A stretch of 64,000 bases of DNA from Stenotrophomonas sp. ZAC14D1_NAIMI4_1 (GTDB taxonomy: Bacteria; Pseudomonadota; Gammaproteobacteria; Xanthomonadales; Xanthomonadaceae), in assembly GCF_003086775.1 (NCBI RefSeq), contig NZ_CP026001.1:646407-710406 (forward strand), read 5' to 3'. Positions 1 through 64,000 of this stretch are shown here, one piece after another (within the stretch, counting starts at the first letter, position 1; the number at the start of each line of letters is the position of its first letter). Position numbers and translations under genes: made by a program. The notes beneath the pieces are model-generated. The model was not told where the DNA came from, did not search any database, and saw only the letters and a list, made by a program, of their open reading frames with translations.

Positions 1-342
1 CTGGCCCTGGCCGAACTGAACCTGGCACCGCCGCCGCGCGCGCTGCCGCTGCGCTTCCTGTGGCGCGACGTCACCGCCGGCATCGAGCCGGGCTACGACG
101 TCATCATCAGCAACCCGCCGTTCCACACGCCCTCGCGTGCCGACCGCCCCGACATCGGCCAGCGCTTCATCGCCGTGGCCGCGCAGGCGCTGCGTCCGGG
201 TGGCCGCTTGTACGTGGTGGCCAACCGCCACCTGCCTTACGAGTACACGCTCAACGAGAGCTTCGGCGCGGTGCGCGTGGTGGCCGAGCGCGATGGCTTC
301 AAGCTGGTGGAAGCGGTGAAGGCGAAGGGGAAGGGCAAGTGA
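1..342 (+). CDS. rsmC: RsmC-type 16S rRNA guanine-N2 methyltransferase, C-terminal part
   Basis: Only the last 113 residues are present; the start lies left of the window. The fragment carries the SAM-dependent N2-guanine methyltransferase motif ISNPPFH (fragment residues 36-42), then a LRPGGRLYVVANRHLPYE stretch typical of RsmC/RlmG C-terminal Rossmann domains. RsmC methylates G1207 of 16S rRNA in the small ribosomal subunit. The stop codon overlaps the GTG start of the next rRNA-modifying gene, so the two are probably cotranscribed. RlmG (23S) is an alternative because both share NPPF and only the C-terminus is visible. Confidence 0.8.
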   Translation: MALAELNLAPPPRALPLRFLWRDVTAGIEPGYDVIISNPPFHTPSRADRPDIGQRFIAVAAQALRPGGRLYVVANRHLPYEYTLNESFGAVRVVAERDGFKLVEAVKAKGKGK

Positions 343-1040
343 AGCTGGTCAAGCTGATCGCCAACCTCGGCTATGGCAGCCGCAAGCAGGTGCAGTGGAT
401 GTTCCGCGAGGGCCGTGTCACCGATGCCGAAGGCGAAGTGCTGTACGCCGATGACCAGGTGCCGCACGAGGCGATCCGGGTCGACGGCGAGCCGCTGGAC
501 CCGCCGGTGGGCCTGTCGCTGGCCCTGTACAAGCCGGCCGGCTACACCTGCTCGACCAAGGACACCGGCCGCCTGATCTACGACCTGCTGCCGCCGCGCT
601 TCCGCGACCGCGACCCGGTGCTGTCCACGGTCGGCCGCCTGGACCGCGAGACCAGTGGCCTGCTGCTGCTGACCGACGATGGCGGCCTGCTGCACCGGAT
701 CATCTCGCCCAAGTCGAAGCTGCCCAAGGTCTACGAAGTGGAACTGGCCGAAGACCTGCGTGGCGACGAAGTGGCGCAGTTCGCCAGCGGCACGCTGATG
801 CTGGAAGCGGAGAAGACGCCCCTGCTGCCGGCTGAACTCGAGGTGCTGGGCCCGCGCAAGGCGCGCCTGGTGCTGCACGAAGGCCGCTACCATCAGGTAC
901 GCCGCATGTTCGCCGCCGTCGGCAACCACGTGCAGGCCCTGCACCGCAGCCGCGTCGGCGGCCTGGACCTGCAGGGGCTGGACGAAGGCCAATGGCGGAT
1001 GTTGACCCCCACCGACCTGGACACCCTGTTCGCTCCATGA
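339..1040 (+). CDS. rsuA: 16S rRNA pseudouridine synthase (RsuA family)
   Basis: A 233-residue protein with an N-terminal S4 RNA-binding segment (about residues 1-45) and an RsuA-type catalytic domain. The catalytic motif GRLDRETSGLLLLT has the nucleophilic Asp at about residue 102, and a late GRYHQVRRMF motif follows. The family converts uridine to pseudouridine in rRNA; RsuA acts on U516 of 16S rRNA. I chose the GTG at 339 because it overlaps the upstream rsmC stop (GTGA) and starts the S4 domain directly. The open frame continues upstream, but that part overlaps rsmC and is not RsuA-like. RluB/RluE-type specificity cannot be excluded from sequence alone. Confidence 0.85.
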   Translation: MKLVKLIANLGYGSRKQVQWMFREGRVTDAEGEVLYADDQVPHEAIRVDGEPLDPPVGLSLALYKPAGYTCSTKDTGRLIYDLLPPRFRDRDPVLSTVGRLDRETSGLLLLTDDGGLLHRIISPKSKLPKVYEVELAEDLRGDEVAQFASGTLMLEAEKTPLLPAELEVLGPRKARLVLHEGRYHQVRRMFAAVGNHVQALHRSRVGGLDLQGLDEGQWRMLTPTDLDTLFAP

Positions 1041-1720
1041 CTTCACTCGCAGCGCTGCCGTTCCTTCCGGATGCCGTCATCTTCGACATGGACGGCCTGA
1101 TGATCGACAGCGAGCGGGTGTCGATCGCGTGCTGGAGCCAGGCGGCCGCCGAATCCGGGCTGCCCCTGGATGAAACGTTCTTCGTGCGCATGGTTGGCCT
1201 GGGTGACCGAGACAGCCAGGCGCTGCTGCGCGGGCAGGGGGTGTCGGACGCGGTGATCGCGGCGATGGCCGCGCGCTGCCACGACCTGTACGAAGCACGC
1301 ACGCAGACCGGCCTGCCGCTGCGGCCGGGCATCGTGGAGCTGCTGGAACTGCTGAAGACGCACGGCATTCCGCGCGCCGTGGCGACCACCACGCGGCAGC
1401 CGCGTGCCAACCGCAAGCTGGCCGCCGCCGGACTGCTGCCGTATTTCGATGCGGTCATCACCAGCGGCGACGTCGCCCACCCGAAGCCGGCGCCGGACAT
1501 CTACCTGCTGGCCGCGCAGCGGCTGGGCAAGGACCCGGAGCGCTGCCTGGCGCTGGAGGATTCACCGGCCGGCACGCGCGCCGCCGTTGCGGCGGGCATG
1601 ACCGTGATCCAGGTGCCCGACCTGGTGCATCCGGATGAAGAACTGCGTGCGCTGGGCCACCGCATCGTCGGCTCGCTGGTGGATGCCCACGCCCTGCTGG
1701 TGCCGCTGCTGCCAACCTGA
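1037..1720 (+). CDS. HAD-superfamily phosphatase (beta-phosphoglucomutase-like)
   Basis: A 227-residue HAD hydrolase. Motif I is FDMDGLMIDSE (nucleophilic Asp17, acid/base Asp19), the motif III lysine is in HPKPAPDIY, and the motif IV acidic pair is in LALEDSPAG. The alpha-helical cap after motif I is of the type found in beta-phosphoglucomutase/YcjU/GS1-like phosphatases, so a small sugar phosphate or similar metabolite is the likely substrate. The ATG overlaps the rsuA stop (ATGA), making a tight rsmC-rsuA-HAD operon. The exact substrate cannot be read from sequence. Confidence 0.85.
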   Translation: MTSLAALPFLPDAVIFDMDGLMIDSERVSIACWSQAAAESGLPLDETFFVRMVGLGDRDSQALLRGQGVSDAVIAAMAARCHDLYEARTQTGLPLRPGIVELLELLKTHGIPRAVATTTRQPRANRKLAAAGLLPYFDAVITSGDVAHPKPAPDIYLLAAQRLGKDPERCLALEDSPAGTRAAVAAGMTVIQVPDLVHPDEELRALGHRIVGSLVDAHALLVPLLPT

Positions 1721-1721
1721 C

Positions 1722-1840
1722 GGTGGGTGCCGACCGTTGGTCGGCACGCTTCACCGCTCCCGCCGGGCATGGCCCGGCGCTACCGCTCTGGTGGGTGCCG
1801 ACCACCCCTCTGGTGGGTGCCGACCGTTGGTCGGCACGCC
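1722..1840. repeat. SMAG/REP palindrome cluster
   Basis: Three short palindromes and one fragment lie between the HAD gene and fabB. Copies at 1722-1748 and 1811-1839 read GTGGGTGCCGACCGTTGG then TCGGCAC. An inverted copy of the GCGCCGGGCCATGCCCGGC subtype is at 1761-1784, and a truncated copy is at 1790-1806. These match the GTAG/GTGG-headed REP elements described in S. maltophilia as SMAG. They may act as convergent-end stem-loops for the flanking genes. Confidence 0.8.
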
Positions 1841-1846
1841 TTTCAA

Positions 1847-3055
1847 TCACACCCGGCCGAACACCAGCGCTGCGTTGGTGCCACCAAAGCCGAAGCTGTT
1901 GGACATCACCGTATCCAGCTTCTGCTCGCGGCTTTCGCGCAGGATCGGGAAACCTTCCACCGCCGGGTCCAGCTCGGTGATGTTGGCCGAACCGGCCACG
2001 AAACCATCGCGCATCATCAGCAGGCAGTAGATCGCCTCGTGCACGCTGGCGGCGCCCAGCGAGTGGCCCGACAGCGCCTTGGTCGACGACAGCGGCGGCA
2101 CGGCATCGCCGAACACTTCGCGGATCGCGCCCAGCTCGGTCACGTCGCCCAGCGGGGTCGAGGTGCCGTGGGTGTTGAGGTAGTCCAGCGGGCGATCGAC
2201 GTTCTGCAGCGCCATCTTCATGCAGCGCACGGCACCTTCGCCGGACGGGGCGACCATGTCGGCACCGTCGGAGGTCACGCCATAACCGATCAGCTCGGCA
2301 TGGATGCGCGCGCCGCGGGCGACGGCGTGGTCGTAGTCCTCCAGCACCAGCATGCCGCCGCCACCGGCGATGACGAAGCCGTCGCGGTCCTTGTCATACG
2401 GGCGCGAGGCGCTGGCCGGGGTGTCGTTGAAGCTGGTCGACAGTGCGCCCATCGCATCGAACATCACGCTCATCGACCAGTGCAGGTCTTCGCCACCACC
2501 GGCGAACATGATGTCCTGCGCGCCGTGGCGGATCATGTCCGCGGCCGCGCCGATGCAGTGCGCCGAGGTCGCGCAGGCAGCCGACAGCGAGTAGCTGACG
2601 CCCTTGATCTGGAAGGCGGTGGCCAGGCAGGCCGACACGGTGGAGCACATCGTGCGCGGCACCATGTACGGGCCGACCTTGCGCACGCCACGGGCGCGCA
2701 GCAGGTCCACGGCACCCACCTGCCATTCGCTGGAACCACCGCCGGAACCGGCGATCAGGCCGGTACGCAGCGCGCTCACCTGTTCCGGCGACAGGCCGGC
2801 ATCGGCGATCGCATCGCGCATGGCGATGTAGGCGAAGGCCGCCGCATCGCTCATGAAGCGCTTCTGCTTGCGGTCGATCTGCGCATCCAGGTCGAGGTCG
2901 ACGCGGCCACCGATCTGGCTGCGCAGGCCGGCTTCGGCGTGGTCGGGCAGCGCGGTGATGCCGGCGCGGCCTTCCCGCAGCGCCGAGGAAACGGTATCCA
3001 GATCATTGCCCAGGCACGAGGTGATGCCCATGCCGGTGATGACGACGCGACGCAT
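1847..3055 (-). CDS. fabB: Beta-ketoacyl-ACP synthase I
   Basis: A 402-residue condensing enzyme. The N-terminus [17 protein letters not shown] is typical of FabB. The nucleophilic Cys lies in [14 protein letters not shown] (about residue 161), and catalytic histidines lie in [11 protein letters not shown] and ALSGHSLGA. FabB elongates malonyl-ACP with acyl-ACP and is needed for unsaturated fatty-acid synthesis after the FabA branch. Its ATG overlaps the fabA stop (ATGA), giving a fabA-fabB operon. Length matches the family (about 404). Confidence 0.97.
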
Positions 3056-3570
3056 CAGAAGCTCCCGGTTTCAGTGAACAGGCCCACGCGCAGGTCGCGG
3101 GCGTTGTAGATCTCGCGGTCGTCCACGTACATGCGGGCATCGGCCTGGGCCATCACCAGCTTGCGGTTGATGACGCGGGTGATGTCGATCTCGTAGCGCA
3201 CCCGCTTGGCTTCCGGCAGCACCTGGCCGGTGAACTTCACCTCGCCGCAGCCCAGGGCGCGGCCCTTGCCGGGTGCACCCAGCCAGGTCAGGTAGAAGCC
3301 GGTCAGCTGCCACATGGCATCCAGGCCCAGGCAGCCGGGCATCACCGGGTCGCCGATGAAGTGGCAGCCGAAGAACCACAGGTCCGGGCGGATATCCAGT
3401 TCGGCACGTACCATGCCCTTGCCATGCGGTCCGCCGTCCTCGCGGATTTCGGTGATGCGGTCGAACATCAGCATCGGGTCGTTGGGCAGACGGCCGGCGG
3501 CGGCGCCGAACAGTTCACCGCGGGCGCTGGCCAGCAGCTGGTCACGGTTGAACGCGTGGAGACGAGTCAT
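3055..3570 (-). CDS. fabA: 3-hydroxydecanoyl-ACP dehydratase/isomerase
   Basis: A 171-residue hot-dog-fold protein. Catalytic His70 (in [14 protein letters not shown]) and Asp84 (in GLDAMWQ) fall at the same residue numbers as in E. coli FabA. FabA dehydrates beta-hydroxydecanoyl-ACP and isomerises trans-2 to cis-3 decenoyl-ACP, the entry step to unsaturated fatty acids. I chose the ATG at 3570 ([12 protein letters not shown]) because it gives the normal family length; a longer open frame to 3654 adds a non-homologous, cysteine/arginine-rich extension. It is the first gene of fabA-fabB and divergent from dinB. Confidence 0.97.
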
Positions 3571-3761
3571 GGAAAGCGCATTCCTGGAAGCGAAAACAAG
3601 GCAACAAGTCCCCGAGGATGCACGACGGTTGCAACGGGAATCAAACCGCCGCACCGTACGCGTGCGTAGTGTTTTCCCCGGGAATCACGCATCCCGTTGA
3701 TGCACAAAGACCATACTTGGCCGTCTGGAGCGGTACGGTGCGGGTATGATGTCCGCCAACC

Positions 3762-4832
3762 ATGAACGCACTGCGCAAGATCATCCACGTCGACATGGAC
3801 GCCTTCTACGCGTCGGTGGAGCAGCGCGACGATCCGTCACTGCGCGGCAAGCCGGTGGTCGTGGCCTGGCGCGGCGCACGCTCGGTGGTGTGCGCGGCCT
3901 CCTACGAGGCCCGTGTGTTCGGCGTGCGCTCGGCAATGCCCGCCCTGCGCGCCGAGCGCCTGTGCCCGGATGCGATCTTCGTGCCGCCGGATTTCGCGCG
4001 TTACAAAGCCGTGTCACGCCAGGTGCGCGAGATCTTCCTGCGCCATACCGACCTGGTCGAGCCGCTGTCGCTGGACGAGGCCTACCTGGACGTGACCGCG
4101 CCGAAGAGCGGCATCGAACTGGCCACCGAGATCGCCCGCACCATCCGCGCGCAGATCCGCGAAGAGACGAACCTGACTGCTTCAGCCGGCATCGCGCCGA
4201 ACAAGTTCCTGGCCAAGATCGCCTCGGACTGGCGCAAGCCTGACGGCCAGTTCGTCATCCCGCCGCAGCGCGTGGACGCGTTCCTGCTGACGCTGCCGGT
4301 GAAAAGCGTGCCGGGCGTGGGCAAGGTGATGGAAGGCAAGCTGGCCGAGCGCGGCATCGTCACCTGCGGTGACCTGCGCAACTGGACGCTGCCGGACCTG
4401 GAAGAAAACTTCGGCAGCTTCGGCCGCAGCCTGTACAACCGCGCCCGCGGCATCGACGAACGGCCGGTGGAACCGGACCAGCAGGTGCAGTCGATCTCCT
4501 CCGAGGACACCTTTGCCGAAGACCTGCTGCTGGAAGACCTGGGCGAGGCCATCGTGCAGCTGGCCGAGAAGACCTGGAATGCCACGCGCAAGACCGAACG
4601 CATCGGCCACACCGTCGTGCTGAAACTGAAGACCGCCCAGTTCCGCATCCTCACCCGCAGCTTCACTCCGGACCGTCCACCGGAATCGATGCAGGAACTG
4701 CGCGACATCGCCCTGTCCCTGCGCGCCCGCGTCGACCTGCCTGCCGACACCCGCTACCGCCTCGTTGGCGTCGGCCTGGGTGGATTCCGCGATAAAGAAC
4801 CGGTGGTGCAGGGCGAACTGTTCGGGCACTGA
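3762..4832 (+). CDS. dinB: DNA polymerase IV (Y-family)
   Basis: A 356-residue translesion polymerase. The palm motif HVDMDAFYASVEQRD gives catalytic Asp11 and Asp13, LSLDEAYLDVT supplies the other metal-binding acidic residues, TASAGIAPNKFLAKIASDW follows, and the little-finger domain runs from about residue 240. It bypasses DNA lesions at stalled forks. It is preceded by about 190 bp shared with divergent fabA. I could not find a convincing LexA box there, so SOS control is not shown by this sequence. A potential -10 (TATGAT) is at 3745-3750 without a good -35. Confidence 0.96.
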   Translation: MNALRKIIHVDMDAFYASVEQRDDPSLRGKPVVVAWRGARSVVCAASYEARVFGVRSAMPALRAERLCPDAIFVPPDFARYKAVSRQVREIFLRHTDLVEPLSLDEAYLDVTAPKSGIELATEIARTIRAQIREETNLTASAGIAPNKFLAKIASDWRKPDGQFVIPPQRVDAFLLTLPVKSVPGVGKVMEGKLAERGIVTCGDLRNWTLPDLEENFGSFGRSLYNRARGIDERPVEPDQQVQSISSEDTFAEDLLLEDLGEAIVQLAEKTWNATRKTERIGHTVVLKLKTAQFRILTRSFTPDRPPESMQELRDIALSLRARVDLPADTRYRLVGVGLGGFRDKEPVVQGELFGH

Positions 4833-4840
4833 TCAACCCC

Positions 4841-4865
4841 GTGCCGACCAACGGTCGGCACCCAC
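4841..4865. repeat. SMAG/REP palindrome (GTGCCGACC type)
   Basis: A single perfect inverted repeat reading GTGCCGACCAACGGTCGGCAC, just after the dinB stop. It is the first module of a longer compound intergenic region that also holds a 16-bp tandem repeat and a large palindrome. Confidence 0.75.
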
Positions 4866-4866
4866 C

Positions 4867-4930
4867 AACAGCAGCAGGTTCCAACAGCAGCAGGTTCCAT
4901 CAGCAGCAGGTTCCAACAGCAGCGGGAAAC
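4867..4930. repeat. 16-bp tandem repeat, about 4 units
   Basis: Four consecutive 16-bp units start at 4867, 4883, 4899 and 4915. The unit is AACAGCAGCAGGTTCC; units 1 and 2 are identical, unit 3 has one change and unit 4 is degenerate at its end. It lies between a SMAG element and a large palindrome, downstream of dinB. Unit number may vary between strains. Confidence 0.9.
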
Positions 4931-4937
4931 TGTCGAA

Positions 4938-5039
4938 GGCGGGGTGGGTCCGGTTGCGGGGGCGTGAGCGCCATGGATGGCGCGACCGAGCCTCCATGGA
5001 CGGATTCACGGCGTCCCCCGCAACCGGACCCACCCCGCC
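4938..5039 (+). repeat. Large palindrome with conserved loop, copy A
   Basis: Two perfectly complementary 25-nt arms (4938-4962 and 5015-5039) enclose a 52-nt loop. The loop contains an inner palindrome GCGCCATGGATGGCGC, a spacer GACCGAGCC, a second short CATGG hairpin, and ends ACGGCGT. The left arm is G-rich and is preceded by CTGTCGAAGG; the right arm is followed by CAACCCACGGAT. Four more copies with the same loop plan but other arm sequences occur at 27841, 28106, 31677 and 32086. It lies between convergent gene ends. It is not a rho-independent terminator because no U-tract follows. Confidence 0.85.
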
Positions 5040-5058
5040 AACCCACGGATACCCAGCT

Positions 5059-5110
5059 GTTGCCGTTGCCGTTGCCGTTGCATTGAGCGGGTGCAGGGCG
5101 CAGCCCTGCA
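5059..5110 (+). repeat. Hexamer tandem repeat and GCAGGGC hairpin trailing copy A
   Basis: GTTGCC is repeated three times plus GTTGCA at 5059-5082. It is followed at 5092-5110 by a hairpin with 8-bp stem TGCAGGGC / GCCCTGCA. The same pair of modules (TTG-type hexamers and a GCAGGGC...GCCCTGC hairpin) follows palindrome copies D and E, so the modules appear to travel or be maintained together. Confidence 0.7.
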
Positions 5111-5127
5111 AAAAGAAACCACCTACC

Positions 5128-6039
5128 TCACGGCCACTGCATCTCGCCCTTGGCCACCTTCGCACTCAGCTCCAGCGACGCCACGCCCGCCAGCGCCGGA
5201 TAGCGCGCCTGCATCGCCTTCACCAGCGCCGCACTGTCCTTCGCCTTGGCCGCCTCCGCATCGAACGCACGGATGTAGCCTGCAGTGAAACGCAGCGCGC
5301 TCGCATCCAGCGCCGCACCCGGCGCGTAATGGCCCGGCACCACCACCTTCGGCTTCAGCGCCTGCAGGTGCTGCAGCGTCTGCAGCCAATCAGCATGCGA
5401 CTGCGGCGTCTGCGTATCGGCCATCCACACGTGCTCACCGGCCACCACCGGAATGCCACCGACGATCGCACGCAGCGACGGCACCCACAGCACCGTGCGG
5501 TCGGGTGTCGGTCCGTCCAGCCCGATCAGCGGCAGGCGCTGGCCTTCCAGCTGCAGCGCGTCGTCGTCCAGCACCTGCGGCAGCACGATGCGCGCAGGCA
5601 CATCGGCACCCATCTTCGGGCCCCAGTAGGCCAGCTTGCCGGCCTGGGTCTGCGTGATGTGGGCAACGGTCTGCGCCGTGGCGACGATGCATGCCTGCGG
5701 GAACGCATCCTGCAGCGTGGCCAGGCCGAAGTAGTAGTCCGGATCGCCGTGGCTGATGTAGATCGTGGTCAGCCGCTTGCCGCTGGCGCGGATCCTGTCG
5801 GCCAGCGCAGCCGCATCGCGGGCGGCAAACTGCGCATCGACGAGGATCGCCTCATGGCGGCCTTCGATCAGCACCGAGGACACGGAAAACAGCGCCTGCG
5901 GCCCGGGATGGAAGGTCTGCAGGTGCAGTTGTGAGTGCGCCGCAGGGGTGGTGGCAGGCGCCGCCGCGGTGGCACGCAGCGGTGCACCGGTGAAACCCGC
6001 GGCCAGCGCGAGGGGAAGCAGCAGGGCAGCAGTACGCAT
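5128..6039 (-). CDS. Secreted metallo-beta-lactamase-fold hydrolase with altered metal motif
   Basis: A 303-residue protein with an N-terminal signal peptide (MRTAALLLPLALAAGFTGAP), so it is likely periplasmic. The MBL metal-binding motif, normally HxHxDH, appears as SHGDPDYY: the first His and the Asp are kept but the second His is Asp and the last is Tyr. A later GHY motif (VVPGHYAPG) supplies another His. The ATG at 6039 has AGGAA upstream and starts the signal peptide; an upstream extension would overlap a SMAG repeat. The substrate is unknown. Metal content and catalytic activity may differ from classical MBLs. Confidence 0.75.
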   Translation of the reverse strand: MRTAALLLPLALAAGFTGAPLRATAAAPATTPAAHSQLHLQTFHPGPQALFSVSSVLIEGRHEAILVDAQFAARDAAALADRIRASGKRLTTIYISHGDPDYYFGLATLQDAFPQACIVATAQTVAHITQTQAGKLAYWGPKMGADVPARIVLPQVLDDDALQLEGQRLPLIGLDGPTPDRTVLWVPSLRAIVGGIPVVAGEHVWMADTQTPQSHADWLQTLQHLQALKPKVVVPGHYAPGAALDASALRFTAGYIRAFDAEAAKAKDSAALVKAMQARYPALAGVASLELSAKVAKGEMQWP

Positions 6040-6053
6040 CAACGATTCCTCGT

Positions 6054-6116
6054 GTAGAGCCGAGCCCATGGTCGGCTGCAGTGGTTGCCTCAAGCCGAGC
6101 GCAGGCTCGGCTCTAC
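6054..6116. repeat. SMAG/REP inverted pair
   Basis: Two facing copies of the GTAGAGCCGAGC subtype lie upstream of the MBL-fold gene and downstream of the NAD(P)-binding gene. The pair forms a long imperfect stem. Confidence 0.75.
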
Positions 6117-6132
6117 AGGGGAAACGTATCGA

Positions 6133-6771
6133 TCAATACGCCGCAGTGATGATCTGCTTCGGGTACTTGCCCGCTTCCAGCTCGGCCACGAACGCCGCAC
6201 CGTAATCGGCGTAGCTGATGCGGCTGTGGCCGCTGGCATCGGCCAGGAAGGTCTTGGCCTGCACGCGGTACTGGCCGCGCTCTTCGCCCGGGCCGATTTC
6301 CGCGGCCGGCGAGAAGAAGGTCCAGTCCAGGTCCTCCACCGCCTGCAGGCGCTTCAGCGCTTCGCGCGCGGCAAGTGCATACGGCTTGTAGGCGGCGGGG
6401 AAGTCCGGGGTGTCGACCAGCTGCACGCCCGGCGCGATCTCCAGGCTGCCGGCGCCACCGACCACCACCACGCGCGGCACCTTGGCCTGGCGTGCGGCGG
6501 CGACCAGCTGGTCGGCCACGCTGGCGATCTGGCCGATGTCATCACCCGGGCGCGGGCCGTAGGCGCTGGCCAGCACGTCGTGGCCAGCGATCACGGCGGC
6601 CAGGGCGGCGGTGTCGTCCAGCGCCGCGATGGCCAGCTGGGCACCGGCCAGCTCGGCCGGCAGGTCTTTTTCACTGCGGACCACGGCCGTGACCTGGTGG
6701 CCGTGGGCGAGGGCGTGGCGGGCGATCTGGCGGCCGATGTTGCCGGTGGCACCGACGAGGGCGATCTTCAT
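6133..6771 (-). CDS. NAD(P)H-binding atypical SDR / NmrA-like oxidoreductase
   Basis: A 212-residue Rossmann protein beginning MKIALVGATGNIGRQIA, with the G-x-x-G-x-x-G dinucleotide motif at residues 7-13 and a RVVVVGGAGSL strand. It resembles the small NAD(P)-binding proteins (YwnB/NmrA-like) that act as quinone or aldehyde reductases or as redox sensors. It lacks an evident YxxxK catalytic pair. It is divergent from the LysR regulator at 6880, a common arrangement in which the regulator controls the oxidoreductase. The ATG at 6771 directly begins the Rossmann motif. Confidence 0.85.
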   Translation of the reverse strand: MKIALVGATGNIGRQIARHALAHGHQVTAVVRSEKDLPAELAGAQLAIAALDDTAALAAVIAGHDVLASAYGPRPGDDIGQIASVADQLVAAARQAKVPRVVVVGGAGSLEIAPGVQLVDTPDFPAAYKPYALAAREALKRLQAVEDLDWTFFSPAAEIGPGEERGQYRVQAKTFLADASGHSRISYADYGAAFVAELEAGKYPKQIITAAY

Positions 6772-6879
6772 GTCAGGACTCCTTGGGGCGGAATGGGGTG
6801 GGAACGAGGCCACTGTAGGCCGCTGCAGTTGCTCGAAAAACAGCGTATAACGCGCTTGTTTGTTGCATGGATCGAGCAG

Positions 6880-7809
6880 ATGGACCGATTGACCGCCATG
6901 ACCGTGTTCGTCGAAGTGGCCGAGCGTGGCAGCCTGACCGCCGCCGCCGAGGTGCTGGACATGTCCCGCGCGATGGTCAGCCGCTACCTGGCCGAGGTGG
7001 AGGGCTGGCTGGGCGCACGCCTGCTGCACCGGACCACGCGGCGGATCAGCCTGACCGGCGCCGGTGAAGCCGCGCTGGCGCGCTTCCGGCAGATGCTGGC
7101 CATCGGCGAGGAACTGCAGGGCGAACTGGCCAGTGACGATCCCGAGCCGCACGGCACCCTGCGCATCACCGCCAGCGTGTCGTTCGGGCAGAGCCACCTG
7201 GCACGCGCAGTGGCGGCCTTCGTGCAGCGCCACCCGGCCGCGCGCATCGAGCTGCTGCTGGTCGACCGCATGGTCAACCTGGTGGAGGAGCGCGTGGACC
7301 TGGCCGTGCGCATCGCCCGCCAGATCGATCCCAGCCTGATCGCGCGACGGCTGGCCACCTGCCGTTCGGTGCTGTGCGCCACGCCTGCCTACCTGCAGGC
7401 ACACGGCACGCCCAGCGCACCGGAGCAGCTGCCCGCGCACAACTGCCTCACCCACCACTACGTCGGCAAGAGCCTGTGGCAGCTGCATCGCGACGGCCGC
7501 TCGCTGTCGGTGGCGGTGGGCGGCAACATCAGCGCCAACGAAGCCTCCCTGCTGCTGGAAGCGGTGCGCGCCGGTGCCGGCATTGCCATGCTGCCGACCT
7601 ACCAGGTGGCACCGCTGCTGCGTTCGGGGGAACTGGTGCAGCTGCTGCCGGCCTATGCGCTGGACGAGCTGGGCATTCATGCCGTGTACGCATCGCGTCG
7701 ACAGCAGCCCGCTATCATGCGGCGGTTCCTGGATTTCCTGGCCGAGTGTTTCACCAGCCCGGCATTCCAGGATCTGGATTGGCGCCCACCGGTCAAGGAG
7801 GACACATGA
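6880..7809 (+). CDS. LysR-family transcriptional regulator
   Basis: A 309-residue LTTR. The N-terminal winged HTH (DRLTAMTVFVEVAERGSLTAAAEVLDMSRAMVSRYLAEVE...) occupies residues 1-60, and a periplasmic-binding-protein-like effector domain runs from about residue 90 (AVSALR-type pattern RIARQIDPSLIARRL). It is divergent from the NAD(P)-binding oxidoreductase with 108 bp between, so it probably regulates that gene. The stop overlaps the ATG of the downstream methyltransferase. The ATG at 6880 is preferred over an upstream in-frame TTG because it matches the usual LTTR N-terminus. Confidence 0.93.
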   Translation: MDRLTAMTVFVEVAERGSLTAAAEVLDMSRAMVSRYLAEVEGWLGARLLHRTTRRISLTGAGEAALARFRQMLAIGEELQGELASDDPEPHGTLRITASVSFGQSHLARAVAAFVQRHPAARIELLLVDRMVNLVEERVDLAVRIARQIDPSLIARRLATCRSVLCATPAYLQAHGTPSAPEQLPAHNCLTHHYVGKSLWQLHRDGRSLSVAVGGNISANEASLLLEAVRAGAGIAMLPTYQVAPLLRSGELVQLLPAYALDELGIHAVYASRRQQPAIMRRFLDFLAECFTSPAFQDLDWRPPVKEDT

Positions 7810-8597
7810 ACCATGGACAGGGATTGCTCGAGCACAACCGCGCGGCGTGGGACCGCCAGGCACGCGAGGCCAGCGACTGGTCGCGCCCGGTCGATGCCGA
7901 AACCATCGCTGCCGCACGCCAGGGACGCTGGCAGGTCCACCTGACGCCCCGCCCGCTGCCGCTGGACTGGCTGGGCGATGTACGCGGCCGCCGCATCCTC
8001 TGCCTGGCATCGGCCGGTGGCCAGCAGGCGCCGGTGCTGGCCGCCGCTGGCGCGGTGGTCACCGTGTTCGATCTGTCCGACGGGCAGCTGGCGCAGGACC
8101 GCCGCGTGGCCGAGCGCGATGGGCTGTCACTGCGCACCGTGCAGGGCGACATGCGTGACCTGCATGCCTTCGCCGATGGCAGCTTCGATGTGGTGTTCCA
8201 CCCCATTTCCAACCTGTACGTGCCGGATGTGCGCCCAATCTGGGCCGAGTGCCAGCGCGTGCTGGCGCGGGATGGCCTGCTGCTGGCCAGCTTCTACAAC
8301 CCGGTGGTGTTCGTGGGCGCGCGCGATCCGCAGCTGCAGGAACAGGGCCTGATCCGCCCGCGGTACGCCATTCCGTATTCGGACCTGGAAGACCTGCCGG
8401 CCGAAGAGCGCGAGGCCAAGCTGGCCCGTGGTGAAGCACTGACCTTCGGCCACAGCCTGGGCGACCTGATCGGTGGCCAGCTCGATGCCGGCTTCGTGGT
8501 CGAGCGCTTCATGGAAGACTGGCAGCCGCGCCCGCGTTTCCTGATCGACCGCTACCTGCCCACGTTCCTTGCCACCCGCGCCCGCCGGATCGGCTGA
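7806..8597 (+). CDS. Class I SAM-dependent methyltransferase
   Basis: A 263-residue methyltransferase. SAM-binding motif I is degenerate, RILCLASAGGQQAPVLAAAG. It is followed by TVFDLSDGQLAQDR (acidic ribose-binding residue), the GDMRDL motif and SFDVVFHPISNLYV. The fold is that of UbiE/Methyltransf_11 small-molecule methyltransferases. Its ATG overlaps the LysR stop (ATGA), so it is probably cotranscribed with the regulator. The substrate cannot be predicted. Confidence 0.85.
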   Translation: MNHGQGLLEHNRAAWDRQAREASDWSRPVDAETIAAARQGRWQVHLTPRPLPLDWLGDVRGRRILCLASAGGQQAPVLAAAGAVVTVFDLSDGQLAQDRRVAERDGLSLRTVQGDMRDLHAFADGSFDVVFHPISNLYVPDVRPIWAECQRVLARDGLLLASFYNPVVFVGARDPQLQEQGLIRPRYAIPYSDLEDLPAEEREAKLARGEALTFGHSLGDLIGGQLDAGFVVERFMEDWQPRPRFLIDRYLPTFLATRARRIG

Positions 8598-8658
8598 GGC
8601 GGATGCGGAAATGCCGGGGCGTACAATGGACGGCCCACGTCGTACAGGTAACCGTCCC

Positions 8659-9315
8659 TTGTCGTATCCCTATCCGTTGGTTGTGTTTGATCTGGACGGC
8701 ACGCTGGTGGACAGCGCGGCTGACATTGCCGAAGCACTGAACCGCACGCTGGAAGACATCGGCGTGGCGCGCGTGCCGGAAACCACCGTGCTGGGCTGGA
8801 TCGGTGATGGCGTGCGGCGGCTGGTCGAGCAGGCGGTGCACGCCGCCGGTCGCGACGTGGACCTGGCCGAGGTGATGCCGACCTTCATGGTGCATTACCG
8901 CGAATGCCTGCTGCGCAGCCCGCGCCTGTTCGATGGCGTGCCGGAAGCCCTGGCGTTGCTGCGCGCGCGCGGCGTGCCGCTGGCCATCTGCACCAACAAG
9001 CCGGCCGCGCTGGTGCCGCCGTTGCTGCAGCACCTGGGCATTGCGGATGCGTTTTCACTGGTGCTGGGCGGTGATTCGCTGCCGCAGCGCAAGCCCAGTG
9101 GCGAGCCGCTGCGGCACATCGCCGCGCACTTCGGCCAGGCGGTGGACGCCTGCCTGATGGTGGGTGATTCGCTCACCGATTACCGTGCCGCCGAAGACGC
9201 CGGCATGCCGATCGCGCTGGTGCGCTACGGCTATCCGCGCGGCCTGGATCTGGAAACGGCACATGCCGTGGCGGTCATCGACGACCTGCGTGACCTCCCC
9301 GGCCTGCAGCACTGA
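8659..9315 (+). CDS. gph: Phosphoglycolate phosphatase
   Basis: A 218-residue HAD phosphatase. Motif I is VVFDLDGTLVDSA, motif II is ICTNKP, a lysine lies in QRKPSG, and motif IV is VGDSLTDYRAAEDAGM. The CTNKP and GDS-TD signatures are those of Gph, which removes 2-phosphoglycolate formed during DNA repair. I take the TTG at 8659 (SYPYPLVVFDLDG follows) as the start because it places the HAD motif near the N-terminus. An ATG at 8626 would add eleven low-similarity residues, so the start is uncertain. Confidence 0.88.
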   Translation: MSYPYPLVVFDLDGTLVDSAADIAEALNRTLEDIGVARVPETTVLGWIGDGVRRLVEQAVHAAGRDVDLAEVMPTFMVHYRECLLRSPRLFDGVPEALALLRARGVPLAICTNKPAALVPPLLQHLGIADAFSLVLGGDSLPQRKPSGEPLRHIAAHFGQAVDACLMVGDSLTDYRAAEDAGMPIALVRYGYPRGLDLETAHAVAVIDDLRDLPGLQH

Positions 9316-9323
9316 CGCACTGG

Positions 9324-9400
9324 GTAGTGCCGGCCGCTGGCCGGCAACCCGTTGCACGCTGCCATAGACCATGACGCTGCCGGCCAGCGGCCGGCACTAC
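9324..9400. repeat. SMAG/REP inverted pair between convergent genes
   Basis: GTAGTGCCGGCCGCTGGCC begins at 9324 and its inverse ends at 9400, with about 28 bp between. The pair sits exactly between the ends of gph and btuB and could terminate or stabilise both transcripts. Confidence 0.8.
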
Positions 9401-9414
9401 CATGGCCGGCGTGG

Positions 9415-11262
9415 TTACTTCGGCTGGTACCGCACGCTCAGCTGGTACTCGCGGCCCGGCTGGTTGAACCACGCCACGGTCTCGTAGCGGCGGTCGAACA
9501 CATTGGCTGCGCGGGCCAGCAGCGACCACGACGGCGTCAGCGCGTACTCCGCGCGCAGGTCCAGCGTGCCGTAGCCGCGCACCTTCACCGTGTTGCTGGC
9601 GTCGTCGAAGCGCTTGCCGGCGCCCTGCACGGTCAGTCCGGCGCGGACGTCGCCGAAGCGGCGGTCCACGTCCAGGCGCGCGGTCTGCTGCGCGCGGCGC
9701 GGCAGCCAGTTGTCGAACTGCGCGCTGCCAGCGGTGCGGTTGCGCGGGTCGGTGTAGCTCAGCTGGCCATTGATGTCGAAGCCGGCCAGCACCACGCCTG
9801 CGGTCAGTTCGGCACCGCGGATACGCGCCTTCTCGATTTGCTGCATCATGAAGGTCGCCGCGTCGTAGGTGATCAGGTCATCGATGCGGGTCTCGTACAC
9901 GTCCACGCCCCAGTGCCAGCCCTGGCCGTGCTGCGACAGGCCGATGTTGGCGCTCTTCGACGTCTCCGGATCCAGCGTCGGTACGCCGCTCCACGGGTCG
10001 TACAGGTCGCTGAAGGTCGGTGCCTTGAACGCTGTGCCATAACTGGCATTCACGCGCAGACCGTGGCCCAGGTCCATCGCCCAGCCAAGGCTGCCGGTGG
10101 CGTGGTCGCCGAACTGCGCGTTGTCGTCGTTGCGCGCGCTCACCTGCAGCTGGTGGCGGCCGAAACGGCCCTGGTACTGCACGAACACGCCGGTGTTGCG
10201 GCGGCTGTCCACGAGATAGCCGGCGCTGCTGCCATCCAGGTTGTCCTCGCTCCAGTCCACGCCGGTACTCAGCAGCTGGCCCTCGGCCAGGCCGATATCG
10301 GCCTGCAGCGAGGCGTTGTCGCGGTGCGTCTGCGCGCTGCCGGACACACCGAGGTCGCCGTAGTTGTCCGACTCGTTGTCGCTGCGGCCGACGCTGGCGG
10401 TGAAGGCCAGGCGCTCGGACGGGGTGTAGCGCACCTTGCCGGACATCACCTGTTGCAGCGTTTCCGAGTAGTTGTAGTAGCCGTCGTAGTGGTTCTCGCC
10501 TTCGGCACGCAGGGCGCTGCCTTCCACGCTCCACTGCTCGTTGAAGGTGTAGCCACCGCGCAGGCTCTTGGACAGGTTGCGGTAGCCATCGCGGTCGGGC
10601 TCATCGGCGAAGCAGCCGGTGAACAGCGTGGCCGAGCCGCGGCAGGCATTGATGCCGTCGGTGTGCTGGTAGGCGATATCGGCGCCGAACCAGCCGCGCT
10701 CGCCGCTGCCACCGATGCCACCGCTGGCTTCGCGCAGGCCATTGCTGCCGCCGCCCAGCTGGAAGTGCGGCGCAAACCCGCCCTGGTTGCGGCGGGTGAA
10801 GATCTGGATGACGCCACCGATGGCATCGGCGCCGTACAGGCTGGACTGCGGCCCGCGCACGATTTCCACGCGCTCGATCTGCGCCAGCGGCAGGTCCTGG
10901 TACATCGCCAGGCCAAGGTCGGCACTGTTGATGCGCACGCCATCGACCAGCACCACGGTGTGCGAGGAATTGGTGCCGCGCAGGAACAGCGAGCTCTGCT
11001 TGCCGAGGCCACCGCTGTTGGTCAGGTTGATGCCGGCGCGGCCGGCCAGCAGTTCCTGCAGCGAGGTGGCCTGGCTGGATTCGATCTGTGCGCGGTCGAT
11101 CACCTGCGCCGGTGCGATGCTGTCCTGCAGGGCGATGGGGGTGCGCGTGGCGGTCACCAGCACCTGATCCAGCGCAGCGGTGTCATCGCTCGCCTGGGCA
11201 TGGGCCAGGGCGGGCAGGGCGGCCAGCACGGCCAGGGACAGCATTCGGAACTGCAGCTTCAT
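9415..11262 (-). CDS. btuB: TonB-dependent vitamin B12 receptor
   Basis: A 615-residue outer-membrane receptor. It has a signal peptide (MKLQFRMLSLAVLAALPALAHAQ), a TonB-box region (LDQVLVTATRTP), a plug domain with LQELLAGRAGINL and RVEIVRGPQSSLYGADAIGG, and a 22-strand barrel ending in aromatic residues. Length and plug match BtuB (about 600). The assignment is strengthened by the cobalamin riboswitch directly upstream on the same strand. The ATG at 11262 follows a GGAG and begins the signal peptide; the longer frame runs through the riboswitch. It imports cobalamin using TonB-ExbBD energy. Confidence 0.93.
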   Translation of the reverse strand: MKLQFRMLSLAVLAALPALAHAQASDDTAALDQVLVTATRTPIALQDSIAPAQVIDRAQIESSQATSLQELLAGRAGINLTNSGGLGKQSSLFLRGTNSSHTVVLVDGVRINSADLGLAMYQDLPLAQIERVEIVRGPQSSLYGADAIGGVIQIFTRRNQGGFAPHFQLGGGSNGLREASGGIGGSGERGWFGADIAYQHTDGINACRGSATLFTGCFADEPDRDGYRNLSKSLRGGYTFNEQWSVEGSALRAEGENHYDGYYNYSETLQQVMSGKVRYTPSERLAFTASVGRSDNESDNYGDLGVSGSAQTHRDNASLQADIGLAEGQLLSTGVDWSEDNLDGSSAGYLVDSRRNTGVFVQYQGRFGRHQLQVSARNDDNAQFGDHATGSLGWAMDLGHGLRVNASYGTAFKAPTFSDLYDPWSGVPTLDPETSKSANIGLSQHGQGWHWGVDVYETRIDDLITYDAATFMMQQIEKARIRGAELTAGVVLAGFDINGQLSYTDPRNRTAGSAQFDNWLPRRAQQTARLDVDRRFGDVRAGLTVQGAGKRFDDASNTVKVRGYGTLDLRAEYALTPSWSLLARAANVFDRRYETVAWFNQPGREYQLSVRYQPK

Positions 11263-11389
11263 CGGGAGGACTCCGGGTGCCACGCACGCCCGCGTGGCGA
11301 AGGGGAGGAGCCACGAAGGCAGGCACGCGCCGAAGCCGCGGCAGATGCCGCGATCATCCAGCGCCATGCCCACCGCATCGCGACCTGAG

Positions 11390-11572
11390 GCTTCCGGGCC
11401 GGTCTCCGGGCTTGCCGCCAGGTGGCGCGAGGCCACCGTCCAGGCGCCTTCCCATGCCGGTGGCACAGTGGCGGTATTGCCTGGAACAGACGTGCTTACC
11501 GTTGCGGGGGCAGCGCCGGCCTGGCGTGTTGCCACGCGTCACCGGCTTCCCGTTTCAACCTGCCGGCCGCGG
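11390..11572 (-). promoter_or_regulatory. Adenosylcobalamin riboswitch upstream of btuB
   Basis: On the minus strand the region contains, in order, GAAACGGGAAGCCGGTG (11540-11556), GCTGCCCCCGCAACGGTAA, and the B12 box AGCCCGGAGACCGGCC (11397-11412). These are the conserved cores of the Cobalamin (AdoCbl) riboswitch. It ends about 130 nt before the btuB ATG, so binding of adenosylcobalamin should switch off btuB expression, most likely at translation initiation. I see no U-tract terminator in the remaining leader. Confidence 0.93.
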
Positions 11573-11621
11573 CCGCAGGTCACCTGGAAGTGGGCGCAGT
11601 CTACGGCATCGCCGGCGGCCC

Positions 11622-11645
11622 GTAGAGTCGAGCTTGCTCGACTGC
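11622..11645. repeat. SMAG/REP palindrome
   Basis: GTAGAGTCGAGCTTGCTCGAC, a single copy, lies between the btuB riboswitch and the CobC-like phosphatase gene. Confidence 0.7.
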
Positions 11646-11744
11646 CTTGGCTGTGCCCGTAGAATATCCCCTCGCTCCCGTGGTGCCGTTGCCGATGTCC
11701 CGCTGTTTTCCGCTGTTCCCGCGTTGCCTGCAGAGGACGCACGC

Positions 11745-12323
11745 ATGATCCTCGACCTGGTCCGCCATGCCGGCAACGGCCGCGACGAGTTCCTCGATGG
11801 CCGCAGCGATCCGCCGCAGCTGGCCCGCCTGCCGCAGGAACTGGTCGACGCCTATGCCGGGCACGACTGGCAGCGGGTGATCAGCTCGCCGCGCCTGCGC
11901 TCGCTGCATACGGCGATGGCCCTGGCCACCCCGCGCGGGCTGGACGTGGACGCGGACGAGGAATGGGAAGAACTGGATTTCGGCGATTGGGACGGACAAT
12001 CGCTGTTCGACCTGCCGGAGGATGCGCTGGCGGCCTTCCACGCCGATCCGCATGCCTACCCGCCGCCCAATGGCGAAAGCTGGGGCCACTTCGAACGGCG
12101 CATTGCGCGCGCGCTGGATCGCCTGCTGGACGATGAGGATCCGCTGCCCACCGTGGTGGTCAGCCATGGCGGCCCGCTGCGCATGGTGCTGTCACAGGTC
12201 TGCGGGTTGCCGCTGTCACTGTGCTGGGCGCTGCGCATCGACCACGGCACGCGCCTGCGGGTGTGGCTGGAACGCGGTGAAGTAGGCCTGGTGGGCGAGC
12301 TGCTGGAACTGCAGCAGCCGTAA
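11745..12323 (+). CDS. Histidine phosphatase, CobC-like (alpha-ribazole phosphatase candidate)
   Basis: A 192-residue histidine-phosphatase-superfamily protein. The RHG motif is modified to LVRHAGN with the nucleophilic His at residue 8. A second catalytic His lies in VVVSHGGPLRMVL, and WEELDFGDWDGQ provides the acidic residue typical of CobC. Alpha-ribazole phosphatase acts in assembly of the lower ligand of cobalamin. The divergent cobalamin-riboswitch/btuB unit supports a B12 role, but no other cob gene is in the window, so a general phosphatase remains possible. AGAGGA precedes the ATG. Confidence 0.75.
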   Translation: MILDLVRHAGNGRDEFLDGRSDPPQLARLPQELVDAYAGHDWQRVISSPRLRSLHTAMALATPRGLDVDADEEWEELDFGDWDGQSLFDLPEDALAAFHADPHAYPPPNGESWGHFERRIARALDRLLDDEDPLPTVVVSHGGPLRMVLSQVCGLPLSLCWALRIDHGTRLRVWLERGEVGLVGELLELQQP

Positions 12324-12330
12324 CCGCGAC

Positions 12331-12405
12331 CGCCGGGCATGGCCCGGCGCTACCGATCCCGCACGCCCGCACCGCCGTGGTAGTGCCGGCCGCTGGCCGG
12401 CATTC
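12331..12405. repeat. Two SMAG/REP palindromes
   Basis: An inverted copy (CCGGGCATGGCCCGGCGCTAC) at about 12334-12355 and a GTAGTGCCGGCCGCTGGCC copy at about 12379-12401 lie between the convergent phosphatase and TfoX-like genes. Confidence 0.75.
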
Positions 12406-12422
12406 CCAGCAATGCGGACGCT

Positions 12423-12785
12423 CTAATCCTCGTCCGCGCTCTCGGCAAAGCGCTCTTCGCCGTCATCCTCGTTGTCGAAGCGCTGCTCATGCACCGGGCC
12501 CGATGCCGGGCCGGCGGCCTTCAACGGATGCGCGGCGATGCGTGCCTCGTAATCCTGCACCAGCGCCTCGCGCTGTGCTTCGCCCAGTTCCTGCCAGTGG
12601 CAATCCAGCAGCGCGCCTTCCAGCGAATAAAGCAGGTTCAAGCTGGGCTTGAAGCCGGCGCGCTTGACCTTGACGAAGGCCCCGACCGCGCCGAGCGCAG
12701 CCAGGTCCTCGCGGCTGCGCAGGCCGACCTGGCGCAGCCACGCCGCACTCTTCGGGCCGATGTTGCGCAGCTTGGGTGCGCTCAT
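12423..12785 (-). CDS. TfoX/Sxy C-terminal domain protein
   Basis: A 120-residue protein whose N-terminal 80 residues match the TfoX C-terminal domain (LRNIGPKSAAWLRQVGLRSREDLAALGAVGAF), a helix-hairpin-helix-like fold. The C-terminus is acidic (DNEDDGEERFAESADED). The N-terminal TfoX domain found in the competence regulator Sxy is absent, as in many stand-alone family members of unknown role. Its start overlaps the stop of the upstream fRMsr gene, so the two are cotranscribed. Confidence 0.82.
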   Translation of the reverse strand: MSAPKLRNIGPKSAAWLRQVGLRSREDLAALGAVGAFVKVKRAGFKPSLNLLYSLEGALLDCHWQELGEAQREALVQDYEARIAAHPLKAAGPASGPVHEQRFDNEDDGEERFAESADED

Positions 12786-13264
12786 CCCAGGGCCTCGACG
12801 AACACGCGGGCGATGGCTTCCAGCCCGGCCTGGTCCTCGGCATCGAAGCGGCCCACCTTCGGGCTGTCGATGTCGAACACGCCGATCAGCTCATCACCGC
12901 GCAGCAGCGGCACCACCAGTTCCGAGCGCGAGGCCGAATCACAGGCGATGTGGCCCGGGAAGGCATCGACGTCTTCCACGCGCTGGGTGACGCGCTGGCT
13001 GGCAGCGGCACCGCACACGCCCTTGTCCAGCGGGATGCGCACGCAGGCCGGCAGGCCCTGGAACGGGCCGACCACCAGCTCCTTGCCGTCGTACAGGTAG
13101 AAACCCACCCAGTTCAGGTCGGGAAGGGAGTGGTAGACCAGTGCGGAGAGGTTGGCCGCGTTGGCGATGCGGTCGGACTCGCCGTAGACCAGGCCTCGGG
13201 CCTGTTCCAGCAGCTGGGCGTATTGTTCCGGCTTGCTGCCGGTGAGCGAGGCGTTGGCGAACAT
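12782..13264 (-). CDS. msrC: Free methionine-(R)-sulfoxide reductase (GAF domain)
   Basis: A 160-residue single GAF-domain protein. The fRMsr signatures are LNWVGFYLYD, LVVGPFQGLPACVRIPLDKGVCGAAA (two catalytic cysteines) and HIACDSASRSELVVPLL (third cysteine). The enzyme reduces free L-methionine-R-sulfoxide using thioredoxin. It is followed by the TfoX-domain gene (ATGA overlap). Together with MsrA and MsrB a few kb away it makes three methionine-sulfoxide repair enzymes in 6 kb. Confidence 0.93.
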   Translation of the reverse strand: MFANASLTGSKPEQYAQLLEQARGLVYGESDRIANAANLSALVYHSLPDLNWVGFYLYDGKELVVGPFQGLPACVRIPLDKGVCGAAASQRVTQRVEDVDAFPGHIACDSASRSELVVPLLRGDELIGVFDIDSPKVGRFDAEDQAGLEAIARVFVEALG

Positions 13265-13331
13265 GCCTGCAGTCTAGCAAGCGTACGGGACCAGCGATAA
13301 TGCACGCTCTGTTGCATGCCTGGAGCCATCG

Positions 13332-14024
13332 ATGCCCCTGCCCACCCTGATGCCGCCGGCGGTGTTCGTCACCGGCACCGATACCGAGATCGGCAAGACC
13401 GCCAGCAGCACCGCGCTGCTGCATGCACTGCGCCGGCGCGGACTGCGCGCGGTGGGCATGAAGCCGGTCGCAAGCGGCAGCCAGGACCTGGGCCACGGCC
13501 TGCGCAACGAGGATGCGCTGGCGCTGCAGGCGGCCAGCTGGCCGGTGCCGGACTACGCCGATCTGAACCCCTATGCGCTGCGGCAGCCGCTGGCACCTGA
13601 ACTGGCTGCGGCCGAGGACGGCGTGGAGGTGCAGCTGGCGCCGATCGTGGCCGCCTTCGAGCGCCTGCGTGCGCAGGCCGATGTGGTGGTGGTGGAAGGC
13701 GTGGGCGGCTGGCTGGCGCCGGTGTCGGCCACGCTGGACCAGCTCGACCTGGTGCGCGCGCTGCGCCTGCCGGTGCTGCTGGTGGTGGGCATGCGCCTGG
13801 GCTGCGTGAACCATGCACGGCTGACCGCGCAGTCGCTGCAGGCCAGCGGCGTGGAGTGCCTTGGCTGGATCGGCAACCACATCGATCCGGCCATGCAGCG
13901 CCAGGATGAAAACATCGCCACCCTCCAGCAGCGCCTGCCGATGCCGTGCTGGGGCCGCCTGCCGTACCTGCCGGGCGCGGATGGCCAAACCCTGGGCGCA
14001 CACCTGGGAGCGGAGCAGCGGTAG
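13332..14024 (+). CDS. bioD: Dethiobiotin synthetase
   Basis: A 230-residue P-loop protein. The Walker A variant is VFVTGTDTEIGKT (about residues 12-24), followed by MKPVASG, VVVEGVGGWLAPVS and LRLPVLLVVGMRLGCVNHA, all standard BioD motifs. It closes the ureido ring of dethiobiotin from diaminopelargonic acid, CO2 and ATP. No other bio gene is adjacent in the window. The stop codon is embedded in a SMAG repeat, so the 3' end of the mRNA carries that stem-loop. Confidence 0.95.
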   Translation: MPLPTLMPPAVFVTGTDTEIGKTASSTALLHALRRRGLRAVGMKPVASGSQDLGHGLRNEDALALQAASWPVPDYADLNPYALRQPLAPELAAAEDGVEVQLAPIVAAFERLRAQADVVVVEGVGGWLAPVSATLDQLDLVRALRLPVLLVVGMRLGCVNHARLTAQSLQASGVECLGWIGNHIDPAMQRQDENIATLQQRLPMPCWGRLPYLPGADGQTLGAHLGAEQR

Positions 14025-14151
14025 AGTCGACTGTCAGTCGACTATCGCGCGCAGCGCGGGGTCTGATCAGGAGCAGTCGACCAACGGTCGACTCTACCCG
14101 GCAATCCGATACGAACGGCACCGCGATTGCCGGCCAGCGGCCGGCACTACC
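14021..14151. repeat. SMAG/REP cluster between convergent bioD and MocR genes
   Basis: Three palindromes: GTAGAGTCGACTGTCAGTCG from 14021, an inverted copy ending at about 14097, and an inverted CCGGCCAGCGGCCGGCACTAC ending at 14150. They overlap the 3' ends of both flanking genes. Confidence 0.78.
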
Positions 14152-15589
14152 GCGCTGCCAGCTCCCGCGCGATCGCGCCCAGCCGTTCCACCGCGCTGAT
14201 GAAGCGTGCATCCAGCGCCTGGCAGCACGACAGCCGCAGGCAATGCCGGTAGCGCGCGCCACGCGAATACACCTGGCCGGGCATGAACACGATGTCCTCG
14301 GCCAGCGCACGCTCGAACAGTTCACGCGTGTCCACGCCAGGCAGCTCCAGCCACAGCAGGAAGCCCCCCTGCGGTTCGGTGGCGCGGGTGCCGGCGGGGA
14401 AGTGCTCGGCCACCAGCTGCCGCAGGCGACCCACCTGTTCGCGGTACAGCCGGCGCATGCGGTGCAGGTGGTGCTCGTAGCTGCCCGCTTCCAGATAGGC
14501 GGCCACTGCATCACCCAGCAGCTGCGGTTCACCGCCGGTGGACTGGAACTTCAACAGGGCGATGCGCTCGGCGAAGCGACCACCATCGAGCCAGCCGATG
14601 CGGTAATCCGGTGCCAGCGTCTTGGAGAAGCCCCCCACCACCATCACCCAGCCATCGCGATCGAATGCCTTCAGCAGCGGCGCAGGCGGTTCGCAGAACT
14701 GCAGCTCGGCATACACCGCATCCTCGATCAGCGGCAGCTGGTGTGCGTTGACCAGTTCGGCCAGGCGCTGCTTGGCCGCCGTCGGCATGGTGCAGCCCAG
14801 CGGGTTGTGCACCGTGGGCATCACCACCAGCGCGGCCAGCGGCGTGTGCTCCAACAGCGCTTCCAGCGCATCGACGTCCAACCCGTGCTGCGGGTGGGTG
14901 GGCAGCTCGATGGCCTGCAGGCCGAGGTTGGCCAGCAACGGGTACAGGTTGAAGTAGGAGGGGGCCTCGATGCCGACGGCCGCGCCCGGTTCGGTCACCG
15001 CGCGCAGGGCCAGCTGCAGCGCTTCCATCGCGCCGTGGGTCAACAGCAGGCGGTCGGCGTGGGTGTGCAGGCCCATCCGCGGGCCGCGCCGTTCGATCTG
15101 TGCCAGCAGGCGCGGCGAGCCATTCGGGCGCGCATAGGTTTCCACCGTCTGCTGGCCGTGGCGCAGCACCTGTGCGGTGTGCCGGGCCAGCTGCGCGCCG
15201 GGATAGAACTGCCGCCCACGTGGCCCGGCGAAGGCGAGATCGATCACCCCGGGGCGTCGCTGCGCCTCGAGCACGCGGGCCATCAGCGCCTGCTGCAGCG
15301 GTGCGGTGGGGGCCGAGGGGGCATCGCGCAGTGATCGCTGCGGCACCGACAGGCGTGGCGCCACCTCGAAGCCGGCCTTCGGCCGTGGCACCACCAGCCC
15401 TGCATCTTCCAGCTGCCGATAGGCGGCGATGACGGTGTTCAGGCTCAGCTGGCGCTGCGCCGCCATCTGCCGCAGCGAGGGCAGGCGGCTGCCCACCGGC
15501 AGGCGGCCGCCGTGGATCGCTTCGGCCAGTTCATCGGACAGGCGCTGGTAGCGCGGTGGGGCCGGGGTGGCGCGTGGATCTGTATCCAT
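14147..15589 (-). CDS. MocR-type regulator (GntR HTH plus aminotransferase-like domain)
   Basis: A 480-residue protein with an N-terminal GntR winged HTH (PRYQRLSDELAEAIHGGRLPVGSRLPSLRQMAAQRQLSLNTV...) and a fold-type I aminotransferase domain. The PLP lysine is in VVGGFSKTLAP, and PTVHNPLG and DAVYAEL motifs are present. MocR proteins bind PLP or an aldimine and control amine, B6 or amino-acid genes, often from an adjacent divergent promoter. I chose the ATG at 15589 (MDTDPRAT); an ATG at 15604 is also possible. The target is unknown. Confidence 0.9.
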   Translation of the reverse strand: MDTDPRATPAPPRYQRLSDELAEAIHGGRLPVGSRLPSLRQMAAQRQLSLNTVIAAYRQLEDAGLVVPRPKAGFEVAPRLSVPQRSLRDAPSAPTAPLQQALMARVLEAQRRPGVIDLAFAGPRGRQFYPGAQLARHTAQVLRHGQQTVETYARPNGSPRLLAQIERRGPRMGLHTHADRLLLTHGAMEALQLALRAVTEPGAAVGIEAPSYFNLYPLLANLGLQAIELPTHPQHGLDVDALEALLEHTPLAALVVMPTVHNPLGCTMPTAAKQRLAELVNAHQLPLIEDAVYAELQFCEPPAPLLKAFDRDGWVMVVGGFSKTLAPDYRIGWLDGGRFAERIALLKFQSTGGEPQLLGDAVAAYLEAGSYEHHLHRMRRLYREQVGRLRQLVAEHFPAGTRATEPQGGFLLWLELPGVDTRELFERALAEDIVFMPGQVYSRGARYRHCLRLSCCQALDARFISAVERLGAIARELAAR

Positions 15590-15619
15590 TGGACTGGCCT
15601 GCATCTGGAGCTGTACCCA
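15576..15619 (-). promoter_or_regulatory. Paired direct repeats at the MocR gene start (candidate operator)
   Basis: Two 13-bp direct repeats, GGATCTGTATCCA (15576-15588) and GGAGCTGTACCCA (15607-15619), are spaced 31 bp start to start, about three helical turns. The first overlaps the assigned start codon. MocR regulators typically bind two direct half-sites on one DNA face, so these are candidate autoregulatory sites. Confidence 0.45.
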
Positions 15620-15686
15620 TGATGCCGCCGAGCCTAGCATGGTGCCGTCGGTGGGGCCTGATCGGGGCCTGGCCGATCCATTTCAA

Positions 15687-15719
15687 ACGCATGGCCGCAG
15701 GGCCGTGCGTCTTTTTTTT
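15687..15719 (+). terminator. Rho-independent terminator with no upstream gene on its strand
   Basis: The stem ACGCA-T-GGCC / GGCC-G-TGCGT with a GCAG loop is followed by C and eight T residues, a strong intrinsic terminator on the plus strand. The nearest plus-strand coding gene is bioD, far upstream behind a convergent gene. The terminator may therefore end a short noncoding transcript starting in 15590-15685. Confidence 0.8.
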
Positions 15720-15726
15720 GTAGAAA

Positions 15727-15795
15727 TAGTGCCGGCCGCTGGCCGGCAACCGTGTCATCGCGATTGCGAGGATGCCGGCCAGCGGCCGGCACTCC
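15727..15795. repeat. SMAG/REP inverted pair
   Basis: GTGCCGGCCGCTGGCCGGCA at about 15729 and its inverse ending at about 15795 lie downstream of msrA. Confidence 0.75.
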
Positions 15796-15803
15796 CGGGT
15801 ACG

Positions 15804-16541
15804 TCAGCGCATCGGCACCAGCGAGGCCTGGCGCCGGTACAGCGCGGGGAACTGCCTGCCCAGCGCGGCCAGCTTCGGTGCGTCGTAATAGCGGATGTAG
15901 GCCGCCTGCGGGTAGTTGGCCATGTAGTTCTGGTGGTAGCTCTCGGCGGGGTAGAAGCGCTGGCCGCTGGCGACCTGGGTGACGATCGGGCCGCGGTAGC
16001 TGCCGGCCTGGCCCAGCTGGCTGATGTAGGCGCGGCTGGCGGCCAGCTGCCGCGCATCATCGCTGAAGATCGCCGAGCGGTACTGGCTGCCGTGGTCGGG
16101 GCCCTGGTAGTTCAGCTGGGTGGGGTCGTGCGCCACCGAGAAGAACACCTGCAGCAGCTGGCCATAGCTGACCTGGCGCGGATCGTAGTCGACCTTCACC
16201 GCTTCGGCGTGGCCGGTGCGGCCGCTGCTGACCCGCTCATAGCGTGCATCGGCGGCACTGCCGCCCGCATAGCCCGCCACGGCATTGCTCACGCCCTTGA
16301 CGTGCTGGAACACACCCTGCACGCCCCAGAAGCAGCCACCGGCAAACACCACGCTGGCGTGGGTGGCGTCATCGCTGAAGGCGGCGTCGCCGGCCGGTGC
16401 CGGCAGCGCCTGCACCGGCGCGCTGGCCGTGGCCGGTGCGGCCATCGCACCGTGATCCACCAGCAGCACGCCGGCCACCAGCGCCGTGGCGACCAGCCCG
16501 GCAATACCCGCCGCAATGCCCTGTTCAAAGGAGAATTTCAT
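15804..16541 (-). CDS. msrA: Peptide methionine-(S)-sulfoxide reductase, membrane-anchored
   Basis: A 245-residue MsrA with catalytic GGCFWG (Cys70), GTGHAEAV-type [14 protein letters not shown], and [13 protein letters not shown]. Residues 10-30 form a hydrophobic segment, so the protein is exported and probably tethered in the periplasm rather than cytosolic like classical MsrA. It is the last gene of msrB-dipZ-msrA. GGAG lies before the ATG. It reduces methionine-S-sulfoxide in oxidised envelope proteins, with electrons presumably from the DipZ thioredoxin domain next door. Confidence 0.93.
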
Positions 16542-16556
16542 CGTGCCCTCCTGCTC

Positions 16557-18326
16557 TCAACCAAAGGTGAAGGCATAGGCCTGCACGCCCGCGTCGAGGA
16601 ACTCGATCTCGAAGCGGTGCGGGCCGACCGTGCCGCGCTGGCGCACCAGCTGGTACAGACGGTTCTCGTTGACCACGCCACTGCCATCGGCGCCCACATC
16701 ACTGCCGGCATCGGCGGCGGGCAGGGGCTTGCCATCCAGCCAGACGCGGAAGCGCACGGGCGTGCCGTCCTGCTTCGGCGCAAGCACCAGGTGCAGGTCG
16801 CGGGCGTGGAACTGGAAGGCGATGCGGCCGCCGCCCTGCTGCAGCTGCGCGGCTTCGTTGGTGATGGTCCAGTGCCCGGACAGGCCCCACTGGTTCAGCG
16901 CAAGGCTGGCCGGCAGCGTGTAGTCGAAGGCCGCATCGGTGCGCTGCCCGCCGGGCGAGGCGAAGTGCTCGGCGCGGGCATGGCCCAGGTAGGTTTCCGG
17001 CGAGCGCAGGTTGCCCATGTCGGCCTGCGTGGCCACGCCCTGCAGGTCGGCGGCGGCCGGGTCGGCCGGTGGCGGCAGGTCGGTCTGGCCGGCTTCGGCC
17101 AGCAGGCGGCGGATCACCTGTTCCGAATGCGCGTAGTTGCCTTCACCGAACTGGTGGGCGCGGATGTTGCCCTGCGCATCAACGAAGTACTGCGCCGGCC
17201 AGTACTGGTTGTTGAACGCGCGCCAGATCGAATACTGGTTGTCCAGCGCCACCGGGTACTCGACCTTCAGCTGCTGCACCGCCTTCATCACGTTGCGCGG
17301 GTCGCGTTCGAAGGCGAATTCCGGCGTGTGCACGCCCACCACCACCAGGCCATGGTCGCGGTAGCGGCGCTCCCATTCGTGCACGAACGGCATCGCGCGC
17401 AGGCAGTTGATGCAGGAATAGGTCCAGAAATCGATCAGCACGACCTTGCCGCGCAGCTGTTCGGCCTGCAGCGGCGGGCTGTTGAGCCAGCCGGTGGCGC
17501 CGTCCAGGGCGGGCAGGGTGCCTTCCACCGGCAGCGGCGCATTGGCGGCGTTGGCACCGGCCATCATCATCATCGGTGGCGCGGCCGGCTGGGCACCGGG
17601 TACGGCGTCCAGCAGGCCCTGCTCGATGCGTGCGGTGCTGACCGAGGACAGGCGGGTCAGCAGGCCGGTATCCCAGCCCAGGCCGATGGCCACCACCGCC
17701 AGCAGCGCGGCCACGCCCAATGCCTTGCGCAGCACGTCGCCCAGGCCGAGCCGCGCCTGCAGGGCATTGAACACGCGGCCACCGATCCACACCGCCAGCG
17801 CGAGCGCCGTCGCCGCACCCAGCGCGTAGGCCAGCAGCAGCCCACTGGTGCCCACGCTGGCGCCGTGCAGTGCCGCACCGGTCAGCACCAGGCCCAGGAT
17901 CGGCCCGGCGCACGGTGCCCACAACAGGCCGGTGGCGATGCCGATCAGCAGCGAGGTCCACGCCCCGCCACGGCCGGCATCATCGGCGGCATCGGCGCGC
18001 GCGCTCAGCCGTGCACCCACGCGCTGGAACGGCGCCAGCAGGTGGTCGGCCAGGCGCGGCCAGAGCAGTGCCAGAGCGAACACGGCCATCAGCACCAGGG
18101 CCACCCAGCGGCCGATCTGGTTGGCCTGGGCCACCCATTGGCTGCCCACGGCGGCCAGGCTGGCGACCACGGCGAAGGTCAGCGCCATGCCCAGCAGCAG
18201 CGGCAGCGTGCTGCGCAGGAACGGCCGGTTGGCGCGTGCGAACACGAAGGGCAGCACCGGCAGGATGCAGGGGCTGAGCAGGGTCAGTACGCCGCCCAGG
18301 TAGGCCAGCAGCAACAGCAGCATCAT
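16557..18326 (-). CDS. dipZ: DipZ-like thiol transporter (CcdA domain, thioredoxin domain, C-terminal beta domain)
   Basis: A 589-residue fusion. Residues 1-230 are a CcdA/DsbD-type membrane domain with redox cysteines in LSPCILPVLPF (Cys20) and WAPCAGPILG (Cys139). Residues 270-410 are a periplasmic thioredoxin-like domain with WTYSCINCLR (Cys305/Cys308). Residues 450-589 resemble the C-terminal carbohydrate-binding-like beta domain of mycobacterial DipZ. It passes electrons from cytoplasmic thioredoxin to periplasmic acceptors. Between msrB (overlapping start) and msrA, it likely powers both reductases. Confidence 0.9.
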   Translation of the reverse strand: MMLLLLLAYLGGVLTLLSPCILPVLPFVFARANRPFLRSTLPLLLGMALTFAVVASLAAVGSQWVAQANQIGRWVALVLMAVFALALLWPRLADHLLAPFQRVGARLSARADAADDAGRGGAWTSLLIGIATGLLWAPCAGPILGLVLTGAALHGASVGTSGLLLAYALGAATALALAVWIGGRVFNALQARLGLGDVLRKALGVAALLAVVAIGLGWDTGLLTRLSSVSTARIEQGLLDAVPGAQPAAPPMMMMAGANAANAPLPVEGTLPALDGATGWLNSPPLQAEQLRGKVVLIDFWTYSCINCLRAMPFVHEWERRYRDHGLVVVGVHTPEFAFERDPRNVMKAVQQLKVEYPVALDNQYSIWRAFNNQYWPAQYFVDAQGNIRAHQFGEGNYAHSEQVIRRLLAEAGQTDLPPPADPAAADLQGVATQADMGNLRSPETYLGHARAEHFASPGGQRTDAAFDYTLPASLALNQWGLSGHWTITNEAAQLQQGGGRIAFQFHARDLHLVLAPKQDGTPVRFRVWLDGKPLPAADAGSDVGADGSGVVNENRLYQLVRQRGTVGPHRFEIEFLDAGVQAYAFTFG

Positions 18327-18901
18327 CAGGCTCCAGAAACAGGGGAAGAACCGAGCGGCACGCGCCAGCCACCGTCGCTGTCCTGCCGGGCCGCACCGGG
18401 CTGGAACAGCAGGGCGGCACCGTTCATGCAGTAGCGCAGGCCGGTCGGGCGCGGGCCATCGTTGAAGACATGGCCGAGGTGGCCGCCGCAGCGGCTGCAG
18501 TGCGCTTCCACCCGCAACATGCCGAAGGTGGTGTCGCGGTCCTCGCCGACGGCGCCGTGCAGCGGTGCCCAGAAGCTGGGCCAGCCGGTGCCGCTTTCAA
18601 ACTTGGTGGACGAGGAAAACAGCGGCTGCTGGCAGCCGGCGCAGGTGAACGTGCCCTGCCGGTGTTCCCGATCCAGCGGGCTGCTGCCGGCGCGTTCGGT
18701 GGCCTGCTGGCGCAGCACCGCGTACTGCGCCGGGGTCAGCAGCCGGCGCCATTCGGCGTCGCTGCGCATCAGCGGGAACTGTCGTGCCGGGCGGTTCTCG
18801 GCGGCGGCCGTGGCGGGGCGGCTGCACGCGCCCAGGCCGAGCACGCCAGCGGCGGTGGCAAGACCACCCAGGCCCAGCAGGTGGCGGCGGGTGAGGGGCA
18901 T
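18326..18901 (-). CDS. msrB: Peptide methionine-(R)-sulfoxide reductase, exported
   Basis: A 191-residue MsrB with a twin-arginine-like leader (TRRHLLGLGG) and a possible lipobox (GLGACS), so it is envelope-located. Zinc ligands are the CAGC (87/90) and CSRC (135/138) pairs. The catalytic Cys158 is in RYCMNGAALLF, where the usual RYCxNS Ser is Gly. GTGWPSFW is also present. It is the first gene of msrB-dipZ-msrA, which looks like the Neisseria PilB (Trx-MsrA-MsrB) fusion split into separate genes. I chose the ATG at 18901 because it starts the leader. Confidence 0.93.
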   Translation of the reverse strand: MPLTRRHLLGLGGLATAAGVLGLGACSRPATAAAENRPARQFPLMRSDAEWRRLLTPAQYAVLRQQATERAGSSPLDREHRQGTFTCAGCQQPLFSSSTKFESGTGWPSFWAPLHGAVGEDRDTTFGMLRVEAHCSRCGGHLGHVFNDGPRPTGLRYCMNGAALLFQPGAARQDSDGGWRVPLGSSPVSGA

Positions 18902-18953
18902 GGCGGACTCCGGGAAGGGGCGACGGGGCCATGCTGCGCCTGCCCGGGTCAAC

Positions 18954-18986
18954 GAATCCTCACGCAGGATTCAATTTTTCGTGAGG
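18954..18986. promoter_or_regulatory. Nested inverted repeats in the msrB / response-regulator divergent promoter region
   Basis: GAATCC-N7-GGATTC (18954-18972) overlaps CCTCACG...CGTGAGG (18958-18986). They sit in the 144-bp region between the divergent msr operon and the two-component genes, AT-richer than its surroundings. They are candidate operators for the neighbouring response regulator. Confidence 0.45.
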
Positions 18987-19045
18987 TATCGGTGGCCAAG
19001 CCGCGCCACAATGCGGGCAGCCTCCACACTGGCCCTGAGTTGCCG

Positions 19046-19765
19046 ATGTCCGCAAAACGCGTCCTGATCGTTGAAGACGATGCCCACATCGCCGACCTGC
19101 TGCGCATGCACCTGGCCGACGAGGGCTACGACGTCGCCCACGCCGCCACCGGCGATGCCGGCCTGCGCCTGCTGGAACAGGACGGCCCGTGGGACGCGCT
19201 GGTGCTGGACGTGATGCTGCCCGGCGTGGACGGCCTGCAGATCTGCCAGCGTGCCCGGGCGATGGCGCGCTACGTGCCGATCATCATCATCAGCGCACGC
19301 GGCAGTGAAACCCAGCGCATCGTCGGCCTGGAACTGGGTGCGGACGATTACCTGGCCAAGCCCTTCTCGATGCCCGAACTGGTGGCCCGCGTGCGTGCGC
19401 TGCTGCGCCGTGCCGAAGCCATGGCGCAGAACGCGCGCATCGATGCCGGTGCCGTGGAAGTGGGTGGCCTGCAGCTGGACCCGGTGGCGCGCACCGCCTC
19501 GGTCGATGGCAGCGCGCTGGAGCTGACCCCGCGTGAGTTCGACCTGCTGCTGTTCTTCGCCCGCCACCGCGACCAGGTGTTCGCGCGGATGGAACTGCTC
19601 AACCAGGTCTGGGGCTACCAGCACGATGGCTACGAGCACACGGTGAACACCCACATCAACCGCCTGCGCAGCAAGATCGAGGGCGACCCGGCAAACCCGC
19701 GCCGGCTGCTGACGGTGTGGGGTCGCGGCTACAAGCTGGTCGATCCGGCCGGGGCGGCGGCATGA
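19046..19765 (+). CDS. OmpR/PhoB-family response regulator
   Basis: A 239-residue regulator. The receiver domain has the acidic pocket VEDD (10-12), phospho-acceptor Asp55 in LVLDVMLPG, and the conserved Lys in YLAKPFSMPEL. The C-terminal winged helix begins near residue 140 (LTPREFDLLLFFARHRDQVFARMELLNQVWG). The sensor gene follows with an ATGA overlap. It is divergent from msrB-dipZ-msrA, so control of that envelope-repair operon is a reasonable inference but is not shown. Confidence 0.94.
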   Translation: MSAKRVLIVEDDAHIADLLRMHLADEGYDVAHAATGDAGLRLLEQDGPWDALVLDVMLPGVDGLQICQRARAMARYVPIIIISARGSETQRIVGLELGADDYLAKPFSMPELVARVRALLRRAEAMAQNARIDAGAVEVGGLQLDPVARTASVDGSALELTPREFDLLLFFARHRDQVFARMELLNQVWGYQHDGYEHTVNTHINRLRSKIEGDPANPRRLLTVWGRGYKLVDPAGAAA

Positions 19766-21234
19766 TCACGCCAAACCTGTGGCAGAAGCTGGCAGCGGTG
19801 ATCGCCGCGCTGATGCTGATGTGCTGCATGGCCCTGCTGGCCCTGCAGATGCGTGCCAGTACCCGCCACGAACAGGAAGTGGTGCAGCGGCTGTCGCTGG
19901 GCCTGGCCGAACACATCGCCCAGCGCAGCGAGCTGATGGACACCAGCGGCATGCGCGATACCGCGGTGCGCGCGCTGTTCGGCCAGTTGATGGCGGTCAA
20001 TCCCAGCGTGGAGGTCTACCTGCTGGACGACCAGGGCCGCATCCTCGGCCATGATGCGCCCAGCGGCCACCTGCTGCGCGACCGTGTCGACCTGGCGCCG
20101 CTGCGCCACCTGCTGGCCGGTGCGCCACTGCCGATCCTCGGCGATGACCCGCGCAGCACCGGCGGCCGCAAGGTGTTCAGCGTGGCCCCGCTGGTGGTGC
20201 AGGGTCGCCAGGCCGGCTACGTGTACGTGGTGCTGGTAGGCGAGCACCGGCAGATGCTGGCCGACGATCTGGCCGCCAGCAACCAGTGGAACACCACCCT
20301 GTGGTCGGTGCTGCTGGTGGGCGGGCTGGGCCTGCTGGCCGGGCTGGTGGCCTTCTACTGGGTCACCCGGCCGCTGCGCCGGCTGACCCGGCGCATCCAG
20401 GCCTTCGACATCGATGCACCCACGCCGTTGCCGGCGCCGGTGCCACTGCGCAGCGGCGAGCGCGATGAACTGAAGATCCTCGAGCATGCCCACGCGCAGA
20501 TGGCGCAACGGCTGGGCGAACAATGGCAGCAGCTGCGCCAGCAGGACCTGCAGCGCCGCGAACTGGTGGCCAACATCTCCCACGACCTGCGCACGCCGCT
20601 GTCGTCGCTGCATGGCTACCTGGAAACGCTGGCGCTGAAGGAAGCCACGTTGTCGCCGGACGAACGCCGCCGCTACCTCGGCATCGCCCTGGCGCAGAGC
20701 GCGAAAGTGGGCCGCCTGGCCCGCGCGCTGTTCGAACTGGCGCGGCTGGAGCACGGCGAGGTACGCCTGGAATGGGAGGTGTTCGCGCTGCCGGAGCTGC
20801 TGCAGGACGTGCTGCAGAAGTTCGAGCTGGCGGCGCAGGCGCGCGGCCAGCACCTGCACGCGGATTTCCCGCCGGGCCTGCCGTTGGTGCGCGCCGATCT
20901 CGGCCTGGTCGAGCGGGTGCTGACCAACCTGCTCGACAACGCGCTGCGGCATGCGCCCGAGGGCGGAGAGGTGCGCGTGCAGCTGCGCGCCATTGAAGGC
21001 AGCGTCGAAGTGAGCGTGGCCGATGATGGCCCGGGCGTGGCGCCGGCGCTGCGCGCGCAGCTGTTCCAGGCGCCGGCGGCACTGGGGGCGCGACGTGGCG
21101 AGAACGGTGGGCTGGGCCTGCTGATCGTGCAGCGCATCGTGCAGCTGCACGGGCGCCGCATCGAACTGCGGCCGAGCGAGGCGGGGGCGCTGTTCGTGTT
21201 CGCCCTGCCGCGCGCCGACCACGCGGCGCCCTGA
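19762..21234 (+). CDS. Two-component sensor histidine kinase
   Basis: A 490-residue inner-membrane kinase. It has transmembrane segments at about 8-30 and 180-200, a periplasmic sensor region of about 150 residues, and HAMP at about 200-255. The HisKA domain has phospho-accepting His274 (NISHDLRTPLSS). The ATPase domain has the N-box LLDNALRHAPEGGEV, G1 VADDGPGV and NGGLGLLIVQRIV. The signal is unknown; it forms an operon with the preceding response regulator. Confidence 0.94.
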   Translation: MITPNLWQKLAAVIAALMLMCCMALLALQMRASTRHEQEVVQRLSLGLAEHIAQRSELMDTSGMRDTAVRALFGQLMAVNPSVEVYLLDDQGRILGHDAPSGHLLRDRVDLAPLRHLLAGAPLPILGDDPRSTGGRKVFSVAPLVVQGRQAGYVYVVLVGEHRQMLADDLAASNQWNTTLWSVLLVGGLGLLAGLVAFYWVTRPLRRLTRRIQAFDIDAPTPLPAPVPLRSGERDELKILEHAHAQMAQRLGEQWQQLRQQDLQRRELVANISHDLRTPLSSLHGYLETLALKEATLSPDERRRYLGIALAQSAKVGRLARALFELARLEHGEVRLEWEVFALPELLQDVLQKFELAAQARGQHLHADFPPGLPLVRADLGLVERVLTNLLDNALRHAPEGGEVRVQLRAIEGSVEVSVADDGPGVAPALRAQLFQAPAALGARRGENGGLGLLIVQRIVQLHGRRIELRPSEAGALFVFALPRADHAAP

Positions 21235-21248
21235 CCGCGCCGCTGCGC

Positions 21249-21385
21249 TCGCCGGGCATGGCCCGGCGCTACCGGTCTCTGGGGCGTCACCCGGCCATGC
21301 CCGGTAGATCCACGCCATGCGTGGACGCGCTTCACCAGATCGCACCTGACCGGTAGATCCACGCCATGCGTGGATGCGCTTCACC
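21249..21385. repeat. SMAG/REP cluster
   Basis: CCGGGCATGGCCCGGCGCTAC at about 21250 is followed by two direct copies of GTAGATCCACGCCATGCGTGG at about 21304 and 21353. They lie between the sensor kinase and the phasin terminator. Confidence 0.75.
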
Positions 21386-21397
21386 GGAATCGCAGGC

Positions 21398-21434
21398 AAA
21401 AAAAGACCCGGCAGAGGGAGGGATCTGCCGGGTC
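21398..21434 (-). terminator. Rho-independent terminator of the phasin gene
   Basis: On the minus strand a 10-bp stem GACCCGGCAG / CTGCCGGGTC is followed by seven T residues. It lies about 48 bp beyond the phasin stop codon. Confidence 0.9.
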
Positions 21435-21481
21435 CGGATTGCATGGGGGGAGGGACCCATGCAATGAGCGTGGGCGGGACG

Positions 21482-21835
21482 TCAGTGGCTGTTGCCGGTG
21501 GCGTCCGCCGTTGTATGTGCCTGGCCCTGCACCAGGTCGGACCAGGCGCGACCGGCCTGCAGGCCCAGATCGACCACGTCCTGCTGGGCCTGGCCCAGCC
21601 GCTGCAGGTTGTCCTGCCACAGCTGTGCGCCCTTGGGCAGCAACCCGGCCGGATCTTCGCTGCGGGCCAGTTCGCCCAGCCAGCCGCCGGTCGCGGTCAG
21701 GTTGCGTTCCATCGCCTTCAGCTGCACGCCGAACATGCTCTCGGCATTTTCCAGCGCCAGTCGGTTCGCACGCGTTGCCGCAGCCGCCAGCTGGCGGGTG
21801 GCATCACTGAAACGATCGGCGAAGGCGTTGGCCAT
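21482..21835 (-). CDS. Phasin-family protein
   Basis: A 117-residue helical protein matching the phasin_2 family (RANRLALENAESMFGVQLKAMERNL). Such proteins coat polyhydroxyalkanoate granules or act as small stress-related helix-bundle proteins. No PHA synthase is in the window, so granule binding is unproven. The ATG at 21835 (MANAFADRFSDATRQ) gives the family N-terminus; the longer frame adds unrelated residues. It is monocistronic, bounded by terminators on both sides. Confidence 0.78.
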   Translation of the reverse strand: MANAFADRFSDATRQLAAAATRANRLALENAESMFGVQLKAMERNLTATGGWLGELARSEDPAGLLPKGAQLWQDNLQRLGQAQQDVVDLGLQAGRAWSDLVQGQAHTTADATGNSH

Positions 21836-21892
21836 GGCGGCATCGAAAGCGGTTGATGCAATGCAGCATACGCCGATCATGCCGCAATGCAA

Positions 21893-21923
21893 CAAAAATC
21901 ATGAAGGCGCTCGAGGCGCCTTC
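21893..21923 (-). terminator. Probable terminator of queD
   Basis: On the minus strand a perfect 8-bp stem GAAGGCGC / GCGCCTTC is followed after four bases by TTTTT. It lies just downstream of queD and upstream of the phasin gene. Confidence 0.65.
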
Positions 21924-21950
21924 AGAAAGCCTTATGGATCAATGGCTTGA

Positions 21951-22313
21951 TCAGGCGGTCGGGCCGCGGTAGCGGCAGCCGGAGGTGCAGGTTTCGTGCA
22001 CGGTGATCTCGCTCAGCGCGGGCAGCACCGGCTTCAGCTCGTTCCAGATCCACACCGCCAGGTTCTCGCTGGTCGGGTTTTCCAGGCCGGGGATGTCGTT
22101 GAGGTAGTGGTGGTCCAGGCGGTCGTAGATCGGCTGGAAGGCGGCTTTGACGTCGCCGAAATCCATGATCCAGCCGGTCTGTGCACCCGGCTCGCCTTCC
22201 ACCTTCAGTTCCACCCGGAACGAATGGCCGTGCAGGCGCGCGCATTTGTGGCCCGGCGGCACGTTGGGCAGGCGGTGGGCCGCCTCGAGCATGAAGACTT
22301 TGAAGATTTCCAT
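21951..22313 (-). CDS. queD: 6-carboxy-5,6,7,8-tetrahydropterin synthase
   Basis: A 120-residue T-fold protein. Zinc histidines are His13 (AAHRL) and the pair in RLHGHSF (His28/His30). The catalytic Cys24 is in [11 protein letters not shown], and later motifs are MDFGDVK and [11 protein letters not shown]. QueD converts dihydroneopterin triphosphate to 6-carboxytetrahydropterin in queuosine/7-deazaguanine synthesis. I chose the ATG at 22313 ([14 protein letters not shown]) because it starts the domain; the upstream extension overlaps an AT-rich promoter region. Confidence 0.93.
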
Positions 22314-22384
22314 GGCGCGATTGTACGCCGGCCCCGTCGTCGCGATCGTCCCGGATGTTGGGTTTCCGTAAAGGAATTCTTTCC

Positions 22385-22432
22385 ATCCGGATGAAGAGAT
22401 GATAGCTTTTCTTATATCCGTATGAAGAGATG
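22385..22432. promoter_or_regulatory. Direct repeats in the queD / TonB-receptor divergent promoter region
   Basis: ATCCGGATGAAGAGATG (22385-22401) and ATCCGTATGAAGAGATG (22416-22432) are 16/17 identical and 31 bp apart start to start. They lie in a short AT-rich stretch about 73 bp before the TonB-receptor ATG. They are candidate binding sites for a regulator of the receptor. Confidence 0.55.
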
Positions 22433-22504
22433 TTATTGGTCGCGCCTGACCTGGCATGGATTACTGCGGAACTTCCGTCGTCCACTACCACCCCCCACAT
22501 CGTC

Positions 22505-25144
22505 ATGCCCCAGCACACCCTGCTCGTGGCGGCCCTGGCCGTCGCTCTGGCCGCGCCTTTGTCTGCCGCCGCCGAAACCTCCGCCGACGCCAGTGGCGAA
22601 GCCAGCACCCTGGCTGCCGTGCGCGTCACCGGTTCCAACATCAAGCGCACCGATACCGAGGCGTCCAACCCGGTGCAGGTGATCGGCCGCCAGCAGCTGG
22701 AACAGACCGGCAAGGCCACCGTCGCCGACGTGCTGCGTTCCATCTCGGCCAACACCGGCAATGCCAGCAACGAAACCACCAACAACGGCTGGGCGTCCGG
22801 CTCGGCCGGCATCGGCCTGCGCGGGCTCTCGCAGAAGAACACGCTGGTGCTGCTCAACGGCCGCCGCCTGGCCAACTACGGCTTCCCGGCAGGTGGCCTG
22901 TCCGACACCTTCGTCGACCTCAACGCGCTGCCGCTGGTGGCGGTCGAGCGCATCGAAGTGCTCAAGGACGGTGCTTCGGCCGTGTATGGCTCCGATGCGG
23001 TGGCCGGCGTGGTCAACATCATCACCCGGCAGAACTTCGAAGGCGCCGAGATCGGCGGCAGCTTCGGCGGCGCCGACCAGGGCGGCCTGCACGAGCAGAA
23101 CCTGAAGTTCGTCGGCGGCCTCGGTGACCTGGACAGCGATGGCTACAACATCCTCTTCAGCCTGCAGGGCTACAACCGCGAACGCCTGGACCAGGACGAG
23201 CGCAACCTGACCAGGAGCGGCATCTACAGCGACCAGCCCGGCGGCCGCTGGAACGGCTGGTCGGCCAAGGGCGCGCGCTACCTCGTCAACGGCGTCTCGG
23301 TGCCGATGCTCGATGCCGACGGCAACTGCCCCACTGGCACCACCCGCGTCGCCAGCGCGCCCATCGACGGCCTGGCCGGTGATACCTGCGGCTTCAACCA
23401 GGCGCCGTACACCACTCTCATTCCGTCGACCAAGCGCTACCAGGCCTACGCCAACGGTACCTTCCGCCTCGGCGAGAACGTGGAGGCCTTCGGCGAAGTG
23501 CTCTATAGCCAGATCAAGAGCGCCGCGTGGTTCGGCAGCAGCCCGTTCTTCACCCTGGAAAGCGGCCGCTTTGCCCTGAACGCCGAAACCGGCCTGGCCG
23601 AACCGGTGTCGTCCAACCTACCGGCTAGCAGCCCGTACAACCCGTACGGCCGCGCCGTGCCGATCGAATACACCTTCTTCGACCTCGGCGGCACCATCAA
23701 GACCAACCGCTCCACCGCCTATCGCGGCGTGGTCGGCCTGCGCGGCAGCACCGCCGCCTGGGATTGGGAAGTGGCCGTGTTCGGCGCACGCAGCAGCGAG
23801 CGCGAAACGGTGTCCGGCGGCTTCGCCAACCGCTGGGCGCTGGCCGATGCGCTGGCCAGCGGCAGCTACAACCTGCTCAACCCGTCGGCCACCCCGCAGT
23901 CGGTGATCGATGCCATCAACATCTCCACCCTGCGCCCAGCCGAATCGGTACTGCAGGGCGTGGATGCGAAGATCTCCGGCACTCTGGGCCGCACCTGGGC
24001 GGGCGACATCGGCTTTGCCGCCGGTGCCGAGTGGCGCCGCGAGAAGCTCGATTCCAACAATCCCTGGCAGATCGACGCCGGCCTGCAGGTGCGCCCGGCC
24101 ATTGCCGAAGTACACGGCGAGCGCAAGGTCAGCGCCGCCTATGCCGAAGTGAACGTGCCGCTGGCCTCGGGCCTTGAACTGTCCGCCGCCGCGCGTGCCG
24201 ACCACTACGACGACTTCGGCGACGCGTTTTCGCCCAAGCTCGGCCTGCGCTGGCAGCCGCTGGATTTCCTGCTGGTGCGTGCCTCGGCGTCGAAGGGCTT
24301 CCGCGCGCCGTCGCTGTCGGAGAATTCCAACAGCACCAGCATCGCCTACGGCAGCGTGGTCGACCCGCGTGATCCGGACGTGCCGGGTTCGCGGCAGAAC
24401 CCGACCTTCTTCACCGTCGGCAACAGCGAGCTGAAGCCTGAGCGCACCAAGAGCGTGAACTTCGGCGTGGTGCTCTCGCCCTGGGCCAACACCAGCCTCA
24501 GCGTCGACTATTACCGCATCCAGCTGGACAACCTGGTCGGCACCAACAACACCCAGACCCTGGTCAACGACAACGTGGCCGGTGCCGTGCAGCGCGACGA
24601 GCGCGGCAAGCTGCAGGCCGTGTTCAACCGCTACCAGAACCTGAGCGAGCTGAAGACCTCGGGCATTGACGTCGAGCTGCGCCAGCGCATTCCGACGGCC
24701 GCGCTGGGCGACTTCACCCTGTCCTCGGCCTACACCCACGTGCGCGACTACCGTCGCCCCACCGTGGTGGGCGGCCCGCTGGTGGATTACGCCGGCAGCA
24801 ACCTCGGCGCCACCCTGCCGAAGAACAAGGCGACCACCACGCTGGACTGGACCTACCGCGATTTCACCACCGCCATCACCTGGTACTACACCAGCGGCTA
24901 CGACCAGAAGGCCAGCACCGCCGCCGCGGCCGTGCAGGACCGCGTCGACGCGTACAACCAGTTCGACCTGTACCTGGCCTACGCCGGCATCGACAAGCTG
25001 ACCGTCTACGCCAAGGTGCAGAACCTGGCTGACAAGACGCCGCCGTACGACGCCTCGTTCCCGGGCATCCGCGCGCCGTACGACTTCAGCCAGTACGACC
25101 TGCGCGGCCGCTACTTCACCCTCGGCTTCGATTACCGCTTCTGA
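22505..25144 (+). CDS. TonB-dependent receptor
   Basis: An 879-residue outer-membrane receptor. It has a signal peptide (MPQHTLLVAALAVALAAPLSAAAE), an N-terminal VRVTGSNIKRTDTEASNPVQ segment, a plug with ERIEVLKDGASAVYGSDAVAGVVN, and a long barrel ending RYFTLGFDYRF with a terminal aromatic residue. The following gene, 71 bp on, is an exported M14 carboxypeptidase, suggesting peptide or modified-peptide uptake. I chose the ATG at 22505 because it begins the signal peptide. The ligand cannot be named from sequence. Confidence 0.92.
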   Translation: MPQHTLLVAALAVALAAPLSAAAETSADASGEASTLAAVRVTGSNIKRTDTEASNPVQVIGRQQLEQTGKATVADVLRSISANTGNASNETTNNGWASGSAGIGLRGLSQKNTLVLLNGRRLANYGFPAGGLSDTFVDLNALPLVAVERIEVLKDGASAVYGSDAVAGVVNIITRQNFEGAEIGGSFGGADQGGLHEQNLKFVGGLGDLDSDGYNILFSLQGYNRERLDQDERNLTRSGIYSDQPGGRWNGWSAKGARYLVNGVSVPMLDADGNCPTGTTRVASAPIDGLAGDTCGFNQAPYTTLIPSTKRYQAYANGTFRLGENVEAFGEVLYSQIKSAAWFGSSPFFTLESGRFALNAETGLAEPVSSNLPASSPYNPYGRAVPIEYTFFDLGGTIKTNRSTAYRGVVGLRGSTAAWDWEVAVFGARSSERETVSGGFANRWALADALASGSYNLLNPSATPQSVIDAINISTLRPAESVLQGVDAKISGTLGRTWAGDIGFAAGAEWRREKLDSNNPWQIDAGLQVRPAIAEVHGERKVSAAYAEVNVPLASGLELSAAARADHYDDFGDAFSPKLGLRWQPLDFLLVRASASKGFRAPSLSENSNSTSIAYGSVVDPRDPDVPGSRQNPTFFTVGNSELKPERTKSVNFGVVLSPWANTSLSVDYYRIQLDNLVGTNNTQTLVNDNVAGAVQRDERGKLQAVFNRYQNLSELKTSGIDVELRQRIPTAALGDFTLSSAYTHVRDYRRPTVVGGPLVDYAGSNLGATLPKNKATTTLDWTYRDFTTAITWYYTSGYDQKASTAAAAVQDRVDAYNQFDLYLAYAGIDKLTVYAKVQNLADKTPPYDASFPGIRAPYDFSQYDLRGRYFTLGFDYRF

Positions 25145-25215
25145 TGCCATCGCCGCAGCCGGCCACCCCGTGTGGCCGGCCGCGTTGCCGCTGTCCTGTT
25201 TCCTGGGGAGTCACC

Positions 25216-27810
25216 GTGTCCTTCCACCGCCGTGCCGTTCTTCCGCTGCTTCTTGCCGCCGCCACCGCCTTGTCCTCGCCGCTGCCGGCGCAGGCCCAGA
25301 GTGCGTACTTCTTCCCGCAGGCTACCGACGCTGCTGCGTTCGATGCCGCCATTCCCACCCCCGAGCAGTTCCTCGGCTACCCGATCGGCAGCCGCTACAC
25401 CCGGCATGACCAGCTGGTGGCCTACTTCCAGGAACTTGCCAAGCACTCGGACAAGATCCGCGTGCAGCAGATCGGCCGCAGCTACGAAGGCCGCCCACTG
25501 CTGATCGCCACCGTCACCGCCGCCGACAACCAGGCGCGCATCGAACAGATCCGCCAGCAGCACGCCACCCTGGTCGACCCGGCGCAGCCGCGCAGCGCGG
25601 CCGGCGACAGCCCGGTGGTGGTCTGGCTGGGCTACAGCGTGCATGGCAACGAAACCTCCAGCGGTGAAGCGGCGATGCTGACCGCCTACTACCTGGTGGC
25701 CAACCGCAGTGCCGAAACCCAGCAGTGGCTGCAGCAGTCGGTGGTGCTGTTCGACCCGGCGCAGAATCCCGATGGCCGCGACCGCGCGGCGAACTGGCAC
25801 AACGCCTGGGCGTCCGACCCGGCGTCGGCCGACCCGGCCGACAAGGAACACGTCGAGCCGTTTCCGCAGGGGCGCACCAACCACTACTTCACCGATCTCA
25901 ACCGCGACTGGCTGGCGCTGACCCAGCAGGATTCGCGGCCCAAGATCGACGTGTTCCACCAGTGGTACCCGAACGTGCAGATCGATTTCCACGAGATGGG
26001 CAAGGACAGCACGTACTACTTCGAGCCCTCGCCGAAGAGCATGCACAGCCCGCTGATTCCGGCGGCGTCCTACGAGTTCAACAAGACCCTGGCCAAGTAC
26101 CACGCACAGTCGCTGGATGCGTTGGGCTCGCTGTACTACACCGGCGAAAACTTCGACAACTTCTCGCCGGTGTACGGCTCGACCTATCCGGACTTCCACG
26201 GTGCGGTCGGCGTCACCGTCGAACAGGCCAGCTCGCGTGGCCGCGTACAGGAATCGGTGAACGGCCTGCTGACCTTCCCGTTCACCATCCGCAACCAGGT
26301 GGCCACCGGCCTGGGCACCGTGCGTGGTGCGGTGACCGAGCGCAGTGGCCTGTTCGATCTGCAGAAGAGCTTCTTCCAGAGCGCCCTGAAGCAGGCCGCG
26401 CAGCAGCCGGTGAAGAGCTTCGTGTTCGGCGATGCGCATGACCCGGCACTGACCCGCCGCCTGCTGGAGTTGTTGCTGCTGCATCGCATCGACGTGCATG
26501 CACTGGATCGCACGGTGACGGTCGACGGCCAGCGCTTCGACGCCGGCAGCGCATACGTGGTGCCGGTGCAGCAGGCGCAGTTCCGCCTGGTCCATTCGAT
26601 CTTCGCCGAGACCCCGTCCATCAAGGGCGACGTGTTCTACGGCAGCACCAGCTATGCCATTGCACCGGCCTACGGCGTGGCGTTCGCTGGCAGCCGCAGC
26701 CGCATCGATGGCGGCGCCAGCGTAACCGCGCTGCCGCCGCTGCAGGGCGCGGTGAACGGCGGCCAGGCAGGCTTCGCCTATGCCATCGACTGGCGCGACT
26801 ACAATGCTGGCCATGCGCTGGCCGCGCTGCAGGCCAAGGGGCTGAACGCACGCGCGGCATTCAAGCCGTTCAGCAGTGCCACCGCACAGGGCCAGGTCGA
26901 CTTTGCCGCGGGCACCCTGATCATTCCGGTGGCCGGCCAGCCGTTGCAGGGTGCGGCCCTGCTCGAAGCGGTGAGCGGCGCCGCGCGCGATGCCGGTGTG
27001 CAGGTACATGCCCTGTCCAGCGGCCGCAGCAGTGAAGGCATCGACCTCGGCAGCGATGGCGTCAAGGCACTGCGCAAGCCGGCCGTGGCGCTGGTGATGG
27101 GCGAGGGCGTGGCTGCCACCGAGATCGGATCGGCCTGGTTCCTGCTGGACCAGCAACTGCACCTGCCGGCCAGCAAGCTGGACCCGCAGCAGCTGGGCAA
27201 GGTTCCGCTGGACCGCTACACCACGATCGTGCTGTCCGGTGGCACCTACACCGGCATCGACGCCACTGCCGTGGCCGCGCTGAAGCGCTGGGTACAGGCG
27301 GGGGGCTCGCTGGTGACCTACGGCAGCGCATCGAAGTGGGCGGTGGAGCAGAAGCTGGCCGAGGGCGAGACGCTGGGCAAGGATGAGGAGGCGGGTGACG
27401 CTGACCGTCGCGCATTCGGTGACCAGCGTGACATCGCCGCGATCGAGCGGGTGAGCGGCAACATCCTCAGCGCCGACGTCGATACCAGCCATCCGCTGGC
27501 CTTCGGCGTGCCGCGTCGGCAGCTGGCGATCAACAAGGAAAACACGGTGACGCTGCAGCCGAGCGCGAACCCGTTCTCGACCGTGGTGCGTATCGATGCG
27601 ACGCCGCGGGTGAATGGTTACCTGTCCGAGCGCAACCGGGCGCGGGTGGCGGGCAGCGCATGGCTGCTGGTGTCGGCGCAGGGGCAGGGCAACGTGGTGT
27701 TGTTTGCCGATGACCCGGCGCATCGCAAGTACTGGCATGGCACGGATCGCCTGCTGATCAACGCGATCTTCTTCGGGAATCTGGTGAATCCGGCCAAGGC
27801 GCGGGGTTGA
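25216..27810 (+). CDS. Secreted M14-family zinc carboxypeptidase, large
   Basis: An 864-residue exported protein with a signal peptide (residues 1-28). The M14 zinc site is HGNE (His143/Glu146) with the third ligand His259 in IDFHEMG. NPDGRD and DLNRDW are substrate-binding motifs and the general-base Glu336 is in VGVTVEQAS. The roughly 450-residue C-terminal part resembles a glutamine-amidotransferase-like/beta fold and has no assigned role. I chose the GTG at 25216 because GGGGAG precedes it and the signal peptide follows. It probably works with the upstream TonB receptor. Confidence 0.88.
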   Translation: MSFHRRAVLPLLLAAATALSSPLPAQAQSAYFFPQATDAAAFDAAIPTPEQFLGYPIGSRYTRHDQLVAYFQELAKHSDKIRVQQIGRSYEGRPLLIATVTAADNQARIEQIRQQHATLVDPAQPRSAAGDSPVVVWLGYSVHGNETSSGEAAMLTAYYLVANRSAETQQWLQQSVVLFDPAQNPDGRDRAANWHNAWASDPASADPADKEHVEPFPQGRTNHYFTDLNRDWLALTQQDSRPKIDVFHQWYPNVQIDFHEMGKDSTYYFEPSPKSMHSPLIPAASYEFNKTLAKYHAQSLDALGSLYYTGENFDNFSPVYGSTYPDFHGAVGVTVEQASSRGRVQESVNGLLTFPFTIRNQVATGLGTVRGAVTERSGLFDLQKSFFQSALKQAAQQPVKSFVFGDAHDPALTRRLLELLLLHRIDVHALDRTVTVDGQRFDAGSAYVVPVQQAQFRLVHSIFAETPSIKGDVFYGSTSYAIAPAYGVAFAGSRSRIDGGASVTALPPLQGAVNGGQAGFAYAIDWRDYNAGHALAALQAKGLNARAAFKPFSSATAQGQVDFAAGTLIIPVAGQPLQGAALLEAVSGAARDAGVQVHALSSGRSSEGIDLGSDGVKALRKPAVALVMGEGVAATEIGSAWFLLDQQLHLPASKLDPQQLGKVPLDRYTTIVLSGGTYTGIDATAVAALKRWVQAGGSLVTYGSASKWAVEQKLAEGETLGKDEEAGDADRRAFGDQRDIAAIERVSGNILSADVDTSHPLAFGVPRRQLAINKENTVTLQPSANPFSTVVRIDATPRVNGYLSERNRARVAGSAWLLVSAQGQGNVVLFADDPAHRKYWHGTDRLLINAIFFGNLVNPAKARG

Positions 27811-27840
27811 GGCGATTGGCGCCTTGTTGATGCTGGGGGC

Positions 27841-27945
27841 GGGAGGACGGATGGGCCGCGCAGGACACGCCGCAAGTACGTCCGTGTAGGCTCGTAGGCG
27901 CCATCCATGGCGCCTGCGGTCCTGCGCAACCCATCCGTCCTCCCC
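27841..27945 (-). repeat. Large palindrome with conserved loop, copy B
   Basis: Arms of 26 nt (27841-27866 and 27919-27944) enclose a 52-nt loop. Read on the minus strand, the loop has inner palindrome GGCGCCATGGATGGCGCC, then ACGAGCC, and ends GTACTTGCGGCGT. The only arm mismatches are two adjacent positions, both G-U wobbles in this orientation. The leader AAACTGTC before the arm matches copy A. Confidence 0.82.
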
Positions 27946-27989
27946 AGACAGTTTCCTGCGGGCGCGGACGCATCACACCCAAGGCGGGA

Positions 27990-28055
27990 GCAAGGGCAAA
28001 AGCAGAAGCATCGGCTTCGGCTTTTGCTCTTGAATTTGAATTTGAATTTGATCTT
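27990..28055. repeat. Imperfect hairpin and GAATTT tandem repeat between copies B and C
   Basis: GCAAAAGCAGAAGC / GCTTCGGCTTTTGC form a 14-position stem with a four-base loop at about 27995-28030. It is followed by TTGAAT repeated three times. The block is strikingly AT-rich and sits between two outward-facing palindromes. I see no gene in it. Confidence 0.6.
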
Positions 28056-28105
28056 TCTTCCTCCGGCTACCCCGCGGGAGAAGGAAGGCGCTGGAAATGT
28101 CTGAA

Positions 28106-28212
28106 GCGTTGGGGAGCGGGGGCGGCGCAAAACCGTGAGGCGCATGGATGCGCCGACCGAGCCCCATGGATGGGTTTACGGCGTGTTTTGCGCCGCCCCC
28201 GCTCCCCAACGC
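28106..28212 (+). repeat. Large palindrome with conserved loop, copy C
   Basis: Perfect 28-nt arms (28106-28133 and 28185-28212) enclose a 51-nt loop. The inner palindrome is GGCGCATGGATGCGCC, the spacer is GACCGAGCC, a CCCATGGATGGG hairpin follows, and the loop ends TTTACGGCGT. Arm sequence is unrelated to copies A, D and E beyond being G-rich on the 5' side, yet the loop aligns closely. Confidence 0.85.
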
Positions 28213-28259
28213 CCCCGCACAACCCACCGCAGGCTCCAGAACCATCCAGGTAGCCAGCC

Positions 28260-28286
28260 AAAAAAAGACGGCGCCTCAGCGCCGTC
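28260..28286 (-). terminator. Rho-independent terminator of the first Ax21-like gene
   Basis: On the minus strand the stem GACGGCG / CGCCGTC is followed by seven T residues. It lies about 35 bp beyond the stop codon at 28322. Confidence 0.88.
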
Positions 28287-28321
28287 CCTCGGTAACCACC
28301 CCCGCGCAGCGGGAACAACCG

Positions 28322-28945
28322 TTAGAAGCTGGCGCGCACGCCCACCCTGTACTCGGATACGTCCTTGTCGAACTGGCCTTCCAGTACAACGCCCCAGGTA
28401 TCGGTGAAGCTCACCTGCCCGCCCACCACGCCATACCAGCGCGCGTCCTGCCCATCGCCGCCGTTGGCGTAACCGCCTTTCAGCCAGCCTTCGAGCGTCT
28501 CGGTGAACCGGTTGCGCACGCCCACCATGCCCAGCACCTCGTTGAACCGGGAGGTCTCGCGGAACCGTGCGTCGTCGAGGCGGTAGTCCGATTTCGCCGA
28601 ACGGTGGTTCCAGGCGAACTCGCTGGTGAAGTCCAGACCGTCGCTGATCGGCGCGTGGTATCCCACGCCCAGGTACGGAACGTCGAGTGTGGTCTTCACC
28701 CGCGCAGCGCCCGCGTGCTCGCTTCCGCTGACCCGCGATGCGCCGACGATCACGTGGAACTGCGGCGCGACCGCGAACGAACCCCGCACGTAGCCACCAT
28801 CGGCCGTGATGTCACCGGCGCTGCCGGCGTCCAGCTGCAGCCGGTTCCAGCCGCCTTCCACGTACGTGTAGCTGAGCTCGTCGCTGGCCGAGGCCAGCAG
28901 TGGCGTTGCAAGCAGCAGGCCGGTTGCCAGGAGCATCTTGCGCAT
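28322..28945 (-). CDS. Ax21-family outer-membrane beta-barrel protein, paralogue 1
   Basis: A 207-residue protein with a signal peptide (MRKMLLATGLLLATPLLASA). The Ax21-type start of the mature chain is LSYTYVEGGWNRLQLDAG, alternating beta strands follow, and it ends EYRVGVRASF, a C-terminal aromatic typical of small barrels. It is a tandem paralogue of the next gene. Despite earlier claims for Ax21 as a signal, the established view is that these are outer-membrane or vesicle proteins. AAGGAC lies seven bases before the ATG. Confidence 0.82.
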   Translation of the reverse strand: MRKMLLATGLLLATPLLASASDELSYTYVEGGWNRLQLDAGSAGDITADGGYVRGSFAVAPQFHVIVGASRVSGSEHAGAARVKTTLDVPYLGVGYHAPISDGLDFTSEFAWNHRSAKSDYRLDDARFRETSRFNEVLGMVGVRNRFTETLEGWLKGGYANGGDGQDARWYGVVGGQVSFTDTWGVVLEGQFDKDVSEYRVGVRASF

Positions 28946-29039
28946 CGTTCAAGTCCTTATGGGGTGCGAGGGTGCAGGGCCGCGCAACCCCGTACCGCAG
29001 TACGGGGTCGTGCAGGTGCCAGGAAAACGCAGGCTTCAA

Positions 29040-29663
29040 TCAGAAGCTGGCGCGGACGCCGACGCGGTACTCGGCGAAGTCATCGTAGAACTGGCCTTCG
29101 GCAACCACGCCCCAGGTGCGGTTGAAGCTGACCTGGCCACCGACGGTGCCGGTCCAGGTGCCTTTGAAGTGGTCGCTGCCGTCCATGTAGCCGGCCTTGA
29201 GCCACGCTTCGGTCTTTGCCGAAGGCTTGCCACGCACGCCGAAGTTGCCCACGGCGGTGTTGACGGAGGTCTTGGTGGAGTAGGTCAGGCCATCGGAATG
29301 GATTTCGCCCTTGCCCGTGCGACGGTTCCACGCGATGTCGGCGGTGAAGTCCACGCGCTCGCTCATCGGCATGTGGTAGCCGATGCCCAGGTGGGGCTGC
29401 TCGAGCGTGGTCTTGACGCTGGAGAAGGCGTAACGGGTGGTGTCGCTCACGCGCGACCAGCCACCGAACACGTTGACCTGTTCGGCGATGGCGAAGGAAC
29501 CTCGCACGTAGCCGCCATTGGCCTTCGGGTCGTTGAGGATGCTGGAGTTCATCTGCAGCTGGTTCCAGCCGCCTTCCACGTAGGTGTAGCTCATGCCGTC
29601 GTCGGCAAGGGCGGTCAGCGGAGCGGCGAGCAGCAACGTCGAGGCCAGGAAAATCTTGCGCAT
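29040..29663 (-). CDS. Ax21-family outer-membrane beta-barrel protein, paralogue 2
   Basis: A 207-residue protein with signal peptide MRKIFLASTLLLAAPLTALA, mature start MSYTYVEGGWNQLQMNSS and end EYRVGVRASF, identical at the last ten residues to paralogue 1. Two ATG codons are adjacent (29666 and 29663). I chose the second because its spacing from AAGGAC (seven bases) and its MRKI start match paralogue 1. The 94-bp gap between the paralogues contains a perfect hairpin ACCCCGTA / TACGGGGT. Confidence 0.82.
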   Translation of the reverse strand: MRKIFLASTLLLAAPLTALADDGMSYTYVEGGWNQLQMNSSILNDPKANGGYVRGSFAIAEQVNVFGGWSRVSDTTRYAFSSVKTTLEQPHLGIGYHMPMSERVDFTADIAWNRRTGKGEIHSDGLTYSTKTSVNTAVGNFGVRGKPSAKTEAWLKAGYMDGSDHFKGTWTGTVGGQVSFNRTWGVVAEGQFYDDFAEYRVGVRASF

Positions 29664-29839
29664 CATGCGGGTCCTTGTCATGCAGCGATCCAGACCGGGA
29701 CATGCAGGGACGCGCCCCGGCTGCGACGTCGTGTCGCTGGCCGAGTCTATCCATATTTCACACGCCGTGAACGTTCTGCGCCGCCGATGGCGCGGCCGGT
29801 ATCCAATCATTCAGCAAGCGCGCTGCGGCCTGCGCCAAC

Positions 29840-29869
29840 AAAAAAGGGACGCAGCTTGCGCTGCGTCCC
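29840..29869 (-). terminator. Rho-independent terminator of rhlE
   Basis: On the minus strand a perfect 10-bp stem GGGACGCAGC / GCTGCGTCCC is followed by six T residues, 24 bp after the rhlE stop. Confidence 0.92.
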
Positions 29870-29893
29870 TTCGTGCATTGCAGGCGTGGGCAA

Positions 29894-31315
29894 TCAGCCG
29901 GCGCGACCGCCGCCGTTGCCGCCCTGGCTGCGGCCACGGCCGCCACCATTGCCGCCACCGCCACGACGCTGGCCCTGGCCGGCGCCCGCACCGGCGCGCT
30001 GCTGGCCGTTGCCACCGCCCTCGCGACGGCCGCCGCCGGCCTTCTTCGGGCCTGCGTGCGCGTGGCGCGGCGCATCACCGTGCGGACGACGCGCATGGCT
30101 CTTGCGCGGTGCGCGCTCGCCGGTATCGTGCTCGGCCTTGCCCGGTGCACTGTTGCCCCAGCGGATCGGCGTCTGCAGCTCGAAGCCCGGCACGTCGCGG
30201 ATGTCCATGTCGCGGCCCAGCAGGCGGGTGATCGCGCGCAGCAGCTTCACTTCATCCTGTGCCACCAGCGAAATCGCCTGGCCGGTGGAACCGTTGCGGC
30301 CGGTACGGCCGATGCGGTGCACGTAATCCTCGGCCACCATCGGCAGATCGAAGTTGATCACCTTCGGCAGTTCGTTGATGTCGATGCCGCGCGCGGCGAT
30401 GTCGGTGGCCACCAGCACGGTCACGCGACCGGCCTTGAAGTCACCCAGGGCACGCAGGCGCTGGCCCTGGCTCTTGTTGCCGTGGATCGCCGCGGTCTTG
30501 ATGCCGGACTTTTCCAGGAACGTGGCCAGCTTGTCGCTGCCGTGCTTGGTACGCGCGAAGACCAGGGTCTGCTCGCGGCTGTCCTGCGCCAGCAGGTGCA
30601 GCAGCAGGTCGCGCTTGCGGCTGCCATCGACCGGGTGCACGCGGTGGGTGATGGTTTCGGCCACGGTGTTCTTCGGCGTCACCTGGATCTGTTCCGGGTT
30701 GCGCATGAACTCCAGAGCGAGCTGGCGGATGTTGTCCTCGAAGGTGGCCGAGAACAGCAGGGTCTGGCGGTTCTGCTTCGGCAGCTTGGCGAGGATGCGC
30801 TTGATCGACGGCAGGAAGCCCATGTCGAGCATGCGGTCGGCTTCGTCCAGGATCAGCACTTCGATGCCCGACAGGTCGACGCTGCGACGCTCCAGGTGAT
30901 CGATCAGGCGGCCCGGGCAGGCGACCAGCAGGTCCACGCCACGGCGCAGGATGTCCAGCTGGTTGCCCATGCCGACGCCGCCGTAGATGCAGGCGCTGGG
31001 GATGCGCAGGTACTTGCTGTAGCCGCGCAGGCTGTCATGCACCTGGGTGGCCAGTTCGCGGGTCGGGGCCAGGATCAGCGCGCGCGGCTTGCGCGGGCCG
31101 CTGCGCACTTCCTGCGAGGCGGTGCCCAGGTGCTGCAGCAGCGGCAGGCCGAAGGCGGCGGTCTTGCCGGTACCGGTCTGTGCGCCGGCCAGCAGGTCGC
31201 GACCGGCCAGCGCCAGCGGGATCGCCTGCTGCTGGATCGGGGTCGGGTTTTCGTAGCCCTGCTCGGCGAGCGCGCGCAGCAGGAAAGGCGCGAGGCCCAG
31301 GGATTCAAAAGACAT
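29894..31315 (-). CDS. rhlE: DEAD-box ATP-dependent RNA helicase
   Basis: A 473-residue helicase. The N-terminus MSFESLGLAPFLLRAL and Q motif are RhlE-like. Walker A is AQTGTGKT, motif II is LDEADRMLDMG, motif III is SAT, and motif VI is HRIGRTGR. The C-terminal tail of about 90 residues is Gly/Arg/Gln-rich, an RNA-binding extension. It unwinds structured RNA in ribosome assembly and cold adaptation. The leader carries a small CTGTCC-GAAC-GGACAG hairpin at 31343-31358. Confidence 0.93.
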   Translation of the reverse strand: MSFESLGLAPFLLRALAEQGYENPTPIQQQAIPLALAGRDLLAGAQTGTGKTAAFGLPLLQHLGTASQEVRSGPRKPRALILAPTRELATQVHDSLRGYSKYLRIPSACIYGGVGMGNQLDILRRGVDLLVACPGRLIDHLERRSVDLSGIEVLILDEADRMLDMGFLPSIKRILAKLPKQNRQTLLFSATFEDNIRQLALEFMRNPEQIQVTPKNTVAETITHRVHPVDGSRKRDLLLHLLAQDSREQTLVFARTKHGSDKLATFLEKSGIKTAAIHGNKSQGQRLRALGDFKAGRVTVLVATDIAARGIDINELPKVINFDLPMVAEDYVHRIGRTGRNGSTGQAISLVAQDEVKLLRAITRLLGRDMDIRDVPGFELQTPIRWGNSAPGKAEHDTGERAPRKSHARRPHGDAPRHAHAGPKKAGGGRREGGGNGQQRAGAGAGQGQRRGGGGNGGGRGRSQGGNGGGRAG

Positions 31316-31358
31316 TGAGATTGCTCCAAGTACAAGAAACGCCTGTCCGAACGGACAG

Positions 31359-31608
31359 ACGGGGGCAGATCAAACTGATCGGCTGACTCGGAGCGTTCCC
31401 GTGAACCGCGCTGCGAGAATTGGGTGCAGCCGGCACGGAGCGCAGGCTGGAATGCGTGACGAACGGCGTCGGAGTGGGGGCGGGCGAAGAGGGCGGACCC
31501 AGGTCGCCGGCGATCCCGGAGGGAAACGGACGGCCGCTGCAGACCCTGTAAGTCTAAACGATCTTCAAGACTCCACGCAAAAACCCCTGTTCAGGTAGGG
31601 GGGGTGTC
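31359..31608. other. Upstream region of rhlE without recognised genes
   Basis: About 250 bp upstream of rhlE. I see no gene, repeat or convincing promoter here beyond the rhlE leader hairpin just before it. Its left part presumably includes the rhlE promoter. Confidence 0.5.
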
Positions 31609-31629
31609 TGCAGGGCTTGCAGCCCTGCA
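31609..31629 (-). repeat. GCAGGGC hairpin associated with copy D
   Basis: TGCAGGGC / GCCCTGCA with a five-base loop. On the minus strand the loop is TGCAA, identical to the hairpin after copy E. TTG-type hexamers lie next to it (31641-31657). Confidence 0.7.
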
Positions 31630-31676
31630 CCCGCCTCAGATCAACGTCAACTTCAAAAGCCTGCATTCCGTGGGTT

Positions 31677-31852
31677 GGCGGGGCGGGTCCGGTTGAGGGG
31701 GACGCCGTAAACCCCCAGGCCGGCCCAGCCGCTGGCGGCTGTGCGTTCGGGCGCTTGCGAAGCAGTGCTTCGCAAGCAAAGCGCCCTCACCCATGGGGGC
31801 TTGGTCGCGCCATCCATGGCGCTCACACCCCCTCAACCGGACCCACCCCGCC
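31677..31852 (-). repeat. Large palindrome with conserved loop, copy D, with enlarged loop
   Basis: Arms of 25 nt (31677-31701 and 31828-31852) have the same sequence class as copy A. On the minus strand one position is a G-U wobble. The loop starts GAGCGCCATGGATGGCGC, then GACCAAGCC, and ends TTTACGGCGT. The second hairpin carries about 75 extra nt with its own stems (CTTGCGAAG / CTTCGCAAG). The left flank in this orientation is CCTGTCGAAGG and the right flank CAACCCACGGA. Confidence 0.85.
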
Positions 31853-31894
31853 TTCGACAGGTTCCTGCGATCTGTCGGAACGGCGTTCTGCTTT

Positions 31895-31922
31895 GGTGGG
31901 TGCCGACCGTTGGTCGGCACCC
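31895..31922. repeat. SMAG/REP palindrome
   Basis: GGTGGGTGCCGACCGTTGG followed by TCGGCAC, next to copy D, as for the SMAG next to copies A and E. Confidence 0.75.
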
Positions 31923-31930
31923 AATGTGGA

Positions 31931-32036
31931 ATTCGATATCTGACAGATTCATCCACGCATGGCGTGGATCTACTGGAACGGCGTCCGGCAGTAGATCCAC
32001 GCCATGCGTGGATGATTTATTCGATATCTGACAGAT
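31931..32036. repeat. 18-bp direct repeat flanking a SMAG pair
   Basis: ATTCGATATCTGACAGAT occurs exactly at 31931-31948 and 32019-32036. Between them lie two facing SMAG copies of the GTAGATCCACGCCATGCGTGG type (31950-31973 and 31991-32014). The AT-rich direct repeats differ from the GC-rich surroundings. Confidence 0.8.
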
Positions 32037-32038
32037 GT

Positions 32039-32060
32039 GTCGACCAACGGTCGACACCCA
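32039..32060. repeat. SMAG/REP palindrome (GTCGACC type)
   Basis: GTCGACCAACGGTCGACAC, the SMAG module preceding palindrome copy E. Confidence 0.7.
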
Positions 32061-32085
32061 CCAACAGCCGCGTGAACCTGTCGAA

Positions 32086-32187
32086 GGTGGGGCGGTGTCG
32101 GATTGCGGGGTGTCCGCCGCATGGATGCGGCGGCCAAGCCTACAGGGACGTACTTGCGGCGTCCCCGCAATCCGACACCGCCCCGCC
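32086..32187 (+). repeat. Large palindrome with conserved loop, copy E
   Basis: Arms of 25 nt (32086-32110 and 32163-32187) enclose a 52-nt loop. The single arm mismatch is a G-U wobble in this orientation. The inner palindrome is GCCGCATGGATGCGGC, then GGCCAAGCC, and the loop ends GTACTTGCGGCGT, which groups it with copy B. The leader is CCTGTCGAAGG and the trailer CCAAACCACGGAT. Confidence 0.85.
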
Positions 32188-32207
32188 AAACCACGGATCG
32201 CCCGCTT

Positions 32208-32252
32208 TTGACGTTGACGTTGCTTCTGCAGGTGCAGGGCTGCAAGCCCTGC
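32208..32252 (+). repeat. TTGACG hexamers and GCAGGGC hairpin trailing copy E
   Basis: TTGACG occurs twice plus TTGC, followed by GCAGGGC-TGCAA-GCCCTGC at 32234-32252. It has the same order and loop as the modules near copy D. Confidence 0.7.
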
Positions 32253-32360
32253 CGAACCCCCCACTACGGTAGGGTGGGCCGATGCCGCGCTGCAGCTTGG
32301 CTACACCGCACATTTGATTACACTTGAAACTTGTTTGCCCACGACTCCGGACACCCACCC

Positions 32361-33350
32361 ATGAAGCTTGGTTCTTTGAAGGAAGGCGGCCGCGACGGCA
32401 CCCTGATCGTCGTCTCGCGTGACCTGCGCCACGGCGTGCGCGCCACCGGCATTGCCGCCACCCTGCAGCAGGCCCTGGAGGACTGGAGCCACATCGCCCC
32501 GCGCCTGAACGCCCTGTACGAATCGCTGAACGCCGGCGACGCCGATGGCGTCTTCGACCTCGACCCGCAGGCGCTGGCCGCGCCGATGCCGCGTGCCTAC
32601 GAATTCGTTGATGGCAGCGCCTACCTGCCGCACGTCGAGCGCGTGCGCCGCGCCCGTGGCGCCGAGGTGCCGGAAAGCTTCTACACCGATCCGCTGATGT
32701 ACCAGGCCACCAGCGCCGGCTTCCATGGCCCGCGCGATGCGGTCAAGGTGGTCAGCGAGGAGTACGGCATCGACCTGGAAGCCGAGATCGTGGTCATCAC
32801 CGACGACGTGCCGATGGCCGCCACCCCGGAACAGGCCGCTGGCCACATCCAGCTGGTCGGCCTGGTCAACGACGTCTCGCTGCGCAACCTGATCCCCGGC
32901 GAACTGGCCAAGGGCTTCGGTTTCCTGCAGTCCAAGCCGCGCTCGGCCTTGTCGCCGGTGTTCGTCACCCCCGATGAGCTGGGCACCGCCTGGCAGGACA
33001 GCAAGGTGCACCTGCCGCTGCTGACCCACATCAATGGCCAGTGGTTCGGTGCGCCGGAAGCGGGCGTGGACATGCAGTTCAACTTCGCCCAGCTGGTCGC
33101 GCATGCGGCGAAAACCCGTCCGCTGGGCGCCGGCACCATCGTCGGCTCGGGCACCATCGCCAACGAGGACACCAGCAAGGGTGCCTCCTGCTTCGCCGAG
33201 CAGCGCACCGTGGAAACCCTGCGCGACGGCAAGCCGAGCACGCCCTTCATGTCCTTCGGTGACGTGGTGCGCATCGAGATGCTCGACGCCGCCGGCAACA
33301 GCATCTTCGGTGCGATCGAACAGCGCATCGAACAGGCGGCCAGGCCCTGA
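32361..33350 (+). CDS. fahA: Fumarylacetoacetate hydrolase-family protein
   Basis: A 329-residue FAH-fold enzyme. Metal-binding acidic residues lie in YGIDLEAEIVVITDDVP and LVNDVSLRN. Other motifs are KGFGFLQSKPRSALSPVFVTPDELG and GSGTIANEDTSKGASCFAEQRT. The last motif and the neighbouring maleylacetoacetate isomerase indicate fumarylacetoacetase, which splits fumarylacetoacetate to fumarate and acetoacetate in tyrosine breakdown. The ATG at 32361 has no obvious Shine-Dalgarno. Some prokaryotic FAHs act on other beta-diketones, so the exact substrate is inferred from context. Confidence 0.85.
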   Translation: MKLGSLKEGGRDGTLIVVSRDLRHGVRATGIAATLQQALEDWSHIAPRLNALYESLNAGDADGVFDLDPQALAAPMPRAYEFVDGSAYLPHVERVRRARGAEVPESFYTDPLMYQATSAGFHGPRDAVKVVSEEYGIDLEAEIVVITDDVPMAATPEQAAGHIQLVGLVNDVSLRNLIPGELAKGFGFLQSKPRSALSPVFVTPDELGTAWQDSKVHLPLLTHINGQWFGAPEAGVDMQFNFAQLVAHAAKTRPLGAGTIVGSGTIANEDTSKGASCFAEQRTVETLRDGKPSTPFMSFGDVVRIEMLDAAGNSIFGAIEQRIEQAARP

Positions 33351-33364
33351 GCATGGAGGCGGCG

Positions 33365-34033
33365 ATGGACATCCTGGTTGACGACGGCCTCGTGCTGTAC
33401 ACCTACTGGCGATCCAGCGCCGCCTACCGCGTGCGCATCGGCCTGTTCCTGAAAGGCCTGGCTTGGGAGGGCCGGCCGGTGCACCTGGTGCGCGATGGTG
33501 GCGAGCAGCATGCCGACGCCTATGCCGCGCTCAACCCGCAGCAGCTGGTGCCGGCGCTGCTGCATGAGGGACACACGTTCACCCAGTCGCTGGCGATCCT
33601 CGAGTACCTCGACGAGCGCTTCCCGCAGGTGCCGCTGCTGCCGGCCGATGCGGTCGGCCGCGCGCGGGTGCGGGCACTGGCCCAGCTGGTGGCCTGCGAC
33701 ATCCATCCGATCAACAACCTGCGGGTGATGCAGTACCTCGAACGCCGCCTGGAAGCACCGGCCGACGCGCGCACGCAGTGGACCCTGCACTGGATGGCCG
33801 ACGGCTTTGCGGCGATGGAGTCGATGCTCGCGGGCAGTGCGGATACCGGCGTGTTCTGCCACGGCGACCGCCCTGGCCTGGCCGACATCTGCCTGCTGCC
33901 GCAGCTGTACAACGCGCACCGCTTCGGTCTGGACCTGGCCCCGTACCCGACCCTGCGCCGCATCGAGGCCGCCTGCCTCGCACTGGACGCCTTCGACCGC
34001 GCCCGCCCGGAAAACCAGCCCGACGCCGCCTGA
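33365..34033 (+). CDS. maiA: Maleylacetoacetate isomerase (zeta-class GST)
   Basis: A 222-residue glutathione transferase. The zeta-class active-site motif SSAAYRVRIGL lies in the N-terminal thioredoxin fold, then NPQQLVPALLHEG, QSLAILEYLDERFP and DIHPINNLRVMQYL. It isomerises maleylacetoacetate to fumarylacetoacetate, the step before the adjacent fahA product. I chose the ATG at 33365 because GGAGG is placed five bases before it; an in-frame ATG at 33353 lacks such a site. Confidence 0.92.
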   Translation: MDILVDDGLVLYTYWRSSAAYRVRIGLFLKGLAWEGRPVHLVRDGGEQHADAYAALNPQQLVPALLHEGHTFTQSLAILEYLDERFPQVPLLPADAVGRARVRALAQLVACDIHPINNLRVMQYLERRLEAPADARTQWTLHWMADGFAAMESMLAGSADTGVFCHGDRPGLADICLLPQLYNAHRFGLDLAPYPTLRRIEAACLALDAFDRARPENQPDAA

Positions 34034-34066
34034 CAAGCCGCTTCGCTCGCCGCGCGTGGCCCGGCG

Positions 34067-35563
34067 CTACCGGTCGGACGTCGGTGGCAGCGCCAGGCCA
34101 TTCCCGGCGGATTCCGCGTCGTCGGCCCGCACACGGCGCAGGTCATCGCGGAACAGCCGGTAGGCCGCCTCGCGCCGCACGTCATCGCCCTGCCGCAATA
34201 CCCACGCCGGGTGCACGGTGGCGTAGCCGAGGGTGCCGTCTTCCAGCGTGTGCCAGCGCCCGCGGTCGCGTGACAGCTGGAAACCCGCGCCGAACACCGA
34301 CGCGGCGGCCGTGGCGCCCAGGCAGACGATGAGCTGCGGCCGCACCCGCGCGATCTCGCCCAGCAGCCACGGTTGGCAGGCGCGCACATGGCGGCTTTCC
34401 GGCCGCTTGTGCAGGCGGACCTTGCCGCGCCGCTCGTGGTGGAAATGCTTGACCGCATTGGTCAGGTACAGCGTGGCGCGGTCGATGCCGATTTCGGCCA
34501 GGGCACGGTCCAGCAGCTGGCCGGCCGGCCCGGCAAAGGGCCGGCCACACAGGTCCTCGGTATCGCCGGGTTGCTCGCCGATCACCATCACCCGCGCATC
34601 GGCCGGGCCCTGGCCAAACACCACCTGGGTGGCCGGCTCCCACAGCGGGCACTGCCGGCAGCCAGCGGCCTGGGCGCGCAGTGCCTCCAGGCTGTCGGCG
34701 CTGGAGGCAGGCGGTGCCTGCGCCGGCCGCTGCGGAATCTTCCGCTGCGGTGCCTGCGCGGGCCGGTCGTGCATTTCCTGCACGCGATCGGCGGCGTCGC
34801 GCACCAGCCCGGGCAGCAGCTGTGCTTCCGGCAGGTGCCGCCAGTACCGCGCCGGCATCTCCTGCAGCATCATCCGGGTGTTCAACCGGGCCGGGTTGAA
34901 GATGCTGGCGTAGTAGGTCTGCCACAGCGATTCGCGCGCATCCTCGGCCGGTGCATCTTCGCGGCGGGCGCCGGCCCCGAACGCCAGCGCCTGGCCATCC
35001 CAGTGCACGCTGCGGCCGGGGGTGAGGATGGCCCAGCGCATGCCAGCGAAGCGGCGCGCGAAGAACGGCGCGACCCGCTCGACAATGTTGTGGTCCGGCT
35101 CGAACCAGGCAATGAAGGCATCAGCCTGGCCGGGCACCTCGCGGAAGCGCACGAAGGCCTTCATCTTGTGGGTGTCGCGGCGCACCGCCTGGGTCAGGGC
35201 CATTGCCCGCAGCACGTCGGCATCGGCTGGATTGGACAGCACGCTGCGTTCGCCATGGGCGATGCGCCACAGCAGCCGGTACAGCAGGGCCAGGCGCTGC
35301 GGCTCGCGGTGGCACAGGCAGGTCGCCGCCAGCTCCATGAAGTCGCGTGGCACGTTGGGGGCGCTGGCGTCGGCGGGCAGGGCGGCACTCTGCACGGAAG
35401 GCGCATCCAGCAGCGAGGCATCGCTGCCTTCCAGCCAGTCCAGCTGCGCCGGTGCCACGCCGCGCAGCAGGGCCTCGCGCGCGGCCTCGCGCCAGGCCTC
35501 CAGCGACCACGGCGGGTCCACCCGCAGTGACCAGCGCTGCGCGTCAGGCGGCGGGCGGTGCAT
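34067..35563 (-). CDS. DUF4130-UdgX fusion, uracil-DNA-binding repair protein
   Basis: A 498-residue two-domain protein. Residues 1-260 match the radical-SAM-linked DUF4130 / TIGR03915-type domain. Residues 295-485 are a UdgX-type uracil-DNA glycosylase. Visible UdgX features are GEQPGDTEDL (motif A), iron-sulphur cysteines beginning with CRQCPLW, and the KVRLHKRP loop whose His385 corresponds to the UdgX His that bonds covalently to the abasic site. The ATG at 35563 overlaps the end of the radical SAM gene by 20 bp. UdgX traps uracil sites in DNA. Confidence 0.88.
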   Translation of the reverse strand: MHRPPPDAQRWSLRVDPPWSLEAWREAAREALLRGVAPAQLDWLEGSDASLLDAPSVQSAALPADASAPNVPRDFMELAATCLCHREPQRLALLYRLLWRIAHGERSVLSNPADADVLRAMALTQAVRRDTHKMKAFVRFREVPGQADAFIAWFEPDHNIVERVAPFFARRFAGMRWAILTPGRSVHWDGQALAFGAGARREDAPAEDARESLWQTYYASIFNPARLNTRMMLQEMPARYWRHLPEAQLLPGLVRDAADRVQEMHDRPAQAPQRKIPQRPAQAPPASSADSLEALRAQAAGCRQCPLWEPATQVVFGQGPADARVMVIGEQPGDTEDLCGRPFAGPAGQLLDRALAEIGIDRATLYLTNAVKHFHHERRGKVRLHKRPESRHVRACQPWLLGEIARVRPQLIVCLGATAAASVFGAGFQLSRDRGRWHTLEDGTLGYATVHPAWVLRQGDDVRREAAYRLFRDDLRRVRADDAESAGNGLALPPTSDR

Positions 35564-36827
35564 CGAACAACGAACCCTGGCGCGGTGGCGGGGCCAGCTG
35601 CGCGCGCAATGCCGCCGGATCATCCAGTGCCTTGCGCGGATGGTGGTCGGCCAGCAGCACGAACGGCAGCAGCTTGCTCATCGGTGCCTTCAGCCGGGCC
35701 ACGTCGGCTACCCGCAGGCGGCCATGCCGCCGGGCCATCAGTACCCGCTTCACGTTGCGCACGCCCAGCCCGGGCACGCGCAGCAGCAGTTCCTTCGGCG
35801 CGCGGTTCAGGTCCACCGGGAAACGCTCGGGGTGGCGGATCGCCCAGGCCATCTTCGGGTCGATGTCCAGGTCCAGCATGCCGTCCTGGGTGGTGTCGGT
35901 GATCTCCTCCACGCCATAACCGTAGAAACGCAGCAGCCAGTCGGCCTGGTACAGGCGGTGCTCGCGCTGCAGGGGTGGCGGCTGCAGGGGCAGCTGGCGG
36001 CTGGCATCGGGAATGGGGCTGAAGGCCGAGTAATAGACCCGGCGCATGCGGTAGTTGCCATACAGGGCATCGGCGCTGGCCAGGATCTGCTGGTCGTTGG
36101 CCCCGTCGGCGCCGACGATCATCTGCGTGCTCTGCCCGGCCGGGGCGAAGCGCGGCGGGCGAGGGCGCGCGCTGCGGGTGGCCAGCGGCGCGACCACGGC
36201 CGGCGCCTTGCGTGCCTCCTTGGCCTCCTCGATGCGCCAGCGCAGCTCGCCCATTGCACCACGGATCGACTGCACGGTCTTTTCCGGCGCCAGCGCGCTC
36301 AGGCCGGCCTCGGTCGGCAGTTCCACGTTGATCGACAGCCGGTCGGCATAGCGCCCGGCACTGGCCAGCAGCTCGGGCGAGGCCTCGGGAATGGTCTTGA
36401 GGTGGATGTAACCGGCGTAGCGGTGTTCCTCGCGCAGCTGCCGCGCCACTTCCACCATCTGTTCCATGGTGTAGTCGGCATTGCGGATGATGCCGCTGGA
36501 AAGGAACAGGCCCTCGATGTAGTTGCGCTTGTAGAAGTCCAGGGTCAGCGCGACCACTTCGTCCACGCTGAAGCGCGCCCGCGGCACGTTGCTGGACACG
36601 CGGTTCACGCAGTAGGCGCAGTCGTAGACGCAGAAGTTGGTCAGCAGGATCTTCAGCAGCGACACACAACGGCCATCGGGCGTGTAGCTGTGGCAGATGC
36701 CCATGCCTTCGGTGCTGCCGATACCGCCGCTGGCGCGCGAATCCCGCTTGCCCGCGCCGCTGGAGGCGCAGGAGGCGTCGTACTTGGCGGCGTCGGCCAG
36801 GATGGCCAGCTTGCGGATGGTTTCCAT
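35544..36827 (-). CDS. Putative DNA modification/repair radical SAM protein
   Basis: A 427-residue radical SAM enzyme with CX3CX2C in LLTNFCVYDCAYCVNR and a further conserved cysteine-rich N-terminus (SCASSG, GICHSYTPDGRC). Helix-hairpin-helix motifs near 350-390 (RVPGLGVRNVKRVL) are typical of DNA binding. It corresponds to the family always found beside DUF4130/UdgX genes (TIGR03916-like). The chemical reaction is unknown. It overlaps the DUF4130-UdgX gene, indicating translational coupling. Confidence 0.9.
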   Translation of the reverse strand: METIRKLAILADAAKYDASCASSGAGKRDSRASGGIGSTEGMGICHSYTPDGRCVSLLKILLTNFCVYDCAYCVNRVSSNVPRARFSVDEVVALTLDFYKRNYIEGLFLSSGIIRNADYTMEQMVEVARQLREEHRYAGYIHLKTIPEASPELLASAGRYADRLSINVELPTEAGLSALAPEKTVQSIRGAMGELRWRIEEAKEARKAPAVVAPLATRSARPRPPRFAPAGQSTQMIVGADGANDQQILASADALYGNYRMRRVYYSAFSPIPDASRQLPLQPPPLQREHRLYQADWLLRFYGYGVEEITDTTQDGMLDLDIDPKMAWAIRHPERFPVDLNRAPKELLLRVPGLGVRNVKRVLMARRHGRLRVADVARLKAPMSKLLPFVLLADHHPRKALDDPAALRAQLAPPPRQGSLFDAPPAA

Positions 36828-36849
36828 TGAGGAAACCTACGGACAGCGG

Positions 36850-36866
36850 GTCTCATTGGATGAGAC
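36850..36866. promoter_or_regulatory. Perfect inverted repeat upstream of the radical SAM/UdgX operon
   Basis: GTCTCAT-TGG-ATGAGAC, two 7-bp perfect arms, lies 23 bp before the radical SAM start codon. It is a candidate operator for a repair-linked regulator, and does not match the E. coli LexA box. Confidence 0.4.
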
Positions 36867-36890
36867 AGCCCCTTAACCCTTCAGGATTCC

Positions 36891-36994
36891 GCCGGGCATG
36901 GCCCGGCGCTACCTTGGGGAACGTGCATGGCCCGGTGGCACCTGGGCAACAGGCATGGCCCGGTGATACCCGTAGCGCCGGGCCATGCCCGGCG
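36891..36994. repeat. SMAG/REP cluster
   Basis: Repeated CGGGCATGGCCCGG-type palindromes, two intact (one inverted, ending at about 36994) and two partial, fill the space between the radical SAM gene and the pilU stop. Confidence 0.75.
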
Positions 36995-37004
36995 TCCGGG
37001 CGGC

Positions 37005-38135
37005 TCAGAAGCCGTGGGTGATGCTGGCCTGGGTCGGCGAGGAGAAATCCGCGTACGGATCGTGCTCGCCGCTGCTGCCTTCGGACAGGCGGAACTTCAA
37101 GGCCAGGCCGTCGCGCGAGTCGGCGGCGCGCAGCGCTTCCTCCTGCTCGATCACCCCGTTCTTGGCCAGCCGGAACAGGCACTGGTCGAAGCTCTCCATG
37201 CCTTCTTCCAGCGAGGCCTCCATCGCGGCCTTGATCTCGTGCACCTGGCCGCGGCGCAGCAGGTCGCGGATCATCGGCGTGTTGATCAGCACCTCGGTGG
37301 CCGGCAGGCGACGGCCCTCCTTGTTCTTCACCAGGCGCTGGCTGATCACCGCACGCAGGTTCAGCGCCAGGTTCATCAGCACGTTCTTGTGCGCGCTTTC
37401 CGGGAAGAAGTTGAGGATGCGCTCGATGGTCTGGTCGGCGTTGTTGGAGTGCAGGGTGGCCAGGCACAGGTGGCCAGTCTCGGCGAAGGCGATGGCCGCC
37501 TCCATGGTTTCCGCATCCAGGATCTCGCCGATCAGGATCACGTCCGGCGCCTCGCGCATCGCGTTCTTCAGCGCGTTGTGGAAGGCATGGGTGTCCAGCC
37601 CGACCTCGCGCTGGTTGACGATCGACATCTTGTGCTTGTGCAGGTACTCGATCGGGTCCTCGATGGTGAGGATGTGCCCAGTGGTCGTACTGTTGCGGTG
37701 GTCGATCATCGATGCCAGCGAGGTGGACTTGCCCGAGCCGGTGGACCCCACCACCAGCACCAGGCCACGCGGGGTCATGATGACGTCCTTCAGCACCTGC
37801 GGCAGGTTGAGCTCTTCGATGCTCGGAATCCGGCTGCGGATGGCGCGGATGACCATGCCGACCTCGCCCCGCTGCTTGAACACGTTGACACGGAAGCGCC
37901 CGGCATCGGCCAGAGCGATGGCCATGTTGAGTTCCAGCTCGCGTTCGAACTGGGGCACCTGGCCCTCGTCCATCAGCGAATAGGCGATTTTCTTCACCAT
38001 TCCCGGCGGCAGGCCAGTATTGCCCAGCGGGTACAGCTTGCCCTCGATCTTGATGTAGACCGGCGCACCGGTGGTCAAGAACATGTCCGAAGCGTTCTTT
38101 TCGGTCATCAGCTTCAGGAAGTAGCCGATATCCAT
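37005..38135 (-). CDS. pilU: Type IV pilus retraction ATPase PilU
   Basis: A 376-residue PilT/PilU ATPase. The N-terminus MDIGYFLKLMTEKNASDMFLTTG is PilU-like. Walker A is GSTGSGKST, the Asp box is LTIEDPIEY, Walker B is DVILIGEILD (the usual GEIRD Arg is Leu), and the His box is CLATLHSNN. PilU assists PilT in pilus depolymerisation and twitching. The ATG at 38135 begins the domain; the frame stays open far upstream without homology. pilT is not in the window. Confidence 0.93.
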   Translation of the reverse strand: MDIGYFLKLMTEKNASDMFLTTGAPVYIKIEGKLYPLGNTGLPPGMVKKIAYSLMDEGQVPQFERELELNMAIALADAGRFRVNVFKQRGEVGMVIRAIRSRIPSIEELNLPQVLKDVIMTPRGLVLVVGSTGSGKSTSLASMIDHRNSTTTGHILTIEDPIEYLHKHKMSIVNQREVGLDTHAFHNALKNAMREAPDVILIGEILDAETMEAAIAFAETGHLCLATLHSNNADQTIERILNFFPESAHKNVLMNLALNLRAVISQRLVKNKEGRRLPATEVLINTPMIRDLLRRGQVHEIKAAMEASLEEGMESFDQCLFRLAKNGVIEQEEALRAADSRDGLALKFRLSEGSSGEHDPYADFSSPTQASITHGF

Positions 38136-38232
38136 TGCGAATTTTCCCCAACGAAACTGCCGACGCCCGTTGCAAGCACGGTGTCGGCTTGACGACAATG
38201 GCCGTGAACCGACAACCGGTACGGCCTCCCCA

Positions 38233-38622
38233 ATGAAACGACTTAGCTTCGCACGAATGCGCCACAGCCTGTATGTGATGGCGTTTGCATTCGCACTCTC
38301 TGCCCCCGTCTGGGCGCAGGATGGCGCACAGGAACTGGCCCAGGCCCGGCAGGCGGTGGACAAGGCCACCCAGGCCGACGCCGACCAGTACGCCCCCGAT
38401 CTGATCGGTCTGGCCCGCCAGGGCCTGGAGCAGGCCCAGCGTGCCGCCGGCGACCGCCGCGAACGCAAGAACGCCCCGGCGCTGGCCCTGCGCGCCGCCG
38501 CCGATGCCGACCTGGCCCGTGCCCGCAGCGAGGAAGCCACCGCCACCGCCCAGCTGCAGCTGCGCCGCAACGAGGTCAACCAGCTGCAGCGCCAGCTGTC
38601 GACCGGGGAGGACCGCCGATGA
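38233..38622 (+). CDS. DUF4398 domain-containing exported protein
   Basis: A 129-residue protein with an N-terminal signal sequence and a helical, Ala/Gln/Arg-rich DUF4398 domain (ELAQARQAVDKATQADADQYAPDLIGLA...). It precedes an OmpA-like gene with an ATGA overlap. The pair is a common envelope module of unknown function. It is divergent from pilU with about 97 bp between. Confidence 0.85.
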   Translation: MKRLSFARMRHSLYVMAFAFALSAPVWAQDGAQELAQARQAVDKATQADADQYAPDLIGLARQGLEQAQRAAGDRRERKNAPALALRAAADADLARARSEEATATAQLQLRRNEVNQLQRQLSTGEDRR

Positions 38623-39503
38623 AGCCGATCTCCGCCCTGGCCCTGGCCACCGCGCTGGCGCTGCCGGCCCTGGCCACCGCCGCCGACAACCCGATGGTCG
38701 GCCAGCTGACCCAGCGCCTGATGAACATCCAGGCCAATCCCGACACCGCCGAGCTGGCCGCGTTCGAACGCATGCAGGCCCAGCAGGCCATCACCACCCT
38801 GGACAAGGCCAAGCGCCGCGACCAGGAACTGGCCACCTACCTGGCCGAACGCCGGGTCGAGATCGCCGAGACCAGCGTGCGCGCCGCCCTGGCCGCCCGC
38901 GAGGTGGACCGCCTGGACCGCACCCGCAGCGACCTGCTGATCGAAGCCAGCCGCCGCGATGCTGCCCGTGCCCGCCAGGAAGCGGAACAGCTGCGCATGC
39001 AGGCGCAGATGCAGGCCGAGGAAGCCGAGCGCCTGCGCCAGGCCGCCGAAGCCGAGACCCTGGCCCGCCAGGACGCCGAGAACGCCCTGACCAGCGTGGC
39101 CGGCAAGCAGCAGCAGCGCCTCAGCTCGGCCCAGCAGAACGCGGCCAAGCTGGCCCGCGAGGAAGCCGAGCTGGTGTCCGGGCAGAAGCTGCCGGGGTCG
39201 AAGTTCGATGCCCGTGGCGAAGTCTTCACCCTGGGCGGCGACGCCTTCGGCGCCGGTGCGGCCAGCCTGTCCGGCGGTGCGAAGAACCAGGCCAAGGCGC
39301 TGGCGGAGTACCTGAACATCGGCAAGAAGGGCCGGGTCCGCATCGAGGCCTATGACAGCGCCAATGGCGTCGGCCAGAAGCGCGCCGAAGCGCTGCGCGA
39401 TGCCCTGGTTTCGGCCGGTGTCGCCAGCAGCCGCATCCAGGTCAGCGGCAAGAAGGCAGCGTCCACCAAGGCCCGCTCGGCCGAGGTCATCGTCGCGCCG
39501 TAA
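38619..39503 (+). CDS. OmpA-family peptidoglycan-associated protein with coiled coil
   Basis: A 294-residue exported protein with signal peptide MKPISALALATALALPALATAA. A long charged coiled coil runs from about residue 60 to 185. A C-terminal OmpA-like domain begins near 200, with RVRIEAYDSANGVGQKRAEALRDALVSAG. The usual NxxLSxxRA motif is replaced by NGVGQKRAEAL. It probably links the DUF4398 partner to the cell wall. A strong terminator follows. Confidence 0.87.
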   Translation: MKPISALALATALALPALATAADNPMVGQLTQRLMNIQANPDTAELAAFERMQAQQAITTLDKAKRRDQELATYLAERRVEIAETSVRAALAAREVDRLDRTRSDLLIEASRRDAARARQEAEQLRMQAQMQAEEAERLRQAAEAETLARQDAENALTSVAGKQQQRLSSAQQNAAKLAREEAELVSGQKLPGSKFDARGEVFTLGGDAFGAGAASLSGGAKNQAKALAEYLNIGKKGRVRIEAYDSANGVGQKRAEALRDALVSAGVASSRIQVSGKKAASTKARSAEVIVAP

Positions 39504-39547
39504 TTGCTTGAATCTGTTTGTTTTTCGTTGCGTTGAGTATTCAGCCT

Positions 39548-39579
39548 GAACCCCGCCCCGGCGGGGTTCGGTCTTTTTG
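39548..39579 (+). terminator. Rho-independent terminator of the DUF4398-OmpA operon
   Basis: A perfect 9-bp stem GAACCCCGC / GCGGGGTTC is followed by GGTCTTTTT, 45 bp after the stop codon. Confidence 0.92.
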
Positions 39580-39827
39580 TCGCGGGGGTCTTGTACCCGG
39601 CCCGGAGCAGGCGTAGGGTCAATCGTCCGGGACGCAATGCCGCGGACCGGACGATGGGAGGGCCGGGCCGATGAAAGCAGGGCGCGAACCGCAGCAGACC
39701 GACGTGCGCAGGCCAGTGCCGCAGGTCGTTGTGGGCACCCATGTGGCAATCGACCGGCGCTCCTCCATGAACAACGCCCCGTGCCTTGCGGCCGGGGCGT
39801 TCGTGTATCTGTCGAAGGAGGTCCATC
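39580..39827 (+). other. Intergenic region with nested inverted repeats upstream of the ydcH-like gene
   Basis: An outer stem CCCGGCCC / GGGCCGGG (39596-39603 with 39660-39667) encloses an inner stem ATCGTCCGG / CCGGACGAT (39622-39630 with 39647-39655). A further hairpin AACGCCCC...GGGGCGTT lies at about 39772-39802. No convincing gene is present. Confidence 0.55.
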
Positions 39828-40064
39828 ATGTTTGAAGATCAGCCCCAGAGCGAGATCGACGCCCGTCGCGCGCGTGATCCGGAGTTCCGGGCACTCCATG
39901 ACCAGCACCGCAAGTTGAACAAGAAGTGCATGGACGCGGAGCTGGGTGTACTCCCGATCGATGATGTCACCCTGGGTCGCATGAAGCGCGAGAAGCTGCT
40001 GGCCAAGCAACGCCTTCTGCGTATGTACGAAACACCGCTCGCAACGACGTCCCCCACGCACTGA
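39828..40064 (+). CDS. Small YdcH/DUF465-family protein
   Basis: A 78-residue highly charged helical protein. RARDPEFRALHDQHRKLNKKCMDAEL and a Lys-rich MKREKLLAKQRLLRM match the DUF465/YdcH family, a helical hairpin of unknown function. The ATG at 39828 is preceded by an excellent Shine-Dalgarno (AAGGAGGT). Confidence 0.83.
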   Translation: MFEDQPQSEIDARRARDPEFRALHDQHRKLNKKCMDAELGVLPIDDVTLGRMKREKLLAKQRLLRMYETPLATTSPTH

Positions 40065-40135
40065 CGCTCCGGTCGCGCCGGGAACGGCGTGACCTGGCCA
40101 ACGATGGCCCCGCGGTTGCCGGCAACGGCGGCCGC

Positions 40136-40166
40136 GCCAAGGCACCACAGGCGGTGGTGCCTTGGC
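40136..40166. repeat. Perfect 13-bp hairpin after the ydcH-like gene
   Basis: GCCAAGGCACCAC / GTGGTGCCTTGGC with a five-base loop. There is no U-tract on either strand, so it is not an ordinary intrinsic terminator, though it may protect the upstream mRNA end. Confidence 0.7.
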
Positions 40167-40269
40167 CTGCAGGCACGGCCTGCAACCCTGCGCATACCTT
40201 CAGTCCACCGATGCGGGCGGTACTGGTCTCCTCGTCGATCCGGGGCCGTCCGCATCCCCTTGGGCGCCC

Positions 40270-40356
40270 AGCCGAGCATGGGCTCGGCTCTACAAAGGCT
40301 CAGCTGGTGGGTGCCGACCGTACCCTGGTGGGTGCCGACCGTTGGTCGGCACGCCC
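40270..40356. repeat. SMAG/REP cluster upstream of cystathionine beta-synthase
   Basis: An inverted GAGCATGGGCTCGGCTCTAC copy, a truncated GGTGGGTGCCGACCGTACC and a complete GGTGGGTGCCGACCGTTGG copy. The rest of the 40,065-40,430 gap holds no gene that I can support. Confidence 0.7.
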
Positions 40357-40361
40357 CACTC

Positions 40362-40390
40362 CTGACTTTCACGACTATCCGGCGGATAAT
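40362..40390 (+). promoter_or_regulatory. Candidate sigma-70 promoter of cystathionine beta-synthase
   Basis: CTGACT (40362-40367) and GATAAT (40385-40390) are separated by 17 bp, 40 bp before the ATG. The match is moderate and untested. Confidence 0.4.
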
Positions 40391-40430
40391 CATCTGTCCG
40401 GCCCTGCGTGGCGCGAACCGAAGTTTCCGA

Positions 40431-41801
40431 ATGCCCATCCATTCCTCCGTCCTCGAACTCATCGGCCAGACTCCCATCGTCAAGGCCCAGCGCCTGGATA
40501 CCGGCGTCTGCGAGCTTTACCTGAAGCTCGAAAGCGCCAACCCGGGCGGATCGATCAAGGACCGCATCGGTCTGTCGATGATCGAAGCAGCGGAACAGCG
40601 CGGCGACCTCAAGCCCGGCGCGACCCTGGTCGAAGGCACCGCCGGCAATACCGGCCTGGGCCTGGCGCTGGTGGCGCAGCAGAAGGGCTACAAGCTGATC
40701 CTTGTCGTCCCCGACAAGATGAGCCGCGAAAAGATCTTCAACCTGAAGGCGATGGGTGCCGAAGTGCGCCTGACCCGTTCGGACGTGGCCAAGGGCCACC
40801 CGGAGTACTACCAGGACCTGGCCAAGACCATCGCTGACCAGACCCCGGGCGCGTACTTCATCAACCAGTTCGGCAACCCGGACAACCCGGCCGCGCACGA
40901 ATTCGGCACCGGTCCGGAAATCCTCGAGCAGATGGGCGGCGACCTCGACGCCATCGTGTTCGGCTGCGGCAGCTCGGGCACCATGACCGGCCTGTCGCGC
41001 GCCTTCGCCAAGCTGTCGCCGAAGACCGAGCTGGTGCTGGCCGATCCGGTCGGCTCGATCCTGGCCGAGTACATCAACGACGGCAACCTGAACGACAAGT
41101 CGGGCAGCTGGCTGGTGGAAGGCATCGGCGAGGACTTCCTGCCGTCGATCTCGGATTTCAGCCGCGTCAAGAAGGCGTATCCCATCACCGATGCGGAGAG
41201 CTTCCACACCGCCCGCGAGCTGCTGGGCAAGGAAGGCATCCTCGGTGGTTCGTCCACCGGCACGCTGCTGGCCGCCGGCCTGAAGTACTGCAGGGAACAG
41301 ACCACGCCGAAGAAGGTGCTGGTGCTGGTGCCCGACACCGGCAACAAGTATCTGTCGAAGATGTACAACGACTACTGGATGCTGGACAACGGTTTCCTGG
41401 AACGCCCGCAGCACGGCGACCTGCGCGACCTGATCCTGCGCCCGTACGGCCAGCGCGACACCGTGGTGATCGGCCCGAACGACCTGCTGACCACCGCCTA
41501 CCAGCGCATGAAGCTGTACGACGTGTCGCAGCTGCCGGTGATGGACGGCGACCAGCTGGTCGGCATCGTCGATGAAAGCGACGTGCTGCTGCATGTCTAC
41601 GGCGATGAAGCGCGCTTCCGCGACCCGGTGGCCACGGCCATGGTCAGCAAGCTGGACCGCCTGGACGTGAAGTCGCCGATCGAGGCACTGCTGCCGGTGT
41701 TCGACCGCGGCCAGGTGGCCATTGTCATGGACGGCGCCGCCTTCCTCGGCCTGATCACCCGCATCGACCTGCTGAACTACCTGCGCCGTCGCGTTCAGTA
41801 A
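40431..41801 (+). CDS. Cystathionine beta-synthase with CBS domains
   Basis: A 456-residue enzyme. Residues 1-320 are a fold-type II PLP domain with the PLP lysine in NPGGSIKDR and the loops GTAGNTG and GCGSSGTMTG. Residues 335-456 are two CBS regulatory modules. It condenses serine and homocysteine to cystathionine, and the next gene can process cystathionine, so together they support transsulfuration. No haem-binding N-terminal extension is present, unlike the human enzyme. Confidence 0.9.
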   Translation: MPIHSSVLELIGQTPIVKAQRLDTGVCELYLKLESANPGGSIKDRIGLSMIEAAEQRGDLKPGATLVEGTAGNTGLGLALVAQQKGYKLILVVPDKMSREKIFNLKAMGAEVRLTRSDVAKGHPEYYQDLAKTIADQTPGAYFINQFGNPDNPAAHEFGTGPEILEQMGGDLDAIVFGCGSSGTMTGLSRAFAKLSPKTELVLADPVGSILAEYINDGNLNDKSGSWLVEGIGEDFLPSISDFSRVKKAYPITDAESFHTARELLGKEGILGGSSTGTLLAAGLKYCREQTTPKKVLVLVPDTGNKYLSKMYNDYWMLDNGFLERPQHGDLRDLILRPYGQRDTVVIGPNDLLTTAYQRMKLYDVSQLPVMDGDQLVGIVDESDVLLHVYGDEARFRDPVATAMVSKLDRLDVKSPIEALLPVFDRGQVAIVMDGAAFLGLITRIDLLNYLRRRVQ

Positions 41802-41926
41802 GCGGCAGATCGCCGCTGATCCCTGCTTATTCCCGGTTTATCCGCGTCAAAGCTCGTTAAGACTGCGCTGATAGACTTTTGATGCTTTGGCGGCGCCGTA
41901 TGTCGGCGCCAATCAGGAAACGACAC

Positions 41927-43102
41927 ATGTCCAACCCTTCTTCGCCCGACCGCGCGCTGGCGCTGGCCACGCTGGCCATCCATGGCGGCCAGTCGCCCGA
42001 CCCGAGCACCGGCGCGGTGATGCCGCCGATCTACGCTACCTCGACCTACGCCCAGTCCAGCCCGGGTGAACACCAGGGCTTCGAGTACTCGCGTACGCAC
42101 AACCCGACCCGCTTCGCCTACGAGCGCTGCGTTGCGTCGCTGGAAGGTGGCACGCGTGGTTTCGCCTTCGCCTCGGGCATGGCCGCCAGCTCCACCGTGA
42201 TCGAACTGCTGGACGCCGGCAGCCACGTGGTGGCCATGGACGACATCTACGGCGGCAGCTTCCGCCTGTTCGAACGCGTGCGCCGCCGCACCGCCGCGCT
42301 GGATTTCAGCTTCGTCGACCTGACCGACCTGGCGGCCTTCGAAGCGGCGATCACGCCGAAGACGAAGATGGTCTGGATCGAGACCCCGACCAACCCGATG
42401 CTGAAGATCGTGGACATCGCCGCGGTCGCCGCCATCGCCAAGCGCCATGGCCTGATCGTGGTGGTCGACAACACCTTCGCCTCGCCGATGCTGCAGCGTC
42501 CGCTGGAGCTGGGCGCGGACCTGGTGCTGCACTCGGCCACCAAGTACCTCAACGGCCACTCGGACATGGTCGGTGGCATGGTCGTGGCCGGCGACAATGC
42601 CGAGCTGGCCGAGCAGATGGCCTTCCTGCAGAACTCGGTGGGTGGCGTGCAGGGGCCGTTCGACAGCTTCCTGGCCCTGCGTGGCCTGAAGACCCTGCCG
42701 CTGCGCATGAAGGCGCACTGCGCCAATGCGCTGGCCCTGGCCCAGTGGCTGGAAAAGCACCCGGCCGTGGACAAGGTGATCTACCCGGGCCTGCCCTCGC
42801 ACCCGCAGCATGAACTGGCTGGCAAGCAGATGTCCGGCTACGGCGGCATCGTCTCGATCGTGCTGAAGGGCGGTTTCGACGCGGCCAAGCGCTTCTGCGA
42901 GAAGACCGAACTGTTCACCCTGGCCGAGTCGCTGGGTGGCGTGGAAAGCCTGGTCAACCACCCGGCGGTGATGACCCATGCCTCGATCCCGGTGGCACGC
43001 CGCGAGCAGCTGGGCATCAGCGATGCACTGGTGCGCCTGAGCGTGGGCGTGGAAGACCTGGGTGACCTGCAGGTGGACCTGGAGAACGCACTGGCGATGT
43101 AA
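41927..43102 (+). CDS. metB: Cystathionine gamma-lyase / gamma-synthase family enzyme
   Basis: A 391-residue fold-type I PLP enzyme of the Cys/Met metabolism family. TLAIHGGQSPDP, YSRTHNPTRFAYE, FASGMAAS and the PLP lysine in HSATKYLNGHSDMVGG are present. Sequence alone does not separate gamma-lyase from gamma-synthase; the adjacent cystathionine beta-synthase favours lyase activity. In Xanthomonas the metB gene marks one border of the O-antigen locus, and here too the glycan genes start 50 bp downstream. GGAA precedes the ATG. Confidence 0.9.
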   Translation: MSNPSSPDRALALATLAIHGGQSPDPSTGAVMPPIYATSTYAQSSPGEHQGFEYSRTHNPTRFAYERCVASLEGGTRGFAFASGMAASSTVIELLDAGSHVVAMDDIYGGSFRLFERVRRRTAALDFSFVDLTDLAAFEAAITPKTKMVWIETPTNPMLKIVDIAAVAAIAKRHGLIVVVDNTFASPMLQRPLELGADLVLHSATKYLNGHSDMVGGMVVAGDNAELAEQMAFLQNSVGGVQGPFDSFLALRGLKTLPLRMKAHCANALALAQWLEKHPAVDKVIYPGLPSHPQHELAGKQMSGYGGIVSIVLKGGFDAAKRFCEKTELFTLAESLGGVESLVNHPAVMTHASIPVARREQLGISDALVRLSVGVEDLGDLQVDLENALAM

Positions 43103-43152
43103 GCGCCCGCCTGCGGGCGTGGCTTGATGGAGACTGCAGCCTGGAGCAGAAG

Positions 43153-43962
43153 ATGAACGCACCCGAGCGTGGGTACAGAGACACCAGTGCACCTGGCATG
43201 CCGGCAGGCATACAGGATTGGCGCGTTCAACGGATCTCCACCGATGCCGGTGACCTGTGGTTTCCAATGGAAGACCAGGTGATGCGCGAGCATGCCCGCA
43301 ACAGCGGGCACTGGGACGCCGAGGTCGGCAAGGTGCTGCTGGACGCAGCAAGGAACCGCGCCGAGGGTATGTTCATCGATGTCGGCGCAAACGTGGGCTA
43401 CTTCTCCTGCCTGCTGTCGCAGCGCTATCCGGCCCTGCGCACGCTGGCATTCGAACCGCAGCCGAAGATGAGCGATCTGCTTCGGCTCAACGTCTGGCCG
43501 CACGGTGACCGGGTCCGCGTGCATGCCTGCGCGCTGGGTGAGGCACGCGGTGTCATCGGGCTGCGCAGCTCGCCCAACAACCTGGGCGATACCCGTGGCG
43601 TGGAAGACGATGCCGTGGACATGCTGGTGCCCTGCATCAGCCTGGATGCCCTGTATCCGGAGCTGCAGGCCGACGTCGTCAAGATCGACGTGCAGGGGTA
43701 CGAGCTGCAGGTGCTGCGTGGCATGGCCGGCGTGATCGCACGATCACCGGGCATACGCATCGTCGTGGAATTCAGCCCGGCGCTGCTGAGTGCCGAGCAC
43801 ATCGACCCCCTGCAGGCGCTGGATGCCTATCGGGCGTTCGGCCTGCGCCTGCTGGTGATAGGCGATGGCTCCCTGCAGGAACTGAACAACGGCGAGATCC
43901 TTCGCCACTGCGCCACTGCCGGCCCGTCGGGCCAGGTAGATCTGCTGCTTTCCCGCGACTGA
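43153..43962 (+). CDS. FkbM-family methyltransferase
   Basis: A 269-residue SAM methyltransferase. Motif I is MFIDVGANVGYFSCLL, EPQPKMSDLLRLNV follows, and the FkbM signature is VVKIDVQGYELQVLRGM. FkbM proteins commonly O-methylate sugar residues of surface glycans. It is the first gene of the rightward glycan block, 50 bp after metB, followed by the epimerase gene. Confidence 0.87.
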   Translation: MNAPERGYRDTSAPGMPAGIQDWRVQRISTDAGDLWFPMEDQVMREHARNSGHWDAEVGKVLLDAARNRAEGMFIDVGANVGYFSCLLSQRYPALRTLAFEPQPKMSDLLRLNVWPHGDRVRVHACALGEARGVIGLRSSPNNLGDTRGVEDDAVDMLVPCISLDALYPELQADVVKIDVQGYELQVLRGMAGVIARSPGIRIVVEFSPALLSAEHIDPLQALDAYRAFGLRLLVIGDGSLQELNNGEILRHCATAGPSGQVDLLLSRD

Positions 43963-44005
43963 AAGATGTTGCGTGGCAACGGCCACTAGAACGAACAAGG
44001 AATTC

Positions 44006-45088
44006 ATGACAATGCAGAAGGCAGTAATCGTCACGGGCGGCGCAGGCTTCATCGGGTGTGCGCTCTCCGCGCAGCTCAAGGCGTTTGGTCTTCCCATCGT
44101 GGCGGTGGACAACCTGCACCCCCAGATCCACGCGGAATCGCGCCGGCCTGATGCACTGGACGCGGACGTGGAGCTGATCGTCGGCGACGTCACCGAGGCC
44201 GCGACCTGGGAAAAGGTGCTCGACCGCTGGCACCCGTCCATCGTGGTGCACCTTGCTGCCGAGACCGGCACCGGGCAGTCGCTGACCGAGGCGTCGCGCC
44301 ACGCGCACGTCAACGTCGTGGGAACCACGGCGATGATCGATGCGTTCTCGGCCCGCAACCTGGTGCCTGACCATGTGCTGCTGGCCTCCAGCCGCGCGGT
44401 GTATGGCGAAGGCGCATGGCTGGATGCCGATGGCACGACGTTCTATCCGCCGCCGCGTTCGCATGCCGTCCTGGCGCGGGCGGAGTGGGACGCGGCATCC
44501 CCTTCGGCGACGGGTCCGGCGCAGCCGCTGCCGCATCGCGCAGACGCCGTGTTCCCGGCCCCGACCAGCGTGTACGGCGGCACCAAGCTGGCGCAGGAGC
44601 ACATCCTCGCCGCGTGGTGTGGTGCGATGCAGGTCCCGCTGTCGGTCTTCCGCCTGCAGAACGTGTACGGCCCGGGCCAGTCGCCCTTCAACGCCTACAC
44701 CGGCATCATCACGCTGTTCCACCGGCTGGCACGCAAGGGCCAGGCGCTGGACATCTACGAAGACGGCTTGATCGGGCGCGATTTCGTCTACATCGATGAC
44801 GTGGTGGCAGCCCTGGTGGCAGGCCTGCGCAGCCCGCCGTCAGGCGTGCGCACCCTCGACGTTGGCAGTGGCGTGGTTACCACCATCGCCGATGCTGCCC
44901 GTGCGATCGCCGCCATGCACGACGCTCCGGCGCCCGTGGTCTGCGGCAAGTTCCGCGACGGCGACGTGCGCTGGGCCGTTGCCGATGCATCGCCGCTGGC
45001 GGCGTCGCTGGGCGTGCGTGCGCAGGTTTCCTTCGATGAAGGTGCGCGCCGTGTCGGCCAGTGGTTGATCGAGCGGGGGTACGCATGA
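44006..45088 (+). CDS. NAD-dependent sugar epimerase/dehydratase
   Basis: A 360-residue extended SDR. The NAD motif is VTGGAGFIGCAL, HLAAETGTGQSLTE follows, Ser lies in LLASSRAVYGEG, and the catalytic pair is YxxxK in TSVYGGTKLAQE. RDFVYIDDVV marks the NDP-sugar-binding C-terminal part. It likely epimerises or dehydrates a nucleotide sugar for the glycan. An insertion of about 35 residues before YGGTK (DADGTTFYPPPRS...) resembles dTDP-L-rhamnose/GDP-type relatives. The ATG at 44006 or 44012 could be used. Confidence 0.85.
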   Translation: MTMQKAVIVTGGAGFIGCALSAQLKAFGLPIVAVDNLHPQIHAESRRPDALDADVELIVGDVTEAATWEKVLDRWHPSIVVHLAAETGTGQSLTEASRHAHVNVVGTTAMIDAFSARNLVPDHVLLASSRAVYGEGAWLDADGTTFYPPPRSHAVLARAEWDAASPSATGPAQPLPHRADAVFPAPTSVYGGTKLAQEHILAAWCGAMQVPLSVFRLQNVYGPGQSPFNAYTGIITLFHRLARKGQALDIYEDGLIGRDFVYIDDVVAALVAGLRSPPSGVRTLDVGSGVVTTIADAARAIAAMHDAPAPVVCGKFRDGDVRWAVADASPLAASLGVRAQVSFDEGARRVGQWLIERGYA

Positions 45089-47040
45089 GCCAGTCGTCGT
45101 CCATGGATGAGCCCTGCGCTGTCGTCACGCTGGCGGCAATCACGGGGTCGCCGCGGGACTGGCTCGATTCGGTACGCTCGCTGGAGAAGGTGCAGGACAG
45201 CAACGGCTGCTTCATCGCCGCCTGGGACAACGTGACCGCCGAGCAGTGCTTCAAGGGTGCCAAGGCACAGCTGCTGTCGGCGTGGACGCTGTCGGCGGCC
45301 CTGTCCAGCGTGCTCGAACAGCGCCCTGGCCTTGAAGCGGTGCTCGTGGCCGGCTCACCCGTCGCGGTGCCGCCGGCGGTGCTGCAGCGGGCGCTGGCCT
45401 GGATGCGCGACGACCCGCGCATTGCATCGGTATCGTTCCTGTCCAATGCCGCCGGCATGCTGAGTTTCCCCTACCGCAATTCGCCCACGCCCTATGGCAT
45501 CGGTGGCATGGATGAGGTGGGCGTGTGTGCGCGCCTCCGGCAGACCCTGCCGGACAGCGGGCCGGTGTCGCTGCAGGTTCCGGTGGGACCGGCCGTACTG
45601 GTGAACGCATCCGTGCTGCGCGCGCTGGGCGGGCTGGACGACCAGCGCGACAATCTCGTCTCGCTGTCGCTGGCCGAGTTCGGCCTGCGCAGCGCACGCC
45701 GCGGCTTCCGCCATGTGCTCGACGCCGGCACCTACGTCACCGCGCAGTGGACGGCGACGGGTGCTCCGGTGGAAGCCACCGAAGATGCGGGATCGCGCGC
45801 ATCGCTGCATGCGGCCGATGCCAGTTTCCCGGCCCTGCATGACCAGCTGCGTGCATCGGAAAAATCGCCGCTGGCCATCGCCCTGGATGTAGCCAGGTCG
45901 AAGGTACAGGGACTGCGGATCCTGATCGACGGCTCCTGCCTGGGGCCGATGGAGATGGGCACCCAGGTGCAGACTCTGGCGCTGGTGCGCGCGCTGCTGC
46001 GCCGCGAGGATGTCAGCCGGGTGATCCTGGCCGTGCCGCACGGTCATCTGCCGGTGTACGCCGCCGACCTGATGCTGCAGCCGAAGGTGACCCTGTGCAA
46101 TGCGGCGGACCTGCGCTTCGAGGGCGCCGACGAAGTGGATATCCTGCATCGTCCCTTCCAGCCCGACAGCCTGATTCCCTGGGATCGCTGGCGCCAGCTG
46201 GCCAGGCGCACGGTGGTGACCCTGCAGGATCTGATCGCCTACCGGATCGGCAACTACCACGACAGCGGCGAGCGTTGGCTGCAGTACCGCAGCAACATCG
46301 AGACGGCCGCGCGCAACGCCGATGCGATCGTGGCCATTTCGGCAGACACCCGCGATTCCGTGGTCGAGGAGCGGCTGCCGATCGACCTCCAGCGCGTCCA
46401 CATTGCCAAGAATGGCGGCGACCACCTCGCCGATACCGATGTGGAGCAGATTCCGGCCGAGCTGGTCGCCCGTGGCATGGCTGCGATGCCGTTCCTGCTG
46501 GTGCTCGGCGCGAGCTATTCGCACAAGAACCGTGACCTGGCCATCCGTACCTGGAACACCCTGCGCGAGCGTGGCCATGCCGTCGGGCTGGTGCTGGCGG
46601 GTGCCGTGGTAGCCAAGGGCTCGTCGCGGCAGGAAGAGGCCCTGGCACGGCGGACATCCGACGAGGACGCGCTGCTGGTGCTGCCCGACGTCAGCAGCGC
46701 CGCGCGCAACTGGCTGCTGCGCCATGCGGCCATCGTGCTGTACCCAACCTCCGCCGAGGGATTCGGCCTGGTGCCCTTCGAAGCGGCAGCCATGGGCACG
46801 CCCACCGCGCACGTCAACTTCGGGCCGCTCCGCGAGCTGATCGATTCGCCTGACCTGCCGCGTGACTGGGACCCGGCGCACATGGCCGACTACTGCCAGC
46901 AGCTGCTGGCGGACCCGCAGCAGGGCGCTCGCAACATCCGCCACATCCTTGCAAGTGGTGCCCCATTGACCTGGGACGCAACGGCCACTGACCTCGTCCA
47001 CGCCTACCGCCAGATCCTGGCTGGCGCACCGCGCCACTAA
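45085..47040 (+). CDS. Two-domain glycosyltransferase: degenerate GT2-like plus GT4
   Basis: A 651-residue protein. Residues 1-270 follow the GT2 pattern, but the expected NSDxEV metal site reads VLVAGSPVAVPP, so the DxD is absent. Residues 285-650 are a GT4-type domain (GTQVQTLALVRALLRR, LLVLGASYSHKNRDLAIRTW, YPTSAEGFGLVPFEAAAMGTP), where E of EGFGLVPFE is the catalytic-loop glutamate. It presumably transfers one sugar to the growing glycan, with the first domain perhaps for docking. ATGA overlap with the epimerase. Confidence 0.82.
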   Translation: MSQSSSMDEPCAVVTLAAITGSPRDWLDSVRSLEKVQDSNGCFIAAWDNVTAEQCFKGAKAQLLSAWTLSAALSSVLEQRPGLEAVLVAGSPVAVPPAVLQRALAWMRDDPRIASVSFLSNAAGMLSFPYRNSPTPYGIGGMDEVGVCARLRQTLPDSGPVSLQVPVGPAVLVNASVLRALGGLDDQRDNLVSLSLAEFGLRSARRGFRHVLDAGTYVTAQWTATGAPVEATEDAGSRASLHAADASFPALHDQLRASEKSPLAIALDVARSKVQGLRILIDGSCLGPMEMGTQVQTLALVRALLRREDVSRVILAVPHGHLPVYAADLMLQPKVTLCNAADLRFEGADEVDILHRPFQPDSLIPWDRWRQLARRTVVTLQDLIAYRIGNYHDSGERWLQYRSNIETAARNADAIVAISADTRDSVVEERLPIDLQRVHIAKNGGDHLADTDVEQIPAELVARGMAAMPFLLVLGASYSHKNRDLAIRTWNTLRERGHAVGLVLAGAVVAKGSSRQEEALARRTSDEDALLVLPDVSSAARNWLLRHAAIVLYPTSAEGFGLVPFEAAAMGTPTAHVNFGPLRELIDSPDLPRDWDPAHMADYCQQLLADPQQGARNIRHILASGAPLTWDATATDLVHAYRQILAGAPRH

Positions 47041-47055
47041 TGGAATATTGAACGC

Positions 47056-47358
47056 ATGAATACCACTGACCTGGATGGAATTTCCCTGGAGCAGGCGCTG
47101 ATCGACTTCGAAGTCGCCAACGCCCGCGTGATGGACCTGACGTCGCGCCTGACGTCGATGAGCCGTGAGCTGATCAGCGCACGTTCCGAACTGGAGCGCA
47201 TCAAGGTCGAGCAGGCCACGCAGCGGGTCGTGCCGGTGGTGCCGCCTGCCCTGGTTGCCGAGCATGCCGAGCTGAAGGAGCGGTTCGAGCGCGTGCGTTC
47301 GTCGCGCGCGGTGCAGATTGCAGCGATCTTCAGCGGCAAGCTGCGGCGGTTCCTCTGA
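47056..47358 (+). CDS. Small coiled-coil protein of glycan locus
   Basis: A 100-residue protein dominated by heptad-like sequence (LEQALIDFEVANARVMDLTSR, SRELISARSELERIKVEQ) with a short basic C-terminus (FSGKLRRFL). I do not recognise a named family. Its stop overlaps the ATG of the GT2 gene, so it may be a scaffold or length-control partner of adjacent transferases. Coiled coils are known to set chain length in WbdD-type ABC-dependent O-antigen systems, but no such link can be shown here. Confidence 0.7.
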   Translation: MNTTDLDGISLEQALIDFEVANARVMDLTSRLTSMSRELISARSELERIKVEQATQRVVPVVPPALVAEHAELKERFERVRSSRAVQIAAIFSGKLRRFL

Positions 47359-48512
47359 TGACCCGGCCACGCATCCTGCATTGCATCACCGTCTACAACG
47401 GACGGGCCTTCGTGCCTGCCGCCATCGAAAGTGCGATCCGCATGGACCAGACGCACGCGCAGATCGATGTGCTGGTGCTGGACGATGCCAGCCCGGAGCC
47501 GGGCTGGAGCGAGGAGCTGGCTGCGTTCTGCCGCGAGCGCGACGTCATGTATTACCGGACGCCGCGCAACCTCGGCATTCCGCGCAACGTGAGCCTGGGC
47601 ATGCTGACTGCGGTCAAGCGCGGCTACGACTACGTGGTGATCAGCAATTCGGACGTGCTGTACCCGCGCGACCTGATGGGGCAGATGCTGGAGGTTTCCC
47701 GGCAGCCCGGTGTGGGTTCGGTCACCGCCTGGTCCAACAACGTTTCGATCTATTCGCTGCCGAATGAAGATCCCAACCGCTTCCTGCATGACCAGGGCGT
47801 GGTTGACTGGGTGCATGCCGGCCTGGCGGGGCATTTCGGCGATGCCGCCATGGATATTCCGGCGGGCATCTCGTTCTGCATCCTGATTTCCACCGATGTC
47901 GTGCGCGAGGTCGGCATCATGGACCCGTGTTTCGGCCGCGGTTACTGCGAGGAGACGGACTGGAGCCTGCGCAGCCTCGCCGCCGGTTACCGCATCGTGC
48001 TGGCGCCGGGCACCTACGTGTTCCACCACGGCCGTGGTTCCAACCTGGATGCCGGCATCGTGTCGCTCAATGCGACCACGGTGCCTGCCAACGAGGCGAT
48101 CATCGATCTGCGCTACCCGTTGTTCCGCCGGCAGGTGGATGCGTTCGTGCAGTCCGGCGTGCTGGCCCGAGCGCATGAGGATGCGATCCGCAAGCTGGTG
48201 GTCAGTGCAGGCCAGCAGTTCGGTTATGGCATCGATGTGGGCTGGGTTGCGCGCGACCGCACGGATGAGAGCCAGGTCATCGTCCAGTTCTCACCCGACG
48301 CGGCACAGGGCGACGTGGTGGCATCGTTCCGCGGTTTCCGCCTGCCCATGAAGCTGGCGTCCGGCGACCTGGGCGCGCAGGTCCGCGCCGTGTTCGGCAC
48401 CGAGCCGTCGGTGTTGAACCTGTTCGATCGCGGCGGCGTGGCAGAGTCGCTGTCGGCCGAGTTCGCTTCGGTGGCGCGCCCCGGCTTCGGGAACTATCCG
48501 GCAACGATCTGA
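47358..48512 (+). CDS. GT2-family glycosyltransferase
   Basis: A 384-residue transferase with GT-A fold. The N-terminus is RILHCITVYNGRAFVPAAIES, LVLDDASPEPGW supplies nucleotide contacts, and the metal site is VISNSDVLYPRDL. The acceptor-side acidic motif is GRGYCEETDWSLRSLAAGYR. It most resembles rhamnosyl/glycosyltransferases of O-antigen clusters. It is the last gene of the rightward block and converges on the acyltransferase gene. Confidence 0.88.
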   Translation: MTRPRILHCITVYNGRAFVPAAIESAIRMDQTHAQIDVLVLDDASPEPGWSEELAAFCRERDVMYYRTPRNLGIPRNVSLGMLTAVKRGYDYVVISNSDVLYPRDLMGQMLEVSRQPGVGSVTAWSNNVSIYSLPNEDPNRFLHDQGVVDWVHAGLAGHFGDAAMDIPAGISFCILISTDVVREVGIMDPCFGRGYCEETDWSLRSLAAGYRIVLAPGTYVFHHGRGSNLDAGIVSLNATTVPANEAIIDLRYPLFRRQVDAFVQSGVLARAHEDAIRKLVVSAGQQFGYGIDVGWVARDRTDESQVIVQFSPDAAQGDVVASFRGFRLPMKLASGDLGAQVRAVFGTEPSVLNLFDRGGVAESLSAEFASVARPGFGNYPATI

Positions 48513-48535
48513 CGCTGCCGGACGGCCGCCGCGGC

Positions 48536-49828
48536 TCAGTGCCCTCCGGTGCTGGGCCGCGCGGGGGGCCGCACGCGTTGGCTGGCGCGTGCGGACCAGA
48601 TCATCGAGGGCTTCTCGACGGTCAGGAACAGGATCAGCGAGAGCAGCAGGATGACGGCGGTTCCGCCGGTCATGAACTTCGCCAGGTGCCACCAGGGACG
48701 CGTCTCCGCCGCGATCCAGTAGTGGTTGTTCATGGTGTACAGCAGCGGCATGTGGATCAGGTAGATCGAATAGCCGAGCACGCCGAACAGGGCCAGGCCC
48801 GGGATGCTGGAGAAGCTGCGCTTGAACATGCTGCTGCCGAGTGAAAGGCCGAGGATGATGAGGCCATAGGCGACAGCAAACGGCATCGATTCCAGGTAGT
48901 AGAACAGCCGCGCAGGCCGGTCGTCCGTGCGGAAGTAGGCCGTGGGATCCTGGAAGCCGTAGGCCAGCGACAGGCCGCCGAGCTTGAACATGAAGGCAAG
49001 CAGCAGCACGGCGCCCAGCAGCGCATAGAGCAGGCCGGCGGTTTCGCTCAGCAGGGGGTGCGTGCGCGGCTTCAGCAGCAGCGCACTGATGCCGATGCCG
49101 ATCGCGAAGTGCGGCAGGTAGCCCAGGATCTGGTGGCTGAGGAAGAAGCGGATGCCTTCCTGTGACCAGCTGAAGCCAAAGGTATGCCGCTGCAGGAAAT
49201 CAACGAAGCCATCGAGATGGTAGCGGCACAGGTAGAGCCACGTACCGCTGAGCAGGAAGGCGACGACGATGCCCTGCCACCAGCGCCCGCGGTAGAAGGC
49301 ACGGACCACCAGCGGCAGCACGAGATAGAAGAGCATCTCGATGGTCAGCGTCCAGAACGGCGTTCCCACGGTGTAAGCGCCGAAGGAAAACGGGAACAGC
49401 GACTGGCCGAACGTCACGTGGCAGATGAAGATGACCGCGCCGGCAGCGCTCCAGACCTTTTCCTGGGGAATGAATGCCGGGGTGTAGAACAGGACCACCA
49501 GGAACAGCACCAGCCAATAGGGTGGGCCGATCCGCAGCACGCGTGCCTTGAGGTAGGGCAGGTAGTCCGGTGCCGGCTTGCCACTCGCATCGGCGCGCAG
49601 GAACCGGGTGGAGAGCAGGACACCGCTGAGGACGAAGAACAGGTCCACGCCCGAGGACATCATCACGATGATGCGTGACAGCTCCACGCCGGCGATGCTG
49701 GCCGATGGCGACCAGGAAAAGCCCCAGGCATGGCGCACGAGGACGAAGAGCACGGCGATCCCGCGTACCGCGTCGAGAAAGGGAATGTTCTTGTCCGGAT
49801 TCGGCAGCAGCTTTTCAGCAAGGGCCAT
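48536..49828 (-). CDS. Acyltransferase-3 family membrane protein (O-acetylase)
   Basis: A 430-residue integral membrane protein with about ten transmembrane helices. The AT3 signature FLDAVRGIAVLFVLVRHAWGF contains the catalytic His, and FVLSGVLLSTRFLRA is the second conserved motif. AT3 proteins of the OafA/YrhL type acetylate sugar residues of LPS and other glycans. It lies at the left end of the leftward block, 159 bp after the 981-residue fusion gene. Confidence 0.88.
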   Translation of the reverse strand: MALAEKLLPNPDKNIPFLDAVRGIAVLFVLVRHAWGFSWSPSASIAGVELSRIIVMMSSGVDLFFVLSGVLLSTRFLRADASGKPAPDYLPYLKARVLRIGPPYWLVLFLVVLFYTPAFIPQEKVWSAAGAVIFICHVTFGQSLFPFSFGAYTVGTPFWTLTIEMLFYLVLPLVVRAFYRGRWWQGIVVAFLLSGTWLYLCRYHLDGFVDFLQRHTFGFSWSQEGIRFFLSHQILGYLPHFAIGIGISALLLKPRTHPLLSETAGLLYALLGAVLLLAFMFKLGGLSLAYGFQDPTAYFRTDDRPARLFYYLESMPFAVAYGLIILGLSLGSSMFKRSFSSIPGLALFGVLGYSIYLIHMPLLYTMNNHYWIAAETRPWWHLAKFMTGGTAVILLLSLILFLTVEKPSMIWSARASQRVRPPARPSTGGH

Positions 49829-49987
49829 GAACCAGGTCTATCCGTGGAAGGGGAAGGGGCGCTGACATGACGGCAGCGCCTGAAACCTACCACACCGGGT
49901 GATGCCCCCTGGGAAGCATTCTTCACACGGCAAGGTGGCCGACGCCAGCGCGCCACCGCTGGCATCCGGCCTCTGCGCCCGCGCGCC

Positions 49988-52936
49988 TCAGCGCCCGCGC
50001 GCGCCGCGGTACAGCCGGGCCAGTCCGCGTGCCAGCCTGGACATGCCGGGCACGCGCAACGCGCGGTCGATCAGGTGCCCCAGGCGGACGCCGGCGCGCT
50101 GGCCGGACGTGCGCAGCGAGGGCGGCGGCAACGTCGCCGCCAGTCCGTCCAGGCGGCGCAGGGTCGTTGCGATCTGCTGCGCATCGACGCGGCGCATGGC
50201 CTCGTCCAGGGTGTCATAGACCTCCAGCGCCGAACGCCGCCACCCGTCTGCTTCGCCTTCGCGCCGCTCCTCGCTCCAGGCCGGGATGCCGGTGCCGAGG
50301 CGAGCGACCAGTTCGCCGGTGGTGTCATAGCGGTGGATGTTGGCTGACGTGGCAATCTGCCCGGCCAGTTCCCGGTTCAGCCCGGTATCGCGCACGAACA
50401 CCGGGCGGTGGTGCGCCAGTGCATGCAGGACGGGGAAACCGAAGCCCTCATAGTGGCTCGGGAACACCACCAGCTCGGCATCGCGATAGAACGCACGGAA
50501 CGTCTCGTCGTCGATGTGACCGGCCTGGAATGCCTCGATGTCCTTCGAACGCTCGCCTTCCTGCGGGTAGCCGATGGCGATGATCCTGCGGCCCGGCAGT
50601 GCACTGGCCAGTGCGTCCGCCGTTTCCTTCACGAACTTGTGGGCGTAGTGGTTGCCGATCACCAGGACATGGCTTCCGGCGGCCGCTGCAGGGTCGTACG
50701 CGGCATAGTCCGCCGGATCCAGCGAGTGCCGCGACACGCTCTGCATCACGTGCGGGCCGATGGCGTAGCGCTGGCGGATGCGGTCCAGGGTGAAAGCGGA
50801 ATTGGTGAACAGCACGCTCATGTTCTCCAGCGCGAAGCGCCAGATGTCCTCGTCCATGTCCAGCGCCAGGTAGCCGCAGTCGCTGGAGATGGTGTCGAGC
50901 ATGAAAATGCCCACCACCGGCGCGGTGCTGAACAGCCGGGTGAGCACGTCCACCTGGTAGGGCTGGCCAATGCGCACGACGGCTGCCGCCTGCCCGTTGC
51001 TCTGGCCGGGCTCAAGGCGGGTCAGGCCCGCCAGGCGCGGCATGCCGTGGAAGTCCCAGGCCTGCCGGCTCATGATCACGCCGATGCGCACGTCGTCGGG
51101 CCAGGAGCGCAGTGCCGCGGCGACCAGCTTCACCCCCGACTCGAACGTGCCGTTGTGGAAGGCACCGAACGAGGAGAAATCGAACGCGATCATCCGCGGC
51201 GCATCGGCCGGTTCAAGCGCTTCCAGCAGCGTCTCGGCACGGTACTCGGGCGAGTGGTAGTAGCGTTCGACCAGCTTCGGGTATTCCGGATAGCGCGCGC
51301 GCAGCAACGCCCCGTTGTGTGCGTCGCGCTCGCTGCGCTGCTGCTGGGTGGTGGCGAAGGACTGCTCGCCCTGGTGCCACACGAAGGCATGGTTGGCCAG
51401 CACCGCGCGATAACCCGCGCGGTTGGCGCGCATGATCAGGTCGTTTTCTTCGTTGTAGCCCTTGCCATACGCGGTGTCGAACACGCCGAACTCGGCCAGC
51501 AGCGTGCCACGGATCCAGAGCGCGAAGCCGATGGCGGTCGGCGCCAGGGTGCAGCGTGGCAGCCTTCGTGCCAGCGGCGCGAAGCGGGCAAAGGCTTCGG
51601 CGGCGCTGACATCCTGGTGCTCCAGCGAGTGGGGCAGGCTGGCCAGGGTGGCATTGTTGCTGCGGGGGCAGACGAAACCGAACATGGGATCGAGGCCGGC
51701 GACGGCCAGCATTTCGCTGATCGCACCGGGCATCACTTCGGTATCCGAATTGAGCAGCAGCACGTCGGCACCCTCTGCGATCGCGCGGGCGAACGCGCGG
51801 TTGCAGGTGCCGATGAAGCCCAGGTTGTCCTCGTTGGCGATGCCCTGCAGCGGTACGCCCTCCAGGCCGGCCTGCAGTGCATCATCCAGGGCCCGCGCCA
51901 GGCCGTCGTGGCCAGGGCTGTCGTTGTAGAACCAGACCGAGGCGCGTGCGGCAGCCAGCTCGCTGGCGACGTTGCGCAGCCCGCGCATCAGCGGGGCGAC
52001 GAGCTGTTCGTTGCGATAGAAGGGAACCACCACGTGCAGCGGCGGGCGGACCTGCGCTTCTTCGGGGATGGCGTGCATTGCCTGGCGGCGCACGGCTTCC
52101 ACCTTCGGCGCATCCGGCAGCATCTCCGGCAGGTACTGCGGCTTCTCGAGCAGCAGGGCCACCACGTCTTCCAGGATGTTGATCGGCCGCATGTCCTGCA
52201 GGGGCAGGTCGTCCACGCGTTCTTCCGGTACCAGGAACAGCGCGCACTCGGCATTGCTGCCGAAGAAGTTGTCCGGGCAGCGGTTGATGTTGTCCGGGTT
52301 GTACGCCGGATAGATCGCACCGAACGCGCGATAGCCCAGCTGTTCGGACGCGGCCAGCGTCGATGCGGCGCCACTGACCGAATTGCATTCAGCGAACACC
52401 ACCGGCCGGCAGCGCTGCAGCGTGTCCCGCGCGCCATGGATCACGTCGGCTTCCATGCCCTCGACGTCGATCTTGATCAGGTCCAGGCGCGGCAGTTCCA
52501 GCATGTCCAGGGTGATCAACGCGACTTCGTAACCCTCGTGATGGTCGACCAGGGCCAGGCTTCCCAGGTTCTGGCTGCCTTCCTCCGGATCCAGCAGGCG
52601 GATGCTGCCTGGCTGGCTGGAAACGCCAACGTTGCGGGCCTCGATGATCGCCTCCAGCGCATTGCGCTGGATGTTGCGGCCAAGCACGGCGAAGGTGTCG
52701 CGGCGCGGCTCGAAGGCCAGCACGCGTCCCAGCGGGCCGGTGGCACGGGCCAGTGCGATGGCATGGGTGCCGATGAACGAGCCGACGTCGGCCACGACAC
52801 CGCCGGACGGGACGAAGCGGCGCAGCAGGTCCAGCTCGGTCTCGGCCCATTCGCCATACCAGCGGAGCGAATCGGCGACGACGGAGTCGCCCGGAAGGGT
52901 TTCGAAGACGCCATGGCGCCCGTTGATCGTGGTCAT
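49988..52936 (-). CDS. Trifunctional FkbM methyltransferase - GT2 - GT4 protein
   Basis: A 982-residue fusion counted with the initiator. Residues 1-240 are an FkbM methyltransferase (VADVGSFIGTHAIALA, LIKIDVEGMEADVIHGA). Residues 300-560 are a GT2 (LHVVVPFYRNEQLVAP, LLLNSDTEVMPGAI, GYNEENDLIMRANRAGYR). Residues 590-960 are a GT4 (GTFESGVKLVAAALRS, VLVIGNHYAHKF, FPSHYEGFGFPVLHAL). It would add and methylate sugars in one polypeptide, a plausible chain elongation and capping enzyme for an ABC-exported glycan. The start overlaps the wzt stop. Confidence 0.88.
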   Translation of the reverse strand: MTTINGRHGVFETLPGDSVVADSLRWYGEWAETELDLLRRFVPSGGVVADVGSFIGTHAIALARATGPLGRVLAFEPRRDTFAVLGRNIQRNALEAIIEARNVGVSSQPGSIRLLDPEEGSQNLGSLALVDHHEGYEVALITLDMLELPRLDLIKIDVEGMEADVIHGARDTLQRCRPVVFAECNSVSGAASTLAASEQLGYRAFGAIYPAYNPDNINRCPDNFFGSNAECALFLVPEERVDDLPLQDMRPINILEDVVALLLEKPQYLPEMLPDAPKVEAVRRQAMHAIPEEAQVRPPLHVVVPFYRNEQLVAPLMRGLRNVASELAAARASVWFYNDSPGHDGLARALDDALQAGLEGVPLQGIANEDNLGFIGTCNRAFARAIAEGADVLLLNSDTEVMPGAISEMLAVAGLDPMFGFVCPRSNNATLASLPHSLEHQDVSAAEAFARFAPLARRLPRCTLAPTAIGFALWIRGTLLAEFGVFDTAYGKGYNEENDLIMRANRAGYRAVLANHAFVWHQGEQSFATTQQQRSERDAHNGALLRARYPEYPKLVERYYHSPEYRAETLLEALEPADAPRMIAFDFSSFGAFHNGTFESGVKLVAAALRSWPDDVRIGVIMSRQAWDFHGMPRLAGLTRLEPGQSNGQAAAVVRIGQPYQVDVLTRLFSTAPVVGIFMLDTISSDCGYLALDMDEDIWRFALENMSVLFTNSAFTLDRIRQRYAIGPHVMQSVSRHSLDPADYAAYDPAAAAGSHVLVIGNHYAHKFVKETADALASALPGRRIIAIGYPQEGERSKDIEAFQAGHIDDETFRAFYRDAELVVFPSHYEGFGFPVLHALAHHRPVFVRDTGLNRELAGQIATSANIHRYDTTGELVARLGTGIPAWSEERREGEADGWRRSALEVYDTLDEAMRRVDAQQIATTLRRLDGLAATLPPPSLRTSGQRAGVRLGHLIDRALRVPGMSRLARGLARLYRGARGR

Positions 52937-54249
52937 GTGGTGTGCGACGTGCGGAACGAGACATCCAGCGGTTCGGCGCCGGAGATGCCATGGACGAGTT
53001 GGGAGTTGAGGGCCGTCAGGACGATCACATCGTGCAGCCAGTGATGCTGCACGTGATCATCGCCGGGGCCTTCGGCGAGGGCTACATCCAGGCTGTATTC
53101 GCCACGTATCAGGCGCGGCAGGCGCATCTGGAACGTGACCGTGAACGCGCTGCCGGCATCGACCGAAATCGCTTCTTCGCGCAGGTAGCTGTCCGAACTT
53201 TCGGCAACGACGAACTGGCCCTTGCGGTCCTTCAGCATGAAGCCGACCGCCGGGTAGGCCAGGGCCTTGCCGGCACGCGCGGAAATGCACAGCCGAACGT
53301 CATCGCCGGAGGTGAACTCGGTGAGCGCGTTGCCATCCACATCGGTGAACACCACGTCCTCGATGGACGCGCCGCCGGCGCCGAATCCCTCGGCATCCGG
53401 GCGGAAGCTGCCCGCGTGGAAATGCGTGGACTGCACGTTGCTGGCCTGGTAGTTGCCGGCCCGGGCCGCCTGCGGCGCGGACACTTCGGGGGCGTCCATG
53501 CGGTCGGCATACAGGTCGCGCAGGTAGATGGCCGAGATCTCGCGCGCACTGCCCACATCGCACAGGTAGTGGCCTTCCTGGCGGCGCAGCAGCACGGCGG
53601 ACGCGCACAGCGCGTTGACCGCGCCCATGTCATGGCTGACGAACAGCAGGGTGCCGCCCTGGCGCTGGAACCCCGCCAGGAAGCGCATGCACTTCTGCTG
53701 GAAGTAGGCATCACCCACGCTCAATGCCTCATCGATGATGAGGATGTCCGCATCCACGTGCGCGATCACCGCAAACGCCAGGCGCACATACATGCCGCTG
53801 GAGTAGGTCTTCACCGGCTGTTCGATGAAGGCGCCGATATCGGCAAATGCCGCGATGGCATCGAAGCGCTTGGACACCGTCTCGCGATCGACGCCATACA
53901 GCGAAGCCGCCAGGTAGACGTTCTCGCGGCCGGAAAATTCCGGATTGAAGCCTGCACCGAGCTCCAGCAGCGCGGCGACCCGGCCATTGACCGTGATCTC
54001 GCCCTCGGTCGGGGTGAGGGTGCCGCAGATCATCTGCAGCAAGGTGGATTTGCCGGCACCGTTGCGGCCGATGATGCCGACCGTCTCGCCGCGGCGGATC
54101 GTGAAGCCGACTTCGCGCAGTGCCCAGAATTCGCGGTAGTACTGCCGGCGGCCACGCCAGAGCATCTGCATCAGGCGATGCGCCGGCTTTTCGTAGATGT
54201 TGAAACACTTGCCCAGGTCGCGCACCTGGATCGCGATGTCAGAGCACAT
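52933..54249 (-). CDS. wzt: O-antigen ABC transporter ATP-binding protein
   Basis: A 438-residue protein. Residues 1-240 are an ABC ATPase (Walker A GIIGRNGAGKST, signature TYSSGMYVRLAF, Walker B ILIIDEALSVGD). From about residue 285 a C-terminal beta-sandwich of the Wzt glycan-binding type (SIEDVVFTDVDGNALTEFTSGDDVRL) is present, which recognises the modified non-reducing end of the chain. Such domains pair with terminal modification, here perhaps methylation by the downstream FkbM fusion. I chose the ATG at 54249; an in-frame TTG two codons earlier is less likely. Confidence 0.92.
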   Translation of the reverse strand: MCSDIAIQVRDLGKCFNIYEKPAHRLMQMLWRGRRQYYREFWALREVGFTIRRGETVGIIGRNGAGKSTLLQMICGTLTPTEGEITVNGRVAALLELGAGFNPEFSGRENVYLAASLYGVDRETVSKRFDAIAAFADIGAFIEQPVKTYSSGMYVRLAFAVIAHVDADILIIDEALSVGDAYFQQKCMRFLAGFQRQGGTLLFVSHDMGAVNALCASAVLLRRQEGHYLCDVGSAREISAIYLRDLYADRMDAPEVSAPQAARAGNYQASNVQSTHFHAGSFRPDAEGFGAGGASIEDVVFTDVDGNALTEFTSGDDVRLCISARAGKALAYPAVGFMLKDRKGQFVVAESSDSYLREEAISVDAGSAFTVTFQMRLPRLIRGEYSLDVALAEGPGDDHVQHHWLHDVIVLTALNSQLVHGISGAEPLDVSFRTSHTT

Positions 54250-55057
54250 CGGCAAACCCCCTGCGCGTGCGCTGGAAGAAGGCGAAGCCAGCGACGAACA
54301 CCAGTGCCGAAACCAGCAGGCAGACGGGGTACAGCACCGGGTCCAGGCCCTTGCCCCAGATCAGGACATCACGCATCTGCGCGACGATCGGCGCCAGCGG
54401 GTTGATGTTGAGGAACGGGCGCAGCGAGGCCGGGATCGCGTCGATCGGATAGAAGATGGGGGTCAGGAACATCACCGCCGTGGTGATGATGGCCGTGATC
54501 TGTGCGGTGTCGCGCAGGAATACGCCCAGTGCCGACAGCAGCCAGGCCACGCCGGTCATGAACAGCACCATCGGCAGCATGACCACCGGGGCGAGCAGGG
54601 CGGTCACCGGCGGCAGGCCGGTCGAGACCAGGTAGAACAGCAGCCACACCACCAGGTTCACCGCCAGGCTGAACATGGCGGTGAGCACGCTTACCCAGGG
54701 CAGCACTTCGAGCGGGAAGACAACCTTCTTCACGTAGTTCGCGTTGCCCACGATGAGGGTGGGCGCGCGGTTGAATACTTCGGAGAACAGGTTGAACACC
54801 AGCAGGCCACTGAACAGGACCAGGGCGAACTCGGTGCGCGAGCCGCTGCCGCCGGGCCAGCGTGCCTTGAACACCTCGCTGAAAACGAAGGTGTAGATGG
54901 CCAGCATGAAGATCGGCTGGACCAGGGCCCAGGCAAGGCCCAGCAGCGACCCCCGGTAACGGGCGGCAATCTCGCGGGCGGCGAGGGCCAGGACCAGCCC
55001 GCGGTTATGGCGCAGGCTGCGCAGGAGGTGCAGCGGGGAGCTGGGATAGGCTTCCAT
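54239..55057 (-). CDS. wzm: O-antigen ABC transporter permease
   Basis: A 272-residue ABC-2 type permease with six predicted membrane helices and the family motifs LAAREIAARYRGSLLGLAWALVQPIFMLAIYTF and TAVMFLTPIFYPIDAIP near the end. With Wzt it exports the undecaprenyl-linked glycan across the inner membrane. The end overlaps the wzt start by 11 bp. The gap to the preceding GtrA gene is 72 bp with a small GC hairpin. Confidence 0.92.
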   Translation of the reverse strand: MEAYPSSPLHLLRSLRHNRGLVLALAAREIAARYRGSLLGLAWALVQPIFMLAIYTFVFSEVFKARWPGGSGSRTEFALVLFSGLLVFNLFSEVFNRAPTLIVGNANYVKKVVFPLEVLPWVSVLTAMFSLAVNLVVWLLFYLVSTGLPPVTALLAPVVMLPMVLFMTGVAWLLSALGVFLRDTAQITAIITTAVMFLTPIFYPIDAIPASLRPFLNINPLAPIVAQMRDVLIWGKGLDPVLYPVCLLVSALVFVAGFAFFQRTRRGFADVL

Positions 55058-55129
55058 TCATCGGTGACAAAGGGATCGACCCCCTAGTTTACTGTGCGGC
55101 CGAGGGGGCCGCAGCGTGAACGTTCAGGT

Positions 55130-55531
55130 TCAGCTGCCCTTGCTGCGCGCGAACGTGAAGTGCTTGTGCCCCAGGTAGGCGGTGACGATCGGGACGGCGA
55201 CGCCGACCAGATGGGCGCTGAGCGGGATGTCCAGCGGCCATTCCAGTGCCGGCAGCAGCCAGCGCTTGAGGAGGACGCTGATGGCCAGCGTCTGCAGCAG
55301 GCTGATGACGTTGATGCCGACAAACCACGCCACCTGCTGGCCGATCGGACGGTCCGAGCCCTTGAAGACCAGCACGCGGTTGAGGATGAAGGCCGTCAGC
55401 ATGCCCAGCCCGTAGGCCAGGCACACGGCAACCTCGAACGGTACGGCGAGGCTGAACAGGATGCGGCTGCCCACGTTGACCGCCGCCGCGGTGCCGCCAC
55501 AGATGACGAACAGCAGGAACTGGCGGCTCAT
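55130..55531 (-). CDS. GtrA-like membrane protein
   Basis: A 133-residue protein with four predicted membrane helices (FLLFVICGGTAAAVNVGSRILF, LAYGLGMLTAFILNRVLVFKG, VISLLQTLAISVLL, IVTAYLGHKHFTFAR). The pattern, with NRxxVF and KxFTF-like ends, is the GtrA family, thought to flip polyprenyl-phosphate-linked sugars to the periplasm. In this locus it could flip a pentofuranosyl-phosphopolyprenol. The start overlaps the stop of the preceding membrane-protein gene. Confidence 0.88.
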   Translation of the reverse strand: MSRQFLLFVICGGTAAAVNVGSRILFSLAVPFEVAVCLAYGLGMLTAFILNRVLVFKGSDRPIGQQVAWFVGINVISLLQTLAISVLLKRWLLPALEWPLDIPLSAHLVGVAVPIVTAYLGHKHFTFARSKGS

Positions 55532-57414
55532 GCGAGCGCCTCCCCACTGCGATCGGTTGATCGGACCACCGCGACGGTGAGCAGCATCAGGGTCAGCACC
55601 AGCGCGAGGAACAGCGCGGGGCCCCGGCGCTCCTCGGCCCACATCCGCAGTGCGGTGAGCGCGCCGACCGGTGTGGGAGGCGTCACGGCGACCCAGCCAT
55701 GGGGGTCGTTGTCGACGATGCGCAGGCGGTACTCATCCGCCGGCAGCGTGAGGACATGCCCCTGCCAGCGCTCGCCGGCCACGCCGCGCTTCACCAGCTC
55801 GATGGTGTGCTGCTTGCCGACCAGCGTGGCAGACACCAGCGGCGGGCCGTAGCCGCCCTGGAAATAGACCACGCGGCCACCCTCGAAGGCGACCGGCTCG
55901 CTGCTGCACTCGGTGGTATTGGCATCGCCGGACGCCGGCTCATAGGTGCCCAGCGCCTGTGGCCTGTTGCCCAGGGCGAAGTAGGCACCCGGGTGGCTGA
56001 TGCCAGTGCATGCCGTGGGGCTGAAGGCCAGCGGACGCCTGATCTCCGCGGGCATCATCGAGGCGCCCTCGGTGCTGTCGAGCAGCCGCGCCTGGCGATC
56101 GGCATCCGGGTAGGGCAGCAGGCCAGGCGCATTCCGGAGGGCGTCGACATTGCCGTCGGCAAGGTACGCGGCCAGGATGCGTTCCTGGTCCGAACCGATC
56201 ACCGCGCGGTGCGCCATGCTGGCCTGGGATGCCATGAAGATGGGGTACGACGACAGCGCCAGCCAGCCGATGAAGACGGCAGGCACGGTGGCCTTTGCCC
56301 ACTGCGGGAGCGCGCGCCCATGCCGGAAGGCCGCATGGAGGACGAGCCACAGGTTGTTGATGACGCCGATGGCCAGCAGGTCGGTGTAGCGCGAGGTCAC
56401 CCCGTTGTGCACTTCGACGCCGCGCGAGTAGGCCATCGCGACCGCCTGGACCAGGACCCAGCCGGCGATGGCGAAGGCAAAGCGCTCGCCACGGGTTGCA
56501 GGTTGGCGTGACAGCAGGCGCTTGAGCAACACGACCGTGAGCGTGATCGTCGGTGCCCACAGCACCAGGACACTGGCCCAGTTTGGACGCATCGGCCAGC
56601 TCAGGGTCTGCTTCAGCGCTTCGATGAACTGCGCCATGGACTCTGCGTGGAACGCCGCGCCATGGGGTGCCGCCGGCATGGCCAGCAGGCCCGCGCCGGC
56701 AATGGCCATCATCAGCACCACGCCCAGCCAACCGGTGCGCGTGTTGATGTCGCGGCCCAGCAGGCGGTAGATCAGCAGCCCCGCTGCGGCGGCTGCCGCA
56801 AGCACGCCCGTGGCCATCGTGAACAGCGCAAGGACGGCACAGGCCACCATGGCCAGCAGGCGTCGGCGGTCAAGCACGTCGGCCGATGCCAGCCAGACCG
56901 TCACCACCGAAAGCAGCGCCAGGATGAAGAACTGGTTCTGGAAGCCGGCGATCAGGTTTTCCCATCCAAACGGCGCGGCGGTGAGTGCGAACACGCCCAG
57001 CACGAGGAAGGGGCGTGCCGTTGCCGGCAGCGTGCGCATGCCAACGAATGCCATCGCACCCAGGGCTGCCGCATGCGGGAGGATGTTGAACAGCATCTCC
57101 ACCTTGGCATCGAACTGGTTGCCGTTGGCGGAGAACAGGCCCAGCGAGATCAGCCGGGTGAACAGGATGCGATGCTCGTTGTGGGCCGCGAAGAAGTGGC
57201 CCAGCCCGAGTTCGCCCCGCAGGTAGGGCAGCAGCAGGTTGTCGAACTCGGCATCCCACTGGTCCCAGAACGGGCTGCTGCTGCCGAAGCGGAGCACGAG
57301 GTAGGCGCGCACGGCCATCATCGGCACCAGCAGGATCGCCAGCAGGAACGCCGGGTGCTGCGGATGGAACCACTGCGACAAGCGGGCGCGCACGGCGCCT
57401 GGCCTCGGATTCAT
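55528..57414 (-). CDS. Multi-membrane protein, candidate GT-C glycosyltransferase
   Basis: A 628-residue protein with about eleven transmembrane helices and a large extracytoplasmic C-terminal part (about residues 410-590) before a last helix. The first external loop carries acidic residues in PFWDQWDAEFDNLLLPYL, as in GT-C transferases that use polyprenyl-phosphate donors. I do not recognise a specific family. Its place between GtrA and the flavin oxidoreductase suggests use of a lipid-linked sugar. Overlapping starts and stops on both sides show tight coupling. Confidence 0.65.
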   Translation of the reverse strand: MNPRPGAVRARLSQWFHPQHPAFLLAILLVPMMAVRAYLVLRFGSSSPFWDQWDAEFDNLLLPYLRGELGLGHFFAAHNEHRILFTRLISLGLFSANGNQFDAKVEMLFNILPHAAALGAMAFVGMRTLPATARPFLVLGVFALTAAPFGWENLIAGFQNQFFILALLSVVTVWLASADVLDRRRLLAMVACAVLALFTMATGVLAAAAAAGLLIYRLLGRDINTRTGWLGVVLMMAIAGAGLLAMPAAPHGAAFHAESMAQFIEALKQTLSWPMRPNWASVLVLWAPTITLTVVLLKRLLSRQPATRGERFAFAIAGWVLVQAVAMAYSRGVEVHNGVTSRYTDLLAIGVINNLWLVLHAAFRHGRALPQWAKATVPAVFIGWLALSSYPIFMASQASMAHRAVIGSDQERILAAYLADGNVDALRNAPGLLPYPDADRQARLLDSTEGASMMPAEIRRPLAFSPTACTGISHPGAYFALGNRPQALGTYEPASGDANTTECSSEPVAFEGGRVVYFQGGYGPPLVSATLVGKQHTIELVKRGVAGERWQGHVLTLPADEYRLRIVDNDPHGWVAVTPPTPVGALTALRMWAEERRGPALFLALVLTLMLLTVAVVRSTDRSGEALA

Positions 57415-58712
57415 CAGCGCAGTGCCTCGTCCACCAGTGCCTGGGCGGTGTTGATGCTCTCGTTGATCGAGCGGTCTTCCGGGTAGTAGTAGGCGGTGTC
57501 GGCCATGAAGAAGCCCTCCACCGGCGTGCGCATCGACGGCAGCATCTCCTGGAAGCCCGGCGGGCAGATCGTCTGCGCGAACTCATAGCGATGGCAGTGC
57601 GACGCCAGCACCCAGTCACGCTTGAAGGCCGGGTTGATGCGCGCCAGGTAGCCCAGCACTTCCTCGATCAGCTCGGCGTTGGACTGCTGCCACTTCGGGT
57701 GGGTCTTGGGCATGTAGTACGGCGCGTACAGGATCTTCTGGTCCGGATCGTGGCCCGGGTTGAGGTTGCTGTACTCGATCACGCCCGGGATCTCGATGCC
57801 CGGATCGCTGATGTTCATCCAGAAGTTTTCGCTCACCGCATGCTTGAGCTTGAGGATCACGCAGGCGACGGGAATGTTCTGCACCGCCGCGACCTTGTCG
57901 CGGAAGTCGGCCGGCAGGCCCGGCACCAGGGCCGGCACGTACTGGATCGGCGCGGTGGAGATCACCGCATCGTAGGCCGTGAACGCGCCACCGATCGAGA
58001 CGCCGGTGACCTTGCCGTTCTCGGAAACCACTTCATCGATGCCACGGGACAGTTCGATGCGGCCGCCACGGGCCTGGATGTCCTGCACCATGCGCTCGAG
58101 CAGGGTCATCGAGCCGCCTTCCAGGTAGCCCATGCTCTCGTTCATCAGGTTGCGGCGGGACAGGGCCACGCGCTTGATGCGCGTGCCGATCCAGCTGGCC
58201 GACAGGTTGTCCTTGAACTCGAAGAACTTCAGGCGGAAGGCATCCTTCCACATCACGTCATAGGCTTTCTGGCCGACCCAGCGGCGGATCCATGCGCCGG
58301 CCTCTTCCTTGTCCAGCGCCGTCCAGTCCTTGATGCCCTTGGTGTACATCACGTGCAGCGCATAGCGGAACTTGCTGATCGGCCCGAGGTGGGGGAAGGC
58401 CAGCAGTGCGAACGGGTTGCCCCACTTGTAGAGCTTTCCCTTGTAGAAATAGCCCATCTTGGTGTCGGTCCAGCGCAGCGCCTTGGACAGGCCATAGCGC
58501 TCGAGCAGCGCGAACAGGGGGTAATCGGTCTTGCAGATGAAGTGGTAGTAGCGTTCGATCGACAGCCCATCGAAATCGAAATTGGCCGACATGCCGCCAA
58601 TGCGGTCGTCACGTTCGTAGATCGTGACCGAATGGCCCTGGTCGAGGAGTTTCACGGCGGCCATCAGGCCCATGGGGCCTGCGCCGATGATGGCAAATCG
58701 CTTCTGGGTCAT
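57414..58712 (-). CDS. FAD/NAD(P)-dependent oxidoreductase (amine-oxidase / UDP-galactopyranose-mutase-like)
   Basis: A 432-residue flavoprotein. The dinucleotide motif is FAIIGAGPMGLMAAVKLLDQG, followed by YERDDRIGGMSANFDF, and near the end EGFFMADTAYYYPEDRSINESINTA. Such proteins are frequent in clusters with DprE-like and GtrA genes. It may remodel a sugar ring or a lipid-linked sugar, but the reaction is not established. I chose the ATG at 58712 (MTQKRFAII) because it starts the Rossmann fold. Confidence 0.8.
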   Translation of the reverse strand: MTQKRFAIIGAGPMGLMAAVKLLDQGHSVTIYERDDRIGGMSANFDFDGLSIERYYHFICKTDYPLFALLERYGLSKALRWTDTKMGYFYKGKLYKWGNPFALLAFPHLGPISKFRYALHVMYTKGIKDWTALDKEEAGAWIRRWVGQKAYDVMWKDAFRLKFFEFKDNLSASWIGTRIKRVALSRRNLMNESMGYLEGGSMTLLERMVQDIQARGGRIELSRGIDEVVSENGKVTGVSIGGAFTAYDAVISTAPIQYVPALVPGLPADFRDKVAAVQNIPVACVILKLKHAVSENFWMNISDPGIEIPGVIEYSNLNPGHDPDQKILYAPYYMPKTHPKWQQSNAELIEEVLGYLARINPAFKRDWVLASHCHRYEFAQTICPPGFQEMLPSMRTPVEGFFMADTAYYYPEDRSINESINTAQALVDEALR

Positions 58713-58723
58713 GGCAATCGTAA

Positions 58724-60880
58724 TCAATGGAAGGAAGTGGGGAGCGCCGTGAGACGGCACGCCGGGCGCGTGGCGAACAATTCGTACGCCGGGCTGTGGT
58801 AGATGTGCAGGGTACCGGTCGGGACGTCGTCGAAATCCGAGGCGATTCTGCCAATCCGGATAAATGACTGATCCATCTGGGAATAATAGCGCCTTGACCA
58901 GTCGTCGTTGAACGAGGTGCCGATGAACAGCACACAGTCCGTCGAGGGTGGCGGGAGGTCCATGCCCAATACCTGGGGGAACGTGATGACCTCGGTGCGT
59001 ACGGCGCCCATTTCCGCAGCGATGCCCTGCAGCCGGTCGGTGCGTTCATCCAGCATCTGCTGCAGCTGGATGCGGTCGAAATAGGGCACCAGCCGGGCGC
59101 TGACCGACATGCCCCAGGCGCCTGCCAGCACCAGCAGACCCACGCAGGCCAGGTGCAGCAGCGTGCGGGCCAAGGGGCGCTGCAGCGCGAGGCGGGCTGC
59201 GGCGAACCGCTCGATGTTGGCGGCGCCCGCCACGGCAATCATCATGAAGGCCGGTACCAACGCCGTCAGATTGCGCTCGAAGAACACCGACTGGACCAGG
59301 AAGGCGCCAAACGTAATGGCAAAGACCGCCAGGAAGCCGGCCTTGGCCGGCGCCAGCGAGGCGCGGAAGTAGCCCAGCACATGCAGCACCACCAAGGGCA
59401 GGCCGAGGGTGGCCAGGTAGTAACCGGTGATCCAGTGCCATTGCGCGACGAGCCCGTGCGTCATCGGCCCGAACGGGGGATGGCCGCCGCCGTACTGGTG
59501 GTCCAGCGCCTGGATGCCCGCCAGGAAGCCGGGCAGGTCGGCCACGATGGCCGGTGAGCCCAGGCAGATGCCGAAGACGAACCCCGCCAGCGATACGCCG
59601 CCGGACATGCCCAGCTGCTGCAGTTGCCGCGCCAGTCCGGGTGCCTGCCGTGCCGGTTGCCAGGCCACCGCGACGCAGTACAGGGTGAAAACGGCGTAGG
59701 TGAACTTCACGGTCGTCAGCAGGCCGGCGATCATGCCCAGCGCGGCCAGAAGCGCGTACTGGCCCCGCCGTTGCCGGGGCGCCAGGCAGGCCAGCGCGAA
59801 CGCCAGCGTCGCCAGCAGGGTGCTCCATGGCTCCGGCCGGGCGTAATGCGCATCCTGCAGGAACTGGGGAGCGGTTGCGACCAGAAGCACGCCGGCCAAT
59901 GCATAGCCCGCGCCCAGCGTGCGCAGCAGCAGCAGGAAGCACAGCACCAGGGTAAGCGCGGCCGACCAGCGCGAGAACTCGAGCAGGCAGTGCAGCAGGT
60001 CAAGCTCGTTGTCGAATGCCGCCGGTGCCACCGCGTGGATGGCCAGGTAGGCCGCCTGGATGTAGCCGGAGAAGTTGTAGCGGAACGCATGGAACTCAGG
60101 CAGGTCCGCGCGCGCCCAATCGGTGTTCAGGTCGCCATGCTCGTGCATGGCCACCATGACTTTGACCGGAATGGCCTGGTCGGGATGGTGCCAGACGCCT
60201 GCGACATCGCCCTGGTACAAGCGTGCGCCCAGCAGTGCCACCGACGCAGCCAGGAACACCAGTGACACGGTGCGGCGGACGCGGGCTTTCCTGCACGGCA
60301 TGACCGCGCCGTCGCCTGTCGTCGGTGGCAGCGCGAAGACGCCCAGCAGGAGGCTGGCCAGCAGCAGCGCCGTGATGGTGCTGTCCAGGTGTCCGGGCTC
60401 GCGCAGCAGGCCGATGCCGGCCCACTGCCGGAATCCCGTTCCCTGGTCATCCAGCTCCACGCGCAGGGGGCGTCCCGACCAGCTCTCTGGCGCGCGGATG
60501 TTCAGCGGCTGCCATTGCTCGCCCGCCTGCTGGATCACGTAGAGCGATTCCCCGCCATCTTCCGGGGCGATGCGCAGGCGCACGGCCTCCCCGTCGATGT
60601 AGCCGGCGACCGCAAGCTGCGGTCGTGCCGCGGGGTCGGCCGGCAGGCGCAGGCTGATGGAACCGCGCGTGGCGTCACCGCCTGCGCAGTAGGTGACGGC
60701 GGCATGGTGGATGTCCGTACCGGTACGCAGGAACGGCGATGCCGACGCCGCGCAGCCGCCGTCGGGACCGCCAGCGCCCTGCGGTAGCCCGGGTACCGGC
60801 GGCCGGATCCACAGCAGCAGCGCCACCAGAAGGCATGCGGCGGCCAGTCCCTGGCCCAGGTACCAGCGTCCTGCTCGCAC
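58724..60880 (-). CDS. Large multi-membrane protein, candidate GT-C (ArnT/PMT-like)
   Basis: A 718-residue protein. It has an N-terminal helix, a periplasmic beta-rich domain (about 40-165), then about eleven membrane helices and a C-terminal soluble tail of about 110 residues. The motif WHHPDQAIPVKVMVAMHEHGDLNTDWA after the third helix is in the position of the GT-C catalytic first loop. The start is GTG (GGAG upstream), four bases after the previous stop. Transfer of a polyprenyl-phosphate-linked sugar is inferred, not shown. Confidence 0.65.
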   Translation of the reverse strand: MRAGRWYLGQGLAAACLLVALLLWIRPPVPGLPQGAGGPDGGCAASASPFLRTGTDIHHAAVTYCAGGDATRGSISLRLPADPAARPQLAVAGYIDGEAVRLRIAPEDGGESLYVIQQAGEQWQPLNIRAPESWSGRPLRVELDDQGTGFRQWAGIGLLREPGHLDSTITALLLASLLLGVFALPPTTGDGAVMPCRKARVRRTVSLVFLAASVALLGARLYQGDVAGVWHHPDQAIPVKVMVAMHEHGDLNTDWARADLPEFHAFRYNFSGYIQAAYLAIHAVAPAAFDNELDLLHCLLEFSRWSAALTLVLCFLLLLRTLGAGYALAGVLLVATAPQFLQDAHYARPEPWSTLLATLAFALACLAPRQRRGQYALLAALGMIAGLLTTVKFTYAVFTLYCVAVAWQPARQAPGLARQLQQLGMSGGVSLAGFVFGICLGSPAIVADLPGFLAGIQALDHQYGGGHPPFGPMTHGLVAQWHWITGYYLATLGLPLVVLHVLGYFRASLAPAKAGFLAVFAITFGAFLVQSVFFERNLTALVPAFMMIAVAGAANIERFAAARLALQRPLARTLLHLACVGLLVLAGAWGMSVSARLVPYFDRIQLQQMLDERTDRLQGIAAEMGAVRTEVITFPQVLGMDLPPPSTDCVLFIGTSFNDDWSRRYYSQMDQSFIRIGRIASDFDDVPTGTLHIYHSPAYELFATRPACRLTALPTSFH

Positions 60881-60883
60881 GCG

Positions 60884-61828
60884 TCAACGCTCCAGTACGA
60901 TCTTCGCGTAGCGCGGGTCGGTGTAGCTTTCGCGGATGGCCTCTTCGAACGGCGTCTGCTTCACGCCGAACACGGCCTCGGTGTCGATGCCCTTGAAATC
61001 ATCGCCGGCACTGAGTGCCTTCAGCTGGTCGGCGGTGAAGGGCGGCTTGCTGCTGAACAGGCTGTAGACCTTCAGCAGGAAGCCGAAGAAGCCGATCGGG
61101 ATATGCACGATGACGGTGTGCAGCTTCTTCACCCGCTTGATGGTGCGGATGATGTCCACGTAGTCCACGCGGGTGTCACCGACGATGTCGAAGACCTCGC
61201 CATCCGGTTCGGTTTCGATGCACTTGGCAATGCAGCGGCAGAAGTCGCGTTCGTACAGCGGCTGGCGCATGAACCTGCCATCGCCCGGGATCGGGAACAC
61301 CGGCGTGCGGGCCATGAAGCGCGACAGCCAGCCCAGGTGCTTGGGGTCGAACCAGCCGAACATCAGCGTGGGACGCAGCACGCAGTGGCGCTGGCCGCTG
61401 GCCACCACCATCTCTTCCTGCTCGCGCTTGGTGTTGGTGTAGTCATCCTTGGCCACCGAGTTCACCACCGACGAACTGATGTGCACCATGTAGGGCACGG
61501 CCGCGCCTTGGGTTGCCTTCAGCACATGGCCGGTGGCGGTGATGTTGTTGCGCACGAACAGGTCGGTGGTCTTGCCGGTGATCTGTGCATGCAGCTGCAC
61601 CACGCAGGCGGCGCCGTTGAACTCGCCGGCCCAGGCGCCCGGCTCGGCCAGGTCGGCCAGCACCACGCGCACATCCGGGTGCAGCTTCTGCAGGATGTCC
61701 AGGTTGTGCGCGTGCTTGTCGATGGCCACCAGCTGGGTATACCCCTGCTGCTTGAGCTCGACGATCAGGTTCTGCCCGACCAGCCCGGCGGCCCCGGTGA
61801 TGACGATCTTGGCGTGCTTGTCGGTCAT
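60884..61828 (-). CDS. NAD-dependent epimerase/dehydratase
   Basis: A 314-residue extended SDR. The NAD motif is IVITGAAGLVGQNLIVELK, Ser residues lie in VHISSSVVNS, and YxxxK lies in DDYTNTKREQEE. The C-terminal region resembles 3-beta-HSD-like epimerases. Its substrate may be the polyprenyl-linked intermediate or a nucleotide sugar. It lies one base from the DprE2-like gene and three bases from the 718-residue gene. Confidence 0.85.
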   Translation of the reverse strand: MTDKHAKIVITGAAGLVGQNLIVELKQQGYTQLVAIDKHAHNLDILQKLHPDVRVVLADLAEPGAWAGEFNGAACVVQLHAQITGKTTDLFVRNNITATGHVLKATQGAAVPYMVHISSSVVNSVAKDDYTNTKREQEEMVVASGQRHCVLRPTLMFGWFDPKHLGWLSRFMARTPVFPIPGDGRFMRQPLYERDFCRCIAKCIETEPDGEVFDIVGDTRVDYVDIIRTIKRVKKLHTVIVHIPIGFFGFLLKVYSLFSSKPPFTADQLKALSAGDDFKGIDTEAVFGVKQTPFEEAIRESYTDPRYAKIVLER

Positions 61829-61829
61829 G

Positions 61830-62561
61830 TCAGAGCTTGATCCTGCGGAAGACGAATTCGGGAATGTTCTTGATGATCATCATGATCGCCCACCAGAAAC
61901 CGGGCAGGTAGGCCACGGCCTTGCGCTTGCCGATGGCCTTGAGGATGCCGGCGGCCACCTTGTCCGGCGTCGCCCACAGCGCGCCCTTCTTGAAGGCGGC
62001 CGTCATCGGCGTATCGACGAAGCCCGGCTTGATGACCAGCACGTTGACGCCGGCCGGGCGCAGGCGCTGGCCCAGGCCGCTCAGGTAGGCGGTCACGGCC
62101 GCCTTGGCGCTGCCATAGAGGTAGTTGCTGGCGCGGCCACGATCGCCGGCCACCGAGGAGATCACCGCCAGGCTGGCGCCGGACTGCAGGCGCTGGGCCA
62201 GGGCGGCCGCCAGCGCAATCGTGGACGTACCGTTGGTGGCGAACTCGCGCAGCGACAGCTCCACCGACGCATCGCAGGCGGCCTGGTCCGGCAGCGTGCC
62301 GTGGGCGATGAGCACGGTATCCACGCCACCCAGGGCCGACCAGGCATCGTCCAGCAGCGCGCCATGTGCGGACAGGTCGTTCACGTCCAGCACGCCTGTA
62401 TGCACGTGCGGGGCGCCACGCACGCGCAGGTCGGCGGCGATGGCATCCAGCTTGCCGGCACTGCGGCCCACCAGGTAGAGCGCGGCGGCACGCCCGGCGT
62501 ACAGGCGCGCGACGGATTCGGCGATGGCCGAGGTGGCGCCGATGATCAGGATCTTCTGCAT
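61830..62561 (-). CDS. SDR oxidoreductase, DprE2-like (decaprenylphosphoryl 2-keto-pentose reductase)
   Basis: A 243-residue classical SDR. The cofactor motif is ILIIGATSAIAESVARLYA, the catalytic Ser is in AVISSVAGDRGRASN, and YxxxK is YLYGSAKAAVTAYLSGL. GATSAIAE and GDRGRxSN are hallmarks of DprE2, which reduces the 2-keto intermediate made by DprE1 to give polyprenyl-phospho-arabinose. Immediate adjacency to the DprE1-like gene (2-bp gap) supports this strongly. Confidence 0.88.
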   Translation of the reverse strand: MQKILIIGATSAIAESVARLYAGRAAALYLVGRSAGKLDAIAADLRVRGAPHVHTGVLDVNDLSAHGALLDDAWSALGGVDTVLIAHGTLPDQAACDASVELSLREFATNGTSTIALAAALAQRLQSGASLAVISSVAGDRGRASNYLYGSAKAAVTAYLSGLGQRLRPAGVNVLVIKPGFVDTPMTAAFKKGALWATPDKVAAGILKAIGKRKAVAYLPGFWWAIMMIIKNIPEFVFRRIKL

Positions 62562-62563
62562 GC

Positions 62564-63877
62564 TTACTCCATCACCCGGCGCCAGAAGCCGGATGAGAAT
62601 CGGGGGTCGATGAAGCGGGAGAATTCTTCCCAGGCGGGGTAGGCCTGGCGGAACAGCGCGCCGGACATGCGCGCGTCCTTGGCCGGATAGACGGCGCCAC
62701 CGGCCTCGCTGACGATGCGATCCAGGCGGTCGAGCATCTTCAGCAGTTCCGGGCCGTCGTTGGGGAAATCCAGGGCCAGGGTGGTACCCGGGCGCGGGAA
62801 CGACAGCAGGCCCGGCGAGGGCCGGTCGCCGAACTCCTTCAGCACCGCCAGGAACGAGCCGCGTCCGCTGCGCGCGATCTCCGCCAGCAGGGCGGCGGTG
62901 GCATCGCGGGCGACGGCGGGCGGCAGGACGCACTGGTGCTGCAGGAAACCGCGCGGGCCATACATGCGGTTCCAGTGGTTGATGCCGTCCAGCGGGTAGA
63001 AGTAGCTCTGGTAATGCGCCAGGTGGCGGGCACGCCGCGCGGGCTGGCGCCAGTAGTACAGCGTGTTGAACGGGCGCAGGGTGAGCGGATTGACCAGCGA
63101 TACCGGCGGCACGATGGGCATGCTGCGGCGCGGAGCCGCGCTGGGCGTGGCGGCCCGTGCATCGCCCGGCGCATGGTCGCCACGCAGGAAGTGGCCGCGG
63201 CCGAGGTTCGGCCCGCTGGCCAGGCAGTCGATCCAGGCGACGGTGTATTCGAAGTCGCTGGCCGATTCGCGCGACAGCTCGAAGAAGGCGTCCAGGTTGT
63301 CGAAGCGGATCGACTCGGTTTCGATCCACGGCCCGGGTACGCGCCGCAGCTGCAGTTCGACCCAGGTGATGAATCCGGTCAGGCCGAGACCGCCGACGGT
63401 GGCGGCGAACAGGCCGCTGTCATCGGCGGGGGTGAGCTGCTGGCGCGCGCCATCGCTGCGCAGCAGTTCCAGGCAGCGCACGTGGTGGCCGAAGGTGCCG
63501 GCGCGATGGTGGTTCTTGCCGTGGACGTCGTTGCCGATGGCCCCGCCCACGGTGGCGTAGCGGGTACCGGGCGTGACCGGCAGGAACCAGCCACTGGGCA
63601 GGGCGATGTCGAGGATCTCGGCCAGGGTGACCCCGGCCTCGCAGCGCACGATGCCGGTGGCCGGGTCGAAGCCGATGAAGCGGTCCAGGCCGCGGCTGGC
63701 CAGCAGCGACGCGTCCGGGTTGAGGCAGCTGTCGCCGTAGCTGCGGCCATTGCCATGCGGAAGCACCGTGCCGCCTTCCGGCGGCAACGGCAGTTCCGAC
63801 GCGCGATCGAGCACCGGGATGATGCGCTGCTCGACCCGCGGGTAGCGTCCCCAGGACTGGCCGGGCGCTGCACTCAT
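62564..63877 (-). CDS. FAD-binding oxidoreductase, DprE1-like (decaprenylphosphoryl-ribose 2-oxidase)
   Basis: A 437-residue flavoenzyme. The FAD-binding segments LPHGNGRSYGDSCLNP and GGAIGNDVHGKNHHRAGTFG and the substrate-side YPLDGINHWNRMYGPRGFLQ are all as in mycobacterial DprE1. The catalytic Lys corresponding to Mtb Lys418 is conserved (VYPAKDAR). The position of Mtb Cys387 (in NICVDFP) is Ala here (TTLALDFP, about residue 368). It oxidises the ribose 2-OH of polyprenyl-phosphoribose. The ATG overlaps the UbiA gene stop. Confidence 0.9.
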   Translation of the reverse strand: MSAAPGQSWGRYPRVEQRIIPVLDRASELPLPPEGGTVLPHGNGRSYGDSCLNPDASLLASRGLDRFIGFDPATGIVRCEAGVTLAEILDIALPSGWFLPVTPGTRYATVGGAIGNDVHGKNHHRAGTFGHHVRCLELLRSDGARQQLTPADDSGLFAATVGGLGLTGFITWVELQLRRVPGPWIETESIRFDNLDAFFELSRESASDFEYTVAWIDCLASGPNLGRGHFLRGDHAPGDARAATPSAAPRRSMPIVPPVSLVNPLTLRPFNTLYYWRQPARRARHLAHYQSYFYPLDGINHWNRMYGPRGFLQHQCVLPPAVARDATAALLAEIARSGRGSFLAVLKEFGDRPSPGLLSFPRPGTTLALDFPNDGPELLKMLDRLDRIVSEAGGAVYPAKDARMSGALFRQAYPAWEEFSRFIDPRFSSGFWRRVME

Positions 63878-64000
63878 ATGGCGATCAGCACGATCAGCAC
63901 GCACAGCCCGATGACGATCTGGCTGCCACGGTCCATGGCCGCGAACACGATGGGATCGTCATGCATGTCACCGCGGTGGGAGACGATCCACATCCGGCTG
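63874..64000 (-). CDS. UbiA-family prenyltransferase, C-terminal part (phosphoribosyl-polyprenol synthase candidate)
   Basis: The last 41 residues of a membrane protein; the rest is right of the window. The sequence MWIVSHRGDMHDDPIVFA followed by AMDRGSQ and a terminal hydrophobic helix matches the C-terminus of UbiA-type decaprenyl-phosphate phosphoribosyltransferases (compare Rv3806c). It would transfer phosphoribose from PRPP to a polyprenyl phosphate, feeding DprE1/DprE2. It is the upstream gene of the leftward block, and its stop overlaps the DprE1-like start. Confidence 0.75.
   Translation of the reverse strand, partial: SRMWIVSHRGDMHDDPIVFAAMDRGSQIVIGLCVLIVLIAI

Follow-up and report, generated by a model that had tools for sequence, protein, structure and literature searches.

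Palindromic Repeats in the Analysed Window

The window analysed here is a stretch of 64,000 nucleotides, corresponding to positions 646407–710406 of the single 4.70-Mb contig of Stenotrophomonas sp. ZAC14D1_NAIMI4_1 (hereafter, the home genome). Five large palindromes, copies A to E, are present in it (Table 1). Their arms are 25–28 nt long, and the loops of A, B, C, and E are 52, 52, 51, and 52 nt, respectively. Copy D reaches 176 nt through an insert of about 74 nt in the loop of its second hairpin. The strand carrying the loop motif is + for A, C, and E and - for B and D. The original prediction, which was based on the window alone, had described five elements with arms of 25–28 nt and, in four copies, loops of 51–52 nt; coordinates and lengths were all confirmed.

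A 16-nt tandem repeat lies immediately inside copy A. The outer flank of E mirrors the outer flank of D as inverted repeats. The pair B/C is adjoined by two genes resembling a tandem duplication, with an offset of 718 nt and an identity of 72–75% in three stretches. At the Rfam gathering level, the cobalamin riboswitch was the only match across the window, and no palindrome copy was matched.

Table 1. Palindrome copies, their parts, and neighbouring features in the window.
Feature	Position	Strand	Description
Copy A, single	4938..5039	+	stem 4938-4962 with 5015-5039
Copy A hairpin 1	4963-4988	+	CATGGATG
Copy A hairpin 2	4990-5012	+	CATGGACG
Tandem repeat inside copy A	4865-4926		16-nt unit CCAACAGCAGCAGGTT
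Cobalamin riboswitch	11380-11602	-	Rfam RF00174, 88.9 bits
Copy B, left half of divergent pair B/C	27841..27945	-	
Copy B loop	27867-27918	-	CATGGATG and CACGGACG
Copy C, right half of pair B/C	28106..28212	+	
Copy C loop	28134-28184	+	CATGGATG twice
Gene adjoining pair B/C	28322-28945	-	apparent duplicate
Gene adjoining pair B/C	29040-29681	-	apparent duplicate
Outer flank of D	31595..31676		TCCGTGGGTT side, hexamer-like run, GCAGGGCTTGCAGCCCTGC hairpin; from inverted repeats
Copy D, left half of divergent pair D/E	31677..31852	-	intact hairpin 1 (CATGGATG); insert splits the loop of hairpin 2
Insert in copy D hairpin-2 loop	31717..31790	-	about 74 nt, self-complementary; second GGA removed
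Inner part of pair D/E	31853..32085		CTGTC flanks and described RAYT-type REPs (GGTGGGTGCCGACCGTTGGTCGGCAC, GTAGATCCACGCCATGCGTGGAT; sequences from Table 1 of PMC2817692, consulted in part)
Copy E, right half of pair D/E	32086..32187	+	
Copy E loop	32111-32162	+	CATGGATG and CAGGGACG
Outer flank of E	32188-32267		mirrors outer flank of D

Copy Number and Divergent Pairs

A pattern describing the loop has 139 matches in the home genome, versus one for the reversed control pattern. Copies A, B, C, and E were used to build the covariance model R1, which yields 138 matches at E <= 1e-3. Together, these numbers exclude chance. R1 missed copy D, which was added by hand from the loop-pattern search, and the resulting set of 139 copies is used below. 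That the palindromes are one family of common descent with a conserved loop is borne out.

The 139 copies occupy 91 sites: 46 with the order '-+', one '-++', 26 '+', 18 '-', and none '+-'. All 46 two-copy sites are therefore divergent. Of the 44 single sites, 12 proved in a looser search to have a weaker second copy no more than 450 nt away, which in each case completes a '-+' pair; three of these partners score 77–81 bits and nine score 27–44 bits. A thirteenth weaker partner is present at locus L086, and a still weaker match at L083 (E 0.058) would make '--'.

The same order predominates in other genera. Among neighbours less than 600 nt apart, '-+' accounts for 14 of 16 in alignment A5, besides one '+-' and one '--', and for 5 of 5 in alignment A6; L114 belongs to both sets, and one A6 pair sits in a viral contig. 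A5 includes loci from a pattern that fixes the loop and was used for pair orientation alone. The divergent pair is therefore a feature of the family and not a peculiarity of the home genome. The sole '+-' neighbours observed are at positions 884-1144 of L209, from Marinobacter segnicrescens. The two copies of a pair seldom resemble each other in their arms: among 44 pairs (2 of the 46 were left out), partner arms are similar in one, versus 8.0 expected by random re-pairing (P 0.0014). Inverted neighbours with similar arms might thus be unstable or counter-selected.

Nearly all copies are intergenic. By gene calls from a hexamer scoring made for this analysis, which called 82% of the fetched DNA coding, 137 of the 139 cores overlap a called gene by at most 10 nt. 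Outer sides face the 3' end of a gene in 84 of 137 cases, with the stop codon at a median distance of 87 nt (interquartile range 78–94), and the 5' end in 53 of 137, with the start codon at a median of 166 nt. Sense and antisense orientations relative to the neighbouring genes are equally common. Apart from a short open reading frame at L031, pair halves enclose no gene. Among the 75 of 139 outer flanks displayed, many show hexamer-like runs (TTGACG, for example).

Two Hairpins on a Variable Stem

A copy consists of a long stem, almost unconstrained in sequence, that encloses hairpin 1 (loop positions 1–26), a single A, hairpin 2 (28–50), and then GT. The two hairpins atop the long stem form a T. 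The pairing scheme of the original prediction was right in outline, and it was refined here on 45 non-redundant copies. In these copies, 99.5% of 1529 cells pair and double changes occur in 24 of 34 pairs, in agreement with the earlier view that the arms are variable yet self-complementary. The covariation check that had been suggested was positive: the score is 0.684, versus 0.165 in shuffles, and none of 500 shuffles attains it. When the pairing partners are slid, the score falls to 0.056–0.113. Weaker measures are attained by some shuffles, the number of pairs with double change by 15 of 500 and the number of pair types by 20 of 500. An earlier scheme pairing positions 1–5 with 44–48, used for R1, was discarded; it gives 60–100% paired per position, versus 97–100% in the helices kept.

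Hairpin 1 is closed by C1-G26 or T1-A26. At position 3/24, none of 112 distinct copies has a standard pair, and positions 4–5/22–23 hold G.A and A.G or else ordinary pairs. Hairpin 2 is closed by GCC/GGC or GCT/AGC and carries a 5-nt bulge on its 3' side; the GT comes after this hairpin. Gapless pair counts leave out 12 of the 139 copies. In other genera, the stems are 21–43 bp, mostly about 30 bp, and appear mutually unrelated, while home copies fall into recurring arm subfamilies.

G.T pairs are scarce overall. In the home genome they exceed A.C by 18 to 2 in the 45 copies and by 36 to 8 in the 112 copies, which indicates that one strand is favoured. The asymmetry is weak in other genomes (G.T 28 versus A.C 19). 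An intrinsic terminator was considered and rejected, since no T-run directly follows the 3' arm in the flanks displayed (75 of 139 for outer flanks).

Relationship to YPAL/RU-2 and TwoAYGGAY

The original prediction did not assign the palindromes to any named family. This part falls. The loop is that of YPAL/RU-2 of Yersinia, for which RU-2, a 168-nt YPAL of Yersinia pestis, is printed in Table 1b of PMC2759123 (consulted in part), and relatives in another genome pass the Rfam cut-off for TwoAYGGAY (RF01731). Since a published repeat family is matched, the palindromes can no longer be claimed as unnamed, but the observation itself stands. The other proposal, a structured RNA or a structure-recognised mobile element, is judged right. 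Three aspects lie beyond the view from a single window: the fixed divergent pairing, the class-wide spread, and the twin CANGGANG loops.

The loops of RU-2 are CAAGGATG and CATGGATG, so that CANGGANG is present twice. In the second loop half of RU-2, 25 of 26 bases are identical to a home copy, versus at most 18 in 300 shuffles. The home copies share with YPAL the internal inverted repeats forming a long stem, the general plan, the high copy number, and the intergenic placement, with 137 of 139 home copies outside called genes. YPALs prefer positions close behind stop codons. The differences concern the host range and the form. The consulted sections of PMC2229807 report YPAL/RU-2 in Yersinia and Erwinia carotovora only, and the counts given in those of PMC2847712 are 2–144 for Yersinia species and 3 for E. 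coli. The stem of RU-2 is less perfect than in home copies. RU-2 as printed consists of one unit, and the excerpts of PMC2759123 and PMC2229807 do not mention pairs for YPAL, in contrast to the divergent pairs here. YPAL is reported as mobile, with target duplications of 3–26 bp and targets at dyad symmetries (PMC2229807, in part).

TwoAYGGAY RNA is likewise described with two A-Y-G-G-A-Y terminal loops, a variable outer stem, and tandem G.A (PMC2864571 and PMC4333381, both in part); the latter source places the tandem G.A in one stem and calls the outer stem poorly conserved. The three-way plan, the two AYGGAY terminal loops, and the poorly conserved outer stem are all found in the present family. 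High copy number, pairing, and mobility are unmentioned for TwoAYGGAY in the excerpts of PMC2864571 and PMC4333381.

With the TwoAYGGAY model, the best score in the home genome is 37.8 bits, under the gathering cut-off of 43 bits. The 17 home matches at E <= 10 are all below this cut-off; 16 of them fall on the 139 copies and the remaining one on the weaker partner at L078. In 12 carrier genomes, 19 matches at E <= 0.01 are confined to three genomes, and 12 of them exceed the cut-off, in relatives from genomes G225 and G355. The model is thus silent in 9 of the 12 and attains its cut-off in 2. Conversely, model R2 of the present family matches all 16 TwoAYGGAY loci fetched of the 19, at the identical place and strand. 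Cmscan at the gathering level reports TwoAYGGAY at 2 of 4 loci tried. The home copies are kin of TwoAYGGAY and not Rfam members. Copy A searched against Rfam at E <= 10 gives 55 matches, mostly microRNA hairpins, with TwoAYGGAY absent; these are taken as chance.

The complementary strand of the loop is contained in the consensus of the Yersinia sRNA 224 (Ysr224, RF02770; 38 bits, E 1.2e-7 for L111). Its strand is opposite to that of the family, and L111 is below its cut-off of 70 bits. Ysr224 suggests a transcript on the opposite strand in Yersinia.

These comparisons support a single family to which YPAL/RU-2 of Yersinia, the TwoAYGGAY RNA of Rfam, and the palindromes, as its Stenotrophomonas branch, all belong. 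The element is of a known kind; what is new is the host branch, the form, and a proposal of function that unites two families described separately. Searches of the literature found nothing linking Yersinia palindromic repeats with CsrA, nothing common to TwoAYGGAY and YPAL among the matches listed, and no sign of the present family in Stenotrophomonas.

Spread through Gammaproteobacteria and History of Sites

The suggested search of related genomes with a covariance model was positive. Matches were found in 23 of 41 nearer relatives, the home genome included. In the class as a whole, 369 genomes were sampled and 67 have a match, as do 59 of 271 genera. Up to 11 candidates per genome were scored in the class search and up to 105 in the search of nearer relatives, hence the copy numbers from both are lower bounds. 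Within the genus, copies range from 0 to at least 105; the contrast is between genomes G004, G007, G016, G018, and G024 and genomes G001, G005, G011, G021, and G022. Such a contrast could help to find the moving enzyme or an effect on CsrA.

One loop variant is carried, among the matches listed, by Marinobacter, Microbulbifer, Halopseudomonas, Zobellella, Alteromonas confluentis, and Marinimicrobium; the scan that named these carriers fixes the loops and serves as the source of names alone. The marine-type loop is also seen in contigs titled as a Klebsiella pneumoniae metagenome-assembled genome (L187, L213, L231, L235, and L252), which may be mislabelled bins. Among viral contigs, one stretch holds copies of the family, with arms of a Stenotrophomonas subfamily. 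With the single query L111, no match was found in plasmids or in E. coli. Since three YPALs are listed for E. coli (PMC2847712, in part), the empty E. coli result is a limit of this query. Carriage as phage or plasmid cargo was rejected on the single viral stretch and the lack of a plasmid match with L111.

Two sites of the window were compared across species. At the B/C site, matches are present in 9 of 27 genus loci searched, and the pair is also found in genome G410, where the neighbouring protein is 83% identical. Arms and loops differ widely across species at this site, yet near-perfect pairing is kept, the B copy of G009 being the least perfect. This is a clear case of long near-perfect palindromes that have been rewritten at orthologous sites and are still paired. 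At the A site, strong matches are present in 11 of 16 loci, plus one weak and partial match. Eight of the strong matches have the type and orientation of A, and three, from more distant species, have a different type in the opposite orientation.

No clean empty site was found at either site. The absences resemble deletions or rearrangements: those at L131, L150, and L156 and that of C in L157 retain pieces of arm, as deletions would, and L132 and L148 carry other sequence. Recent insertion is therefore not claimed. Insertion into pre-existing palindromes was also considered; elsewhere arms look unrelated between copies by eye, yet arm subfamilies recur at home.

Twin GGA Loops and CsrA

Both apical loops read C-ANGGAN-G. 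A script finds the twin motif in 136 of 139 home copies. Three are missed: L031, in which both motifs are visible by eye, and two that hold the insert. In the 137 home copies measured, the GGAs lie 20 nt (132 copies) or 19 nt (5 copies) apart. Across 68 copies taken from 29 other genomes, CANGGANG keeps its six bases fixed in 66–68 and both N positions are variable, a count that is flattered because the search model contains the loop bases and part of their conservation is hit selection. The model, rather than any motif pattern, served to locate these copies, and two viral-contig rows of the 70 were left out of the column counts.

Apical hexaloops of the type CANGGANG are described as high-affinity targets of CsrA/RsmE, with an optimal spacing of 18 nt (PMC4894983, in part), and TwoAYGGAY was predicted to bind CsrA (PMC4333381, in part). 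The family shows such apical hexaloops at suitable spacing. GGA hairpin loops are common to it and the CsrB/RsmZ-type sponges. The latter are described as single genes with multiple hairpins, whereas the family has over 130 copies, each bearing a pair of hairpins. The leader of Campylobacter flaA likewise has two GGA hairpin loops, 21 nt apart (for both comparisons, PMC4894983 in part).

The home genome encodes one CsrA and has no match to the RsmZ family, which was the family searched. This CsrA has L4 and R44, residues that contact RNA. CsrA is present in 55 of 56 good-quality carriers of the repeat versus 225 of 258 non-carriers (Fisher P 0.008), and in 62 of 67 versus 251 of 302 when all genomes are counted (P 0.03); genome size may explain the association. 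Five carriers are without detected CsrA, one of good quality (G235) and four poorer. CsrA-less genomes here are those absent from the positive list, as read by eye. Xanthomonas genomes are described as being without CsrB and CsrC homologues (PMC7286519, in part).

Possible Function and Mobility

Judged from the sequence, the family is probably (at roughly two chances in three) a mobile repeat whose RNA offers a two-site platform to a CsrA dimer, so that the copies together would constitute a distributed CsrA sponge. A copy read on the CANGGANG strand folds into a long stem of almost any sequence bearing two C-ANGGAN-G hairpins, with the GGAs 20 nt apart. It would be transcribed within an intergenic or 3' untranslated RNA, and one CsrA/RsmA dimer could then be bound across both loops. 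The long stem may hold the loops in place and resist trimming. The RNAs of more than 130 copies might jointly titrate CsrA, and each copy might locally shape the fate of the transcript that carries it. The family would have spread by miniature insertion, the route reported for YPAL. Whichever side it enters from, a transcript that runs through a divergent pair holds exactly one copy in the binding orientation. The opposite arrangement would do the same, so this does not explain why pairs are '-+'. It is a point against the CsrA platform that the outer gene's own transcript often meets the antisense strand of the nearest copy first.

A broader formulation can be offered tentatively, at somewhat under even odds. 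YPAL and TwoAYGGAY would be one old repeat family forming a dispersed layer of CsrA control, in which each transcribed copy is a two-site clamp on a long insulating stem. Where a lineage has no known CsrB-type RNA, the level of free CsrA would be set by the intergenic copies, more than 130 in number, through their combined output. The grouping itself brings together the mobile repeat of Yersinia and an orphan entry of Rfam in a single widespread family, and it gives both a specific prediction that is cheap to test, CsrA binding. With CsrB and CsrC homologues reported as lacking in Xanthomonas genomes, a high-copy repeat would be an unusual answer to CsrA titration in the order.

Near-perfect stems that differ between copies also suit a process at the DNA level. 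The family could be purely selfish mobile DNA, whose T-shaped hairpin is a site in single-stranded or extruded DNA, with the loop bases read by a transposase or nuclease and any RNA effect incidental. The reported mobility of YPAL, with its target duplications and dyad-symmetry targets (PMC2229807, in part), agrees with this, as do the arm-based subfamilies, the fixed pair order, and the range from 0 to at least 105 copies within one genus. The fit of the loops to the CsrA consensus with exactly the two N positions free, the absence of a clean empty site at the two sites compared, and the lack of genes between pair halves, save the short open reading frame at L031, speak against it. A role in DNA transposition only is rather unlikely, but it keeps some weight because of the scarce G.T pairs, the weak strand asymmetry elsewhere, and the five CsrA-less carriers.

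The tight spacing from stop codons would also be expected of a 3'-end element that stabilises or insulates messages by its stem alone, without CsrA, a role discussed for YPAL and ERIC; effects on RNA stability are discussed for YPAL in excerpts of PMC2229807. For a stabilising stem, two invariant CANGGANG loops are needless, 53 of 137 outer sides face a 5' end, and copies lie antisense to their neighbours as often as sense, which makes this explanation improbable. Many pairs have described RAYT-type REPs between their halves, and the GTAG-tagged REPs of Stenotrophomonas (SMAG) are themselves high-copy intergenic palindromes inside the same pairs (PMC2817692 and PMC3733652, in part). The SMAG REPs are 20–40 nt with a GTAG-type head, in contrast to the family copies of about 100 nt. 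That the palindromes themselves are REP/BIME units moved by a RAYT transposase is very improbable, as no GT(A/G)G head is seen beside the palindrome in the alignment columns and flanks listed, and both the length and the loop differ from the definitions of such units (PMC2817692, PMC3686654, and PMC3733652, in part).

Secondary Inserts in the Hairpin Loops

At least 11 copies (10 found by pattern, plus L078) contain a second repeat, a hairpin of about 75 nt. It interrupts the hairpin-2 loop at the same position in all of them, and the second GGA is removed by it. Besides the insert in copy D, the sites are L021, L029, L033, L064, L078, L079, L081, L086, L095, and L098 (two copies). It seems to be an element targeting hairpin loops. 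A different hairpin-bearing insert is found in the hairpin-1 loop at L155 and L157, from the genus relatives G021 and G011, and at L068.
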